In this document: positions 1 to 40,791 of the stretch, in pieces
How the letters are laid out: each line of letters starts with the position of its first letter
How positions within the stretch are numbered: the stretch's first letter is position 1
From: a virus
IMG/VR virus record: IMGVR_UViG_3300009365_003825
Location: 1-40,791 of that record
DNA length: 40,791 nucleotides
Direction: 5' to 3' (one strand)
Translations under genes and position numbers: made by a program
The notes under the pieces: model-generated
Seen by the model: the letters and a program-made list of their open reading frames with translations, nothing else
What the model was told of the DNA's origin: nothing
The model's database searches: none

Positions 1-777
1 ATGAACAACAAAATCTTCGTCTTTGCCATTTTCCTTAGTGTATCCATATTTTTGTTGGTGTTTTTAGAAAAAAAAGAAAATACTCCAACAATACAATTGC
101 CACCAATTCAACTGCCTCCACCAACACAACAACAATTACCACCACCACCTGAAATACCTCCCAAAGCAATTTTAACAAACTTTGAAGCATACCCGCAACA
201 GGGAGGCACTACCTGTGGTCCTGTCGCTGTACGGAATATATTAAAACATATGACGGGACAATTATACACAGAGGCGAGATTGTCTAAAGAAGTCATCGAA
301 GAAGATCATAAAGGATTAGAATTCCTAAGAGAGGACTTAAAACAAATAGGCATCAGGAATCCAGAATCACTCAGCAAATATGGAACTACACCAGTAGGAA
401 ATACTGCGGTTCTAAATAGATACCTGCCACCTAATATGGAAGCTAAATATCAAGAGATTCCAAAACTAGAAGATAGATTGACTTTTATTGTCAACTCAAT
501 TGCTAATGGACGCCCCGTTATGGTGCCTTTCACTAAACACTGGACTGTAGCAATTGGATATGATTTAACTCAAGAAAGACTTGTCCTGGTAAATGCTGGA
601 GTAGGAGATTCCACAACAAGACCCGAAGGTGGAACCTATTGTATGGTTGATTTTGCAACTTTTGACCATCATAATTCATTTAAAGATCCACAAAGCGGAA
701 CCGTTAAAAAAGTGTTGGATCTAGCTAATGAAAAAGGATTGGGGCGCTGGGTTCTTGTGTATATTGATGATCGCTAA
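1..777 (+). CDS. Membrane-anchored C39-like (papain-fold) cysteine peptidase
   Basis: Predicted cysteine peptidase of the C39/C39-like papain-fold type, probably displayed outside the cytoplasmic membrane. Seen: a hydrophobic segment at residues 4-22 followed by a charged KEK stretch (signal anchor), a Pro/Gln-rich linker at about 28-54 (LPPPTQQQLPPPPEIPP), then a catalytic domain. Q66 lies six residues before C72 in the TTCGPVAV motif, giving the usual oxyanion Gln and nucleophile. H180 in KHWTVAIGYD fits the catalytic His, and N198 or D203 could complete the triad. The gene opens at the first base of the window with a plausible signal-anchor start, but an upstream start cannot be excluded. 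Its stop codon overlaps the stop of the convergent gene. Known family members cleave bacteriocin leaders or peptides; no substrate can be inferred here. No ABC-transporter domain is present, so this is a stand-alone C39-like domain. Confidence 0.6.
   Translation: MNNKIFVFAIFLSVSIFLLVFLEKKENTPTIQLPPIQLPPPTQQQLPPPPEIPPKAILTNFEAYPQQGGTTCGPVAVRNILKHMTGQLYTEARLSKEVIEEDHKGLEFLREDLKQIGIRNPESLSKYGTTPVGNTAVLNRYLPPNMEAKYQEIPKLEDRLTFIVNSIANGRPVMVPFTKHWTVAIGYDLTQERLVLVNAGVGDSTTRPEGGTYCMVDFATFDHHNSFKDPQSGTVKKVLDLANEKGLGRWVLVYIDDR
774..777. other. Shared stop codons of a convergent gene pair
   Basis: The four bases CTAA carry TAA (775-777) for the plus-strand peptidase and TAG (reverse complement of 774-776) for the minus-strand isochorismatase-like gene. 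There is no room for a terminator between the genes. Confidence 0.85.
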
Positions 778-1451
778 AACACGAATTGAGACATGATCCG
801 ATATTTAATGTTTAGTGCATTCATCAAAAGTTGCACTTCTTTAAGACACTCATTCTGGCCACCACCACATAGGAACGCATTGTTGAATCTTCTAAGTTGC
901 AATAAGTCAATTTGAGGCAAATAAATATTATCGTGTTGCGGTATGTCTTCATCACCAGTTAGTTGAGTCAACAATTCTTCTGGTAACTCCCTGGAATCAT
1001 AAACTCGCCTCATTACCATTGCTCGTATGACCTGTATGATTTCATGGTCATCTACACCCTGATCCATCCAACCTCGAAAGAATGCATAACCCTTGTCATA
1101 AAAGGTTATATTCTGAAATGTTTGAAAAGCCTCTTGTGCGGCAGCGTAGGGATTGTATTCATCTTCCTCGTCTTCATCATACCATTCATAGGCTTCTAAT
1201 TCTTCACCCGTGAGCGCAGAGGCGAGCCACCGTCTTATAGAATCCGCAGTGTTTGAAGATCCAACACTATCGCCATTGTAAAAATAAAGAATCTTTTTGC
1301 CTTTTGCGAGCATTTGAGAAAGAAAGCTGGCAAATTCACCTATATCGAAATTAATGTAACTGGCATATTCAGGTTGAATATCCACTACAATTGTGTTGTT
1401 GGGGTTGTATTGACCCCGCATTTCTTGAATGAGCCACTTCTTAAAATCCAT
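774..1451 (-). CDS. Isochorismatase-like cysteine hydrolase with N-terminal FKxWL tag
   Basis: A 225-residue protein with the layout of the isochorismatase/nicotinamidase (cysteine hydrolase) superfamily. Seen: a first strand ending IVVDIQ with D24; K120 in the YDKGYAFFRG segment; and C202 in CGGGQNECLKEV, in the position of the family's GVxxxxCV nucleophile loop. D24-K120-C202 therefore fit the usual Asp-Lys-Cys triad. An acidic, Tyr-rich insert (about 86-102) is not typical, and the C-terminus ends soon after the last strand. The protein begins MDFKKWLIQEM, one of several related N-terminal tags in this window. It is the last gene of a minus-strand run, 7 bp after the glycosidase gene. A weak ribosome-binding site (AGG) precedes the ATG. 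The substrate is unknown; family members hydrolyse nicotinamide, isochorismate or N-carbamoyl amides. The class call is moderately firm; activity is an inference. Confidence 0.55.
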   Translation of the reverse strand: MDFKKWLIQEMRGQYNPNNTIVVDIQPEYASYINFDIGEFASFLSQMLAKGKKILYFYNGDSVGSSNTADSIRRWLASALTGEELEAYEWYDEDEEDEYNPYAAAQEAFQTFQNITFYDKGYAFFRGWMDQGVDDHEIIQVIRAMVMRRVYDSRELPEELLTQLTGDEDIPQHDNIYLPQIDLLQLRRFNNAFLCGGGQNECLKEVQLLMNALNIKYRIMSQFVF

Positions 1452-1458
1452 AACCTAT

Positions 1459-2601
1459 TTAGAGTTGCATCAGATTACTTAATGTAAGTTTTGGATTTTC
1501 AAAGTATTTTTTAGCTGCCAAAGTCCACAATTGCTTCTTACAACCGCCCTTCGTAGGTCTGCCGCCCCGGAAACTCACCATTTCATGGTTAGTTCCCAAT
1601 GCCCTTCTTACCCTCAAGGCCATTTCTCCCATTGGCTTTGATCTGTGCTTGTTTGCAGCTATGTGTATTAGGGCTTGTTCAAAAGGCCAAACGGTTTCTG
1701 AGTGATAAGACCGTTCTGTTTTAATTGCTGGATCTAATGTTCGGTAGCCTAATGGAGTTTCTATATTGCCTGCTGCTTCAACTAGGCCCTCTATTTCTTT
1801 TTTGCCTAAATCGCCTCGTTTTAAATAGAACAACATGTGCAACATATCGGAGCTAATTCCTTCAATTGGTCCTTTTTGATCTACTGCGATATATGGCATA
1901 GCATTATCATTAAATAAATCATAAAGCGCACCCAACATTTGCTCAGCTAACTGTTCTAATTTCTTTGACTTAAGCACATCAGCAGCACATCTTATGGCAC
2001 ATAGGTTCTGCGCATGTGCGAGTGTGTATGCGCATGGATAATCGGGCTGTCCGTATGTTCGTCCATGAATTACGGAATCTTTCCAGTATGTGTTTTTTAG
2101 AGCATATTTTTTAGCACCAGCCAATTTAGGATCTTCTTGAAACATTCCATCTTCTAAATGGCTTTCAATATATTCAACGGCTTTTCCTATATGGTGAGTG
2201 TGGTCTGAAACCAAGTCTTTAAAGACTTTATGGCCTATGATAAACAATGCGGTAGTATCACAGGCGTTAAATTTTGTAGATAGACCCCTGATTTTCTGGT
2301 CAGGCATTTCGTGAAAGATTTTTCCAGGTTCTTCCCCTGTGGTTTTATTTTGCTCTTTGCCTTGATGTTCTGCACAATAAAGTAGTTGATCCCTTAGCAT
2401 AATGGGATCGTTAAAGAGGAAGGCAGAGGTAATGCCATCACGAGGAAAATTAGCACTAAAACGGGGCGAACCTGCTTTGTAAAGAGTTAAATCACCTTCA
2501 TTTAACTTCAGTTCATCTATTTCATCTTCTTCACGAAGCAGCCAATCTTTAAAATCACTCTGTTGGGGGTGCCTGGACATTTTTAGGCATTCTTTCGTCA
2601 T
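1459..2601 (-). CDS. Glycogen-debranching-type (amylo-alpha-1,6-glucosidase-like) six-hairpin glycosidase
   Basis: A 380-residue protein that reads as the (alpha/alpha)6-barrel catalytic domain of bacterial amylo-alpha-1,6-glucosidase/glycogen-debranching relatives. Motifs in family order: FPRDG (52-56, matching GRD), HEMPD (97-101, usual substrate-loop Glu), ACDTTALF (114-121), NTYWKDS (170-176, family form NQGWKDS, candidate catalytic D175), then ISSDMLHML, ETPLGYRTLDP and YHSETVWPFEQA near 299-310, equivalent to the family's YHnGtVWPwe. This predicts hydrolysis of alpha-glucosidic bonds in a glycogen-like glucan. It lacks the N-terminal beta domain of full debranching enzymes. It carries SDFKDWLLREE at 15-25, a tag shared with neighbours. 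ATG 2601 is chosen because GAGGA lies 5 bases upstream; an ATG at 2580 (MSRHPQQ) lacks such a site. It overlaps the upstream nucleotidyltransferase gene by 47 bp. A carbohydrate enzyme of this type is unexpected beside tail genes. Confidence 0.65.
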   Translation of the reverse strand: MTKECLKMSRHPQQSDFKDWLLREEDEIDELKLNEGDLTLYKAGSPRFSANFPRDGITSAFLFNDPIMLRDQLLYCAEHQGKEQNKTTGEEPGKIFHEMPDQKIRGLSTKFNACDTTALFIIGHKVFKDLVSDHTHHIGKAVEYIESHLEDGMFQEDPKLAGAKKYALKNTYWKDSVIHGRTYGQPDYPCAYTLAHAQNLCAIRCAADVLKSKKLEQLAEQMLGALYDLFNDNAMPYIAVDQKGPIEGISSDMLHMLFYLKRGDLGKKEIEGLVEAAGNIETPLGYRTLDPAIKTERSYHSETVWPFEQALIHIAANKHRSKPMGEMALRVRRALGTNHEMVSFRGGRPTKGGCKKQLWTLAAKKYFENPKLTLSNLMQL

Positions 2602-4246
2602 ACAATCCTCTGAATCTTTCTTTTTCCTTGCGAGCTTTTAAGCCACCTATTCTTCTGTCGGGCTTCACCCTTCCTGAAACAGGATCGAAAAATTGTGCAA
2701 AATCAGGGTCATCTTGACTAACGGAAATTCCTTCTAAGCTGGCATTGTGTAAAAATGCATCAACGCCTCTCTGGAAGTCTTCTGGTGCCATACCACGTTT
2801 ATCTTGAAAACCTTCTCTTCCACTCATCAATTTCGCCCACTTCATTAAATTAGAAGTATTTCGAGATTTGTTCCCTCTAAGATAGCCAGTGGAAAACATA
2901 GCTTGTCCTTTTTTGCCTGTTTTTCCTCTGAGTCTTTCTGCGTATTTGTGGAGTTCCATATCGTCCATTTCTGGATGGAACTTATTAAAGAAATCAATGA
3001 GGAACCTCACTCGTTCAACTTCATCATGCGGCCAATGCATTCCCTTTAATGCAGTGTCTATTTCTTCAGGCGTGTTATCTGCTAACAGTGAGGCCAAGGC
3101 AATATGTTTATCCACCTTACCTTCATCATCTTCACCATGTAGCGGATTGTGAGTGAACTTTAATTTAGGAAAAACGGTGGGCAGTAGCCCCAATTCATCG
3201 GCAAGTTCAAACAACCAAGCTGGATCTTTGGCTTGTTCCAATGCTTTTCTGAATTCCTGTTGAATTCTAGGTCTGGGATCTCTGTATTGACCCGCATCGT
3301 CTTCGTAAGGTTGCAATCTTGGCAATCCTGCGATGGCTTGAATGGCTTTTTTATCTTGTTCTGTGGTTTCTCTATCATCAAGTCGCCCCTTAAATCTTAA
3401 ATACCTTAAAGCACGAAGTTGATCTTCTTCTAATCTTTCTTTTGCATTGCCAACCCATCTTACTCTCCCCTTCACAGCGTCATCTACTCCACCAAAGAAA
3501 TCAGAGACATCTTTATTATCACCGATTTTAAGTGGACCTAGATGCATGGCGTTCATTGTAAAATCACGTCTCTCAGCATCTTTCCTGATGTCTCCTGTTA
3601 ATTTAGCTGTGGTAGCTCGACCGTCTGTTTTTGCATCTTCTCGGAAAGTAGCAAGTTCAAAGTCTTGGCCATTAATAACAACTTGAACAACCATTTCCTG
3701 GTCATTCATATCTGTGCCAAGGATGGCAAAGGTATAAGGATTTTTAGATGTTTTGGTCAAGTGAGCATATTTACTATGATCTACATCATGCCCTTCTTTT
3801 CCACCCATTTTTGCTTTAGGTGCCAATTCTGAGAAACCATAATTGGTGAGAATGAGCCTGATTTCATCCACAGTTGCATCAGTTGCTATATCATAGTCTT
3901 TGGGTGTTTCGCCTCGAATTGTATCTCTCAACGCTCCACCAACTAAATATAGCTTTTTGCCTTTAATCTCATTCTTTTTAGTCCCACCAGCCTTATCAAT
4001 CTGTTGTGGGCCAAATTCCACAGGTTCATCAAACGCTTTGATTAGGACGGCTAGGTTAGGGTGCTGATCTTTCCCGGTGCCAATAGTGATTGGTTGAGGG
4101 CCATCTTCAGTTTCACCCAACTGGCTCTTTTTTGTCATAAGTTGGCCACTTGAGCTTTTTTTATCAGAAGAACCATCGCCTTTAGGCTTGCCAACTTCTT
4201 CTTTGTATAAATCTTTGACTAATAAATAATCACGAAATGTCTTCAT
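2555..4246 (-). CDS. tRNA nucleotidyltransferase / poly(A) polymerase family protein
   Basis: A 563-residue class II nucleotidyltransferase of the CCA-adding/poly(A) polymerase family. All core head-domain motifs are visible: LVGGALRD (101-108), KDYDIATDA (116-124, with the metal-binding DYD), ELATFRED (197-204), RRDFTMNAM (226-234) and EEDQLRALRYLRF (273-285). This predicts NTP-dependent 3'-end extension of RNA, either CCA repair of tRNAs or oligo(A) tailing; sequence alone does not separate these. The first 95 residues are extra: a tag, MKTFRDYLLVKDLYKEE, then a Lys/Ser/Gly-rich low-complexity stretch. MKTFRDYLL resembles the T4 capsid-targeting sequence MKTYQEFIA, suggesting delivery with the virion. 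A segment at about 143-190 between DYD and ELATFRED is longer than in bacterial enzymes. The gene starts 1 bp after the coiled-coil gene and overlaps the following glycosidase gene, so the minus-strand genes are probably co-transcribed. Confidence 0.85.
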   Translation of the reverse strand: MKTFRDYLLVKDLYKEEVGKPKGDGSSDKKSSSGQLMTKKSQLGETEDGPQPITIGTGKDQHPNLAVLIKAFDEPVEFGPQQIDKAGGTKKNEIKGKKLYLVGGALRDTIRGETPKDYDIATDATVDEIRLILTNYGFSELAPKAKMGGKEGHDVDHSKYAHLTKTSKNPYTFAILGTDMNDQEMVVQVVINGQDFELATFREDAKTDGRATTAKLTGDIRKDAERRDFTMNAMHLGPLKIGDNKDVSDFFGGVDDAVKGRVRWVGNAKERLEEDQLRALRYLRFKGRLDDRETTEQDKKAIQAIAGLPRLQPYEDDAGQYRDPRPRIQQEFRKALEQAKDPAWLFELADELGLLPTVFPKLKFTHNPLHGEDDEGKVDKHIALASLLADNTPEEIDTALKGMHWPHDEVERVRFLIDFFNKFHPEMDDMELHKYAERLRGKTGKKGQAMFSTGYLRGNKSRNTSNLMKWAKLMSGREGFQDKRGMAPEDFQRGVDAFLHNASLEGISVSQDDPDFAQFFDPVSGRVKPDRRIGGLKARKEKERFRGLYDERMPKNVQAPPTE

Positions 4247-4247
4247 A

Positions 4248-4643
4248 TTAACCGCCCATTCCTAATTTCCAAATTAAAAAACTAGCAGCGATGATGATAA
4301 CAAACTTCCAGACGACATCTGCTATCCTATCCCACTTGTTGGTATTACCTTTTGAAATAATCTCCACAGCTTTCATCTGAATCTCCATACCGCGTGTGCG
4401 TCTCTCTAGGTCATCAGTGAGCTTTTTTACCTCTTCAACTGCTTTTTTCGTGGCTTCACCGTTTTTACTCTCTAAAGCCACGACTCGCTCCAGTAGTTTC
4501 TGTTGACTATTAGCTATTTGCTCCAATTTATCATCCTGACGCAGTGCATTATCAGATAATGTCTTTACACGCTCGTCTATTCTTGACGTTAGTTCAAAGA
4601 GCGATTTAATTGATTCTGCAACTTGGGCGTCATAACTGTCCAT
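4248..4643 (-). CDS. Small coiled-coil protein with C-terminal membrane segment (XhlA-like architecture)
   Basis: A 131-residue protein. Residues 5-95 are charged and heptad-like, with no proline, typical of a long coiled coil. Residues 108-126 (ADVVWKFVIIIAASFLIWK) form one hydrophobic segment, and the tail is only five residues (LGMGG). This coiled coil plus C-terminal anchor matches the layout of the phage hemolysin XhlA family, which acts with holins in some phages, but no diagnostic motif is visible, so a lysis role is only a possibility. ATG 4643 is chosen over TTG 4646 because AAGGA sits about 6-7 bases upstream of the ATG. It is the first gene of the minus-strand run and is divergent from the gene at 4689, separated by 45 bp. 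No dedicated endolysin is recognisable in the window. Confidence 0.55.
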   Translation of the reverse strand: MDSYDAQVAESIKSLFELTSRIDERVKTLSDNALRQDDKLEQIANSQQKLLERVVALESKNGEATKKAVEEVKKLTDDLERRTRGMEIQMKAVEIISKGNTNKWDRIADVVWKFVIIIAASFLIWKLGMGG

Positions 4644-4676
4644 CAAGATTCCTTCAAAACTACTGTAGCTTATTCA

Positions 4677-4684
4677 TATATATG
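4677..4684 (+). promoter_or_regulatory. TATATATG octamer in a divergent intergenic gap
   Basis: The 45-bp gap between divergent genes holds TATATATG, similar to octamers in the other long gaps and to the T4 late promoter TATAAATA. Only four bases separate it from ATG 4689, so it could not act as a -10 element for that start without giving a leaderless message. It may instead serve the minus strand. Confidence 0.2.
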
Positions 4685-4688
4685 TACC

Positions 4689-5156
4689 ATGACTGAAATC
4701 AAAAAGACCGAAAATACAGAACTTGTGGAAGCTCCAAACACATCTTTAGTTCCCCAGGATGATATGGAAGAGGAAAAACCCCTCGTCACCAATGAAAAAC
4801 TCGGCGGTATGTTCGAGTCTGTTTTAGATAACATACAAAATGATAGAGAAGAAATCAGCGAAATATTAGCTAATTTTCTCGATATGGTGATGAATGACGG
4901 GGATGCAAGCTCTGCCAGTAAAGAGGCTGTTGTTAATTTAATAAAAGCCAAAGCAGATGCAACCGATAAGCAAATTAAAATAGCAGATTTGATGACCAGA
5001 ATCAAGCTCAAGGAAAAAGACACATTCCCTCGTCATCTGGCAGCACATTACAACCAAACTAATTACAACCTTGGCAAGGGCGAACAGAAAAGACTCGATG
5101 ATCAAAAAAACATTCTCTTAGACGAGATAGATAAGGTAGTGAAGCAAAGGAAGTAA
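4689..5156 (+). CDS. Helical acidic protein, possible small terminase (gp16-like)
   Basis: A 155-residue, highly charged, mostly helical protein with no cysteine. After a disordered-looking acidic N-terminus (1-35), residues 42-110 form two predicted helices. The stretch LIKAKADATDKQIKIADLM (84-102) resembles the helix of T4-like small terminase subunits in marine phages, in which a conserved LIK precedes a run of D, K and L residues. The C-terminal third is basic and ends in a Lys/Asp-rich helix (about 125-155). The resemblance is weak and no large terminase or portal gene lies in the window, so a scaffold or other assembly role is equally open. ATG 4689 gives the compact MTEIKKTE start; an in-frame ATG at 4623 would run into the divergent gene and is not favoured. 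The next gene begins 1 bp downstream, indicating one operon. Confidence 0.4.
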   Translation: MTEIKKTENTELVEAPNTSLVPQDDMEEEKPLVTNEKLGGMFESVLDNIQNDREEISEILANFLDMVMNDGDASSASKEAVVNLIKAKADATDKQIKIADLMTRIKLKEKDTFPRHLAAHYNQTNYNLGKGEQKRLDDQKNILLDEIDKVVKQRK

Positions 5157-5157
5157 C

Positions 5158-6474
5158 ATGACTGATATTATTTTTGAAGATTGGTTGGTGGAACAAGATA
5201 TTCCGCCATTGGCAGGACAGCACGATCAAGGTGTTGGCCCCGGAGGCGCAGGCGCACTCGGAACGGGACCAGGAGGATTCCCCGGAGCAGGACCGGCTGG
5301 AACTGACCCAAATCAGCAACCGCCCGATCCAAATGTTGCTAACCAAGGTATGCCGCAACAACCAGATGTGACACAAGATCCACAACAACCAGATATGCCG
5401 GAAGAACCGGAAAATATGGATTTTGAAACATGGCGAAGTAAGTTCTTTGAAGAAACCAAGTTGCCAGCAGAACCATTTGAAATGGTTGAGCTTATTAAAA
5501 GAGTTCGGGATAGAACCCTAGAACCCTACGAACGAAAATTCGTGGAAGATAACCTCCAAGTCCAATACCTGAGAGAAAATGCCAATATTAAACTGGCTTC
5601 TCAGAAAATCAGGAAAGGAATTAAAGAACAATTAGACCAAAATAACCCATCTGTCTCCTTGACAAACCACCTTACTAAAACACTTCAGGAAATGCCAGAA
5701 CTGGTTAATGTGTTTATTAAAATCACCGGAATGCTAGGAGCCAAAGGCGATCTGCATAGAAAATACATTGCCGCATTATTCGGTGCCGTTCAAGTGGGTA
5801 GCGGAGCAACAAACGAAGATATTATTTACAATACCAAGGAATACTCAATTGCTATCTCTACCAGATTCAACTCTGTGTATGGAGATGTGTTCCTGGGTAA
5901 ATGGGCACTCCAAGAAGATGACCCAGAAAGATACCTCAAAGAACCAGAGTTAAATCGTCTTGAAAGCGGTGCCCCTGAAGAAAAAGAGGCGCTTAGGAAA
6001 AGACTCGTTGTGGAATCAATCGCTGATAGATTTAAACAAAGAGCCTTTCTGGTTAATGTAATTCAAGATGATGGAACAGTTACCACTCTTGGAATGGATT
6101 TGGGCAATCTTCTGAGAAATGCTTATAAAGAGGGCAAGATAATTATTAAATTCTCTCGTTCTGAAAACTCAGAAGCCATGATTGAAGACAATGGCGGCAT
6201 TGTTCCGCTCATGGATATTAAAATCAACTACCGTAAGCCCACTGGAAAACTCGATGCAGAGGGACAAACAGAATATGAAGAAATGTCCTTCATGGAACGA
6301 CGAGATGGCATGTTGATGCTTATGGCTACTGAAGACTTATTAAATGAGGCGTCTGGAACTTTGTTGGGAATGGCGTTTAAAACATTGCCTTATTCTGGCA
6401 ATCCTAGTGATTTGAAAGCTATTGCTAGAAGCGTCCCCGATGCAGCCGAATTTCTTTTAGCGAGAAACCCATGA
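5158..6474 (+). CDS. Unrecognised virion-type protein with Gly/Pro-rich N-terminal linker
   Basis: A 438-residue protein not assigned to a family. It begins MTDIIFEDWLVEQD, matching the N-terminal tag of several neighbours, followed by a Gly/Pro/Gln-rich low-complexity linker (about 17-82: GPGGAGALGTGPGGF and repeated QQP units). A second tag-like segment, MDFETWRSKFFEE, falls at about 87-99, just before a globular alpha/beta region (100-438). No membrane segment or catalytic motif is visible. The tag, the linker and the position upstream of the tape measure suggest a structural or capsid-packaged protein, but this is inference. The ATG has an AAGGAAG ribosome-binding site about 6 bases upstream, inside the end of the previous gene. 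Its TGA overlaps the next ATG (ATGA), implying translational coupling. Confidence 0.6.
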   Translation: MTDIIFEDWLVEQDIPPLAGQHDQGVGPGGAGALGTGPGGFPGAGPAGTDPNQQPPDPNVANQGMPQQPDVTQDPQQPDMPEEPENMDFETWRSKFFEETKLPAEPFEMVELIKRVRDRTLEPYERKFVEDNLQVQYLRENANIKLASQKIRKGIKEQLDQNNPSVSLTNHLTKTLQEMPELVNVFIKITGMLGAKGDLHRKYIAALFGAVQVGSGATNEDIIYNTKEYSIAISTRFNSVYGDVFLGKWALQEDDPERYLKEPELNRLESGAPEEKEALRKRLVVESIADRFKQRAFLVNVIQDDGTVTTLGMDLGNLLRNAYKEGKIIIKFSRSENSEAMIEDNGGIVPLMDIKINYRKPTGKLDAEGQTEYEEMSFMERRDGMLMLMATEDLLNEASGTLLGMAFKTLPYSGNPSDLKAIARSVPDAAEFLLARNP

Positions 6475-6731
6475 TTGATTTTAAAACCTACGCAGAAAAT
6501 TCTGACTTAGCTCAAATTGCCCAAAAAGCTAAAATCGACATTAAAAACGTTGATATGGGTCAATTAAAAATGGGTATGAGTGTTGAAAAAGAACATGACG
6601 GCCCTATGGGGAAAGACACAGATGTAGTTCCGGGGCATGACAAGGCCACAATTATGAAGATTGCAGTGGCGCATTTAAGGGAAGACCCTAAATATTACAC
6701 TAAACTCAAAAAAGTTGAGGGAGAAGAATGA
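6471..6731 (+). CDS. DUF5661-like small protein with N-terminal tag
   Basis: An 86-residue protein. Residues 31-80 show the pattern of the DUF5661 family as I know it: a GMSVEKEH motif, a D/V-rich loop, then KIAVAHLREDPKYYTKL, i.e. A-x-HL-x-E-x-P-x-YY-x-x-L. The family has no established function and occurs in bacteria and phages. The first ten residues, MIDFKTYAEN, again resemble the tag on neighbouring genes. It overlaps its upstream neighbour (ATGA at 6471-6474) and its downstream neighbour (ATGA at 6728-6731), so the three are probably translated together. It is unlikely to be spurious, because the motif is well kept. Confidence 0.6.
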   Translation: MIDFKTYAENSDLAQIAQKAKIDIKNVDMGQLKMGMSVEKEHDGPMGKDTDVVPGHDKATIMKIAVAHLREDPKYYTKLKKVEGEE

Positions 6732-7231
6732 AGACATTTAATGAGTACGTTGACAAAAAGAAAAGGGAATGTAAAAAACAACTAACTATTGTCAAAAAAC
6801 TCTTTGAGGCAAACAAATGGACGGTTGCTGACCATGCCAATGGTGAAGATCCTCACATTTTCGTTCGTGCTCCTCAACATAATTTAACCTTTGATGGCGT
6901 CAGAATTTACAAAATAGCCGACACCTTGGCCTATCGGGTTCAAAGAGAAGAGAAGACGCACCCATACGGGCGCGCATACTATCTCAACTTGGAAGAAATG
7001 TTCAAAGATTTGATGTCAGACAACATTAAAGAAGAGGAAGCAGGAAAAAAAATCATCCAAGCGGTCACGGAAGAATTAAAAGATTTCTTTGAAAAGAGCT
7101 ATGCGGCTGAAAAAGACTTGCAGCATCAGAAGATAGATAAAGACAGAAATCCATCTACCTCTAGTATAACTGGGAGCAATTATCACAAAAAGGTAACAGG
7201 TAGCTCTTGGGGTTCATCTTCAGGTAGATAA
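6728..7231 (+). CDS. Small unrecognised protein with N-terminal MKTFNEYV tag
   Basis: A 167-residue protein of unknown function. It begins MKTFNEYVDKKKREC, close to the MKTFRDYLL start of the nucleotidyltransferase and to the T4 capsid-targeting sequence. Residues 18-70 look like a small alpha/beta domain (LFEANKWTVADHANGEDPHIFVRAP). Residues 85-125 are helical and acidic, and the last 30 are a Ser/Gly/Thr-rich tail (GSSWGSSSGR). No catalytic motif is seen. The start overlaps the stop of the preceding gene by 4 bp. Confidence 0.55.
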   Translation: MKTFNEYVDKKKRECKKQLTIVKKLFEANKWTVADHANGEDPHIFVRAPQHNLTFDGVRIYKIADTLAYRVQREEKTHPYGRAYYLNLEEMFKDLMSDNIKEEEAGKKIIQAVTEELKDFFEKSYAAEKDLQHQKIDKDRNPSTSSITGSNYHKKVTGSSWGSSSGR

Positions 7232-7244
7232 CTCATTAAACAGT

Positions 7245-7250
7245 AGGAGG
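7245..7250 (+). promoter_or_regulatory. AGGAGG ribosome-binding site deciding the peptidase start
   Basis: A perfect AGGAGG lies 5 bases before ATG 7256 but only 2 bases before GTG 7253, so it favours ATG 7256 as the start. Confidence 0.75.
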
Positions 7251-7255
7251 CTGTG

Positions 7256-8161
7256 ATGAAGAAGTTCCTTTTTGTTTTTTTAGTTCTTACTGCTGTAGTA
7301 GGAGTAGGAATCAAACTTTCTGCACCAGTAGATACGCCTATCTATATTCACACCCCACCATCGGCAATTGAACACTATGTAGGCAAAGTTAAATTCGACA
7401 ATGGTTTATGTGTAAGGTTGCTTATTTTAAAACATTGTCCCGACAGGATTGGCGAAACAGATATAGATCAAATATCCTCAGCCGCCAACTTGGCTCAATC
7501 AAAAGGCTTAAGAATTAGGGATCTTGGTCAATTTGATATTGATAGAGATGGTCCTATGCAGTTTCAGAAGACTTTCTACACCTTAGACCAATTGCAAACA
7601 TTTGTCAGCGAGCAAATGAGGGTAGATGCTGAAGCTGGTGACACTTTTGTAATTTATACAGTGGGTCATGGTGGTGGAGACGGCAGTTTGATGCGACTTG
7701 GACAACGCACGGGCATAGTAACATGTTTTGCAAATGCAGCAGAAGAGAATGACCAGGAAACTTTTTGGTGGCAATTAAGTTGTCATGCTGCTGCTGAACT
7801 TCCGCCTATTTCTAGTTTAACACCAAAACAACAAGATCGCTTTGCCATGATAGCCAGTTCTTCCGCTAAAGAACTTAGCTATTTTTGTTCTCAAGGCGAA
7901 CAAATGGAAAAGGTGTTTTCTGCAATGGGACAAAACAGCACAGAAATCAACCCAAACCAAGATCATGAGATTGTTGCTGAAGAATTACGCAATTACATGA
8001 ACAAACACATTGAAAGTGGTAGGGGAGATTTAATTTTTGCTAAAAGTCCTCAAGAAGTTATTTTTGGGTTCGATTTGGCGAACTCAATACCTATTTTTGA
8101 GTCTGATGGCACTGAAGGCAATTACCCCAGAAACTACATTCCACATCCGAGAAGACCATAG
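7256..8161 (+). CDS. Exported clan CD (legumain/caspase-like) cysteine peptidase
   Basis: A 301-residue predicted peptidase with a caspase/hemoglobinase fold. Seen: an N-terminal hydrophobic segment at 4-19 (signal peptide or anchor) with a short Pro/Thr-rich linker; a hydrophobic strand ending TFVIYTVGHGGGDGS with H138; and a second strand, TFWWQLSCHAAAELP, with C176, 38 residues later. The GHGG plus strand-CxA arrangement is the His-Cys dyad of clan CD. The following FAMIASSSAKELSYF resembles the legumain (C13) segment ITASNANESS after the catalytic Cys. C13 enzymes cut after Asn or Asp; specificity cannot be read here. Viral clan CD peptidases are uncommon. Start chosen by the AGGAGG site. 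It lies upstream of the tape measure, in the same orientation; whether it acts on virion proteins, host envelope proteins or competing phages is unknown. Confidence 0.6.
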   Translation: MKKFLFVFLVLTAVVGVGIKLSAPVDTPIYIHTPPSAIEHYVGKVKFDNGLCVRLLILKHCPDRIGETDIDQISSAANLAQSKGLRIRDLGQFDIDRDGPMQFQKTFYTLDQLQTFVSEQMRVDAEAGDTFVIYTVGHGGGDGSLMRLGQRTGIVTCFANAAEENDQETFWWQLSCHAAAELPPISSLTPKQQDRFAMIASSSAKELSYFCSQGEQMEKVFSAMGQNSTEINPNQDHEIVAEELRNYMNKHIESGRGDLIFAKSPQEVIFGFDLANSIPIFESDGTEGNYPRNYIPHPRRP

Positions 8162-8177
8162 ATTTAAGCCATAAGTG

Positions 8178-8185
8178 TATATATA
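8178..8185 (+). promoter_or_regulatory. TATATATA octamer, candidate late promoter
   Basis: The gap 8162-8188 holds GTGTATATATA (8175-8185), identical over 11 bp to 39599-39609 before another start codon. It resembles the T4 late promoter TATAAATA. ATG 8189 is only 3 bases downstream and has no ribosome-binding site, so transcription from here would give a leaderless message or use ATG 8198 or 8210. Confidence 0.3.
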
Positions 8186-8188
8186 GCT

Positions 8189-8827
8189 ATGGCGAGGATG
8201 CAAAACAAAATGGGACTTCCTCCGGGTTTGGGAGTCCCCCAATCACTGAAACAAAAGTTCCGTCGCGCTAACCAAGCGGGGCGACCGTACCAACCTCTTC
8301 CTGCTAACCAATATGGCCCTAGCGTCAAAACCATTGGAAAGGGAAGCCTAGTGCATTTTAATTATATGTTTTGGATACATGATCCCCAACCATTAATAAT
8401 TGTTACTGATGTATTTCAGCAATATGTGCGAGGCGTGAATCTTCACTATTTGACCTTTCCTTATATTAAAACTTTGTTGCAAGGACCGGGTGGAAATCAA
8501 CCCATGTGTGATAACAGGTCGTTTTCTTACTATAACATTAGGGGAGATCGATATATAGTTGATGCATTTAGAACTTATAAGCGGGAAGGCATCCGAAGAC
8601 TTAAATCGCTCGATTGTAGTTTTATATTAAATGTAATGGCCAGCACCAGGGCTATAGATCCAAATGAAGTAGAACAAATAAGAGCAATTGTTAGGGAGCA
8701 AATAAGACAGAGGGTACAACCGAGAGCAGAAGATTTAACCGGAAATTATATGAATATGATGCAAGGTGAAAGTCAACCAGGATTTGATAATCCAAACATG
8801 CCTCCAGTCGTCCCACCACAAGGATAA
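8189..8827 (+). CDS. Unrecognised protein before the tape measure, presumed virion component
   Basis: A 212-residue protein. The central region (about 50-165) is rich in aromatic and hydrophobic residues: FNYMFWIHDPQPLIIVTDVF, then YVRGVNLHYLTFPYIKTLL, then a YYNIRGDRYIVDAFRTYKREG segment. The pattern of D-P-PLIIV followed by G-x-NLHYL recurs in structural proteins of large myoviruses as I remember them, but I cannot name the family securely. The C-terminus is a Pro/Gly/Gln-rich tail. It ends 3 bp before the tape measure ATG, which points to a tail or neck assembly role. The start is unsure: ATG 8189 has no ribosome-binding site, ATG 8198 follows GAGG with no spacing, and ATG 8210 lies 12 bases after GAGG. 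Confidence 0.5.
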   Translation: MARMQNKMGLPPGLGVPQSLKQKFRRANQAGRPYQPLPANQYGPSVKTIGKGSLVHFNYMFWIHDPQPLIIVTDVFQQYVRGVNLHYLTFPYIKTLLQGPGGNQPMCDNRSFSYYNIRGDRYIVDAFRTYKREGIRRLKSLDCSFILNVMASTRAIDPNEVEQIRAIVREQIRQRVQPRAEDLTGNYMNMMQGESQPGFDNPNMPPVVPPQG

Positions 8828-8830
8828 CCT

Positions 8831-11800
8831 ATGGCAATAGACGCATTTGGAAGACCGATACATTCAGATTCAGGTATGGATATTGATGCACTAAGAAGCG
8901 TGATTGCTGGCTTAGCAAATCGAGATGTTCCACCTGAGAAATTAAAGTCTGCGCGAACAGAAGAAGAAACTACTGCCGAACAAGATAAACATAAGACATT
9001 AGTAGACATCCACGCCGAAATGGTTCGGATGACCAATTTAGCCGAACAACAACAACAAGCCATAGAGCATCTTGAACAATGTATAGAAGCTCACGAAGAA
9101 AGAAAAGATAAAAAACCTGTCGGGGAACGAGAACCACAAGACTTCAATACTATTGATATTGGAGCAATAAATGTTGATGCTGCTCTACAAGATGCACAGG
9201 GCACAATAGCTTCTCAGGCTGTTTTGGGCATTAGTATACCCACCCCACAAAACATTGCCATTCCTAAAATTCAAATGCCGAATATACCATCGCCTCCTAA
9301 AATGACACCACCAATAATGGATTTGAGTGTTAAGGCTTTTGAAAAAGAACACAAAAAAGGGCCTGATATAGTTGCTGGTATGTTGACACCAGGAGAAGGT
9401 GTTGTTCCAAAAGGTAATGATCAATTAGTAAAAGACTTAGGCGGTAAGATTGTACAGGAATCGGGCGGAACGCCTCAATATTTTGCCACTCGTGGTGGTC
9501 CTAATTCAGACATAATTGACGCATTGCAAGAAATGACTGATGCCATCATTCAAAGTGGTAGTGGTGGTGGTGGTGCTGGTCGTGGTGGAGGAGGAAGACC
9601 ACCATTTTCGCCAGGAACTTGGGGTGGTAGAGGAACTTATATGGGTGGGGGTTTTGGCCCCGGTGGTCATGGTTTTGATAGATTGACTAAAAGAATGGGA
9701 TTTGTGCAGGGTGGTGCAGCTATGGCCACAGGCATAATCACCAACGATATAGTTGACCAAGAGTATCTTTACCTCAGAGGCATGAGAGAAATTGCCTATC
9801 AAACTGAAGGTGTTACAGCCCAAACAGAATCCCTTCAAAACACATGGGAGAAATTAGGAAAAACAGTTAAAAGAACTGGGGTCGATAGAACCAGATTCCA
9901 AATGGCGTTTGTAGCAAATGTTAAGAAAGGCATCAAGGATCTTAAAACATCCCAAAAAATTACCGAAATTGGTTTGCATTTAGGAAAGCAAATCGGCGCT
10001 AATGCCGAAAACACTTCTCAAATGTTCCATGATTGGCACATGCGCCTCAATTTAACTACTGGCCAAATGCAAGCCATGTCTTTAAATGCCAAAGAGGTTG
10101 CTAGGCAGACAGGTTTAACAGGCGAAAACTTAGAAGAAGTCATAAGATCCACTGATGCTATTGTCACCAGTATGCGTAATGCCGGTAATTTTACAGCAGA
10201 AGCCACAAGGGGCATTATGGGAATGTCCGCAGCAGCAAAGAAATTTGGTGTTGCTGAACCTGTAAATAAATTATTAGATGCATTGAGCAGTGGCTCGAAA
10301 TTTTTAACTGAATCTTCTGCCCAAACAAAGGCATTCTTACTTCGTTCCGCCTCAGACATTCCTGGTATGCATGAGCAAATCATCATGGGAACTGTGCTTA
10401 AAACCCAGAAAGCACAAAAAGAGTTGGTTGCTGGTATGGATAGGGAGATGAGTAGGTTTGCAAGAGGTTTGGGAGTTTCATTAGATAAATTCTCTGAACT
10501 TGATTTAGGAGATTTACCTGATGAAGTAAGATTCCGAATGAGTTTTGCTGCTAAACAAATGTATGGCATGGAGATAGGGGAGCTTCATCAAGCCGTAAAA
10601 GCTATGAAAGAAGGCAGTATGACTTTTGCGGATCGCATGGAAGACTTCGCAAGCACTCGTCAAAAACAATGGCTTACCACACAAGAAGAATTAAATTTAA
10701 GGAAGAAGGAACGGGATGCTACTGTAGCGAGAACTTCTGAAATCCTTGGCGCATATGACGCTGCAATTCAAAAAAGTAAAGAAGCTGGTCTAACTGGCGC
10801 AGCCGCTATTCAACAAGCATTTCAAAGAAATGATTTACAAAAGATGATACAGGGAGGTCAAGAAGACTTTCGTAAGTTATTTGGTGAAATAGGAGGCATG
10901 GATATTGACACCAGAGATGCCACTCAGGTTTTTAAAGCTGCTGGAACGATGTTGATGGATCAAATCGCACAAGATGCCAGAAAAGCAGGTATCGGTCTTG
11001 AAATTGATATGAAAGGGATTGAGGAACAATTAGCATCGCAAGACCCACAGAAGGTTAGAGAAGGTTTAGAGAAATTAAATGCCGAACAACGACGTGTTGC
11101 CACAATACAAGAGGCTTCTACCGACCCAATTAAAAAGGTGCAATTTGACCTATTAAGAGTTAATGAGCAAATTCGTCAAATCAGCGCATCTATGCTTTCT
11201 TCTTTGATGGGAATTATGGGTGAAATAGGAATTCTGATAACATTGATGGGTGCAATGTTATTGCCAAATATAGGCGGTGTGGCAAGCGTGATGGGCAACA
11301 TGAGAGGCTTCTTTACTGGTGGTGGGCATAAGGGGGCTATGTTCGGCGTAAAAGGAATGAAGTCCATGACAAGAGATTTTGGACTTGCCATTAGTAAATT
11401 TGGAAGATTGATAGGCAAAGGACCAATAGGAACTGGTGTGAGAACTGTGGGGCTTGGAATGGTACAAGGAGGCACTACTGCCGCCGCCGCAGGAAGTGCC
11501 ACAGGGCTTACCACTTTGACTGGTGCTATTGGTGGAGCACTTGGTGGTTTTGCCGCCCCTGCTGCCGCAGTTGCAGCAGCAGTCGTAGGAGTCACTGCTG
11601 TATTGGGTGGAGTGGTATCAGCATTTAAAGCTGGAACACATGCTGCTGAAATGTTTAATGTAGCTCAAAAAGACGTAACAGTTAATCAAAAACTAGCAGC
11701 AGAAAGTGCTGGATTCCTAACTGGAATTTTAAATGTCTTGACTCTGGGTTTCTTCAGAAAAGCTCTTGGGCCTGCTGGGTCATTGACTCAAAAACTTGCA

Positions 11801-14800
11801 CAGTTAAGCGCTGCATTCCCGCCTCTTACTTGGGCTATTCAAGCCATTCTTCTTCCCTTTAAGGTTCTATGGGGAATTCTGAAAGGGCTTGGTGTATTTG
11901 TTAAAGAAGTGTTTGTGGGACTCTGGGAAGGAATTAAAGCAGCACTTATGCCACTGGTAGAAGTGTGGAACTCTTTCCGAATGACAATGAGAGAATTGTT
12001 TGAGTCATTTGGTTTCTTCGGCACAAAAGCTAAAGACACAATCAGCATCGTAGAAGCTATTGTTGGTGTCTTTAGATTCTTAGGCAAAACAGTTGGTTGG
12101 GCGCTCAAGATAATCGGACATGCTGTAGGGTGGATCTTAAGAGTTGTAGCTATACCACTTCAACTTGCAATTAAGGCTCTTGGTGGTGCATTAAAAGGCA
12201 TCATGTGGCTAATTATGCCTATCGTAGATGGATTGCAGGTTTTATGGAAAGGCTTGAGCAACATCTTACAAGGAATAGGCAATTTCGACTTCAAGCAAAT
12301 ATTGTTCGGAATAGGCAAAACCCTTGAAGGGGCAGTTAGAACAATATTCTGGGGCGCACTTAATTTGTTGACAAGAGGGTTGTTGGCTATACCAATGATG
12401 ATTTGGCACGCCATTGTGGCCGTGTTTAATGGAATACCCGACATCTTACAACGATCTGTTGTTGATCCAATTAAAAAATTGCCGATTTTGATGGCGGATA
12501 AGTTTGGACAATTGCTGCAAGACTTGGGTTCAAGTCTTTGGGACGCAATTAAATGGCTTCCCGAAAAAATCGGTGAAGGTTTAAGTGGTATATTCCCTGA
12601 CTGGATGAAAAAGGGTTGGGGTTGGCTTGTTGGAACATCAGATGAAAAAGGCGCTTCTAAAATCAGCCTACCACAGTATGCTGTAGGTGCTGATCTTATC
12701 ACCAAGACTGGATTTGCTCAAGTTCACGCAGGTGAAAGAATTGTTCCTGCTAAAGCGACTGGTCCTTATAAACACCAAGGCAGAGAAATTGCTCCTGGTC
12801 AAGGTGGTCCGTATGAACAAACGGCTGGATTGCATATGGCTCAGACATACGCATTAGCTCGACACACCAAAGGCTTAAGAAGGATGACTGGAGCTTTTGA
12901 AAAAACAACCCAAACAGCTTTTCAAAATGCCACACAAGCCTTTAGAAATAAAGATATTGTTAGGACAGCTACCAATCTAAGAACTAACATGTGGGCCGCT
13001 CTTTCCAGTTCTAAAATGTGGGAAATGAGCTTATGGAAAATCAAAGGTTTGCTTGGAGATATAACTAAAAAAGTAGATACGGTTTTCAGTGGAACTGCAT
13101 GGTGGCAGAGATTCTTTGGATTCTTCTGGAAAGGATTTAAAGGTTTAACTGGACTCGTTGGTAAAGGATTTGGCCTTTTGATGAGGCCAATAAGAGCACT
13201 TTTCGGAGCCAGGAACCTAGATCGTTTTTTGGTCTGGTTGGCTAAATTAACGCCAAAGAACCTATTGAAGTCATTCAGTGCAGGATGGAGTGCTCTAACT
13301 GGCGGAATATCTCGACGCATGGGCGAGGGCACTTGGATTGGTAGAACATTAAATGCCTTTAAAACTGGTTGGGGTAGAGTGTGGGGATTCTTTGCACGAG
13401 GTTTCAATGATTTAATTAAATTCATGGAAAAATTGCCGCTCGGCATAGGAAAAATAACTAAATTCTTTAGTCAACCTCTTAAAGTCAGCAAGTTTTATAA
13501 AGGCGGATCTTTTTTGCCGAAAGATATGTGGAAAACTGTCAAGCAGGCTCCAAAAGGAGGCGTTACAGCAGCAGGTAAGTTTTATAAAGGCGGATCTTTT
13601 TTGCCGAAAGATATGTGGAAAGTTATCAAACGTGCTCCAAAAGGAGGCATTCAAGGAGAAGTTGCAGTCGTCAGGCTAATGGATAAATTAAAATTTGTCT
13701 TTGGTGGTCTTGGTAAAGCAATCACTAGCCTTTTCACTAGATTTAAAGACTTTGCCAAAGGGCTTCCCCTTATTGGTAAATTGGTTGGCAGAGTAGGTGA
13801 TGGTTTTCGTCTCCTTGGCCCAGGATTAAAAAGCGTTGGAAAATTCATCGGTAGAATTCCATTTCTAGGACAAATTATTGGTGGTGTTACAGGCGGAATA
13901 GAAGCTGGAAAAGCAGGCACCGGAATGTTTAAAGGTAAGGGCTTCATGGGTAAATTAGAAGGTATACTCATGGGCGTGTTTACTGGCGGTGCTAGAAAAG
14001 AAAGTATTTGGGGCGACTTTGGACTTGTTGAAAAACACGGCGTAGCTGACGAGGCTTTGGGGATTGCTGGTGCAACAACCATAGGTGGCCTTGGTGGTGC
14101 AGCTATCGGAACATTACTCGCCCCACTTACTGGTGGATTATCTATTCCAATTGCTGCTGCAATAGGTGCTATCATAGGTTTCTTTGTCCAGATTTACAAA
14201 CTTATCACATCAAACACTTCCGCCATAAAAGATTGGTTTATTTTAAACTTTGGCGACGTTTGGGATGGTATGAGAGACATGTGGCAAAGTGTTAAAGATT
14301 TCTGGAGTGAAATCTCTGACTTCTTTGGTAATATGGGGGTCAATTTAAAAGGCGGCTTGAAAGGTGGACTGATAGGTATGCTGCTTGCGCCTCTAACTGG
14401 TGGATTATCCATCCCTATCGCAATAGCAATAGGTGCATATTGGAAGACGATTAAAGAAGAACTAACAAGAGTTGATTGGCACAAGATATGGAGGGCTTTT
14501 AAACTCTTGCAAAATGTGGCATTTACAATAATGAAGTGGCGCTGGAATGTCTTTATGTTTGTGGCGAAGACCGCATTTAGAGTCTTCAAACAAATGTTTA
14601 ATATTGGAATGATATTTATTAAAGTGCTATGGGCGAGGGCCAAAGTAATTTGGGATGTAATAGTCAGCTTCGTCCAGATAATCGTGCAAATATTCAAAAC
14701 AATAGCCTCAGTTTTTGGAGCTATAATTGGTGCCTTCAGTAAAATAGGAGAAGCACTTGGTAATATTTGGAACAGTTTTAAAAACAATCCAATTGGTGCT

Positions 14801-17800
14801 GCATTAGACAAATATGTTATACAGCCCATTAAGTGGTCATTTAAACCTCTCACAGGTTTAGTAGACTTGTGGAATTCTCTTGATGTTGATGGAGCAACAG
14901 CAGGTTGGGATAAATTCAAATTATTTATGGACACTATTGGAGAAAGATCCTCAGAACAGTGGTTTGGTGGTTTTGATATGGGCGATTCTGCTATCGGAAG
15001 ATTCGCTCAGTCTATTGATGAGTATATCATTCAGCCTCTAAGTTACTTCAGAAAAAGATTCCAGTGGGTAACACAACAGGCTCTATTTAATATGAAATCT
15101 TGGCCAGCCAAGGCTGCTGCATATGTTCAAGATGGAATTCAAAAATTAGTTAATTCATTTTATTGGTTGCATGATACACTTGGCGATTTCACAAACTGGG
15201 TTAAAAAAATCACTCCAGGGCTTTCGCCTGAACATTTTGAAAGATTGCGTGCATCACCCACAATTAAAATTGATGCTGGTAAATTAGGTGGAGAAGGCCG
15301 ACTCGCAGCAATCAAAAGACAACAAGCATTAGTAAAACCTGTAGAACCCAGAGCGCCCGCATCACCGGGCGGAACTGCTTGGCTTCCTGGTAGTAAAACG
15401 TCGGCAAAACTTGCCCGATCGGCACGGGAGTGGTTCACAATGAGTTCCGAAGAACGAGCAAAAGTAAAAGCAGAGCGTTCGGCAGGAGAGGTGAAATATA
15501 TTGAGGCATTAGCGAAATATAATGCTGATATGAGAAGTTATGTAGCTGATATTTCGGGTGGTGGTCAAGAAAGATTAGCAGAAAAACAAATGTTGTTAAG
15601 TTTAGGATCAGTTTTGAGAGAAATGGATACACAAGGCGATCCTATTGCGAGCTATGATCCACAAACTAAGACAGTTTCAAGCCTTGAAAAATTACGCAAA
15701 GACTTGATGGAGTATGACCAAAGAACCAAAAAATGGGTGCTTTCAACACAAGGAGAAATGATTCTTGAAAGGTTAGAGAAGAAAGACGCAAGAGCTTACA
15801 ATTATGTTATGAAAGCCATGCAACTTTCTCACATGAAACTAGCTACTCAAGCCGCAGATCGAGAAAAATCTGAATACCTTGAAGAACACGGAGAACGATG
15901 GTCGCAAAAAAAATATGAAAAAGAGTTAGCCAGTTCAGATGGTGAAATAGGATTGGAAGAAGCTGTTTATAGATTTAACAAAGCAACAGGAAAATTCGAG
16001 TGGCAAATGAGTCAAGAAGGGTTGCAAAAAGGACGCGCAGGTAGAGATATTCCTCTAGGCATGGCATACAGATCAGCACATGGTATTGAACTTGGAGATG
16101 CCGCAATGGCTGGAAGAATAATGGAACAAGGATCTTGGGAAGAAGAAGGCAGTAGGTTGCTTAAGAGTATAAATGACAGAATCGAAAAGGGCGATACTGC
16201 TGCGAGAGCACGAGCCAAAAGAGATGCCTCAGCGGAACGTGGTTATCGTTGGGAAGAAATACAAGGTCGTATGATGCCATCAGAAAAACTCTTCCAAGAA
16301 GTGTTTCAAAGAGCCGCTGGAGCAATAGAACCGCAAGAGGGATATTACAAAGATGGAGTCTATGTCACGAAGGCCGCTGCTCAGGCAAAAGCGCTTAAAG
16401 ACGCAAATCATTGGATAAATACTCTTAACAAAATACCAGAATTTGCTCATTTGAAAGCATTAGTAGGCGATCCTGAGAAAGATAGAGCAACAATAGAGTC
16501 GCTTCAAGCAATAGCACATGAAGGTGCGCTTGGCAAGTCGTTAATCCCCCCAGAACAGAAAGCACTCTTAGAACAAATTGCTGGTATTCTTGAGGTTCAA
16601 GTTGGTGAACTTGTTGAATTAAAAGATGGACAACTCCAAGCTACTGAGGGAGCCTTAAAGCATGTCGCCAGATTATTGAGAGACAGCGATTTAAGTAGAG
16701 TTGAAAAAGAGAAAGTCATGGGGGCCGCAAGAGAAATGGGCATCGGTGGCGAATCTAAAGGCGCAATGCTAGAAGCTATTGATTTAGAAAGAGGCGGAAG
16801 AATTGCACCGGGTATCAGAGAAGTATTAGATCCAACAATGGGCATGTTGACTGCGGCAGGAGACAAGTGGTATACCGCTATGAGGGATGCCAATAAAAGC
16901 AGGGCTGCTACTTTCACCAAAAGACAATACACTGAAGTAAACAAAGACCTTCAGAGAATTAGTAAAGCACTGGAAGGAGGAAGCCATGAGGATATTGTTG
17001 AGTCTATAACTAATCAGTGGGGAAGTGTAATTAAATCAGGTAATGAAGAATTAATTAGACACTTAGGAGAAATCATTGGCTTGGAAAAAGAAGCTCTCGA
17101 TCAAGCTGTTGAACAAAGCAAAAAAGCCGATCTTATGGTCGAAGCTCAAGAAAATATGTGGAATAAAGTTCCACAAGAACTTGATGTAAATGTTGCTAAT
17201 CCCCCAGTTATAACAACTAGAGACGAAGTAACAGACCAAGCTGAGGCGCTTAAGAAAGACATCAATGTTGATATTGTTCGATCCACAGAAGCATTAGCTG
17301 GTTCTCAGGAAACGGCAGCTTGGAAAACATTCAAACTTGAAATAGGAGCAGGAATTTCAGAAGAAGAAGCCACAAAAAGACTCACCAAGAAATTAGAGAC
17401 AATTCACAAACTCAAAGAACAAGCCGAAGCACGGGATTTGCAAATACAGCGTGCTCCTGGTGGATTTGGGGAGTTTGCTGAAGGTGGGACTTTTAGGGCC
17501 ACAGATCCAACTCTTGCAGTATTGGGAGAACGTGGTGCTGAAAAAGTATGGGTTGCCCCAGATAAGTCCCCAACAACACAAGCCATAGATGCAACACTAG
17601 AAGGAAAAACAGAAGCAGAGGGGCAGACACCAGAAATTAAATTAACTCCCATACTTCTTGCTGGCCCAGAAATAGAACGCAATCCTATGGAAGCAGGGAA
17701 TCAGGACGCAATAATTCGATACCAAAGAGATGCCTCGTTGGCCGATCAACAAATTAGAAAGGCATTAGGAGACAATACAACCCTTTGGCGAGATGTTGGT

Positions 17801-20800
17801 GGAAGATTGCTGCCTACTCAAGAATTATTATCTGCCATGCAAGAGGCGTGGTCTTCCGGTGACGTGAAACAAGAAGATTGGGCTAAAAAGCAAAGCGAAG
17901 CCATTAGGTTGATACCAGAATTTAAAGATGCTGATGCCACTCTCAGAAGAGCTAGAGGCGACATAGATGAATCAAGGGGTCGTTGGCAAGATGTTGCTGG
18001 AAGAAGAATGCCCACAGAACAATTGTGGCAAGATGTGTGGAGAATGCAACATGATCCACAAATTCCCATCGAGCGAGATCGTGACAAAACAACAAGATAT
18101 GTTGCTGGTGGAAAACCCGAAGATATTCCTGAAAAACACTGGGAGGCTTTAGCACAGGCTGCACAAGCTAGGAGAGACTTGGAATATTGGACGAATTTAA
18201 TTGGCCAAATGCCAGAATATGATAAAGAAAGCGCAATAGAAAAAATTAGACAAACAGGACAAGCACAAATTGCTCATAGAGAAGAAAAAATGCAGCAATG
18301 GAGAGATGCTGGTCTTCCTACGGACAGTGATGCATGGAAAAACCTTGAAGAATCAACTGCCAGAATGCGACAGACGATAGAGATGTTAGACAGACTCTCT
18401 CCAGCAGCCGAAACACTGCAACAAGCTGGTGAGGCTTTGCAAGATGCCAGTCAGGATGTTGTAGGTGGCGGTCAAGCAATGTCACAAGCCGCCGATACTA
18501 TTCCGCAAACTGTGTCTCCACAAACTCCTGCGCCTCAAACTCCACCCGCAACTGTAGCTCCACAAACTCCTGCGCCTCAAACTCCACCCGCAACTGTAGC
18601 TCCACAAACTCCTGCGCCCGCTCGTAGGAAGAAAGGAAGAAGAAAAGATACTCCAGACGGTTTTCCTTTTGTTGCTGAAGAAGGATTGGGGCCTAGCATT
18701 CCAAGATCACCGTGGGTTGACCCAGTAGTTAAACAAGAGAAATCTGTAGAAGAATTAACAGGAATATATGGTTCGGAAATGACCCAGAAACTTCTGGCAA
18801 TGCGAGCACCGAGCACAAACCCAATATTTATAAGAGAGTTTGAAAAGAAAACCAGACCTGAAGACGACTTGAAACGAATTGGTGCTGGAGATGATTATAA
18901 CGATTTAGCTAAATTTAAATTCGCACAGTTGACTGCACATGTTCCTGTTGACTATATGGAAGCCTTCTTCCGAGATATAGAAGAAAAAGGCATAGACATC
19001 AACAATGCAAGTAGAGAGGACTTTAATAAATATCTTGCTGCTTTCACAGCAAAGCAAAGAGAGAATGCTCTTGCATATGAGGATGTATCTGATCATTTGG
19101 GTCAATTTGACGTAACATCAGTTAGTCAGCTTGGTGCATTGGCCGGTGGTTGGGATGGTTCATTGGCAGAGTTCGGAATGAAGCACCGAAAAGACTTAAC
19201 AGAAGAACAAAAGAAGGCTCTAAGTCTCAAACAACTTGATGCATATAATGAAAAATTCTCAAGAGAAATGGGTGAAAAATTAGAAGTAATTCTGAGTAAC
19301 CCAGCAGCATATGCAAACAACATCTATGGCACTCCTTATGAGACTGATGAAGGTGAACTTACAGTTAAATTTACTGAGGCGCAATTACAAAACATTGCAA
19401 GTCTTGATCTTGAAGAGATTCAAAGAATGCAACATGGAGGCCCCACAGATATAGCTTTGCAAAGAATGGACCCAGATGCATGGCGAGCACAGCAAGAAAA
19501 ATCCAATGCTGGTTTAATTGAAGGGATGAGGGAATACATTGTTAGAGCGGGTGGAACAGAAGCATGGAATAAACACTTTGCTGAAGCTGGTGGCCTTGAA
19601 GAAACAAAAGGGATGACATTTGACCAGTTGAGAGGATTCCTCGACAAAAAGGTAAAAGACCCATTCCTTAAGGCACAAGAAGAAAACATAAAGGCACAAG
19701 AAGAAGCCTTAAAACTAGAAGAACAGGAAGTGCTCTCTGAATTAAGAGCAGCAGAAGGAACAGGAGACCCAGCAAAAATCGAGGCAGCAGCAGAGAGAAT
19801 GAGAGAATTTTATCGTGGAACCCAAGAGGTTCCTGAAACTCTTGCTGTTGAAGATGCGACTGTTAGAGCGACTAGAGCGACTGGTCGTAGAACTAGGACA
19901 CCGAAACCTGAAGTTCCAGCAACACCAAGTTCTGTTGAAACACCACAACCAAAACGTAAACGACGTGGACGTGGCAGAAAAGAGCGTTCTGAATTTGAGC
20001 AAATGAAATTAGATGCAATTCGCCAACGAGAAAAAGAACACTCGAATTGGCTACAAGGCAATGAAAATGCTCGTCAAACTAGAAAAGCAGAAATAGAGGC
20101 GGCTAGAGAAGCGGCTGCTGAAGCAGCAAGACAAGCTGAAGTGGGTAAGATTCCTGATATTGAAATTCCTACAATTGACTTACCACCGATGGAAACGCCA
20201 ATACTGCCACTTCCTTCAGGTGAATTACCACCGATGGAAATGATTCCCATGATTGAGTTACCGGAAACTCCAACCACTATAACGCCACCGTTGCCAACGC
20301 CGCCGACGACACCTGTTATTGGTTCTACGAGAACAGTTTCTCAGCCAGGGCCAATCACTGGGGGAGTTAGTGAGGCTCAAAGTCAAATTAGTTTAGGTGG
20401 TAACAGAATGTTGCCATTGCCTGAAGATGTGTCTATGAATGACCCATCAGCTATTTTAGATTACGTTAGAAATGTAGTAGATCCACAAAGAACAGGTATG
20501 GGTCAAGAACCTCTTGATACTTCTGATTTAGAAGATTACTGGCGAACGATGGGATTGCATCCTGGTGATATAGGTCCTGCTCCTACCGACGTATCTTCTG
20601 TAGGAACATCAGTTTCTCTGTCAGAACCAGCCGAAGTATCAGTTATTGAATCAAATCCCCATGAAGATTTAAGAACTGAATTTGCAGGCGAAGAACCGCC
20701 AGCAGTTATAGCAGGTGGTGAAGACATGAGCGAGATACAATCCAATACTGAGAATTTGGAATTATTGCCTGAGCTTTTGGGTTCAATTAGAGAGCTTGTG

Positions 20801-20983
20801 GATATTTGGAAGAATCCTCTTGTAACACAAGAGGTTACAGGGGCCAGTGGTGCAACTGGACCTGGAGATACTACAGACAAATCAACAGGTCGTAAACCTC
20901 CAAGATATGGACCTATGCAGGAAGCGGGTCGTGGTGCTTCACCGCAAAAATCCCATCAATATACGGCAATGTTGGGCAAATAA
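8831..20983 (+). CDS. Giant tail tape measure protein (4050 residues)
   Basis: Tape measure (ruler) protein setting tail-tube length. Seen: an N-terminal helical region; a GMLTPGEGVVPKGND motif near 183-197; a Gly-rich linker at 241-283; a long helical segment; hydrophobic blocks near 787-816 and 880-930; a Trp-rich amphipathic region at about 990-1260; a GGxxxx..VHAGERIVPA-type motif near 1281-1306; a second hydrophobic block with a duplicated LLAPLTGGLSIPIA (near 1760 and 1850); a very long charged coiled-coil-rich part (about 2130-3880) with a third motif, LAVLGERGAEKVWVAP (near 2893); and a Pro/Ile-rich C-terminal tail. Such GE-x-VP motifs are common in tape measures. Position between a presumed tail protein and the tube-cap/gp53/hub genes fits. 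At roughly 0.15 nm per residue, a fully helical ruler would imply a tail near 600 nm, an upper bound since much of it looks globular. No muramidase or peptidase domain was recognised. Confidence 0.85.
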   Translation: MAIDAFGRPIHSDSGMDIDALRSVIAGLANRDVPPEKLKSARTEEETTAEQDKHKTLVDIHAEMVRMTNLAEQQQQAIEHLEQCIEAHEERKDKKPVGEREPQDFNTIDIGAINVDAALQDAQGTIASQAVLGISIPTPQNIAIPKIQMPNIPSPPKMTPPIMDLSVKAFEKEHKKGPDIVAGMLTPGEGVVPKGNDQLVKDLGGKIVQESGGTPQYFATRGGPNSDIIDALQEMTDAIIQSGSGGGGAGRGGGGRPPFSPGTWGGRGTYMGGGFGPGGHGFDRLTKRMGFVQGGAAMATGIITNDIVDQEYLYLRGMREIAYQTEGVTAQTESLQNTWEKLGKTVKRTGVDRTRFQMAFVANVKKGIKDLKTSQKITEIGLHLGKQIGANAENTSQMFHDWHMRLNLTTGQMQAMSLNAKEVARQTGLTGENLEEVIRSTDAIVTSMRNAGNFTAEATRGIMGMSAAAKKFGVAEPVNKLLDALSSGSKFLTESSAQTKAFLLRSASDIPGMHEQIIMGTVLKTQKAQKELVAGMDREMSRFARGLGVSLDKFSELDLGDLPDEVRFRMSFAAKQMYGMEIGELHQAVKAMKEGSMTFADRMEDFASTRQKQWLTTQEELNLRKKERDATVARTSEILGAYDAAIQKSKEAGLTGAAAIQQAFQRNDLQKMIQGGQEDFRKLFGEIGGMDIDTRDATQVFKAAGTMLMDQIAQDARKAGIGLEIDMKGIEEQLASQDPQKVREGLEKLNAEQRRVATIQEASTDPIKKVQFDLLRVNEQIRQISASMLSSLMGIMGEIGILITLMGAMLLPNIGGVASVMGNMRGFFTGGGHKGAMFGVKGMKSMTRDFGLAISKFGRLIGKGPIGTGVRTVGLGMVQGGTTAAAAGSATGLTTLTGAIGGALGGFAAPAAAVAAAVVGVTAVLGGVVSAFKAGTHAAEMFNVAQKDVTVNQKLAAESAGFLTGILNVLTLGFFRKALGPAGSLTQKLAQLSAAFPPLTWAIQAILLPFKVLWGILKGLGVFVKEVFVGLWEGIKAALMPLVEVWNSFRMTMRELFESFGFFGTKAKDTISIVEAIVGVFRFLGKTVGWALKIIGHAVGWILRVVAIPLQLAIKALGGALKGIMWLIMPIVDGLQVLWKGLSNILQGIGNFDFKQILFGIGKTLEGAVRTIFWGALNLLTRGLLAIPMMIWHAIVAVFNGIPDILQRSVVDPIKKLPILMADKFGQLLQDLGSSLWDAIKWLPEKIGEGLSGIFPDWMKKGWGWLVGTSDEKGASKISLPQYAVGADLITKTGFAQVHAGERIVPAKATGPYKHQGREIAPGQGGPYEQTAGLHMAQTYALARHTKGLRRMTGAFEKTTQTAFQNATQAFRNKDIVRTATNLRTNMWAALSSSKMWEMSLWKIKGLLGDITKKVDTVFSGTAWWQRFFGFFWKGFKGLTGLVGKGFGLLMRPIRALFGARNLDRFLVWLAKLTPKNLLKSFSAGWSALTGGISRRMGEGTWIGRTLNAFKTGWGRVWGFFARGFNDLIKFMEKLPLGIGKITKFFSQPLKVSKFYKGGSFLPKDMWKTVKQAPKGGVTAAGKFYKGGSFLPKDMWKVIKRAPKGGIQGEVAVVRLMDKLKFVFGGLGKAITSLFTRFKDFAKGLPLIGKLVGRVGDGFRLLGPGLKSVGKFIGRIPFLGQIIGGVTGGIEAGKAGTGMFKGKGFMGKLEGILMGVFTGGARKESIWGDFGLVEKHGVADEALGIAGATTIGGLGGAAIGTLLAPLTGGLSIPIAAAIGAIIGFFVQIYKLITSNTSAIKDWFILNFGDVWDGMRDMWQSVKDFWSEISDFFGNMGVNLKGGLKGGLIGMLLAPLTGGLSIPIAIAIGAYWKTIKEELTRVDWHKIWRAFKLLQNVAFTIMKWRWNVFMFVAKTAFRVFKQMFNIGMIFIKVLWARAKVIWDVIVSFVQIIVQIFKTIASVFGAIIGAFSKIGEALGNIWNSFKNNPIGAALDKYVIQPIKWSFKPLTGLVDLWNSLDVDGATAGWDKFKLFMDTIGERSSEQWFGGFDMGDSAIGRFAQSIDEYIIQPLSYFRKRFQWVTQQALFNMKSWPAKAAAYVQDGIQKLVNSFYWLHDTLGDFTNWVKKITPGLSPEHFERLRASPTIKIDAGKLGGEGRLAAIKRQQALVKPVEPRAPASPGGTAWLPGSKTSAKLARSAREWFTMSSEERAKVKAERSAGEVKYIEALAKYNADMRSYVADISGGGQERLAEKQMLLSLGSVLREMDTQGDPIASYDPQTKTVSSLEKLRKDLMEYDQRTKKWVLSTQGEMILERLEKKDARAYNYVMKAMQLSHMKLATQAADREKSEYLEEHGERWSQKKYEKELASSDGEIGLEEAVYRFNKATGKFEWQMSQEGLQKGRAGRDIPLGMAYRSAHGIELGDAAMAGRIMEQGSWEEEGSRLLKSINDRIEKGDTAARARAKRDASAERGYRWEEIQGRMMPSEKLFQEVFQRAAGAIEPQEGYYKDGVYVTKAAAQAKALKDANHWINTLNKIPEFAHLKALVGDPEKDRATIESLQAIAHEGALGKSLIPPEQKALLEQIAGILEVQVGELVELKDGQLQATEGALKHVARLLRDSDLSRVEKEKVMGAAREMGIGGESKGAMLEAIDLERGGRIAPGIREVLDPTMGMLTAAGDKWYTAMRDANKSRAATFTKRQYTEVNKDLQRISKALEGGSHEDIVESITNQWGSVIKSGNEELIRHLGEIIGLEKEALDQAVEQSKKADLMVEAQENMWNKVPQELDVNVANPPVITTRDEVTDQAEALKKDINVDIVRSTEALAGSQETAAWKTFKLEIGAGISEEEATKRLTKKLETIHKLKEQAEARDLQIQRAPGGFGEFAEGGTFRATDPTLAVLGERGAEKVWVAPDKSPTTQAIDATLEGKTEAEGQTPEIKLTPILLAGPEIERNPMEAGNQDAIIRYQRDASLADQQIRKALGDNTTLWRDVGGRLLPTQELLSAMQEAWSSGDVKQEDWAKKQSEAIRLIPEFKDADATLRRARGDIDESRGRWQDVAGRRMPTEQLWQDVWRMQHDPQIPIERDRDKTTRYVAGGKPEDIPEKHWEALAQAAQARRDLEYWTNLIGQMPEYDKESAIEKIRQTGQAQIAHREEKMQQWRDAGLPTDSDAWKNLEESTARMRQTIEMLDRLSPAAETLQQAGEALQDASQDVVGGGQAMSQAADTIPQTVSPQTPAPQTPPATVAPQTPAPQTPPATVAPQTPAPARRKKGRRKDTPDGFPFVAEEGLGPSIPRSPWVDPVVKQEKSVEELTGIYGSEMTQKLLAMRAPSTNPIFIREFEKKTRPEDDLKRIGAGDDYNDLAKFKFAQLTAHVPVDYMEAFFRDIEEKGIDINNASREDFNKYLAAFTAKQRENALAYEDVSDHLGQFDVTSVSQLGALAGGWDGSLAEFGMKHRKDLTEEQKKALSLKQLDAYNEKFSREMGEKLEVILSNPAAYANNIYGTPYETDEGELTVKFTEAQLQNIASLDLEEIQRMQHGGPTDIALQRMDPDAWRAQQEKSNAGLIEGMREYIVRAGGTEAWNKHFAEAGGLEETKGMTFDQLRGFLDKKVKDPFLKAQEENIKAQEEALKLEEQEVLSELRAAEGTGDPAKIEAAAERMREFYRGTQEVPETLAVEDATVRATRATGRRTRTPKPEVPATPSSVETPQPKRKRRGRGRKERSEFEQMKLDAIRQREKEHSNWLQGNENARQTRKAEIEAAREAAAEAARQAEVGKIPDIEIPTIDLPPMETPILPLPSGELPPMEMIPMIELPETPTTITPPLPTPPTTPVIGSTRTVSQPGPITGGVSEAQSQISLGGNRMLPLPEDVSMNDPSAILDYVRNVVDPQRTGMGQEPLDTSDLEDYWRTMGLHPGDIGPAPTDVSSVGTSVSLSEPAEVSVIESNPHEDLRTEFAGEEPPAVIAGGEDMSEIQSNTENLELLPELLGSIRELVDIWKNPLVTQEVTGASGATGPGDTTDKSTGRKPPRYGPMQEAGRGASPQKSHQYTAMLGK
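13490..13621 (+). repeat. 45-bp exact duplication inside the tape measure gene
   Basis: An identical 45-bp stretch occurs at 13490-13534 and 13577-13621, offset 87 bp (29 codons). It encodes KFYKGGSFLPKDMWK twice (codons 1554-1568 and 1583-1597), each followed by a diverged segment ending in APKGG. Confidence 0.95.
18516..18618 (+). repeat. 42-bp tandem repeat encoding a Pro/Thr/Gln linker
   Basis: Two identical 42-bp units (18516-18557 and 18558-18599) and a 19-bp partial third encode APQTPAPQTPPATV repeats within the tape measure, just before a basic RRKKGRRKD segment. A flexible linker is likely. Confidence 0.95.
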
Positions 20984-21010
20984 GACTCTATTTAAATTGA
21001 GGTAAAAAAA

Positions 21011-21604
21011 ATGGCTGGAGGAAGAGAAAATCAAGATCATTTAGCTAGTAATAGGATTGGTCAATTAAACACAATTGAACATTGTTGGATTAGAATTCCT
21101 ACAAGAAAAAAGCCTGTATGTATCAGATTTAGAGCTATGCCCACTATCTCTGACACTAAAGGGGCGAGATATAACGATGAATCAATTATTGGTAGATCCA
21201 CGCCTCTAGTAACTTATTCTCATTCGGAAAATAGAATTATAACAATGGATATTCCATTTGTTGCAACAGATAGACAACAATTGTTAGACAATGCTGAATG
21301 GATGCGGGCTATAGAAAGTGCCACTTATCCCACTCACGAGGATATGGGAACTCCTTATACTCCACCTGTTGTTTGTAAAATCCATTGTGGTGAGTTATTG
21401 GATGCTAGAAGGGGAGGCTGCAAGAGAAGTAAGGCAGGTGTTTGTGCTGTATTAGAAAAATATTCTATGAAGTTTGATCCAAGTGTTCCTATGGACCCAG
21501 TAACTTATGTTCCTTTCATTTTTACCATGTCTACCACATGGCGAGTTGTTTATAAACCTCAATTTTTACCAGGAGCAAAGCGCATTATGAGAGTGGGGTA
21601 TTAA
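21011..21604 (+). CDS. Baseplate/tail-tube cap-like protein
   Basis: A 197-residue protein between the tape measure and the gp53-like gene, the place where tube-initiator or tube-cap proteins (T4 gp48/gp54 type) are found. The sequence has the pattern of a widespread phage baseplate family: RFRAMPTISDTKGARYNDESI, then IGRSTPLVTYSHSENRIITMDIPFVA, then NAEWMRAIESATYPTH, and finally a strand-rich C-terminus with a TWRVVYKP motif. I recognise this pattern (an IGR-x-x-P...Y...E-R-x-I-x-x-x-I core plus a helix and a tunnel of strands) from tail-tube-adjacent proteins, but cannot assign a T4 number with certainty. GAGG lies 8 bases before the ATG. The next gene begins 1 bp after the stop. Confidence 0.5.
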   Translation: MAGGRENQDHLASNRIGQLNTIEHCWIRIPTRKKPVCIRFRAMPTISDTKGARYNDESIIGRSTPLVTYSHSENRIITMDIPFVATDRQQLLDNAEWMRAIESATYPTHEDMGTPYTPPVVCKIHCGELLDARRGGCKRSKAGVCAVLEKYSMKFDPSVPMDPVTYVPFIFTMSTTWRVVYKPQFLPGAKRIMRVGY

Positions 21605-21605
21605 A

Positions 21606-21935
21606 ATGGGAAGAATTGCAAATGAGGTAACAGGACCAGTTGATCTAGCATCCAGTCGATACATGCGGTCACGAGTTTATGTCTTTGAGGGTAGTGATAA
21701 GATGAGTTTTGAGATATACAAAAGAGTCCCAATACCACTATCTGAAAATGACAGATATACTGTAGTAGAAGCACAACATCAATATAGGCCAGATTTAATG
21801 TCTTATGAAATATGGGGTTTTTCTGATTATTGGTGGGTGCTTCTTGCAGCAAATAATATTTGGGATATTTATGATTTTAAAATTGGCACAAATATTAGAA
21901 TTCCCAACAGTGTTCCACTAAAGGAGAGCGTTTAA
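21606..21935 (+). CDS. Baseplate wedge protein, gp53-like (LysM-type)
   Basis: A 109-residue protein. The C-terminal half (60-101) carries the gp53 signature: a Y-R-P-D-L-x-x-Y-x-x-W-G pattern at 60-71, then SDYWWVLLAANNIWD at 73-87 and KIGTNIRIP at 92-100, matching the T4 gp53 pattern of LWWVI..N.I.DP...GT.IRIP. In T4, gp53 joins wedges into the baseplate ring and its core is LysM-like. T4 gp53 is about 196 residues, so this is a short version. The stop overlaps the next ATG (TAATG at 21933-21937), which couples it to the hub gene. Confidence 0.75.
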   Translation: MGRIANEVTGPVDLASSRYMRSRVYVFEGSDKMSFEIYKRVPIPLSENDRYTVVEAQHQYRPDLMSYEIWGFSDYWWVLLAANNIWDIYDFKIGTNIRIPNSVPLKESV

Positions 21936-23626
21936 TGGCAGTTCCAAACTCACAAAAAGATTGTGCATTTACAACAGGGTGCGCTAAACCAGGAGCGAAT
22001 GCCAACCTTCCTTTAAATCACGATGTAATTGCCCCTTGGGTAATGGTTAAATTTTTAAGTGCTAGTCCACCTATGGAAATCACAGTTGGCAATGAAACTT
22101 CAAAACATCCCATAAAGAATCTACAAGTTATTAAATCATTTCAATATGGTTTTGTTAGTGGGACAACAAACGGCAGTTTTGAGTGTAATGTAGAAGTCAT
22201 AGATGCTCAGGGAGGGGAATTTGATAGATTTGTGCAAAAAGTGTTTCCCAAAAACAGCGATCCGGGTGAATATGCAAAAGAATTTAAAATGGAATTTCAA
22301 TTTGGGTGGACTTTTACAGATTGCATGAGACCTGGAAATGCAAAAACTTTAGCATGGGGTGGAGATGATGTTTATATTTCTAAACCCAAGTATGCCCTTC
22401 CCAATCTGGTTGAAACCAAATATGATCAAAATTTAGTTAAATTTATGATCAAAGGGTCTAGTCCTGTAGATCAACTTTTGAATATGGGAACAGAAAGAAT
22501 CAATTATGGTAATAAATTTGAAGGAATCAGATTAAAAAGTGCAATTAGAGAACTATTCAGACCACACAAAATTGAAGTGCTATTTATGAGGCGCGAATCA
22601 AGGAATGGTTTTGGGCCAAACATCAAAAAGAGGCTTGCTGGAGTCGATCCTTTGGACCCTGATAGTTTTTTGCCAGCGATAGGTCCTGGGATGACTGCGG
22701 GGGAGATAGCTGAATTTGAAAGACAAATATTTGGAAACATACAAATGGGAGGCGCAGAAGAGTGGGGGTTTCCTCCAAACCACGGAGGTTTTGAAGGTCC
22801 ACTGGGTATTTGGGAGCCTAAAAACCGAGACCCTGTAGAATCGGCTATGGATTGGTTACGAACAACCAGAACAGACCGACATAGGGGGATTGTAATTGGT
22901 GTTGCTAATCCCAAACCGGAACGCCCAATAGTTATTTTTTGGGAATCTCCAATGCCAGATTGTAATGGAGTTTTTCCTTTCCAACAACAACCGTTAGGAT
23001 TTTACTTTGTTAATGCTGGGAAATGTAGCCCCGTAATAGAATTTAAACCGAGTATTAAATGGAATGCGGCTGTTGTAAACAAGGGTGGTAATAGTTCTAC
23101 CGAATCTGGAAGACCCATAGAGGCTAGTGATGATTGTGATTTCTCTGGAGAAGGCACAGCCGATGCATTACAGCCTCCTGATTGGGCTAAATGGTATTTC
23201 GGTGGTGCAGCCTCCGCAGAAATGGCAAAATCCGCAGCAGCCCATTCCAGGGCTAATTTGACTGGTTTTGATGCAATTGAAGCAGAGTTAGTTTGTCAAG
23301 GAGATGCTAGATTTTATGACCCGATGATGGTTACTGGAAGAACATTGGGTTTAGTAGTGGTGAATCCATTCGGACTTTTGCCTAAAAAAGGTGGTGGATT
23401 GTGTGGCGGTTTTGGACAGTTAGCTGGCGGAAGGATAAATGATTTCTTTTCACATGAGGGTTGGATGCTTTTAGGGGTTGATCATCAGATAAAAGAAGGA
23501 TCATTTGTTACTACTTACAAGATATTAATGGCTGTTCCTGGCAAGACAATTAATAGAACCGCAAAAGCTGGAGCGGGACCATGTGCAATTCGCCTGCCTC
23601 CAACGGGTGCGCCAGGCGGTCCATAA
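21935..23626 (+). CDS. Baseplate hub protein, gp27/gpD-like
   Basis: A 563-residue protein between the gp53-like and spike genes, the standard place for the hub. An N-terminal region (30-130) begins APWVMVKFLSA and looks like a tube-related beta domain. The C-terminal part has the hub signature: FDAIEAELVCQGDARFYDP, then TGRTLGLVVVNPFG and GWMLLGVDHQIKEGSFVTTYKI, the latter typical of gp27/gpD hubs in the form GVDHxIxxGxFxTxxKL. In T4 the hub trimer connects the tail tube to the spike. A Gly/Pro-rich segment at 240-300 is an insertion not seen in the compact hubs. It is 563 residues, against 391 in T4 gp27. The spike gene starts 14 bp downstream. Confidence 0.7.
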   Translation: MAVPNSQKDCAFTTGCAKPGANANLPLNHDVIAPWVMVKFLSASPPMEITVGNETSKHPIKNLQVIKSFQYGFVSGTTNGSFECNVEVIDAQGGEFDRFVQKVFPKNSDPGEYAKEFKMEFQFGWTFTDCMRPGNAKTLAWGGDDVYISKPKYALPNLVETKYDQNLVKFMIKGSSPVDQLLNMGTERINYGNKFEGIRLKSAIRELFRPHKIEVLFMRRESRNGFGPNIKKRLAGVDPLDPDSFLPAIGPGMTAGEIAEFERQIFGNIQMGGAEEWGFPPNHGGFEGPLGIWEPKNRDPVESAMDWLRTTRTDRHRGIVIGVANPKPERPIVIFWESPMPDCNGVFPFQQQPLGFYFVNAGKCSPVIEFKPSIKWNAAVVNKGGNSSTESGRPIEASDDCDFSGEGTADALQPPDWAKWYFGGAASAEMAKSAAAHSRANLTGFDAIEAELVCQGDARFYDPMMVTGRTLGLVVVNPFGLLPKKGGGLCGGFGQLAGGRINDFFSHEGWMLLGVDHQIKEGSFVTTYKILMAVPGKTINRTAKAGAGPCAIRLPPTGAPGGP

Positions 23627-23640
23627 ATAAAGGATAAAAT

Positions 23641-26010
23641 ATGTCGTTCTTAGAAGACTTAGGTGCTGCTTTTAGAGAAGTAAGCAATGAACTTAAATCA
23701 TTGAATTCACGTATGCAGACGGATGTGTATGAGACATCAACGTTTATGGTCTCAGAATACATGAAGCAAAACCGTCAAATAACCAGAGATAAGGCTGAAT
23801 ATGGGTTTTTCAAAGGGTTATGTGTTGACACCATTGATCCTTATCTTGCTGGAGCAATTAGAGTTTTCTGTCCTTATTTTAATGAACCCAATCAAGAAGT
23901 CACCAGTTATCCTTATGCAGAACCTATTTCATCAATGGGAGGGTTTGATGATTGTGGTTTGGTCTGGGTGCCGCCTGCGGGTAGCCAAGTTTGTTTTATG
24001 TTTGAACATGGTTATGCACAAAAACTGTTTTATTTCGGCACTGTTTGGAACAAATATCGAGGCCCAGAAGGAAATAGGGTATGGAGTGAAGCGGTCGGGC
24101 CTTTTGAATTCGATGAAATACATGATGGACACAGGAAGGGTTATTTTCATGGGCCTAGTGCCATAGAAAAAGGAATTGTTCAAGTTACCTCAGATAATAC
24201 AATCGGGGATGTTCAAAGGTGGATAGAAAAACCCAACCCAAATGATGAATCTCAAGTATTTCCGCCGTGGAACACAGATAACTACCAACACTTTGATCCA
24301 GCATCAGTTGGAGTTGGGAGTGCTGGTGAGAGTGATGTAGTTGATGCTGGTGAACCAGCACCAGAAGGAGCCGGGCCACGACTTACTTATGCCCATATAT
24401 ACGGATTTAAAACTCCGCAGAAGCATATGGTTAAATTGGATGATGGAGACTACAAATGCAACCAAAGATGGAAAAAGATGGAATTCTTATCCAGTTGCGG
24501 CAACTGGATGATATTTAAAGATGATCACATCCATCCAGGCGGTCAGTGGGCACATCCAGAATGTAATGTTCCATGTGGAGAAGGAGAAGAAGCGGACTGC
24601 CTTGATATAAACGGCCAACCAGTAGAATTTGTTGGTTGTGGCCACCGATCTGTTTTCCGAGGAACCGCCAGAAATAAATACTTTAAACACAGAAATGAAT
24701 GCCGACCATATAAGGGTCCAGGGACGCCTCAAAATAATAGATGTGAACTCCCTCAATCAGGAATTCAAGCCCTTTCTATTTCTGGTCATACAATGATATT
24801 TGATGATTCAGTCGAAGTTCCACAAGGAGTCCCAGAGTGGGAAAGGAGTATGAAAAACTTCGACTTTGGTTGCACCAACAGATACTTGGGCAAAATGTTG
24901 TTTAAATCTGCAACGGGCCACAGAATAGAGTTAAATGACGAAGAATCTGTACCTATCCAACCTGATTGTGGAGATGCCAAAGATGTTGATACGGTCAGAA
25001 GAAACGTAACAGTAAATATTCAGAATACTACCGGAGTTAAAGTTTACAATGTTGTAACAAACATTGAAGATGTGACAGATGATTCACATGGTTCATTTTG
25101 TTCATTTGGTGGTGGTCCCCGAAGATGGAGAGGAAACCCTGAAGATCCACCAAATGTAAAAGATGGGTGCGATCCTCAATGTGATCCTTGGAAAAACACC
25201 ATTAACGAACGCAAGACAGGTGAAGAAAGACCAAGGCGTAATGGTATTTTATTACTTACTGCTACTGGTAATCGTGTAGAACTGAGTGATGACACTCTAC
25301 AGCCAGCGCCAAACCCACTTGCGGGACCAAACAGAGGCATCACACTACAGTCTACCAGTAATCACACGCTTGAGATGATTGATCATTTAAATGAACAGGA
25401 GTCTCCATATAGAAAAGAATGTGGACAACCTATACCGCTTGCTAAAAGGGCCTTCGTAAGGCTCAGGACGGGATATGGTCTTGAGATTGATATGCGGGAC
25501 AACTTCAGTCAACAAGAGTGCCAGGAGCAATTTATTCAAATCCTAGCGCCTCAAAAAGAGGCGTGCTGTGGTCCTCATTTTATTAGAATACAAGAATATC
25601 CTACTTGCGGCTATATTATGGTGCGTGCTGCTGGAGAATATTTCCGATTCACAGAAGGATTTGAGTTAATTATTGTAGGAAATACTGAGGGTTGTTTGGG
25701 GCCTAGTTCAAGGTTGTTGTATGTGAGTGATACATATGTAACATACGTTGAGCAGCTTTATTATAATTATGCACAGATGCACGTTTTCTTTGCAGAACAG
25801 TTTATAATACTAGCAGCAGGACGAGACTGCCCTATTCCTGATAGTGATGAAAAGGGACCATGTTTGGCAAGATGTGCCACAGACGTATGTGCCATGTATT
25901 GCCCAATCATGCCATTCCTTGTGGCTTTGTCGCCACTTTCGTTCAGTAATAGAGTGTTGGTTTCCAATGGTAGCCTAGCACAAGCTGCAAGTGATGGGTG
26001 TTTTGGATAG
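23641..26010 (+). CDS. Baseplate central spike, gp5/VgrG-like, Cys-rich C-terminus
   Basis: A 789-residue spike protein. Residues about 59-137 look like the gp5/gpV/VgrG OB domain: DTIDPYLAGAIRVFCPYF, then CGLVWVPPAGSQVCFMFEHG and LFYFGTVWNKYRGP. Beyond that, strand-rich segments recur with a G-[HN]-x-[IVM]-x-[LF]-x-D pattern (GHTMIFDDS, GHRIELNDE, GNRVELSDD, NHTLEMIDH, GLEIDMRDN at about 381, 423, 540, 571 and 611), as in the beta-helical needles of gp5 and VgrG. No lysozyme domain is inserted, unlike T4 gp5. The C-terminal 60 residues are unusually rich in Cys (CLARCATDVCAMYCP), which may bind a metal or crosslink the tip. AAAGGA precedes the ATG. Confidence 0.75.
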   Translation: MSFLEDLGAAFREVSNELKSLNSRMQTDVYETSTFMVSEYMKQNRQITRDKAEYGFFKGLCVDTIDPYLAGAIRVFCPYFNEPNQEVTSYPYAEPISSMGGFDDCGLVWVPPAGSQVCFMFEHGYAQKLFYFGTVWNKYRGPEGNRVWSEAVGPFEFDEIHDGHRKGYFHGPSAIEKGIVQVTSDNTIGDVQRWIEKPNPNDESQVFPPWNTDNYQHFDPASVGVGSAGESDVVDAGEPAPEGAGPRLTYAHIYGFKTPQKHMVKLDDGDYKCNQRWKKMEFLSSCGNWMIFKDDHIHPGGQWAHPECNVPCGEGEEADCLDINGQPVEFVGCGHRSVFRGTARNKYFKHRNECRPYKGPGTPQNNRCELPQSGIQALSISGHTMIFDDSVEVPQGVPEWERSMKNFDFGCTNRYLGKMLFKSATGHRIELNDEESVPIQPDCGDAKDVDTVRRNVTVNIQNTTGVKVYNVVTNIEDVTDDSHGSFCSFGGGPRRWRGNPEDPPNVKDGCDPQCDPWKNTINERKTGEERPRRNGILLLTATGNRVELSDDTLQPAPNPLAGPNRGITLQSTSNHTLEMIDHLNEQESPYRKECGQPIPLAKRAFVRLRTGYGLEIDMRDNFSQQECQEQFIQILAPQKEACCGPHFIRIQEYPTCGYIMVRAAGEYFRFTEGFELIIVGNTEGCLGPSSRLLYVSDTYVTYVEQLYYNYAQMHVFFAEQFIILAAGRDCPIPDSDEKGPCLARCATDVCAMYCPIMPFLVALSPLSFSNRVLVSNGSLAQAASDGCFG

Positions 26011-26023
26011 TGAGGAATAAATA

Positions 26024-26461
26024 ATGGAAGAAAAAAACTTTAAGGGTATGCCTTATCCAATTGAAAAACACCCTAGAGGCTACTTAAGAACCCAATGGGG
26101 AATTAATCAAATAAAAAGTGATTTGTTGATTTTATTATTAACCAGTCCAGGGGAACGGGTTATGTTGCCTGATTTTGGCACTCCCTTGAGAGAGTTGTTT
26201 TTTGAACCAAACGATCCAACCCTTATTGAAGAAGCAAGAGAAATGATAATAGAGTCTCTTGAATCTTGGGAACCTAGAATAGCTGTTCAAGACGTAGATG
26301 TTTGGACAGGCACAGGATTTTTCGATGAGCCAAATCCTTTGCAGGAAGACATACCAGAGGATGAAGGTCACATATTAGGGATTAAAATTACATTTGTAGA
26401 TCCACAAGACATAAAAAATGTGCAAGAATTAGTGCTTAAAATGCCTATTGGAGGAACATAA
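26024..26461 (+). CDS. Baseplate wedge protein, gp25-like (GPW_gp25)
   Basis: A 145-residue protein with the GPW/gp25 pattern: WGINQIKSDLLILLLTSPGERVMLPDFG (about 25-52, given here as WGINQI...TSPGERVMLPDFGT), then LRELFFEPNDPTLIEEAR and ESLESWEPRI. In T4, gp25 sits in the wedge next to gp6 and gp53 and joins baseplate to sheath. Length is close to T4 gp25 (132). The gene overlaps the next start (TAATG), pairing it with the gp6-like gene as in most contractile tail systems. GAGGA lies upstream of the ATG. Confidence 0.9.
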   Translation: MEEKNFKGMPYPIEKHPRGYLRTQWGINQIKSDLLILLLTSPGERVMLPDFGTPLRELFFEPNDPTLIEEAREMIIESLESWEPRIAVQDVDVWTGTGFFDEPNPLQEDIPEDEGHILGIKITFVDPQDIKNVQELVLKMPIGGT

Positions 26462-28014
26462 TGGCGATAGATTGTCCATTTGAAATTACACCTTACGATT
26501 TACCAGAGGTTTATACAGCCACCACAATTGAGAATTTAAATTATACATCTCAAGATTTTTGGTCTATGAAGTCTCGTATAGTACAATTAATCACAGAATA
26601 CTTTTCTGATGATTTTAATGATTTTGTAGAATCTTCCTTAGCTATCATGTTGATAGAAAACTGGGCTTTTTTGGCTGATACGCTTAGTTTTAAAATAGAT
26701 CAAATTGCTAATGAGGTTTTTATTGATTCTGTGGCAGAAATAGATAATGCATTCAGATTGTCTAATCTTGTGGGGTTTGAACCTACGCCACCAATTGCCG
26801 CTCGTTCTCTTTGGACTGCTGAGATACAAAGCCCTCTTACAACTATATTGTCTATTACTACTCCATACAATGTCACAATAAATACCGCAGAAGGGCCAAT
26901 TACTGTTGAGTTGTTTATGGCTGATGCTCAGAATAACCCATTGTTTGATCAAGACATTGAAATCCCGCCAGGACAAACAATCACATCATCTATCGTAGGC
27001 TTAGAAGGCGAAACACAAACACATTTGTATACATCTGACGGAAATGGCGGGCAAATCGTATCCTTGACTTCTAATCCAGTAATTAAAAACTCAATAAGGG
27101 TTTTCATAAATGGAATTGAATGGGAACAAGTCGATTATTTCACAGACTCCCAACCCCGGAGAGAATTCAGAGTAGATTATGATTCGTTATGGAGGGCTTA
27201 TGTGTCTTTTGGCGACAACAAAGCAGGTTTAATACCCAGTGTAAATTCGGATGTTACAATAACTTATCGAGTAGGTGGCGGGAGAGGAGGAAATATTGTA
27301 GCAAACGCTGTTTCAAAACAACTGTCTCTATCAATTGATGTTCCACCTTACGGCATACCTGTAACTTTTTCAAATTATACAAGAGGCGAATTTGGGTATG
27401 ATGGAGATAGTATAGAAGATATAAGAAGAAAATTACCAGCTTATGTTGCAACTCAAAATCGTGCTGTAACGGGTTTAGATTATAAAACATTAACCGACCA
27501 GTTTGCCAGCCCATATCAAGGACAAGTAGGAAAAAGCACTGCTGCTTTAAGGAATTACGGGTGCGCAGCTAATATCGTTGACCTTTACATTCTGGCTAGA
27601 AAAGAAAATGACGAGTTAGAGGAAGCCAGTAGTGAACTCAAAAGTGAGTTGTATGAATTCTTAGAAGAAAAAAAGATGATAACAGATCACTTGTGTATTA
27701 AAGATGGAGAAATAATTTTAGTGGACATAGCCCTTGAAGTGGTTATGAGTCGAACACGACGCAAATTTGAAGAAGAAACTAAAACTAAGATACAAAACAG
27801 ATTGGAAAACTTCTTTGATTTAAACAATTGGGAATATAGCCAAGACCTGCAAGAATTAGACATGATGAAGGTGATTCTGGACTTAAGTGAAATTAACACC
27901 GTCGCCGTAGAACTCACCACAGACGACCCAGACAACAGCGGAAGTTCAGTAATTACAAAATACTATCAGATTATTCGTCCCGATACCATTGATATTTCAT
28001 TTACTTATGAATAG
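26461..28014 (+). CDS. Baseplate wedge protein, gp6/baseplate J-like
   Basis: A 517-residue protein following gp25, the constant place for baseplate J/gp6. Evidence: an N-terminal helical region with the DFNDFVESSLAIMLIENWAF segment (39-58), a strand-rich middle, YVSFGDNKAGLIPS and a RVGGGRGGNIVANAV segment near 270 (the J-family GxGxxxNV feature), then GYDGDSIEDIRRKLPAYVATQNRAVT (about 320-345), where J proteins also have a conserved D-S-x-E-x-x-R-x-x-x-P-x-x-x-x-x-x-x-R-AVT. In T4, gp6 dimers form the baseplate ring. The C-terminal ~120 residues are charged and may bind gp7. ATG overlaps the gp25 stop. Confidence 0.85.
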   Translation: MAIDCPFEITPYDLPEVYTATTIENLNYTSQDFWSMKSRIVQLITEYFSDDFNDFVESSLAIMLIENWAFLADTLSFKIDQIANEVFIDSVAEIDNAFRLSNLVGFEPTPPIAARSLWTAEIQSPLTTILSITTPYNVTINTAEGPITVELFMADAQNNPLFDQDIEIPPGQTITSSIVGLEGETQTHLYTSDGNGGQIVSLTSNPVIKNSIRVFINGIEWEQVDYFTDSQPRREFRVDYDSLWRAYVSFGDNKAGLIPSVNSDVTITYRVGGGRGGNIVANAVSKQLSLSIDVPPYGIPVTFSNYTRGEFGYDGDSIEDIRRKLPAYVATQNRAVTGLDYKTLTDQFASPYQGQVGKSTAALRNYGCAANIVDLYILARKENDELEEASSELKSELYEFLEEKKMITDHLCIKDGEIILVDIALEVVMSRTRRKFEEETKTKIQNRLENFFDLNNWEYSQDLQELDMMKVILDLSEINTVAVELTTDDPDNSGSSVITKYYQIIRPDTIDISFTYE

Positions 28015-28022
28015 GAAGTTAA

Positions 28023-31000
28023 ATGGCCAGTAAGAGAATAAATGAATCCCCCACACTCTCAGATACAATTATATTTGATATAAGGTGCCCTTTATCAGAT
28101 GATTGCCTGCCTACCACTGAGCAGCCGTGGAAGGTATCTAAAGTAACGATATATTATATCAAAAGAGATTATTTAAATGATCAAGTGAAAGGTTATGAAG
28201 AAGAAACCTATGATCAAGATAAATTAGCACACGCTGAGAAATGGGAAAAAGAAGCGTGCGTTAATCCCACCCCTGATAACATCAAAATGGCACAGAAAGC
28301 CAGACAAAGTTTAGACGCCTCTAAAGTTACATCTTTATTTTTCTACAACGAAGCGGTTCCAGTAAAAGTCTTCGGTGTTGATGATTTTCCAGCTTGGCTA
28401 AGAAGTGACCCCGATAATTCCATTCTAGATCCAGTAGAAGAAGACGAGGACGGCAATACTCAATACGGCGTATTTTCCTTAAATTGGGAACCTTACGATC
28501 AAAGGGAGGGCGACTATTTTATTGTTTGGCACTGGGAGCAAGATCCGGCTGGGGATAGTTATACTGATTACAGGTTATTTAGAATTAAAACGGACACAGC
28601 AATTACGACTGTCATACCAAGCCACCAAACAGACCCCGAAAAATACATCAATCTCTTGACGGCATATCAGCCAAGCATGTTTGAAACAATTGTTGCAGAT
28701 ACAGATTTAACTCCTGATGTATTAGCAAGGTTTAATGGGGCAATTGCGGAACACTTTACTGAAATAGAAGATTTGGGCAATCAATTAATTGACATCCTTG
28801 ATGCAAATGTTACCAATCCAACCTTCCTGCAAATCTTGGCTAATTATTTCAACAAGAAATTACGCAGTGACGATATTGCCTTGTGGCGAAGACAAATCAA
28901 AAAAGCGATCCCCCTTTACAAGAAGAAAGGAACCTTGCCCTCTTTGAGAGAAGCACTGCAAGAAGCAGGAATTCTGATGCTGAAATACACGCCTTTGTGG
29001 CAAATAATATCGTCATATACATGGTGTGAGGCTCATTACGCTACCGAGGATAATCAAGAGGAATTCATTCTTAACAGGAATCCAATCTTGCCTCTGACTG
29101 GAGATGCTGCAACTAATTTTGAATTAGAAATGCGAGGCGTTGATGAAGATGATTGGACTATTTTAACATCCGATTATGTGTCGTTTTCATATGATGTAGA
29201 TACAGGGGCGACCACAATGACATGGGTAGGTGGAGATTTATCTGTCAATCCTATCAATTTGGTTGAAGGCGACACGATTAAGGTAACATATTTAATCAAT
29301 GTAATTCCTGATGCTGCACAGCAAACAATAGAAACCTATATTAGAACCTTGCCTTTATCAGATCAAAGGGATGATAGGGATCAGGCATATCCTCATAAGA
29401 ATTGGAATGTCAGAGTTATTGAAGAAGATGACGTGATGTTTGATTTAGTCATCCCTACGAGACACCCTTATTCACCAGATGTTGTCTTTGGACAGATTAG
29501 AACTGAATTTCCATTCAGTGAAAACATTTACAACATGGATGAATTTAATGGTAGCTTAAGAGATTCAACCGACCCATGTAATATTGATAAAGATTTTGTA
29601 GATTGTTGCACAGCTTGCATAAGCAGCAAATTCAATTTGGATGTTCAAATCCAAGATATTACTAATGATCGCATTGTTGAAACTCTCGAAATCATAGATG
29701 AATACACTCCATTTCAAGCCATACTGCACACCTTGAATTTTTCAGGGCTAATAAGTGAATTTGTCAACACCACATCAGAAGAATTAGACATACTTGTTAA
29801 ATACTCGCACGAAGAAACCGTGTCGGGTGGGAATATTCAAAAAATATTCCAAAGGAGCATGGAGCGAGAATCCAGAGTTGCTCAAGCAGGCATTGTTGAT
29901 GCGACTGTTTTAAAAAGAGAAGCATTATCTTCAATGACAAGCGAAACTACAGGCAGTGGAACAGTTTCCAATGAAGAAATAGTGCTTTATACTCCTTATC
30001 TTAATTTGCAAGAAATAGGCATAGACAACGGAGTTTATTTAGCCAATCCATCAGCCTACACACCTGGAAGTAATCCTAATGTCCTTGAAATCACTTCAGG
30101 CAGCAACACAGGCCAATATGTTTTGTCAGGTGATACGGCATATCACATGATGACGATTGATGCAGGATCGCCTGATACTATACCCGAAGCGGGCATCGCC
30201 CCATATTTAGATGAGACTGAATTTAGATTTAGACTTTCCAATGTGGGCTACAGCAATGCTACTAATAACTTGGCTCTCAGTAAGTGGGTTACATTTACTG
30301 ACAGCAATCTGGACTTCAACACTCTTGGAGTTAAAACGCAATGGGATGTAGATAACGACCCTGTTTACACGGGTGGTCCTTGGCAACTTAGTATTACATC
30401 TCCCGGCGTTGCAACCTTTGACATCGGTAAGCTCAATTCTGATGGAAGTCTGGTAATTGATAACTTAACAGCAGTAGAAGCCTTACTGTTAGGAGCATGG
30501 AGTGACATTGAATATGAATTATTAGATGATTCTGCCGCAGTTATTGATGATAGTGATACTGGACAAACCACCCTTCATGATCGTGCAACAATAGAAGTGG
30601 TGGATGGAGCGGTAACAGATATACGCAATGAATATATTGAGATAGGTGATTACTGCCTATATGGCAGCACACAATATCCAATTATAGAATTTGTGGATGG
30701 TGAAACTAAAAAGTTCTATATTGACGACTATACAGGGTCAGTAGGTTCGGGAAGCATTACAATTTACCGCAGAATTGCAGATGATGTGGGATATGTGGGC
30801 TATCGAGGAATGCAACTTTTGGTGAGTGGAAGTGATTTAGAAAACTCATTAGATGTTCAAAATGGAGAAAACCCTCCTGGCACCGTTTCAGACGAAGATC
30901 GTATGATGGAGAACTTCTTGGTTTTAATTTATGATACAGGTAGCCCTCCTGGTTCGCCACCAATCCACGGCTATTACGCTATGGAATATATAAATGGGCA

Positions 31001-31355
31001 ATACGGCGGCGTAAATACTCTTATTACATTGAACGGGCCAAAGGAGGATTGGTCGCTTAGCGGCGAATCTAAGGATTTTACAATTTATCGTATAGCCAGA
31101 GAGGCGTTCACCGTGCCAGACCAAGAAGAACCAGCCAGTGACGGTCACGAATTTGAATCAACTCCCCCGGTTGATGGTGTAAATAGAAGTGGTGCTGATA
31201 TTATTTCCATTTCGACAGAAACAGCGACTCCTATGACTTCTTGGGCATACATGTCAGTGTTAAATGCCAAGAATGGTGACGAAATCACTGAAATCGTAGG
31301 TCAAAATGAAGACATAAATATGCATATCGAATATAAAGAGGAACCCAATGATTGA
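28023..31355 (+). CDS. Baseplate/tail protein with P2 gpI / gp7-like domain
   Basis: A 1110-residue protein. Its middle part (about 215-330) resembles P2 gpI-type tail proteins: DLTPDVLARFNGAIAEHF, then IDILDANVTNPTFLQILANY, then LYKKKGTLPSLREALQEAG, typical of the KxKGTxxxLxxxLxxxG pattern of this family. A second region, IIDEYTPFQAILHTLNFSG (about 560-578), resembles the DEYTPFHA segment of gp7-like wedge proteins. In T4, gp7 joins gp8 and gp10 with gp6 and gp25; in P2, gpI attaches fibres. N-terminal and C-terminal parts are beta-rich and not recognised. The last 8 bp overlap the next gene. Confidence 0.7.
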   Translation: MASKRINESPTLSDTIIFDIRCPLSDDCLPTTEQPWKVSKVTIYYIKRDYLNDQVKGYEEETYDQDKLAHAEKWEKEACVNPTPDNIKMAQKARQSLDASKVTSLFFYNEAVPVKVFGVDDFPAWLRSDPDNSILDPVEEDEDGNTQYGVFSLNWEPYDQREGDYFIVWHWEQDPAGDSYTDYRLFRIKTDTAITTVIPSHQTDPEKYINLLTAYQPSMFETIVADTDLTPDVLARFNGAIAEHFTEIEDLGNQLIDILDANVTNPTFLQILANYFNKKLRSDDIALWRRQIKKAIPLYKKKGTLPSLREALQEAGILMLKYTPLWQIISSYTWCEAHYATEDNQEEFILNRNPILPLTGDAATNFELEMRGVDEDDWTILTSDYVSFSYDVDTGATTMTWVGGDLSVNPINLVEGDTIKVTYLINVIPDAAQQTIETYIRTLPLSDQRDDRDQAYPHKNWNVRVIEEDDVMFDLVIPTRHPYSPDVVFGQIRTEFPFSENIYNMDEFNGSLRDSTDPCNIDKDFVDCCTACISSKFNLDVQIQDITNDRIVETLEIIDEYTPFQAILHTLNFSGLISEFVNTTSEELDILVKYSHEETVSGGNIQKIFQRSMERESRVAQAGIVDATVLKREALSSMTSETTGSGTVSNEEIVLYTPYLNLQEIGIDNGVYLANPSAYTPGSNPNVLEITSGSNTGQYVLSGDTAYHMMTIDAGSPDTIPEAGIAPYLDETEFRFRLSNVGYSNATNNLALSKWVTFTDSNLDFNTLGVKTQWDVDNDPVYTGGPWQLSITSPGVATFDIGKLNSDGSLVIDNLTAVEALLLGAWSDIEYELLDDSAAVIDDSDTGQTTLHDRATIEVVDGAVTDIRNEYIEIGDYCLYGSTQYPIIEFVDGETKKFYIDDYTGSVGSGSITIYRRIADDVGYVGYRGMQLLVSGSDLENSLDVQNGENPPGTVSDEDRMMENFLVLIYDTGSPPGSPPIHGYYAMEYINGQYGGVNTLITLNGPKEDWSLSGESKDFTIYRIAREAFTVPDQEEPASDGHEFESTPPVDGVNRSGADIISISTETATPMTSWAYMSVLNAKNGDEITEIVGQNEDINMHIEYKEEPND

Positions 31356-31830
31356 ATCTCAAATAAAAACAAGAGGCGATGTTGAAAGAATCATTGAATA
31401 TAAAAACGGTGATAAAGAGGTTAAGCGGTTTAGGAACACCATTTTAACCACAGGACGAGAAGCCTTAGCCAAATCCCTCGCAAATGAAATCGGGGACAGC
31501 TTCACTAATTATGTGACCTACATGATTTTTGGTAATGCTGGGACTACAGGTTCAGGTGGTGGAACACCCAAATATGTCGAAGGCCATAGGACCGCTTTAT
31601 TTAGCACCCCTTTGGTTTCTAAGGGCGTGTTTGCCACTACTGATAGTACACAAGTTATCTTCACAAGCGTTTTGAGTTTTTCCGAATTTGGCACGACTCA
31701 CAGTGAAGTAATTGACGAAATGGCTTTAGTCCTCGCCAACAATGATCTTTACAGTATGGTCACATTCCCAAGACTCACCAAGACGCAAGAAATGCAAATT
31801 ACATGGAATTGGAGATTAAACTTTGTATAA
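31348..31830 (+). CDS. Small fibre/baseplate-type structural protein
   Basis: A 160-residue beta-rich protein. Visible features are ILTTGREALAKSLANEIG (about 32-49), YMIFGNAGTTGSGGGTPKYV, and a C-terminal DLYSMVTFPRLTKTQEMQI followed by TWNW near the end. This NxIxxxGRxxLA ... FGxxGT ... FPxxxKT...TWxW order is familiar from small tail proteins in large phages, where it is usually annotated as a structural protein without defined function. It overlaps the preceding gene by 8 bp. Its end overlaps the TTG start of the thioredoxin gene, so both are likely coupled. Confidence 0.55.
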   Translation: MIESQIKTRGDVERIIEYKNGDKEVKRFRNTILTTGREALAKSLANEIGDSFTNYVTYMIFGNAGTTGSGGGTPKYVEGHRTALFSTPLVSKGVFATTDSTQVIFTSVLSFSEFGTTHSEVIDEMALVLANNDLYSMVTFPRLTKTQEMQITWNWRLNFV

Positions 31831-32311
31831 CTTAATTGTCTTGTTAGCTCTTGTAGGAGCCGATCCGCTAGAAAAGGAAATGGAACAAGCACAAGAGGAA
31901 AAGAAACACATCTTCTTGTTCTTTACTGCTGATTGGTGCAGCTATTGCCAAAAAATGAAAAAAGAAACCTTGGAAGACAAGAGATGGAAAGAGTTTGCGC
32001 CAAAACACTACGTTACTAGATATATCAAAGATACTGAATCAGAATTGATTAGGAAGTATAAGATTACAAAAGGCTACCCCACATATTTAATTCTGGATAA
32101 CCAAGGAAAGGAATTAAATAGAGGCGTTGGCTTTAGATCGTATCCTTCATTTATCAAATGGCAGAACAGCACATGGAAAAAAAAGAATGAAAGTAGAAAT
32201 CAAGCCTTTTACCAACGACCTTGGAGAAACAATAGACGCTCTATACTTCAATGGTCAACCGCTCGATTGGGCGATTACAGAGGAGCAGTGGTGGGTGTCG
32301 GAATGCAATGA
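31823..32311 (+). CDS. Exported thioredoxin-like protein, probable -1 frameshift end
   Basis: A thioredoxin-fold protein with a short hydrophobic N-terminus (YNLIVLLALVGADP, signal-like). ADWCSYCQKM gives the active site C39/C42, and GYPTYLIL the conserved cis-Pro (P86). It is probably a disulfide oxidoreductase outside the cytoplasm. The start is TTG 31823, chosen because it gives the signal segment and has GGAG 8 bases upstream; ATG 31880 would remove it. Read straight through, the protein has 162 residues, but the last 41 (Arg/Trp-rich: NRRSILQWSTARL...) look like noise and overlap the next gene in another frame. A slippery A AAA AAG at 32179-32185 would shift the frame by -1 and end the protein at TGA 32188-32190, giving 122 residues. 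The alternative is an extra A in the eight-A run from sequencing. Confidence 0.75.
   Translation: MYNLIVLLALVGADPLEKEMEQAQEEKKHIFLFFTADWCSYCQKMKKETLEDKRWKEFAPKHYVTRYIKDTESELIRKYKITKGYPTYLILDNQGKELNRGVGFRSYPSFIKWQNSTWKKKNESRNQAFYQRPWRNNRRSILQWSTARLGDYRGAVVGVGMQ
32179..32185 (+). promoter_or_regulatory. Candidate -1 ribosomal frameshift site (A AAA AAG)
   Basis: In the thioredoxin frame the codons are TGG AAA AAA AAG AAT GAA. The heptamer A AAA AAG is the E. coli dnaX slippery sequence. After a -1 slip the next codons are GAA and TGA, as in dnaX (GAG TGA). The TGA (32188-32190) overlaps ATG 32187 of the following gene. No strong upstream Shine-Dalgarno or downstream hairpin was seen. Confidence 0.4.
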
Positions 32312-32438
32312 CCCCGTTACACGAATGAGGTCTTTTTATACCATGAAACTGGTGTTTGAGGACATTGTTTCGGAGATTGCAGGAAGACGTGTCACTATTG
32401 CTGAATTGAATGAAGCTATTGAAAAGGGTGAATTATGA
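32187..32438 (+). CDS. Small unrecognised protein downstream of thioredoxin
   Basis: An 83-residue protein, MKVEIKPFTNDLGETIDALY..., with Trp-rich centre (DWAITEEQWWVSE) and a helical C-terminus (RRVTIAELNEAIEKGEL). No family recognised. The ATG is chosen because it forms ATGA with the -1-frame TGA of the thioredoxin gene; an earlier in-frame ATG at 32127 would lie inside thioredoxin coding sequence. Its own stop overlaps the SET-gene ATG by 4 bp (ATGA at 32435-32438). It is likely real because of these overlaps, but small. Confidence 0.55.
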   Translation: MKVEIKPFTNDLGETIDALYFNGQPLDWAITEEQWWVSECNDPVTRMRSFYTMKLVFEDIVSEIAGRRVTIAELNEAIEKGEL

Positions 32439-32941
32439 TTTGCGTAGAAGAAACTGACCATCGGTATAATGTTAAAAAGTCCACCATTCCCGGTGCCGGT
32501 TTGGGTTTGTTTGCTAAAGTGCCTTTAAAAAAAGGCGATTGTCTTGAACTGGTAGGCGCACAAGTGCCTATTCAATCAATCACTGATATAGCAACATATT
32601 ACGCAGGCAAATATAAATTTGCTGCTACGGATAAAGACCCAACCAGATATGTGATACCAATGGGATATGCGGCATTTGTTAATCACTGCCAGGAAAAACA
32701 AAATGTTCAGATTGTGGCCGCAAAAGGTCGTTCTCCAAAAAACCCCAATAGTGGGCAAATAGTTTATTTATTTCTTAGAGATATAGAACCCGATGAAGAA
32801 CTCCTTGGGGATTATGGTCCCAAATGGGAAGAAACCTTCCGATGGCTAGAAAAAGTAGATGAAGATTGGGAAACCTTCGTTGACCACAATCTATATAGGA
32901 TAAGGGAATTCCAAGATAGGTTCATAAAATGCCAAACATAG
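32435..32941 (+). CDS. SET-domain protein, predicted lysine methyltransferase
   Basis: A 168-residue protein with a minimal SET domain. Seen: STIPGAGLGLFAKVPLKKGD (16-35, the GxG SAM-binding loop and strand), AAFVNHCQEKQNVQI (79-93, with the NHC motif that closes the SAM pocket), and IEPDEELLGDYGPKW (117-131, with the catalytic-type Tyr Y127). These occur in the canonical order. This predicts SAM-dependent methylation of lysine on a protein, with no pre- or post-SET zinc domains. SET proteins are unusual in tailed phages. Its location between two fibre-type genes, sharing ATGA and a 13-bp overlap, suggests a virion protein or host protein as target, which the sequence does not show. Confidence 0.8.
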   Translation: MICVEETDHRYNVKKSTIPGAGLGLFAKVPLKKGDCLELVGAQVPIQSITDIATYYAGKYKFAATDKDPTRYVIPMGYAAFVNHCQEKQNVQIVAAKGRSPKNPNSGQIVYLFLRDIEPDEELLGDYGPKWEETFRWLEKVDEDWETFVDHNLYRIREFQDRFIKCQT

Positions 32942-33735
32942 ATTTAGTTCCAGAAGTTTATTATAATCCAACAGATCCTTATCATCACACTTATGATAAC
33001 AAGCCCCTGACGAATATCATCGCCAGACAAGTGGCGATCAATAATGCTGTAGATAGACAGGCCGCAGACTTAGGTGGTGCAGCCGGATCTTCAGGTAGCT
33101 TATATGCTAGATTGGCAGCGTCTCTTGAAGATAACGGAAATTTAAAAACTTCCGCAGTTGATTTGGCTCTGCATAGTAGCGAAGAACACACTGATGGAAC
33201 AGATCAATCTGCATTTCTCTTGCCAGCCGATGAATTTGTAAGATTCACAGAGCGAGAACGTGAGAGATTGGAACTAATTCAAGATGAAGCCAATTTAATA
33301 GACTTTAATTTTGAAACAGCAGGCATGTCAGATACCCCTGTTGAAGTTCTTACTGGAACTGTTGTTATGGCTGATTCCGTTAGCACTGCTTGGCGTTATC
33401 AAGCTGGCAAGATGTATTTAGACTTGCAGTTTTCCCTAGATGCGCTCCATCTCCACTTTTATGATGTGGAACCAGAATACGACATTACTGGAACACAATA
33501 CAAAGATTATAAAATACCTACTTATGCCGATTATATTGATGGCTCCCTGAGAGTATTTGTCAACGGCACTAGAATAAGTGAGTATGAATCCCTTTACCAC
33601 CCTGGTGATGACCCGACTGCTGATTGGGTCTTGAATAGCTTCACTTCTACTGCTGCCAGTGGAAAATTTAGCTTAGCAACCGCAATTACATCGGATGATG
33701 TAATTCGAGTAGATTTTGAAAGAACAATTACTTAA
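32929..33735 (+). CDS. Fibre-type structural protein
   Basis: A 268-residue protein. N-terminal residues 18-48 (HHTYDNKPLTNIIARQVAIN...) and a Ser/Ala/Leu-rich helical region to 90 suggest an attachment and trimerisation part. Residues 130-268 are strand-rich, with LDLQFSLDALHLHFYDVEP, then an IDGSLRVFVNGTRIS segment similar to fibre proteins in large myoviruses. The last residues (IRVDFERTI) recall the VxVxYExx ends of phage adhesion modules. A specific role is not identifiable. The start overlaps the SET gene by 13 bp, and the stop overlaps the next ATG (TAATG). Confidence 0.5.
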   Translation: MPNIDLVPEVYYNPTDPYHHTYDNKPLTNIIARQVAINNAVDRQAADLGGAAGSSGSLYARLAASLEDNGNLKTSAVDLALHSSEEHTDGTDQSAFLLPADEFVRFTERERERLELIQDEANLIDFNFETAGMSDTPVEVLTGTVVMADSVSTAWRYQAGKMYLDLQFSLDALHLHFYDVEPEYDITGTQYKDYKIPTYADYIDGSLRVFVNGTRISEYESLYHPGDDPTADWVLNSFTSTAASGKFSLATAITSDDVIRVDFERTIT

Positions 33736-34271
33736 TGTTTGAACCTAAAAGTCTTGATTTTGGATTTGTGGTCCTTTGTCCAGAACCGCATGTCAGATCA
33801 TTAAAAAACACATTGAGATCCATTTTTTTGAGCTATCCAGAGTATCCATTTATTGCTGTGGCGGCTGGAACTACGCCCCCAGATGTAATGAAGGAAATGA
33901 AGAAGCTCTGTAAAAAGACCGTAAAAAGCAAGAACACTATTACATCCTTGCTAAATACCGGACTTAGAAATGCTCCAGCAGAATGGGTGATATTTATATG
34001 CGCAGGCACATGGGTCAAAAAGAAGGTGTGTAAAAACCTGAGTAAGTTTATAGAAGACGAGACAGATGTGGTTTATCCTATTGTTGAAGGCGTCTATAAA
34101 TGGAAAGATTGTTCTTTGAATGGTATCTGCATAAATAAGAAGATGATTAAAAAAGTGGGTCCATTTCCTGAAGAAGGGAAGCTGGACCGATGTAAGGAAA
34201 TGTGGGCTTTGATGGCCACCGCAACCTGTAATTCTAAATTTAAAGCTGTATTAGGCGGGAGTGTAGATTGA
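33735..34271 (+). CDS. Glycosyltransferase-like (GT-A fold) protein lacking DxD
   Basis: A 178-residue protein with the outline of a small family 2 glycosyltransferase: DFGFVVLCPEPHVRSLKNTL (8-27) as the first strand and helix, a second strand (YPFIAVAAG), ITSLLNTGLRNAPAEWVIFICAG (69-91) where GT2 enzymes have NxGxxxAxGexixFlDaDD, and ICINKKMIKKVGPFPEE with KCEMWALMA later (G-x-FxE...eD.el). The metal-binding DxD that normally follows the strand is replaced by FICAGTW (87-93), so catalysis is doubtful; a degenerate, non-catalytic fold is possible. It lies in the fibre region, where such proteins occur in other large phages. ATG overlaps the preceding stop (TAATG) and TGA overlaps the next ATG (TGATG). 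Confidence 0.5.
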   Translation: MFEPKSLDFGFVVLCPEPHVRSLKNTLRSIFLSYPEYPFIAVAAGTTPPDVMKEMKKLCKKTVKSKNTITSLLNTGLRNAPAEWVIFICAGTWVKKKVCKNLSKFIEDETDVVYPIVEGVYKWKDCSLNGICINKKMIKKVGPFPEEGKLDRCKEMWALMATATCNSKFKAVLGGSVD

Positions 34272-34567
34272 TGCGTAATTATTATTTGGACCTAGCTGAA
34301 GAAAAGAAGGCTCAAGAAAAACTAGATGAGGCAAATAGGGAATTGATTGAAGAAGCAATCAAAACGATTGAAGGCTTACCCATGTGGGCCGAAAACAATA
34401 ATACTTGGACTGTGAATAGCAATCACCATTACTATTCCCACTACGAGAAGAAAAACTATAAGACGTGGCAGAGATCGCTCGCCCCGTTTGATTTTAATAG
34501 TAGAGAAAAATTTAGAGGCGACCTATCTTGGAAGTCTACAACCGGAAGTATAAGAATAGAGGAATGA
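34271..34567 (+). CDS. Small protein with MRNY N-terminal motif (copy 1)
   Basis: A 98-residue protein of unknown function. The first 13 residues, MRNYYLDLAEEKK, match the next gene's MRNYFLDIADEKN. The rest is a charged helix (to 35), an Asn/His/Tyr-rich segment (NNTWTVNSNHHYYSHYEKKN) and a short basic C-terminus. ATG 34271 overlaps the preceding TGA (34269-34271). TTG 34268 would add one residue and is not favoured. Confidence 0.5.
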   Translation: MRNYYLDLAEEKKAQEKLDEANRELIEEAIKTIEGLPMWAENNNTWTVNSNHHYYSHYEKKNYKTWQRSLAPFDFNSREKFRGDLSWKSTTGSIRIEE

Positions 34568-34568
34568 A

Positions 34569-34877
34569 ATGCGTAATTATTTTTTAGATATAGCAGATGA
34601 AAAGAACAAGAAACCAGAAATAACAATTGATGAGAATGTGTTGCCACCTTCCGGCACACCAATTGGTTTTACTTTTACAGTAAATATACCAGATATGCCA
34701 GATATTCCAGAAGATGCAATACAGGTTCCCATTGATGTTGGAGCAGCTTTCCCGGCACATTTGCCATCAAAAGCAGAGTTTAAACATCCAACTGTTACTA
34801 CTGGAAACAGCTATCCAACAGGATATGTTCGCTCAAATCATGTTCACAAAGGATTATATTCCAGCAAAAAACGTTAA
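34569..34877 (+). CDS. Small protein with MRNY N-terminal motif (copy 2)
   Basis: A 102-residue protein. It begins MRNYFLDIADEKNKK, like its neighbour, and continues with an I/P/D-rich stretch (NIPDMPDIPEDAIQVPID) and a KHPTVTTGNSYPTGYVRSNHVHKG C-terminus rich in Thr, His and Gly. No family recognised. It ends in TAA shared with the convergent deoxyribosyltransferase-like gene. Confidence 0.5.
   Translation: MRNYFLDIADEKNKKPEITIDENVLPPSGTPIGFTFTVNIPDMPDIPEDAIQVPIDVGAAFPAHLPSKAEFKHPTVTTGNSYPTGYVRSNHVHKGLYSSKKR
34874..34877. other. Palindromic TTAA shared by two convergent stop codons
   Basis: TTAA carries TAA (34875-34877) for the plus-strand gene and TAA (reverse complement of 34874-34876) for the minus-strand gene, as at 774-777. 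Confidence 0.85.
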
Positions 34878-35401
34878 ATTAATTCGTAAATGAAATCCCA
34901 CCGCTTGTTGTGTGTGTGTTTTCCTTCATTGACTTCATCTAGGTAGCCATATAAGCCCCCCCAGCTACCGAACATGACTTCATGCGGGATAAAACCATAA
35001 TACCACAAAGGCACATGTTCTTTGCCCTGTGGACACACAAGTAAGGTGGGATCTTTCATATTAACGCTATTGATAATTTCATGGTGTGTGCCAGTTGTGG
35101 CTAACCCCTTGGGAAGATAGGCAATTGAAAAGTCTGCACGATCTACCTTTTTAAGATCCTTGCGGACAAAATCATTTGCTATACGGGCCATTGTATCGAA
35201 ATCGAGTTTAGCCCGCGCCTCGCGCAAGGCGGGTGCCCATTGTTGTTTTGGGTCAGCATACGGGTCAAATACATCAATCCCGAACCTTTCACGGAGAACC
35301 TGTTTGGGTTCTTCCCGCCAATTTTTCGCCTCTCCATCTTCAAATTCGATGGGTCCACCGAGGTAACAGCGAACACCACTTAACGGATTTGATTTGATCA
35401 T
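34874..35401 (-). CDS. Nucleoside 2-deoxyribosyltransferase-like protein
   Basis: A 175-residue protein with the nucleoside 2-deoxyribosyltransferase pattern: CYLGGPIEF (12-20, equivalent to YLAGP), NWREEPKQVLRERFGIDVFDPYAD (27-50), VRKDLKKVDRADFSIAYLP (79-97, with D90), and GTHHEI (104-109), where E108 fits the catalytic Glu in the G-T-x-x-E motif. The predicted reaction is exchange or hydrolysis of the deoxyribose-base bond; related folds also hydrolyse nucleotides or modify other ribosides. The C-terminus is Trp/His-rich. ATG 35401 is chosen because GAGGG lies about 8 bases upstream; TTG 35416 would add 5 residues. It is alone on the minus strand among fibre genes, and its divergent neighbour starts 57 bp away, which makes it look like an inserted accessory gene. 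Confidence 0.65.
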   Translation of the reverse strand: MIKSNPLSGVRCYLGGPIEFEDGEAKNWREEPKQVLRERFGIDVFDPYADPKQQWAPALREARAKLDFDTMARIANDFVRKDLKKVDRADFSIAYLPKGLATTGTHHEIINSVNMKDPTLLVCPQGKEHVPLWYYGFIPHEVMFGSWGGLYGYLDEVNEGKHTHNKRWDFIYELI

Positions 35402-35433
35402 TCCTTGTTCCCTCAAAAGAGTTAAATTGCAAC

Positions 35434-35441
35434 TATATTAT
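35434..35441 (+). promoter_or_regulatory. TATATTAT octamer in a divergent gap
   Basis: The 57-bp gap between divergent genes contains TATATTAT, similar to the octamers at 8178 and 39602, followed 5 bases later by an AAAGGAG ribosome-binding site. As a late-promoter-like element it would leave a leader of about 10-12 bases. Confidence 0.3.
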
Positions 35442-35445
35442 CTCT

Positions 35446-35452
35446 AAAGGAG
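35446..35452 (+). promoter_or_regulatory. AAAGGAG ribosome-binding site
   Basis: AAAGGAG lies 6 bases before ATG 35459 and fixes the start of the coiled-coil gene. Confidence 0.8.
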
Positions 35453-35458
35453 AATTCT

Positions 35459-36196
35459 ATGTCAAGTGAAGAAACAAAAGAAGTAAGAGAACCCCGCGAT
35501 TTGGTCACTGAATTAAACGGTGTCCTTCAGAAAACTGATAAATACCTGGAGTTCGGCGTTGTAGATCGACACAGTTTTTATCAACTCAATCATTTCATAG
35601 TTAATAAGGAACCAACTGTACAAAGCAAAATGTGGCAGTGTATGAGGGAACTTAATAAAAGACGAGATGATTTGGAATCTATCAATTTAGAAATTGAAGA
35701 AACCCATGATAATCTTGAATTATTGGACATTCAAGTTCAAAGAAACGCTACACCACCTGAAGGAGAAGAAAAATTTGCAAAAAAAGAGAGAGCCATTCAT
35801 ACCCGTCAAGTGGAAAGGCGTAAAATTTCACTTAGCAAGTCACTAAATAGGTTGGAGAAAAGACTTACAGAGGTTATGGAAGAATCTAAGTATTTTCTTA
35901 AAGCCCTCGATACCCTTCAAAATATTGAACCCTTGCAGCCTTTTGATAACCCTCAAACTCAGCGAGAATACTGGAATCAAAGACTAACTGAGGAGTTAAA
36001 TTTAAGGATGGCCTTAAATATACCTGTTGACCTAGAATTGGCAAAATGCATTTTTGCTCTACATGATGAGGCACCAATTAAGCAGCAACTACTAAATATA
36101 ATTGACCAGCAACAGAAACTTCAAGGTGAAGAAATGAAAAAGCTGATCGAAGGTGCAAAAGAAGAAGATGATGACAATGACGATCAGGAGGAATAA
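35459..36196 (+). CDS. Coiled-coil protein, unrecognised
   Basis: A 245-residue protein, almost entirely helical. Residues 60-150 form a long charged coiled coil (e.g. NLELLDIQVQRN, KKERAIHTRQVERRK, LNRLEKRLTEVMEESKYF). Residues 160-215 carry QTQREYWNQRLTEELNLRMAL and LELAKCIFALHDEA. The end is a very acidic tail (EEDDDNDDQEE). No catalytic or membrane feature was seen. The layout suggests an assembly chaperone or scaffold for the downstream fibre-type proteins, but that is inferred from position only. Its stop overlaps the next ATG (TAATG). Confidence 0.5.
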   Translation: MSSEETKEVREPRDLVTELNGVLQKTDKYLEFGVVDRHSFYQLNHFIVNKEPTVQSKMWQCMRELNKRRDDLESINLEIEETHDNLELLDIQVQRNATPPEGEEKFAKKERAIHTRQVERRKISLSKSLNRLEKRLTEVMEESKYFLKALDTLQNIEPLQPFDNPQTQREYWNQRLTEELNLRMALNIPVDLELAKCIFALHDEAPIKQQLLNIIDQQQKLQGEEMKKLIEGAKEEDDDNDDQEE

Positions 36197-37230
36197 TGGT
36201 TGATAAAATATCCTCGCTTGACCCAGGATATTCACTTGGCGATCTTTCGGTTTATCCCGAAGTATATGATGCCAGACAAGATTTATATGTTGCTACGAAT
36301 AATGCAGAAACCGCTTTAACTTACGCTCTTCCTTATAGTGGGAAAAGAATTCTCGTAGAGGATACGAGTTCTTTTCCAGATAATGGCTTGGTAAGAATAG
36401 GAACTGAGCCTGGAGAAGTAGGCACCCATGAAATCATATATTATGACACAAAAACTGATAATAGTTTTAGAGATTTAATTCGTGGATTCAATGGAACTCG
36501 TAGAAACCGATGGCCTGCCCACACACCCATAACTAGCGGCGTGATGGCTGAACAGCATAATATTTTAAGAGATGCCATTTTGAATATGGAGGCCAATCTA
36601 GGGACAGAAGTTCGTCCAACAGATGAAAGCCTCAATGATTTATTGATTAATTTAGAAGAAAGATGGCTTGCGCCTCGACCGCTCTTTAGAGCGGCCCCTA
36701 AACTAATAGGCCCTCCACCTTTAACTGTTAGGTTTCAGAACTTCACTTTAGGTCATGCGGTTCGTTTTTTGTGGGATTTCGGGGATGGGGCGACATCTAC
36801 CGAAAGAAGTCCTACTCACATTTATCACAATGAAGGTCGATATTCTGTTCGTCTTGATATTGTTACTCAGAAAGGCGGAACAGGATTTCAAACAAAGCAT
36901 GGGTATATCATTGTAGATGAGGAGCAGGTGACTCCTTATTTTTACATAATTGGTGATGAGGATACACCGGGCAACCTATCCATAGAGACTGCGGCTGCTG
37001 AGGGCAAGTCACCTACTAAATTTCATTTTATAGATCAAACAGACGGGGCAATAGCACAGAGGTATTGGATTTTCGGAGACACAAATACCGAGCAGGTAGA
37101 TGACCCCAACATTCATGCTACTACTCATTATTTTGAAAAACCAGGAGAATACGATCCTTCTGTAATGATAGTTTTTGAGAGTACGCTGATTAAAAGAGGC
37201 TACGCAGAAGACAAGTTAATTGTGAGATAA
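36196..37230 (+). CDS. PKD-domain virion protein, paralogue 1
   Basis: A 344-residue protein. Residues about 30-140 are an N-terminal domain with EIIYYDTKTDNSFRDLIRGF, VMAEQHNILRDAILNMEANLG near 115-135; the same pattern (a strand-loop, RG-x-x-G-T, then AxxHNxLxDAI) occurs in the next two genes. Residues about 160-245 form a PKD domain with the WDFGDGATSTERSPTHIYHNEG segment; a second PKD-like domain ends the protein (YWIFGDTNTEQVDDPNIHATTHYFEKPGEY). PKD folds are beta-sandwiches for surface or carbohydrate contact. No catalytic motif is present, so a fibre or decoration protein is likely. It starts at a TAATG overlap and is followed 2 bp later by the next paralogue. Confidence 0.65.
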   Translation: MVDKISSLDPGYSLGDLSVYPEVYDARQDLYVATNNAETALTYALPYSGKRILVEDTSSFPDNGLVRIGTEPGEVGTHEIIYYDTKTDNSFRDLIRGFNGTRRNRWPAHTPITSGVMAEQHNILRDAILNMEANLGTEVRPTDESLNDLLINLEERWLAPRPLFRAAPKLIGPPPLTVRFQNFTLGHAVRFLWDFGDGATSTERSPTHIYHNEGRYSVRLDIVTQKGGTGFQTKHGYIIVDEEQVTPYFYIIGDEDTPGNLSIETAAAEGKSPTKFHFIDQTDGAIAQRYWIFGDTNTEQVDDPNIHATTHYFEKPGEYDPSVMIVFESTLIKRGYAEDKLIVR

Positions 37231-37232
37231 AT

Positions 37233-39590
37233 ATGACTATACCACAAGGCAGCGAATACCCAGATGAATTAGACTCAATCATCAATATGCATGAAGTGCA
37301 TGATTCACTTAGGTTGCGATTGGCAGAGGACTATAACCCAGGTGATACACAAATCACTGTTGAAGGTGACTTAGAGGTTTTCCTTAATTTCCCTGCAACA
37401 GGATATATTACCCTTACCGAGCAATGTAGCGACCCTGCGGAACGAGCTATTTCATTCTTCTTCACAGGAAGCACACAATTAACAAGCAAGACCTTTACAT
37501 TCAACAATTTAGAATTGTTGCCTATATTTGACGATGTTGCCAAGCCTAAACGAGTGACGAATGTTACGCAGAATGTGATGGCACAACACCACAATGCCCT
37601 CAAAGATGCAATTATAGCAATTGAGGAATTTGTAGGAATTAAAGGCACTCTCGACCTAGAGCCTTATGGTCCGACTATGGAGGGTAGAATCAACTTTCTC
37701 CATAAGTTGGTGTTGCAACCTCGCGCTTGGTTTACTGCTGATAAAACTATGGGACTTGCCCCTTTAACTGTTGTGTTTACAGACATGAGTTTTCAGATAG
37801 GAGAAGGGTGTCCCGTTGATCCTGTTACGCATCTTTGGGATTTTGGTGATGGGGATTGTTCAATGGTGTCTTATGCCTCATTTGCGTCCTTCATACCCTG
37901 TCCATCAACAATTTCTGTGGCAAGCGTCGTGCCTATAAATCAAGTTAATGTTCAGGTGCTCGATATAGATGGTGGCACTATACAAAAAACATACAGTCAA
38001 GCTGGCAAATATGATGTGACTTTAAAAACCACCAACAGATTTGGTTCAGATACAGTTGTGTTCCCTGAATACATCCACGTAAGAAATCCCGCCCCTGCTG
38101 AAGCCACCATTACAATTGTAGAAAGACAAGAACAAATAGCAACACTAGGAGATCCATCAGATGGACCGCCATTTACAACCTTCCCCATGATTCGCACACC
38201 AGTGGAAACTTTTATAGATTTTGAAATCGAAGATGGATTAAAACCAGGAACAGAATCAGTCAACGCACCATTCGGAAGAACTTATTCAGGAGAAGCCCTA
38301 GATGCAAATGGAGAGCCTGTAGACCCTGTTGTTGAGTATATTTGGGAAATTACAGATGATTTATCACACGGTAATTCCAACACTGCTAGAGCAGTCTATA
38401 GCGTAGGAGGCATTTATGATTTAATTGTAAGATGCGACACAGAAAATGGAGCATATCGCATAACCACCTATGAAGATTCAATTGATGTCGTAGAACAATT
38501 AAATCTCTGGATGTGGAACTTTGTTCCAAACAGTAGTGATGTCAAAGCCAGTGAATTTGGCTTAATTAGTGAAACATTTAAAATTAGACCTGTTTCGTTG
38601 ACCGTAGACCGTAATGATGACTTTCTACAAACAGAGTCAAATAAGGTTCAACTTATTAAGGAATTCAATAAAAACACCCATTTTGCCCAACGTTCCACTT
38701 TGGCTTCAGGAAACAGGGGAATAGGAATGCTTTATTGGGCAAGTGGAAGAGATATTCTCGATTCACCTTTATCAGAACAAATAAAAATAATGGAGTTCAA
38801 CGGCTTCAATGATACCTACGCAGTTCCTTTAATTACTCCAACCATTGATCAACCTTGGAACTGGGTGGGATACACTATGTATCCGTTTACAACATTCCTG
38901 TTTGGAAATACAACAGATCCCGTTCCACCACCCGATACATCACCAACAAACCAATTTGAAACTAAACACAACCTATCAGATTTAAGCACAACACAAGACC
39001 TGTTGCAAAGCGAAAATTATTTGAATGGGGCTGATGAATTAACTCAAAATGTAGCCATATATGATTCTGTAACAGGACAACCTGAGCATGGCCACTTTTC
39101 CGTCTATCGCACTGCAACTAAAAGTAGCACAGGCTATTTGGTAAGAAATGATGGAATAGGCGTGTTCTTTAGACTAAAGAGCTTCTACAGAACAGAAGGC
39201 ACGTTAGCCGATCCAATTCGCAATATTAGAAAACTTCCCGATATGTTAGGAGGAACTAAACTAGAAGGAGAAATGACAGACTTGGTAAGCGGAGTATTTG
39301 TCTTCAGTAATACTCCTGCTATTTCCGCATATAATGACGTAACTGGTGTGTGGGAAACTGGAACTGTTGGGTCAGATTCAGCCGCTTTTGCATCCTTGCA
39401 AGATCGCACCGTCTCTGGTTATAGCAATATTGAAAACTCATTGCTTGTAACATCTGATGGAGATAGAAGGGCTTACATTAGTTACGATTACAGCCCCAAC
39501 ACATTCATCAAATTTAATGAGGCGAGCAAAGCGTTCACATCCTTGGGGGCCAGACCTGATGGTGAACAGTGGATGTTGACCACTTATTAG
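37233..39590 (+). CDS. PKD-domain virion protein, paralogue 2
   Basis: A 785-residue protein. The N-terminal module (about 15-140) matches paralogue 1, including VMAQHHNALKDAIIAIEEFVG (its HHN-x-L-x-D-A-I helix). A first PKD domain (about 165-285) has LAPLTVVFTDMSF and LWDFGDGDCSM, but about 45 residues (a Ser/Pro/Val-rich insert) split FGDG from the QAGKYDVTLKTTN strand. A second PKD-like domain is at about 365-425 (YIWEITDDLSHGNSNTARAVYSVGG). Residues 430-785 are strand-rich and unrecognised, with LYWASGRDI and YISYDYSPNTFIK segments, and may be the receptor-binding part. A fibre or tail-surface role is inferred from architecture and position. Confidence 0.65.
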   Translation: MTIPQGSEYPDELDSIINMHEVHDSLRLRLAEDYNPGDTQITVEGDLEVFLNFPATGYITLTEQCSDPAERAISFFFTGSTQLTSKTFTFNNLELLPIFDDVAKPKRVTNVTQNVMAQHHNALKDAIIAIEEFVGIKGTLDLEPYGPTMEGRINFLHKLVLQPRAWFTADKTMGLAPLTVVFTDMSFQIGEGCPVDPVTHLWDFGDGDCSMVSYASFASFIPCPSTISVASVVPINQVNVQVLDIDGGTIQKTYSQAGKYDVTLKTTNRFGSDTVVFPEYIHVRNPAPAEATITIVERQEQIATLGDPSDGPPFTTFPMIRTPVETFIDFEIEDGLKPGTESVNAPFGRTYSGEALDANGEPVDPVVEYIWEITDDLSHGNSNTARAVYSVGGIYDLIVRCDTENGAYRITTYEDSIDVVEQLNLWMWNFVPNSSDVKASEFGLISETFKIRPVSLTVDRNDDFLQTESNKVQLIKEFNKNTHFAQRSTLASGNRGIGMLYWASGRDILDSPLSEQIKIMEFNGFNDTYAVPLITPTIDQPWNWVGYTMYPFTTFLFGNTTDPVPPPDTSPTNQFETKHNLSDLSTTQDLLQSENYLNGADELTQNVAIYDSVTGQPEHGHFSVYRTATKSSTGYLVRNDGIGVFFRLKSFYRTEGTLADPIRNIRKLPDMLGGTKLEGEMTDLVSGVFVFSNTPAISAYNDVTGVWETGTVGSDSAAFASLQDRTVSGYSNIENSLLVTSDGDRRAYISYDYSPNTFIKFNEASKAFTSLGARPDGEQWMLTTY

Positions 39591-39601
39591 TTCATAACGT
39601 G

Positions 39602-39609
39602 TATATATA
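39602..39609 (+). promoter_or_regulatory. TATATATA octamer, candidate late promoter
   Basis: In the 40-bp gap before ATG 39631, GTGTATATATA (39599-39609) repeats the 11 bp at 8175-8185. A transcript starting about 6 bases downstream would have a leader of roughly 15 bases containing AGG (39624-39626) 4 bases before the ATG, which fits a T4-type late promoter. Confidence 0.4.
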
Positions 39610-39630
39610 AAAAAAGGAATTATAGGCTAT

Positions 39631-40791
39631 ATGAGAAACTTTCCTCCTAAACCGGCATATCCGCTAGGGATTGATGATAATTCAACACTCTACTTGGTTT
39701 ACAACTCAACCGAAGCCTTGTTGCGTGAAGATAATCAACCCTGGTCAGATATTATTAAAATCGTCCCGGTGGAGGAAGATTCCCCCGAACTTTGGCCCAC
39801 AAATGGATTCGGCACAATCAATGGGGAGCTTTTTTACTATGATGCAGTAGGAACAGATGCAAATGGTAAAATTAACGAACTTAAAAAGTGTCTGAGAGGT
39901 CTAGGAGGCGAAAACACATCTTATAATTCCATCATCGGTGGCACAACTATATGCCCACGGGCTGGAACGGTAGTTCGTGGTTTAGTGGTAGCTGAACACC
40001 ATAATCAACTTGTCGATGCAGTAGTTAATCTTCAAGAGTTCGTTGGATATAATTTTGATCCAAATGTCGAAACATTAGATTACAGAATTAGATGTCTACG
40101 TGAGGTTCCAGTTTGTGTCGATGACTTTTGTATAACTGTTGTTGATTTTATCGCTGATATAATTGAACCCGATGAGCCTAATGCTTGTGTTGGTGTAGAC
40201 TTAGAATATAAAATAGACATTGAGGGATACTTCACCCAGTTCACAATTGATTTCGGTGATGGAACCTTTACATCAACGCAATTAGAAGGCACACATACCT
40301 ACGCGCCTAATGCAAAAATAGCGCCAGTAGCAATCATTGTTGACCCTCGTTGTCAAACAGTTATTACACCAGCCAATCCATTAGAGCCAGAAATTCCAAC
40401 AAGCGAAATAGAGCCGGTATTAGACATTGAAATGCCGGAAATTCCAGACTTGCCAACATGTGATATTGGCGATTGCACTATTCAACCTCCTGAAATTAAT
40501 GTTCCCCCTATTTTATTTCCTTGTTTGAGTCTTACACCAATCAATTTCCCAAGCATCAACATTTTAATTGATGCATTAGAGGGCGTTCCAAGCATCATAG
40601 AGTTCGGGCCTATTGACATTCCTACGCTGATTGATTTCGGACCAGTTGATATTCCTACGCTGATTGAATTCGGGCCAGTTGAGATCCCCACATTGATTGG
40701 ATTCGGGCCAATTGATATTCCGACACTGATTGAATTCGGGCCAATTGATATTCCGACACTGATTGAATTCGGGCCAATTGATATTCCTACG
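39631..40791 (+). CDS. PKD-domain virion protein, paralogue 3 (partial, runs off window)
   Basis: The frame from ATG 39631 is open for 387 codons to the right edge, so the C-terminus is missing. The N-terminal module (1-145) is like the two upstream genes: GELFYYDAVGTD, LKKCLRGLGGENTSYN, VVAEHHNQLVDAVVNLQEFVG. A PKD-type domain follows (about 190-235, FTIDFGDGTFTSTQLEGTHTYAP). Then comes an I/P/E-rich stretch (about 247-320, EIEPVLDIEMPEIPDLPT) and the tandem repeat IEFGPIDIPTL (11 residues, from about 323). It is Cys-richer than its paralogues, with ten Cys in the visible part. A fibre or surface protein is likely; the repeat may form a regular shaft. The TATATATA octamer lies upstream. Confidence 0.65.
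   Translation, partial: MRNFPPKPAYPLGIDDNSTLYLVYNSTEALLREDNQPWSDIIKIVPVEEDSPELWPTNGFGTINGELFYYDAVGTDANGKINELKKCLRGLGGENTSYNSIIGGTTICPRAGTVVRGLVVAEHHNQLVDAVVNLQEFVGYNFDPNVETLDYRIRCLREVPVCVDDFCITVVDFIADIIEPDEPNACVGVDLEYKIDIEGYFTQFTIDFGDGTFTSTQLEGTHTYAPNAKIAPVAIIVDPRCQTVITPANPLEPEIPTSEIEPVLDIEMPEIPDLPTCDIGDCTIQPPEINVPPILFPCLSLTPINFPSINILIDALEGVPSIIEFGPIDIPTLIDFGPVDIPTLIEFGPVEIPTLIGFGPIDIPTLIEFGPIDIPTLIEFGPIDIPT
40600..40791 (+). repeat. 33-bp tandem repeat encoding 11-residue units
   Basis: Units start at 40600, 40633, 40666, 40699, 40732 and 40765 (the last truncated at 27 bp by the window end). The consensus product is EFGP-[IV]-[DE]-IPTLI. Units 4-6 are nearly identical in DNA, differing at only a few bases, while unit 3 is the most diverged, so recent expansion is likely. 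Confidence 0.95.

Follow-up and report, generated by a model that had tools for sequence, protein, structure and literature searches.

A shift-prone A-run at the end of a phage thioredoxin-like gene: a probable one-base frame offset over the conserved gene downstream

In Escherichia coli dnaX the slippery heptamer A_AAA_AAG is followed one codon later by a stop (PMC5009743). When it is placed in E. coli without stimulators, the same heptamer shifts at a rate of ~0.3%, which even the most favourable 3' context raises to no more than ~3.7% (PMC4066793). For A/T runs, counterselection typically shows at lengths of nine bases and above, although in some bacteria slippage may already occur at eight (PMC1088944). 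For the phage described here, these rates serve as a guide only.

The analysed IMG/VR record comprises 40,791 bases (the window, i.e., the whole stretch of DNA examined) and bears tail and baseplate genes of a large-phage group; its baseplate J-like protein is ~50-59% identical to those of many IMG/VR contigs, the longest of 527 kb. The locus of interest contains a thioredoxin-like ORF placed between gp160 and a conserved gene of unknown function, o83 (Table 1). In ~12 related phages the o83 homologues are located between gp160 and a SET-domain gene. Since gp160 directly precedes o83 in most of the relatives, and none of the 57 gp160-bearing loci has a thioredoxin gene at this junction, the thioredoxin gene is an insert in the window phage. 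Searches for close relatives of it in phages, viral_contigs and genome_contigs gave either none or only distant bacterial ones. Two loci (L095 and L097) carry an o83 homologue ~1.5 kb away from a thioredoxin gene. The gp160, o83 and SET-domain genes form a conserved module (31348-32941; the module was seen at eleven other loci), flanked by baseplate and fibre-like genes. The presence of a SET-domain protein within a phage tail cluster seems unusual.

Table 1. Coordinates of the features discussed (positions in the window)
Feature	Position	Strand	Remarks
gp160 (PHROG 5417), upstream gene	31348-31830	+	3' end overlaps thioredoxin start
Thioredoxin-like ORF, 0 frame	31823-32311	+	TTG start, TGA end; 162 aa including the 41-residue tail
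Thioredoxin_7 domain (PF13899)	31868-32098	+	Pfam, residues 16-92, E 5.8e-17
Run of eight As	32177-32184	+	
A_AAA_AAG heptamer	32179-32185	+	phased for a -1 slip
-1 frame GAA (32185) TGA (32188)	32185-32190	+	stop of the would-be 122-aa product
0-frame tail, 41 codons and stop	32186-32311	+	o83 read out of frame; no counterpart in homologues
o83, conserved gene of unknown function	32187-32438	+	83 aa; ATG start overlaps the -1-frame TGA (ATGA)
Predicted stem-loop, starting 30 nt 3' of the heptamer	32216-32256	+	not taken as stimulator
SET-domain gene, next after o83	32435-32941	+	
Genes with the shared N-terminal motif	774-1451(-), 1459-2601(-), 5158-6474, 6471-6731, 6728-7231; also 2555-4246(-), 34268, 34569		also in L095, L097, L047, L044

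The thioredoxin ORF encodes a protein with a WCSYC motif and a short hydrophobic N-terminus, and its TTG overlaps the stop of gp160. The protein belongs to the thioredoxin family, as indicated by Pfam, by sequence matches in PDB and by an AlphaFold model with strands and helices to approximately residue 120, which together give the fold with its CxxC. In this model (29-sequence alignment) the pLDDT is ~95 to residue 110, the prediction is confident to ~120, and the values fall to ~50 beyond residue 130; the tail is thus predicted to be disordered. The whole of the thioredoxin domain is encoded 5' of the A-run, and a disordered tail should therefore leave the protein functional.

The tail itself consists of the 41 residues that follow K121 (NESRNQ...GVGMQ) and is rich in Arg and Trp. 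Among 51 distinct phage homologues, 50 have their C-terminal end 0-13 residues past the position of W113, the lone exception extending 44 residues with a Pro-rich tail. The window protein runs 49 residues past W113 in the 0 frame versus 9 with a -1 step. Because the homologues end near the last helix, the pLDDT of the tail is ~50 and o83 is a real gene, the tail is the o83 sequence in another reading frame. A preliminary description of this DNA had already suspected out-of-frame sequence here, and it is the homology of o83 that settled the matter rather than codon usage, since the two frames score alike over the same bases (0.083 for the tail vs. 0.072 for o83) and the score does not discriminate between them. 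Moreover, in all eight o83 homologues examined a stop interrupts the frame of the tail after 2-28 codons, and the tail therefore does not represent a conserved overlapping gene. The thioredoxin thus has its ancestral or functional end at or near the TGA at 32188, one base out of frame as sequenced.

The sequence comparisons indicate that o83 represents a real gene family starting at 32187. The alignment of its homologues begins at their start codons, and the window o83 is recovered at E 4e-9 by an HMM from which the window sequence had been left out; a search with the single o83 sequence gave no homologues. The overlap between the thioredoxin ORF and o83 (125 nt) is the sole long same-strand overlap in the window, the next largest being 13 nt. 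Overlaps of 4 nt occur at four other junctions of the window, and the ATGA-like type is common in this genome.

The codons read from 32174 are TGG AAA AAA AAG AAT GAA. The preliminary description proposed a dnaX-like frameshift site in these letters, and on re-reading its coordinates, its phase and the lengths of the two products (122 vs. 162 residues) proved right. The heptamer conforms to the X_XXY_YYZ pattern (codons AAA AAA AAG), a -1 slip does lead directly to GAA TGA as in dnaX, with the stop at 32188-32190, and this TGA overlaps the ATG at 32187 in the ATGA geometry that had been described. The junction is accordingly a shift-prone site of a well-known type. The heptamer alone is unremarkable, because it occurs in phase in five window genes, in the other four of which it lies in the middle of the ORF with no sign of recoding. 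As for transcriptional slippage, for which a run of at least nine A/T or shown slippage is the mark, the run falls short with its eight As. In another window gene eight As stand immediately 5' of the ATG (21011), and the run at the junction may be no more than an A-rich leader belonging to o83.

The likeness to dnaX ended with the heptamer, its phase and the stop, as both stimulators are absent. No Shine-Dalgarno sequence was found at the stimulatory distance (~10-14 nt) upstream, where anti-SD pairing within the 20 nt before the heptamer reaches -2.6 kcal/mol at best. Likewise, there is no stem-loop ~5-8 nt downstream of the heptamer: among 50-nt folds that start a few nt 3' of it, the best reaches -4.2 kcal/mol, and 77% of genome windows are as stable. 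A more distant stem-loop (z -2.66; Table 1) was considered as a stimulator and rejected, since its start is 30 nt away from the heptamer and its stability is matched by 27% of windows. A search of viral_contigs with the exact DNA pattern of the junction, allowing a variable A count, gave no match, and nothing relevant linking frameshift, thioredoxin and SET was found in the literature on huge phages.

The anatomy of the junction is probably explained, with no new assumption, by a one-base offset (in the phage or in the assembly) combined with low, unprogrammed slippage. The thioredoxin gene, an insert between gp160 and o83, would have its usual end shortly past the last helix, with an ATGA overlap into o83. 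This end would be displaced by one base of frame, and as sequenced the 0 frame passes by the TGA at 32188 and continues for 41 codons through o83. The source of the offset would most likely be a single-base length change (a putative indel) within the eight-A run or shortly before it; as the -1 frame is open from 32137, the change could lie anywhere from there to the run with the same stop resulting, and the run is the likeliest place only because runs change length easily. Such a change may be a real mutation of this lineage; that it is an assembly error is less likely. Slippage at the run, ribosomal or transcriptional and not programmed, would supply the 122-residue product in a small share only, with translation restarting at o83 by coupling. 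What counts against the offset is that a shift-prone heptamer stands exactly where a correction would be needed and, as a mild oddity, that the off-frame run stays open for 41 codons, which is expected by chance in 1.9% of cases. An error in the length of the A-run made in sequencing or assembly, the true genome then having a plain thioredoxin gene with an ATGA overlap, is in itself unlikely, and this estimate, referring to a sub-case of the one-base offset, is not to be added to that for the offset. A single base would be enough to produce the long tail as well as the unique overlap, but 12 other in-gene A/T runs of at least seven (three of them eights) are all found in intact ORFs, which argues against assembly error in general. 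The preliminary description had the direction of such an error reversed. It took an extra A in a run truly of seven as the alternative, and reads with seven As as grounds for dismissing the frameshift, whereas seven As fuse the thioredoxin to o83 (~204 aa) and it is nine that give the 122-residue product; nine As mimic a -1 slip because the slip equals one added base.

Functional recoding, in which the ribosome slips at A_AAA_AAG or RNA polymerase adds an A (as in Thermus dnaX) to give a useful share of the 122-residue thioredoxin and termination-reinitiation at o83, appears rather doubtful. The in-phase heptamer, the GAA TGA and the ATGA speak for it, as do the fit of the 122-aa end to the thioredoxin family, the precedent of the same heptamer with a stop one codon later in E. 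coli, and the help that coupling would give to o83, whose Shine-Dalgarno sequence is weak (-3.3 kcal/mol). Yet the flanks of the site offer no stimulator and only an ordinary distant stem, no relative found carries the site, and the run is shorter than the nine bases at which selection typically becomes evident, even if eight may slip in some bacteria. That the 162-residue form is itself the selected product, its Arg/Trp-rich tail overprinting o83 and having a role, we regard as very improbable: the rarity of so long an open off-frame run and codon scores no worse than those of o83 fit it, but no homologue has such a tail, the tail is predicted to be disordered, and its frame is closed in every o83 homologue inspected. 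Scarcely credible is an in-frame fusion of the thioredoxin with o83, whether by a +1 step or through a run of seven As. The +1 frame is indeed open from 32118 through o83; in the relatives examined, however, o83 stands alone and has a start of its own, and A_AAA_AAG favours -1 rather than +1 shifts.

It is highly unlikely, in our estimate, that an unstimulated slip at A_AAA_AAG in this phage cargo thioredoxin selects between the 162- and 122-residue forms, with the ATGA termination of the latter driving the next gene and so linking the dosage of the cargo to that of the conserved o83-SET module. If the recoding were real, it would be a case of slippage that fits an inserted cargo gene into a coupled operon in a group of huge phages. 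As matters stand, the locus is a useful warning that a shift-prone A-run at the end of a gene can result from its overlap with the A-rich translation start of the following gene, and that an offset of one base at such an overlap mimics a dnaX site.

Several other features of the window were recorded. An N-terminal motif (e.g., MDFKKWLIQE, MKTFNEYVDK and IIFEDWLVEQD) recurs in proteins unrelated to one another and is found in 5 of 31 window genes versus 2% of internal 30-aa windows with a pattern that was chosen after looking. The motif resembles the capsid-targeting sequence of T4, and its possible role as a prohead-protease sorting tag among these phages merits attention. Two adjacent small proteins (34268-34567 and 34569-34877) have similar N-termini (MRNYYLDLAEEK and MRNYFLDIADEK), and similar starts (MKNFWLERAEKK) occur at another place in three other loci (L008, L009 and L017). 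Tandem repeats of IPTLIEFGPID occupy the end of the window (40482-40791), within an ORF that begins at 39631 and is cut by the contig end.

Compared with known systems, the anatomy of the junction does not support a dnaX-type programmed frameshift at the thioredoxin end. E. coli dnaX (tau/gamma) shares with it the in-phase A_AAA_AAG, the -1 stop after one Glu codon and a frameshift product that is the shorter one, but dnaX has an upstream Shine-Dalgarno sequence and a properly spaced stem-loop, both of which the window site is without. Furthermore, the dnaX site lies two-thirds of the way through the gene and the part lost there is a functional domain, whereas the window site lies at the gene end and what is lost is an out-of-frame reading of o83. 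Transcriptional slippage in dnaX of Thermus thermophilus likewise takes place on a coding-strand A-run, and at the window junction an extra A in the mRNA would bring a nearby stop into use; the Thermus run, however, has nine As versus eight. With Thioredoxin_7 and Thioredoxin_2 proteins (PF13899 and PF13098) and with short phage thioredoxins, the window protein shares the fold, the CxxC and a complete domain (residues 16-112), but these homologues are without its 41-residue C-terminal extension. Finally, as in ATGA stop/start overlaps with translational coupling, the TGA of the -1 frame overlaps the ATG of o83; in ordinary coupling of this type the stop stands in the 0 frame, while at the o83 junction it is met only in the -1 frame.
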